Under the pieces are notes generated by a model, which saw only the letters and a list, made by a program, of their open reading frames with translations, had not been told where the DNA came from and did not search any database. Positions 1 to 8,803 of a stretch of 8,803 nt of DNA are shown here, piece after piece. The position numbers were made by a program, and so were the translations under genes. The stretch covers positions 1 to 8,803 of the forward strand of contig JAMPXR010000082.1 of assembly GCA_023701085.1 (NCBI GenBank). The letters are read 5' to 3'. The stretch's first letter is position 1; every line of letters starts with the position of its first letter. This DNA comes from Ramlibacter sp. GTDB taxonomy: Bacteria; Pseudomonadota; Gammaproteobacteria; Burkholderiales; Burkholderiaceae_C.

Positions 1-482
1 GGGTGGTGGTTCGGCGCGAACATGAAGCCGATGCCGACCTCGGCGATGCAGCGGGCGATCGCGTCGGGCGGCAGGTTGATGTTCATGCCCAGGCTCTCGA
101 TCACGTCGGCGCTGCCGCTCTTGCTGGAGACGCTGCGCCCGCCATGCTTGCTGACCTTGGCGCCCGCCGCGGCCGCCACGAACATCGAGCACGTCGAAAT
201 ATTGAAGGTGTGGGAGCCGTCGCCGCCGGTGCCCACGATGTCGACCAGGTGCGCCTTGTCGGCGACATGGACCTTGGTCGAGAACTCGCGCATGACCTGG
301 GCCGCGGCCGTGATCTCGCCGATGGTTTCCTTCTTGACGCGCAGGCCGGTGATCAGCGCCGCCGTCATCACCGGCGACAGCTCGCCGCTCATGATCATGC
401 GAACCACCTTGAGCATCTCGTCGTGGAAGATCTCGCGGTGTTCGATGGTGCGCTGCAGCGCTTCCTGGGGGGTGATGCTCAT
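1..482 (-). CDS. trpD: Anthranilate phosphoribosyltransferase, N-terminal part (runs off left edge)
   Basis: TrpD transfers the phosphoribosyl group of PRPP to anthranilate, the second step of tryptophan synthesis, in the cytoplasm. The first 160 residues are present, beginning [10 protein letters not shown]. The helical N-terminal domain leads into the PRPP-binding glycine loop [14 protein letters not shown] at residues 84-97. The second substrate-binding segment [16 protein letters not shown] follows at about 112-127. KHGGRSVSS replaces the enterobacterial KHGN form, as I recall for betaproteobacteria. The ATG overlaps the TGA of the upstream threonine aldolase gene (ATGA, 479-482), so translation is probably coupled to it. 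The reading frame is intact to base 1; the remaining half of the protein (a full TrpD is about 340 residues) lies outside the window. Family assignment is secure from motif order and operon context. Confidence 0.96.
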
Positions 483-1564
483 GTCGTGCTCCTGAATGGC
501 GGTATCGGACGGTCGGATGTTTCGAAGAACTGCCGGATCGCGGCGATGGCGTGGTCCACGCCCGCCGCGTCCAGATCGAGATGCGTCGCGAATCGCAGCC
601 GGTACAGGCCGGTCGCCAGCACGCCGCGGCCCGCCAGATGCGCCAGCAATGCCTTGGACTGCTCCCGGGCAGGGCCGACCAGGTCCACGAACACCATATT
701 GGTTTGCGGCGTTTCCACCTGGACGCCGGGCAGGTTCGCCAGCCCCGCGGCCAGCCGCTGCGCCAGGGCATGGTCCTGCGCCAGGCGGTCCACGTGATGA
801 TCCAGCGCATAACTGGCCGCGGCCGCCAGCAGGCCGGCCTGGCGCATCGCCCCGCCGGCCATCTTGCGCACGCGCCGCGCGCGCGCGATCAGCTCGCGCG
901 AGCCGCACAAGGCGGAACCGGCCGGTGCGCCCAGGCCCTTGCTGAAACACACCGAGACGCTGTCGAAGCACTGGGCGATGCGCCGCGCCTGCCCGCGCAC
1001 GTCGCCGTCCGATGGCGCCGCCTGCGCCGCCGCCGCGTTGAACAGGCGCGCGCCGTCCAGGTGACGCGCCAGTCCCTTGCGCTGCGCCAGCTGCGTCGCC
1101 TGCTCGATATAGGCAAGCGGCAGCAGCTTGCCGGCCAGGGTGTTCTCCAGGGCCAGCAGCCGCGTGCGCGCGAAATGCGGATCGTCCGGTTTGATCGCCG
1201 CCTCGATGTCGGCCAGGCGCAGGCTGCCGTCGGGCTGGTGCTCCAGCGGCTGGGGCTGCACGCTGCCGAACACCGCGCCGCCGCCGCCCTCCCAGCGGTA
1301 GCAGTGCTGCATCTGCCCCACGATGTATTCATCGCCACGCTGGCAGTGCGACAGGATGGCGCACAGGTTGCTCTGGGTGCCGGTCGGCACGAACAGCGCC
1401 GCCTCGAAGCCCAGCATGGCGGCGATCTTCTCCTGCAGCGCGTTCACGCTGGGGTCGTCGCCGAACACGTCGTCGCCCAGCGGCGCGCTGGCCATCGCGG
1501 CCATCATGCCGGGGGTCGGCCGCGTCACCGTATCGCTGCGCAGGTCCACCACGGTTGCCATCAT
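479..1564 (-). CDS. ltaE: Low-specificity L-threonine aldolase, embedded in the trp operon
   Basis: This is a PLP enzyme of fold type I that cleaves L-threonine or allo-threonine to glycine and acetaldehyde. It is 361 residues, slightly longer than the roughly 333 of E. coli LtaE. It shows the N-terminal signature [14 protein letters not shown] (7-20), GDDVFGDDP (30-38) and [10 protein letters not shown] (58-67). Active-site His candidates are His87 (QMQHCY) and His130 (DDPHFAR). [10 protein letters not shown] (168-177) carries the PLP-ring aspartate, and [10 protein letters not shown] (205-214) carries the PLP lysine, Lys209. The usual ENTH motif reads ENTLAG (140-145). The gene has an ATGA overlap with trpG at its start (1561-1564) and with trpD at its end (479-482), so it is a fully integrated operon member. 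A second ATG follows the first directly; either may be used. The substrate could be another beta-hydroxy amino acid; this cannot be told from sequence. Confidence 0.93.
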
Positions 1565-2127
1565 TGCTCCAGGAAGTTCTTGAGCATGGCGTGGCCGTGC
1601 TCGGTGAGGATCGATTCGGGATGGAATTGCACGCCCTCGATCGCCAGCTCCTTGTGCCGCACCGCCATGATCTCGCCGTCATCGGTCCACGCGGTGGTCA
1701 CGAGTTGCGCCGGACACGACGACTTCTCGATGGCCAGCGAGTGGTAGCGGTTCACGGTGAATTGTTGCGGCAGGCCCGCGAAAACCCCCTGGCCGGTGGT
1801 GGTGATCACGCTGGTCTTTCCGTGCATGAGCTGGCGGGCCCGCACGATGCTGCCGCCGAACGCCGCGCCCACCGCCTGATGCCCCAGGCACACGCCCAGG
1901 ATCGGCAGCTTGCCGGCGAACTGGCGGATGGCTTCGACCGAGATGCCGGCTTCGGCCGGCGAGCAGGGGCCGGGCGACACCACCAGCCGGTCGGGCCGGC
2001 GCTGCGCGATGCCCTCAACCGTGATCTCGTCATTGCGAAACACCTCCACCTGCGCGCCCAGTTCGCCGAAGTACTGCACCAGGTTGTAGGTGAAGCTGTC
2101 GTAGTTGTCGATCATGAGCACACGCAT
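1561..2127 (-). CDS. trpG: Anthranilate synthase component II (glutamine amidotransferase)
   Basis: TrpG hydrolyses glutamine and passes ammonia to TrpE for anthranilate synthesis. The 188-residue protein is the usual length for a stand-alone TrpG/PabA. It is a class I amidotransferase with the start [15 protein letters not shown], the oxyanion segment [11 protein letters not shown] (51-61), the nucleophile elbow GVCLGHQ with Cys80, and the HPES segment giving catalytic His169 and Glu171. All triad residues are intact. The Shine-Dalgarno is a G-run (GTGGGGG) just upstream, at the end of the repeat-like sequence filling the 79-base trpE-trpG gap. Its TGA overlaps the ltaE ATG. TrpG of this type often also serves as PabA for p-aminobenzoate in bacteria; whether it does here is unknown. 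Confidence 0.96.
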
Positions 2128-2128
2128 A

Positions 2129-2206
2129 GGGCCCCCACGCTTGTCACTTCATGTACTGCGCTGCCCCCCGAGGGGGCCTTCGCGCCTTGGAGCGGTCCGG
2201 CGGCGC
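2129..2206 (-). repeat. GC-rich hairpin sequence in the trpE-trpG gap, probably a dispersed intergenic repeat
   Basis: The 79-base gap between trpE and trpG holds a perfect hairpin GCCCCC-CGA-GGGGGC (2163-2177). On the coding strand it is preceded by CCGCTCCAAGGCGCGAAGG and followed by AAGTGACAAGCGTGGGGGC, whose G-run doubles as the trpG Shine-Dalgarno. I recall very similar sequences recurring between genes in Alcaligenaceae and Comamonadaceae genomes; that is memory, and only one copy is in this window. No T-run follows the stem, so it is not a standard terminator. It might affect trpE/trpG transcript stability or stoichiometry. Confidence 0.55.
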
Positions 2207-3706
2207 TCATTCCAGCCCCTCCTCCACCAGTTCGGACGCCCGCAGCAGGGCGCGCGCCTTGGCCTCGGTTTCCTTCCATTCGAGTTCGGGCACCGAATCG
2301 GCGACCACGCCGGCCGCCGCCTGCACATAGAGCGTCTGGTCCTTGACGATCGCCGTGCGGATCGCGATCGCCACGTCCATGTCGCCCGCGTAACTGAGGT
2401 AGCCGCAGGCCCCGCCGTACAGGCCGCGCTTGCTGGGTTCGAGCTGGTCGATCAGCTCCATCGCGTGGATCTTGGGCGCGCCGGTCAGCGTTCCGGCGGG
2501 GAAAGTGGCCTTGAGCACATCGATGCTGTCCATGCCCTCGTTGAGGATGCCTTCCACATTGCTGACGATGTGCATCACGTGGCTGTAGCGCTCCACCGCG
2601 AAGGCCTCGGTGACCTTGACCGTGCCGGTCCGGGCGATGCGGCCGATGTCGTTGCGCGCCAGGTCGATCAGCATCACGTGTTCGGCGCGCTCCTTGGGGT
2701 CGCTGATCAGCTCCTGCTCCACGGCCTTGTCCGCCTCCGGGCTCGCGGCGCGCGGCCGCGTGCCCGCCAGCGGGCGGATCGTGACCTTCTGGCCCTCGGG
2801 CGTCTGTTCCTGCCGCACCAGTATCTCGGGCGAGGCGCCGACCACATGGAAATCGCCAAAGTGGTAGTAATACATGTATGGACTGGGGTTGAGCGACCTC
2901 AGCGCCCGGTACAGCGACAGCGGCGACTCCGTGTAGCGCTTCTTGATGCGCTGGCCGACCTGCACCTGCATGAAGTCCCCGGCGGCGATCAGCTCCTTGG
3001 CGCGCGCGACGGCCAGGAGGTAGTCGGCTTTCGCGAAATCGCGCTCGGCGGGAAAACTCTGGGTCGGCCGCACCACCGGCGCGCTCACCGAATATTTGAG
3101 CTGCTCGCGCAGCGCGCGCAGCCGCTTCTTGCCGCTCGCATAAGCCTCCGGCTGGGCCGGGTCCGCATACACGATGAGGTAAAGCTTGCCCGACAGGTTG
3201 TCGATGACGGCCAGTTCCTCGCAGTGCAGCAGCAGAATGTCCGGGCAGCCCAGGGTGTCGGGCGGGCAACTGGCTTCCAGCTTCTTTTCGATGTAGCGCA
3301 CCGTGTCGTAACCGAAGTAGCCGGCCAGCCCGCCGCAAAAGCGCGGCAGCCCCGGGCGCAAAGCCACCTTGAAGCGCTTCTGGTACGCCGCGATGAAATC
3401 CAGCGGGTTGCCGCGGGCGGTTTCGACGACCCGGCCCTCGTCGACCACCTCGGTGACGGCGTCCGCGCCAAAGCCGCTGCAACGCAGCAGGGTCCGCGCG
3501 GGCAGGCCGATGAAACTGTAGCGCCCGAAACGCTCGCCGCCGACGACGGATTCGAGCAGGAAGCTGTGACGGCCGCCGTCCTTCGCGTGGGCCAGTTTCA
3601 AGTACAGCGACAAGGGGGTCTCGAGATCGGCGAAGGCCTCGACGATCAAGGGGATACGGTTGTAGCCCTGCGCGGCAAGGCTTTTGAATTCGAGTTCGGT
3701 GATCAA
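2207..3706 (-). CDS. trpE: Anthranilate synthase component I
   Basis: TrpE converts chorismate and ammonia (from TrpG) to anthranilate, the committed step of tryptophan synthesis. From a TTG start it is 499 residues. The order is: feedback-inhibitor site LLES (about 50-53), then the chorismate-binding domain with GASPEILVR (290-298), PLAGTRPR (312-319), HVMLIDLARND (343-353), TFPAGTLTGAPK (401-412) and GVVADSVPELEW (466-477). The active-site elements are complete, so the enzyme should be functional and tryptophan-sensitive. The TTG at 3706-3704 is chosen because a perfect GGAGG lies 7 bases upstream and homology begins here (ITELEFKSLAAQGYNR). An in-frame ATG at 3805 would add 33 low-complexity residues with no ribosome site. 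One small deviation: VQAAAGV where VQAGAGI is usual. Confidence 0.96.
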   Translation of the reverse strand: MITELEFKSLAAQGYNRIPLIVEAFADLETPLSLYLKLAHAKDGGRHSFLLESVVGGERFGRYSFIGLPARTLLRCSGFGADAVTEVVDEGRVVETARGNPLDFIAAYQKRFKVALRPGLPRFCGGLAGYFGYDTVRYIEKKLEASCPPDTLGCPDILLLHCEELAVIDNLSGKLYLIVYADPAQPEAYASGKKRLRALREQLKYSVSAPVVRPTQSFPAERDFAKADYLLAVARAKELIAAGDFMQVQVGQRIKKRYTESPLSLYRALRSLNPSPYMYYYHFGDFHVVGASPEILVRQEQTPEGQKVTIRPLAGTRPRAASPEADKAVEQELISDPKERAEHVMLIDLARNDIGRIARTGTVKVTEAFAVERYSHVMHIVSNVEGILNEGMDSIDVLKATFPAGTLTGAPKIHAMELIDQLEPSKRGLYGGACGYLSYAGDMDVAIAIRTAIVKDQTLYVQAAAGVVADSVPELEWKETEAKARALLRASELVEEGLE

Positions 3707-3713
3707 GGGTGAG

Positions 3714-3718
3714 CCTCC
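3714..3718 (-). promoter_or_regulatory. Ribosome binding site deciding the trpE TTG start
   Basis: On the minus strand this reads GGAGG, followed by CTCACCC (7 bases) and TTG. It is the best Shine-Dalgarno near the 5' end of trpE and fixes the rare TTG codon as the start. Flanking GAGC and GCTC can form a 4-base stem that would hold part of the site in a loop, which is too weak to interpret. Confidence 0.8.
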
Positions 3719-3801
3719 ACAAGCTCCGCGGCGCGGGGGCCGCTTTCGATTCGAGATGATCCCCTCGAGCGCCGGTGCAGCCGGGCACTTTGGGGCGCGG
3801 G

Positions 3802-3859
3802 GCACGGGCTGCCCCGTGCTTCAGGAACGCACCGACTGAGGCCTGCGCCAGGGCCAGGC
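3802..3859 (-). promoter_or_regulatory. Candidate trp attenuator hairpins
   Basis: Two RNA hairpins can be drawn on the trpE strand. The first (3859-3841) pairs GCCTG with CAGGC and encloses both leader Trp codons. The second (3819-3802) is GCACGGG-GCAG-CCCGTGC, a perfect 7-base stem starting one base after the leader stop codon. An alternative pairing of GTGC (3832-3829) with the GCAC of the second stem is possible but only 4 bases. No run of U follows the second stem, so ordinary intrinsic termination is doubtful; Rho-dependent or translational control could apply instead. The layout is what a trp leader would show; the mechanism is inferred. Confidence 0.4.
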
Positions 3860-3904
3860 TCCCCGGCTCGAGCGCCCTGTGATCGCGGTGCGGTGGATGA
3901 ACAT
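3821..3904 (-). CDS. trpL: Candidate trp operon leader peptide with Trp-Pro-Trp
   Basis: A 27-codon reading frame starts at ATG (3904-3902), begins MFIHRTAITG, carries TGG-CCC-TGG (Trp17, Pro18, Trp19) and ends at TGA 3823-3821. It lies 114 bases before the trpE start. Two tryptophans within three codons, just before a strong hairpin, is the hallmark of a trp attenuation leader, in which ribosome stalling on Trp codons reports the charged tRNA-Trp level. No convincing Shine-Dalgarno precedes the ATG. The extended -10 element upstream would place the transcript start at or next to the A of this ATG, so the peptide may be read from a leaderless message. Chance occurrence of a short frame with two TGG codons in GC-rich DNA cannot be excluded. 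Confidence 0.5.
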   Translation of the reverse strand: MFIHRTAITGRSSRGAWPWRRPQSVRS

Positions 3905-3911
3905 GGGCCAA

Positions 3912-3920
3912 AGTGTAGCA
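3912..3920 (-). promoter_or_regulatory. Candidate trp operon promoter (extended -10)
   Basis: On the minus strand this reads TGCTACACT, an extended -10 (TGn plus TACACT, 4 of 6 to TATAAT). No good -35 hexamer is found at 16-18 bases. The predicted start point falls 7-8 bases downstream, at about 3905-3904, next to the leader-peptide ATG. It is the only sigma-70-like element I see between the divergent gene and trpE. Confidence 0.4.
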
Positions 3921-3953
3921 AAGCAGCCGTGAATCGCTGCTCCGGGCGCTAAG

Positions 3954-3982
3954 TTAACATCCGGTTACGAGAAAGCCCTATT
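3954..3982 (+). promoter_or_regulatory. Candidate promoter of the chalcone isomerase-like gene
   Basis: TTAACA (3954-3959, 5 of 6 to the -35 consensus), a 17-base spacer and CCTATT (3977-3982, 3 of 6 to the -10) lie upstream of the plus-strand gene. The start point would be near 3989, giving an untranslated leader of about 60 bases. It sits back to back with the candidate trp promoter inside the 342-base divergent gap (3707-4048). Apart from these promoters and the trp leader I see nothing else in that gap. Confidence 0.3.
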
Positions 3983-4048
3983 GCGGGCCGGCCCTCAGGC
4001 TGCACAGAATCCCGAAATCGAACGATCGTACGTTTTTAGGAGAAAAAG

Positions 4049-4633
4049 ATGAGCTTCCCCAAACGCTGGCTGCTCGCGGCGGCCACCCTCCTGCTGTCGT
4101 GCGCCGCATCCGCCCAAATGACCGTGTCGGGCGTCAAGTTCGAGGACGCGGCCGAGGTGCGCGGCACGAAACTGCAACTCAACGGCGCGGGCACCCGCTA
4201 CAAAGCGATCTTCAAGGTCTATGTGGCCGGGCTGTACCTGCCCAGGAAGGCCGGCAGCACCGAAGAGGTGCTGGCCATGGTCGGCCCCAAGCGTTTGAAC
4301 ATCACGATGCTGCGCGAAATCGATTCGGCCGAGCTGGGCAAGCTGTTCTCGCGCGGCATCGAGGACAACATGGAAAAAGCGGCCTTCTCCAAGCTGATTC
4401 CCGGTGTCATGCGCATGAGCCAGGTCTTTTCCGACCACAAGAAACTCAATACCGGCGACACCTTCTCGCTGGAGTGGGTGCCCGGCACCGGCACCGTCCT
4501 GACCGTCAAGGGGGCAGTGCAAGGCGAGCCCTTCAAGGAGCCTGAATTCTTCAATGCGCTGCTGCGCATCTGGCTAGGGCCGAACCCCGCCGACTGGAAG
4601 CTCAAGGAGGCGCTGCTCGGCAAGGCGGGCTAA
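4049..4633 (+). CDS. Secreted chalcone isomerase-like protein
   Basis: A 194-residue exported protein of the bacterial chalcone isomerase-like family. Known members of the fold include plant chalcone isomerases and fatty-acid-binding relatives, but the bacterial role is not established. A signal peptide is clear: MSFPKR, a hydrophobic core to about residue 17, and an ASA-Q cleavage site at 22/23, so the mature protein is likely periplasmic. LLSC at 15-18 resembles a lipobox, but the ASA-Q site fits better. Family segments are NGAGTRYKAIFKVYVAGLYL (45-64) and the C-terminal LLRIWLGPNPADWKLKEALL (171-190). A strong Shine-Dalgarno AGGAG (4038-4042) lies 6 bases before the ATG. The TAA overlaps the gph TAG on the other strand, with no terminator between them. 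Confidence 0.85.
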   Translation: MSFPKRWLLAAATLLLSCAASAQMTVSGVKFEDAAEVRGTKLQLNGAGTRYKAIFKVYVAGLYLPRKAGSTEEVLAMVGPKRLNITMLREIDSAELGKLFSRGIEDNMEKAAFSKLIPGVMRMSQVFSDHKKLNTGDTFSLEWVPGTGTVLTVKGAVQGEPFKEPEFFNALLRIWLGPNPADWKLKEALLGKAG

Positions 4634-5289
4634 AGCCAGCGCGACACCTCGGCCAGCGAATCCAGGTAGCCGTCGGCGGGCACCGAGCGGATCGGCTCGC
4701 CATGGTTGTAGCCATAGCTGACCAGCAGCACGGGGCAGCCGGCGGCGCGCGCCGCGCCCGCGTCGTTGCTCGAATCGCCGATCACCAGCGTGCGCTGCGG
4801 GGCGCAGCCCAGGGCCTCGCAGGTCTTTCGCAGGGGCAGCGGATCAGGCTTTTGCCGCTCGAAAGCATCCCCGCCGAACACCACCTGGAAGAATTCAGCC
4901 AGTCCTTTGGCCTGCAGCAGCGGCCGGGCAAAAGCGCTCGGCTTGTTGGTCAGGCAGGCCAGCTTCAGGCCGGCCGCCTGCAAGCGGCGCAGGCCCTCGG
5001 CCACGCCCGGGTAGACCGTCGCGTGTTCGCCGTTGATCGCCAGATAGTGCTGCTGGTAGGAACGCCATGCCTGCTCGTAAAGACCGGGCGGCGCGCCCAC
5101 ATGCGCGAGCACCGATCGGATCAGGTGCGGCGAGCCCTTGCCCACCATCCGTTCGATGATGGACCGCTCGATCCGCGGCAGCGACAGTTCGTCCAGCACG
5201 CGATGGAGGACCACGACAAAGTCCCCCAGCGTATCGACCATCGTGCCATCGAGGTCGATGATCGCTGCCTGCAAATCGGTGGGGAGCAT
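4630..5289 (-). CDS. gph: Phosphoglycolate phosphatase (HAD superfamily)
   Basis: Gph dephosphorylates 2-phosphoglycolate, a by-product of DNA repair and oxygenase side reactions, to glycolate. The 219-residue protein has all HAD motifs: motif I DLDGTMVDT with nucleophile Asp12 and acid/base Asp14, motif II Thr114 in LTNKPS, motif III Lys147 in RQKPDP, and motif IV GDSSNDAGAA with Asp172 and Asp176. An alpha-helical cap lies between about 20 and 90. No strong Shine-Dalgarno precedes the ATG. The 122-base gap to the KGG gene shows no clear promoter or terminator. Related HAD phosphatases cannot be excluded, but DLDGTMVDT and proximity to trpE support Gph. In many proteobacteria gph directly precedes trpE; here an inverted gene intervenes. 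Confidence 0.88.
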   Translation of the reverse strand: MLPTDLQAAIIDLDGTMVDTLGDFVVVLHRVLDELSLPRIERSIIERMVGKGSPHLIRSVLAHVGAPPGLYEQAWRSYQQHYLAINGEHATVYPGVAEGLRRLQAAGLKLACLTNKPSAFARPLLQAKGLAEFFQVVFGGDAFERQKPDPLPLRKTCEALGCAPQRTLVIGDSSNDAGAARAAGCPVLLVSYGYNHGEPIRSVPADGYLDSLAEVSRWL

Positions 5290-5411
5290 ATCGCGTGATC
5301 CGTGACGAGTCGGATCCGGGATTCTGACGCATTGCGCGGCCGGCTCCGGTCATCGGGCCGACTCACGAAACGGTGCGCCCGCGAGCGCCCTGCAACCCCG
5401 ATGCGCCGAAT

Positions 5412-5825
5412 TCAGCGCTGGCCGTCCCCGCCGCCCTGATCGACGTCGTCATCCTGCGCGCCGCCCCGAGGCGCACCGCGGCTGGCCTGGCCGCCCTTGC
5501 GGCCCGCTTCACGGGCTTCTTCGGAGTCGAACTCGTGGGCCGTGCCCTTTTCGTGACTGGCCTGCCCGCCCTTGCGGCCGGCCTGGCGCGCTTCCTCGGA
5601 ATCGAATTCGTGCGCGGTTCCCTTTTCGTGCGCGGCCTGGCCGCCCTTGCTGCCGGCCTCGCGGGCCTCCTGCGAGGTGAATTCGTGGGCGGTCCCCTTC
5701 TGGTGGGCCGCCTTGCCGCCTTCGCTGGCGATTTCGCGCTGGCGCGCCGGGTCCATCGAAGCAAACCCGCGCCTGGAGGCGCCGCCCTGGCCCTGCTGGC
5801 CCTTGCCCTGGATGTTCGATGCCAT
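5412..5825 (-). CDS. Stress-type KGG tandem-repeat protein
   Basis: A 137-residue, very hydrophilic protein of the KGG-repeat (YciG/Con-10-like) general stress family, whose biochemical role is unknown. Three full 25-residue units at 34-58, 59-83 and 84-108, plus a short fourth at 109-115, each carry (K/E)GG(Q/K)A(A/S) followed by H(E/Q)KGTAHEF and (D/T)S(E/Q)EAR(E/Q)AG. The N-terminus is Gly/Gln-rich (MASNIQGKGQQGQGG) and the C-terminus acidic (QDDDVDQGGGDGQR). It has no signal peptide or membrane segment and is probably intrinsically disordered. A good Shine-Dalgarno GGGAG lies 6 bases before the ATG, in the context GGGAGATCGGCATG. The mini-protein gene upstream of the catalase homologue has nearly the same context (GGGAGATCGACATG). 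It lies 161 bases downstream of the catalase gene on the same strand, which suggests a shared stress response. Confidence 0.85.
   Translation of the reverse strand: MASNIQGKGQQGQGGASRRGFASMDPARQREIASEGGKAAHQKGTAHEFTSQEAREAGSKGGQAAHEKGTAHEFDSEEARQAGRKGGQASHEKGTAHEFDSEEAREAGRKGGQASRGAPRGGAQDDDVDQGGGDGQR
5481..5726 (-). repeat. 75-base in-frame tandem repeats inside the KGG gene
   Basis: Three 75-base units (5726-5652, 5651-5577, 5576-5502) and a partial fourth (5501-5481) encode the KGG units. On the plus strand the marker CCCTTGC recurs at 5494, 5569 and 5644, exactly 75 apart, with a degenerate copy at 5719. The period is a multiple of three, so unit gain or loss would keep the frame. Confidence 0.9.
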
Positions 5826-5948
5826 GCCGATCTCCCGAGATGGTTCACTGACCTGCGGCCGGCAGCCCGATCGCCGGGGGGCCGGTCCGCTATGGGTATT
5901 TGGGGCCACGCGCATGATCGCCCGGGTAAGCGCTCGAGCGAAGGCGGC

Positions 5949-5956
5949 GTAGGACG
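5949..5956 (-). promoter_or_regulatory. CGTCCTAC motif, copy 1 (upstream of the KGG gene)
   Basis: The minus strand reads CGTCCTACGCC, 123 bases before the KGG start codon and within the 161-base gap after the catalase gene. The same octamer stands in the sense direction upstream of the two other stress-type units in this window. Its role (operator, promoter part or REP-like repeat) is not known to me. Confidence 0.35.
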
Positions 5957-5986
5957 GGCCTTCTGTCGCGCTGCCGCGCGCCGCTG

Positions 5987-8146
5987 TCAGGCGGGGATCG
6001 CGTCGATGTTGGGCCGCGTCCAGTGGTGGTGCCGGGCCATGGCGGCGATGAAGTCCTGCGCCAGCTGCGCGCGTCCCGGCGCATCGTTCCTGCCAATCAG
6101 CACGCCGGCCGCGCCCTGCCCACCCTCGTCCGCGCCCAAGCCGAGCGTGCGCAGCAAGCGGGCCCCCTCGCCGACGACGCACAGCGTCTTGCCGTGCTTG
6201 TACGCCTCCAGCACGTAGTGCACGGCCTCGCCGTCGCGCGCCAATGTCTCGGCGCTGGCCGCGCCGCCGGGCACCAGCACCGCGTCGAACAGCACCGACG
6301 GCATGGTGGCGAAGGTGTGATCCACCGCCAGCTGCTGGCCCGACGAGGTCGCGACGAACCCCAGGCGGGCCCCCAGGATTCGGCTGCTGGCCCCCGCGTC
6401 CTGCAGGGCCTGCTGGATCACCCGCAGCGCGCCCACTTCCACGCCGCTGGCCACCAGCACCGCGACCCTGCGGGTGACGATGCCGCTGTCGCCGCCTTCC
6501 ATGCTCAGGGCGGGCGAGGACTCCAGCGGCGGGCTGGCCCGCACGTCGCGAAAACCGGCGCGGCCGGCCGCCGCCTTCGGGTCGGGCACCGCGATGCCCA
6601 GCGGCTCGGCCACTTTGCGGGCAAGTTTGGGGTCCACGTGCGACAGGTTGTCCACCACCCTTTGACGCACCGCCGCGGCTTCCACCCGGGACAGCTCGAA
6701 CTGGAACGCGGCCACGATGTGCTCGCGTTCGGCCGGGCCCTGGCTGTTCCAGAACAGCGTCGCCTGGCTGAAATGGTCGTCGAAGCCCGGGCTGCGGCGC
6801 CGGATCTTCGGCGCCTCGAGCGCCTCCGGATAACTCTGAAAGCCCTGGTGGCCGCCGTCGACGCGGAACTCGGAGCCGCTGGCGAGCGAATTGGGCTCGT
6901 AGGCGACCTGCCCCTTGTTGACCAGCATCCGGTGCGCGCCGTCGCGCTCGAAATTGTGGAAGGGGCACAGCCCGCGGTTGATGGGCAACTCGTGAAAATT
7001 CGGCCCCCCGAGCCGCCACGACTGCGAGTCGGTGTAGGAAGCCAGACGCCCCTGCAGCAGCGGGTCGTTGCTGAAGTCGATGCCGGGCACGATGTGACCG
7101 GGGTGGAACGCCACCTGTTCGGTTTCGGCGAAGAAATTGTCGGGATTGCGGTTCAGGACCAACCTGCCCACGATGAGCACCGGGACGATTTCTTCGGGAA
7201 TCAGCTTGGTCGCATCCAGCAGGTCGAAGCCCAGGCCGTCGGCCTTGCCTTCCTCGATCAGCTGCAGGCCGAGCTCCCACTCGGGAAAGCTGCCGGCGGC
7301 CAGCGCCTCCCACAGGTCGCGCCGCAGGAAGTCGGGGTCCTTGCCGGCGATCTTCTGCGCTTCATCCCAGACCAGCGCGTGCTTGCCCAGGCGCGGCTTC
7401 CAGTGGAACTTGGCGAAGTGCGCCACCCCTTTGGCGTTGATCAGGCGAAAGGTATGGACGCCGAACCCCTCCATCATCCGGTAGCTGCGGGGAAGCGCCC
7501 GGTCCGACATCAGCCACATCAGCATGTGCGTGGTCTCGGGCATCAGCGACGCGAAGTCCCAGAAACTGTCGTGCGCGGTGGACGCCTGCGGCATGCCGTG
7601 GTGCGGCTCCGGCTTCATCGCGTGGACCAGGTCCGGGTACTTGATCGCATCCTGGATGAAAAATACGGGCATGTTCGCGCCCACCAGGTCGTAGTTGCCT
7701 TCGCGCGTGTAGAACTTGACGGCGAAGCCGCGCAGGTCGCGCACCGAGTCGGCGGCGCCGCGCGCGCCGGTCGCGCCGGAAAAGCGCACGAACACCGGGG
7801 TGCGGCTGCCGGCCTCCTGCAGGAAGTCGGCCCGTGTGTACTCGCCCAGCGAACGCGTCAGCTCGAAATAACCGTGCGCCGCAGCGCCCTGGGCGAACAC
7901 GACGCGCTCGGCAATGCGCTCACGGTCGAAGTGCGCGATTTTCTCGCGCAGGATGAAGTCTTCCAGCAGCGATGGGCCGCGCACGCCGGCCCGCAGCGAG
8001 TTGTGGTTGTCCGGGATCACCACGCCATGGCGCGTGGTGAGGAGGTTTTCGGGCGCCTGGCTGAACGCGTCCAGTTGCTTCTGCTTGGCCGCGGCGCTGT
8101 CGCCCGCCTTCGACTTGCGCTGCGCATCCTGCTTGGACTGTGGCAT
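5987..8146 (-). CDS. KatE/HPII-family large catalase homologue with substituted distal catalytic residues
   Basis: A 719-residue haem protein colinear with E. coli HPII (KatE). The catalase core spans about 25-530, followed by a C-terminal class I amidotransferase/DJ-1-like flavodoxin fold (about 558-700). Using HPII numbering (offset 44), the proximal side is conserved: haem ligand Tyr371 in RLASYTDSQ, Arg367, and His348 in FHPGH, which in HPII bonds covalently to that Tyr. Arg81 and Ser123 are also present. The distal side is not: essential His128 of HPII is Phe84 (VVFAQG for VVHARG), Asn201 is Ala157 (VGANMP for VGNNTP), Val169 is Ala125 and Phe214 is Tyr170. The frame is open and the rest well conserved, so this is not simple decay. 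It should bind haem, but normal catalase activity is unlikely. Shine-Dalgarno AGGAG lies 6 bases before the ATG. Confidence 0.92.
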
Positions 8147-8223
8147 TCAACACTCCTGTGGCGGCCTCCTGTTCAAGGACGCGAAACACAACGCGCCGTC
8201 ACGGGCGCAGGCGGCGCGCGCCC

Positions 8224-8343
8224 TCAGACGTCCAGCTCGAATGCGGCATCCAGGATATTCGCGAGCGCGGCCAGCGCCAGGGCACCGGCGAAACCGGCGG
8301 CGCACCAGACCAGCCAATCGGGCATTGCGGCGAACCATTCCAT
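8224..8343 (-). CDS. 39-residue membrane mini-protein upstream of the catalase homologue
   Basis: A 40-codon frame, ATG 8343-8341 to TGA 8226-8224, not recognised as any named family. The protein starts MEWFAAMPDWLVWC, continues with a hydrophobic Ala/Leu/Gly stretch and ends AAFELDV. One transmembrane helix is expected at about residues 10-31, with a tryptophan-rich N-terminal edge and an acidic tail. The Shine-Dalgarno GGGAG with 6-base spacing is excellent, and the start context GGGAGATCGACATG nearly matches that of the KGG gene (GGGAGATCGGCATG). It ends 77 bases before the catalase-homologue start on the same strand, so the two are probably co-transcribed. Function is unknown; it may anchor or accompany the haem protein, or be an independent small stress protein. 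Confidence 0.65.
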   Translation of the reverse strand: MEWFAAMPDWLVWCAAGFAGALALAALANILDAAFELDV

Positions 8344-8384
8344 GTCGATCTCCCTGCGAACCGGCTTGTCGTCAAACTCGCCCC

Positions 8385-8391
8385 AGCATAG
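8385..8391 (-). promoter_or_regulatory. Candidate -10 element for the mini-protein/catalase unit
   Basis: The minus strand reads GCCTATGCT; CTATGCT resembles the RpoS-type -10 (CTATACT). The start point would be near 8378, about 35 bases before the mini-protein ATG. No clear -35 is seen, which is tolerable for RpoS promoters. Stress-phase control of a katE-type gene would fit, but this rests on one short match. Confidence 0.35.
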
Positions 8392-8455
8392 GCAAGCTCA
8401 TGCGCAACAGTTCGTAGTTAGGCAGCGGGCGCATATGTCGGCGCAGGCAGTTTCT

Positions 8456-8467
8456 GGCGGTAGGACG
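8456..8467 (-). promoter_or_regulatory. CGTCCTACCGCC motif, copy 2 (upstream of mini-protein/catalase)
   Basis: The minus strand reads CGTCCTACCGCC, 112 bases before the mini-protein start codon. It forms a perfect 12-base inverted repeat with 8525-8536, separated by 57 bases, so each copy points toward one of the two divergent units. Confidence 0.4.
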
Positions 8468-8510
8468 TCTCCCACACCTGCCGCGGCGCGCCTGCCGGCC
8501 TTCTCCTACA

Positions 8511-8525
8511 GCCCCGCCACGGGGC
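8511..8525. repeat. Short perfect hairpin flanked by TCCTAC
   Basis: GCCCCG-CCA-CGGGGC is a 6-base perfect stem with a 3-base loop. TCCTAC stands on both sides (8504-8509 and 8527-8532). Read on the minus strand, the order is GTAG, GAC, then the palindrome, which is the arrangement of REP elements (a GTRG tetranucleotide beside a palindrome). Confidence 0.4.
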
Positions 8526-8536
8526 GTCCTACCGCC
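8525..8536 (+). promoter_or_regulatory. CGTCCTACCGCC motif, copy 3 (upstream of the plus-strand protein)
   Basis: The plus strand reads CGTCCTACCGCC, 70 bases before the ATG of the plus-strand basic protein. It is the exact inverted partner of the copy at 8456-8467. Confidence 0.4.
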
Positions 8537-8606
8537 GGGAAAGCGCCGGCGTCGCACCATCGCGTGAAGAGCTCTCGGCTCTGCCACTTCATCTGAAAGG
8601 CAACCC

Positions 8607-8803
8607 ATGCACAACCGAATGCCCAGCCGGCGGCGACGCGGCGAACCGCGGGATGGGAGCCCGGCCGGCCGCGGCGACACGGTACCGGTCCAAGGCGATC
8701 GGGAGCGGGCGCCGCGCCTGCCGCACGAACGCGACGAGTCCGCCGACAGCCAGGCGGCGAGCGAGCCGTCCGGGCCACGGATGGCGCGCGCGGCCCGGGA
8801 AGA
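8607..8803 (+). CDS. Basic, low-complexity hypothetical protein with LPHERDES motif (runs off right edge)
   Basis: The first 65 residues of an open frame that continues past the window. It begins MHNRMPSRRRRGEPRDG, is rich in Arg, Pro, Gly, Asp and Glu, and contains RLPHERDESADSQ at 37-49. I recall LPHERDES as a recurring motif in short uncharacterised Burkholderiales proteins, so this is probably real coding sequence, but no function is known. There is no signal peptide or membrane segment in the visible part. AAGG lies 6 bases before the ATG; Met5 is an alternative start without a better site. It is divergent from the mini-protein/catalase unit and preceded by one arm of the CGTCCTACCGCC inverted repeat. 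Confidence 0.6.
   Translation, partial: MHNRMPSRRRRGEPRDGSPAGRGDTVPVQGDRERAPRLPHERDESADSQAASEPSGPRMARAARE

Follow-up and report, generated by a model that had tools for sequence, protein, structure and literature searches.

Haem catalases depend, in the textbook account, on a distal histidine as their catalytic residue. This histidine is kept in catalase-related allene oxide synthase, which combines the catalase fold and a tyrosinate haem with an altered chemistry. For the large-subunit catalases closest to the protein described here, the following has been reported. His128, Asn201 and Tyr415 were named as predicted catalytic residues of Escherichia coli KatE (HPII) (PMC8699984). The H128N variant of HPII was called inactive, the formation of haem d and of the proximal His-Tyr bond of HPII was found to need catalase activity, and CAT-1 is known to carry a Cys-Tyr bond (PMC9687031). 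The C-terminal domain of fungal large catalases has an independent chaperone activity, for which the last 17 residues are needed in CAT-3 (PMC9137513, PMC10135305). Large catalases can also have side activities, such as the phenol oxidase activity of CATPO (PMC6173053). The channel residues of CATPO are His82, Val123, Asp135, Phe160, Phe161, Phe168 and Tyr369, with Val123 at the narrowest point (PMC10836395). Further, HPII subunits have been crystallized with Hfq hexamers bound to them, a binding that leaves catalase activity unaffected (PMC3819363). No report of a natural catalase lineage without the distal histidine was found in the open-access literature searched.

We analyzed a stretch of 8,803 nucleotides from Ramlibacter sp. 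(hereafter the window), which is a contig of a draft genome (3.1 Mb in 543 contigs, 80.85% complete). It encodes a homologue of HPII in which, according to an earlier note on this DNA, both distal catalytic residues are replaced.

Architecture and haem pocket of the window protein

The open reading frame at 5987-8146 of the minus strand runs from ATG to a stop codon with zero internal stops. The gene and its domains are as follows.

5987..8146, minus strand: HPII-type large-subunit catalase homologue of 719 aa, without distal His and Asn (open reading frame, Pfam, HPII alignment)
6884..8038, minus strand: catalase domain PF00199, residues 37-421 (Pfam)
6605..6787, minus strand: Catalase-rel domain PF06628, residues 454-514 (Pfam, above cut-off)
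5990..6478, minus strand: Hsp31/DJ-1-like C-terminal domain, residues 557-719, PF18011 and PF01965 (Pfam)

The Pfam Catalase profile scored 561.1 bits against a cut-off of 25, which places the protein in the haem catalase superfamily (PF00199). Catalase_C (PF18011) and DJ-1_PfpI (PF01965) were both above cut-off, giving it the C-terminal domain of the clade 2 large-subunit (HPII) type. It also has the proximal Tyr and Arg set of that type (Tyr371, Arg367, Arg81, Arg121 and Arg378), whose haem-holding and proximal roles we take from HPII, and a His (His348) at HPII position 392, the position of the neighbouring His that forms the bond with the proximal Tyr in HPII. The residues of a functional catalase (EC 1.11.1.6) are absent at two sites, with Phe84 in place of the distal His and Ala157 in place of the distal Asn. 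The reading frame is intact and omega is 0.075 across 28 distal-less orthologues, so the gene shows neither the broken frame nor the neutral evolution of a pseudogene. For the NCBIfam catalase HPII equivalog NF008422 the window protein scored 1018.9 bits (cut-off 1102). A canonical paralogue (1028.7) and two orthologues with both distal residues (1096.1 and 1093.8) also fell below the cut-off, which was therefore useless as a discriminator. One structure prediction was poor (mean pLDDT 49.7) and was left unused.

The alignment with E. coli HPII spanned residues 7-719 (802-805 bits) with an offset of 44 through the catalase domain. It assigned the following codons.

7895..7897, minus strand: codon 84, TTC, Phe replacing the distal His (HPII His128; HPII alignment, codon read)
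7676..7678, minus strand: codon 157, GCG, Ala replacing the distal Asn (HPII Asn201; HPII alignment, codon read)
7772..7774, minus strand: codon 125, GCG, Ala replacing the main-channel Val (HPII Val169; HPII alignment, codon read)
7637..7639, minus strand: codon 170, TAC, Tyr replacing a pocket Phe (HPII Phe214; HPII alignment, codon read)
7034..7036, minus strand: Tyr371, proximal haem ligand (HPII Tyr415), unchanged (77/77 distal-less rows)
7046..7048, minus strand: Arg367 (HPII Arg411), unchanged (77/77 distal-less rows)
7904..7906, minus strand: Arg81 (HPII Arg125), unchanged (77/77 distal-less rows)
7778..7780, minus strand: Ser123 (HPII Ser167), kept despite the loss of the distal His (76/77 distal-less rows)
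7103..7105, minus strand: His348 (HPII His392; His in 52/77 and Asn in 25/77 distal-less rows)

The window protein resembles HPII (PDB 1gge, 1ggj) in its full-length match, domain order, haem-holding residues and His348 at the position of His392. It differs in having Phe for His128, Ala for Asn201, Ala for Val169, Tyr for Phe214 and Trp for Ser421. The best PDB match, 1ggj, is an HPII variant that itself has Ala at 201. At HPII positions 418 and 421 the window protein has Ser374 and Trp377, where Thr374 and Ser377 are the usual letters. The two distal replacements read in the earlier note were confirmed by this alignment and by the codons TTC and GCG, and the alignment also upheld the changes of Val to Ala125 and Phe to Tyr170. 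Tyr371, Arg367, His348, Arg81, Ser123 and the C-terminal domain are kept in the window protein, as had been stated. The description of the proximal side as conserved held for Tyr371 and Arg367 but not for Ser370, Thr374 and Ser377 (HPII 414, 418 and 421) or for His348, which vary among distal-less members.

The CATPO channel list maps to positions 84, 125, 137, 162, 163, 170 and 371 by an offset of 2, which we derived from the catalase motif. CATPO of Scytalidium thermophilum is also a large catalase but keeps the distal His, whereas the window protein differs from it at 84, 125 and 170.

The draft state of the source genome, in 543 contigs, would allow a sequencing, assembly or pseudogene artefact behind the missing residues. 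Against this, a homologue of 95% identity from another source (P0002) shares both Phe84 and Ala157, and His84 is absent from the Ramlibacter isolates R. rhizophilus (Phe/Ala), R. aurantiacus (Phe84) and R. albus (Phe84). The frame is intact and under purifying selection. The orthologue L003 (84% identical) has Tyr84 and Gly157. Because P0002 has the same residues, and because 39 of the best 120 homologues and the three isolates are without His84, we rejected sequencing error and chance. An artefact, which we regard as having almost no probability, was dropped on these independent records.

Distribution and recurrence of distal-less homologues

Homologues were collected with two queries, taking the best 120 of 7997 scored for each, which yields a sample centred on the queries and not a census. 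Among the best 120 of 7997, residue 84 was His in 81, Tyr in 20, Asn in 16, Phe in two and Cys in one, and residue 157 was Asn in 89, Ser in 14, Gly in 11 and Ala in six. Among these best 120 listed, the pair Phe84/Ala157 occurred in the window protein (P0001) and P0002 only. The second search, with an Asn/Asn protein of Comamonadaceae as query, returned 104 His/Asn proteins and 14 without His in its best 120, two of the latter from Polaromonas. Loci in genomes of the same genus added Gly and Trp at position 84. The 80 loci with named records comprised 73 His/Asn, two Phe/Ser, two Asn/Asn, one Phe/Ala, one Tyr/Gly and one His/Ala. Distal-less homologues do bear the name catalase in public sources, in line with the warning of the earlier note about an automatic label.

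The 306 combined rows included near-identical ones; removal of 37 at 98% identity left 269 non-redundant rows. His84 was missing from 77 of these (hereafter distal-less rows), with Tyr in 32, Asn in 30, Phe in eight, Gly in four, and Cys, Ser and Trp in one each. Asn157 was missing too in 58 of the 77. After thinning at 90% identity, 60 of 170 rows were without His84. The pair Phe84/Ala157 was present in three of the 269 rows, of which two are nearly identical to each other and the third is that of R. rhizophilus, and position 84 takes seven non-His letters. On these counts, the Phe84/Ala157 clade for which the earlier note had proposed to test was rejected. No charged residue, Pro or Leu occurs among the replacements at 84, which implies that the pocket is not free.

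Phylogenetic trees were computed with pocket columns masked, by a short LG+G4 search for 67 rows (with a long-branch warning for L057) and by FastTree for the 306 and 269 rows. Five rows were left out before the 67-row tree, namely L001 and L002, which both come from the stretch of the window itself, L009 because of an in-frame TAG, L054 because its frame is broken, and the fragment L055. In that tree 54 orthologue rows (50 from the genus, four from elsewhere) stood apart from 13 canonical paralogue rows with a support of 100, and L003 was the sister of the window protein with a support of 81. The minimum numbers of changes on the 67-row tree were 20 for residue 84, nine between His and non-His and three between Asn157 and other residues. 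On the 269-row tree they were 37, 25 and 11, and the counts of 25 and 37 were the same in the 306-row tree. Such counts alone give no direction, but loss is the natural reading because the paralogue and near-basal rows are mostly His/Asn.

Five loci (L044, L047, L050, L051 and L052) combine His84 with Ala157 and are nested among distal-less rows of the 67-row tree. In four of the five, the copy is the only catalase-domain match of its genome; it is therefore possible that His was regained in this small group. In L058 (G075:C69), the sole such row of the 306, the reverse loss was observed: the distal His84 is kept and the proximal Tyr371 is replaced by Ser. Six Comamonadaceae draft loci (L080-L085) retain His and Asn in an altered pocket, with Ala125 and Asn348 in 6/6 and Tyr162 in 5/6.

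Arg81, Arg121, Phe347, Arg367, Tyr371 and Arg378 were invariant in all 77 distal-less rows, and Ser123, Asp137 and Gln375 were present in 76, 76 and 75 of them, respectively. The counts for a 50-row clade and the whole-gene omega estimates below leave out L053, L056, L057, L058 and the paralogues. In 252 columns, a single letter is shared by all of the 13 paralogues and the 17 orthologues with His/Asn. Of these columns, 150 were unchanged in that clade, and position 84 changed most (19 steps versus a mean of 1.6). Since position 84 partly defines the groups, the remaining columns are the cleaner test. Position 84 apart, 308 columns had a conservation of 97% or more among the His/Asn rows; of these, the distal-less rows lost 157 most, followed by 377, 170, 74, 370 and 158. 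The pocket or nearby positions that change together are 84, 125, 157, 158, 162, 170, 370 and 374. The varying positions 84, 125, 162 and 170 correspond to channel or cavity residues of CATPO, and 137, 163 and 371 of the same list hardly vary.

New His residues were observed at position 384 in 18 of the 77 distal-less rows, with no strict link to residue 84, and at position 158 in four (P0123, P0125, P0126 and P0127). Near or possibly near the pocket, they could be a compensation for the lost distal His.

Genomic context and selection

The gene lies among the following neighbours.

5412..5825, minus strand: KGG-repeat stress protein of 137 aa, PF10685, directly downstream (also beside 8/21 loci L032-L052)
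4630..5289, minus strand: phosphoglycolate phosphatase-type HAD hydrolase (Gph), conserved neighbour (profile match, synteny)
2207..3805, minus strand: TrpE, conserved neighbour marking the orthologous locus (profile match, synteny)

Further neighbours are a chalcone-isomerase-like protein, TrpG and threonine aldolase. Around 21 loci of the genus (L032-L052; with flanks of about 5 kb, or shorter ones near a contig end), Gph was found at 16, TrpE at 17, at least one of Gph, Chalcone_3 and TrpE at 19, and the KGG protein at eight. These shared neighbours indicate that copies with and without the His mostly represent one orthologous gene that has stayed at its locus. The start of a divergent small basic open reading frame (MHNRMPSRRR...; 8607-8801, plus strand) is cut by the window end, and a similar one lies in the same place in L079.

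A Catalase match was found in 57 of 60 genomes of the genus. The genome of the window (80.85% complete) had a single one and no match to the KatG peroxidase family or Mn catalase. The intact catalase for which the earlier note proposed to search was not seen in the window's own genome, which is incomplete. In the genus, a canonical KatE paralogue was found in 26 of the 28 genomes with a distal-less copy, compared with 14 of 23 with a His copy (51 genomes, Fisher p=0.014). This count does not cover G001, G019, G035 and G049 (orthologue fragmentary or broken) or G007, G017, G024, G032 and G037 (no orthologue seen). L009 was entered by the letters of its first fragment, and a paralogue fragment in G010 was taken as present. 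When the association was computed for the 43 genomes with a completeness of 90% or more, p was 0.0037, and it was 0.12 when KatG was counted as a substitute; the independent-pairs test was powerless, with too few pairs on the tree. Of the 11 genus genomes without the paralogue, nine keep His84, three of these with KatG. The two distal-less cases without it are the window's incomplete genome and G018 (L042, Tyr/Ser), which is rated 100% complete and gave no match to a further haem catalase, to KatG or to Mn catalase.

The canonical Cys-type paralogue (L059-L070 in the genus, L071 in another genus) is likewise a large catalase with the C-terminal domain and is 52-57% identical. In contrast to the window protein, it retains all three of the distal His, Asn and Val and carries Cys at 348 in 13 of 13 rows checked (12 of the genus for the distal pair), and its catalase part evolves more slowly and its C-terminal domain faster.

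Whole-gene omega was 0.057 for 17 His/Asn orthologues and 0.075 for 28 distal-less ones, which establishes purifying selection on the latter. Together with the intact frame and a locus common to most relatives examined, this supports the earlier view that the gene is not decaying. In codon models of residues 77-530 and of the C-terminal domain, omega was 0.030 and 0.103 for the canonical paralogue (12 rows), 0.040 and 0.067 for the His/Asn orthologues, and 0.063 and 0.061 for the distal-less copies. Bootstrap pairings gave a higher omega to distal-less than to His/Asn copies in 625 of 625 cases for residues 77-530 and in 230 of 625 for the C-terminal domain.

Pairwise dN/dS was computed for ten distal-less and seven His/Asn pairs of near relatives, not all of them sisters. 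The values for distal-less versus His/Asn pairs were 0.250 versus 0.146 for the whole gene, 0.194 versus 0.108 for the catalase region, 0.343 versus 0.246 for the C-terminal domain (in disagreement with the codon model) and 0.470 versus 0.268 for the last 17 residues. For two sets picked after the variation was known, they were 0.515 versus 0.049 (nine distal positions) and 0.015 versus 0 (haem-shell positions). None of 2000 random sets of nine positions matched the excess at the nine distal positions. With positions 125, 157 and 170 alone, 435 of 2000 random triples did as much and the excess over random codons was gone, so the excess leans on position 84 and its neighbours. Since the distal value of 0.515 is not above 1, these pairs gave no sign of diversifying selection at the distal positions. 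We concluded that constraint on the catalase domain is relaxed in distal-less copies and is still strong.

Possible roles of the distal-less proteins

The reading that we prefer, with a probability of roughly 40%, is that the window protein is a pseudocatalase, a tetramer anchored by haem that would lack catalase activity and would be maintained because its Hsp31-like C-terminal domain serves as a chaperone, with the protection of other proteins under stress as its likely task. Catalase activity has likely been given up by the distal-less copies, as would be expected from the inactivity of HPII H128N (PMC9687031). Haem would be retained as a structural anchor of the scaffold, peroxide removal may have been taken over by the canonical KatE paralogue, and selection would keep the C-terminal chaperone domain. 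This domain belongs to the same family as the Hsp31-derived chaperone domain of Neurospora crassa CAT-1 and CAT-3; the fungal enzymes are active catalases, and the window protein is a candidate chaperone. Haem b instead of haem d, and absence of the His348-Tyr371 bond, are predicted because both haem d and the bond need catalase activity in HPII (PMC9687031).

The seven replacement letters and at least 25 changes between His and non-His argue against one new chemistry, and so many different replacements would be a better fit to release from catalysis. Their spread, the constancy of the haem-holding residues and the way in which constraint shifts in the codon models suggest a haem-anchored scaffold in which the C-terminal domain may be what is selected. 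Several results count against the scaffold and chaperone. Asp137, a channel residue in the CATPO legend, and Ser123 are each kept in 76 of 77 rows with no apparent scaffold need, the C-terminal domain and its last 17 residues relax by pairwise counts, and the catalase domain is still strongly constrained. Further, G018, although its genome is rated 100% complete, yielded no haem or Mn catalase besides its Tyr/Ser copy, the paralogue association falls to p=0.12 with KatG and has few independent pairs, and the limited replacements at 84 suggest a pocket that is not free.

A strong rival, possible although we hold it to be somewhat unlikely, is a re-tooled pocket in which, with both distal residues gone and the channel reshaped, some other molecule would be bound or turned over at the tyrosinate haem. 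The protein would then be a peroxygenase, a peroxidase, a hydroperoxide isomerase or a ligand binder, and residue 84 would be adjusted species by species. The constancy of the haem-holding residues and of Asp137 and Ser123 (76/77 each), the joint changes at 84, 125, 157, 158, 162, 170, 370 and 374, and the restriction of position 84 to Y, N, F, G, C, S and W would suit such a pocket, and the phenol oxidase activity of CATPO is an example of a side activity of a large catalase (PMC6173053). But no single chemistry would fit seven different letters at 84 among orthologues, a distal dN/dS of 0.515 is not above 1, and the neighbours, the KGG stress protein and housekeeping genes, form no evident pathway. 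Nothing was found that favours any one of the sensor, peroxygenase and haem store proposed in the earlier note.

Alternatively, the active site might drift as a relaxed bystander where the canonical KatE is present, leaving weak residual activity or no present function and ending in slow loss of the gene. The paralogue association, the His84 of nine of the 11 genomes without paralogue (three of them with KatG) and the raised omega of distal-less copies (0.075 versus 0.057; in pairs 0.250 versus 0.146) are consistent with this, and drift behind the paralogue explains part of the pattern. As an account of the gene we nevertheless consider it improbable, given deep distal-less clades with intact frames, an omega far below 1, unchanged haem-holding residues and a His that was lost on many branches while the gene stayed. 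Non-catalytic regulation, in which the tetramer might act through protein contacts of its core by analogy with the binding of Hfq to E. coli HPII, is very unlikely; its precedent is the crystal in which Hfq hexamers sit on HPII subunits and catalase activity is unaffected (PMC3819363).

More generally, we tentatively propose, with more doubt than confidence, that the HPII-type catalases of Comamonadaceae have a second, catalase-independent function that preserves the whole haem protein after loss of the His, and that in some lineages the emptied distal pocket has turned into a new tyrosinate-haem site with a ligand or chemistry of its own. If true, nature has repeated a loss-of-catalysis experiment many times over. 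Repeated loss of the His with the haem site and the C-terminal domain kept would separate the identity of the protein from its activity. The distal-less copies are natural material with which to test a selected non-catalytic role, as chaperone or in haem, of large catalases; studies of the fungal C-terminal domain, in vitro and by E. coli survival, had raised this question. In Ramlibacter, Polaromonas and their kin, peroxide tolerance should not be read from a catalase label.
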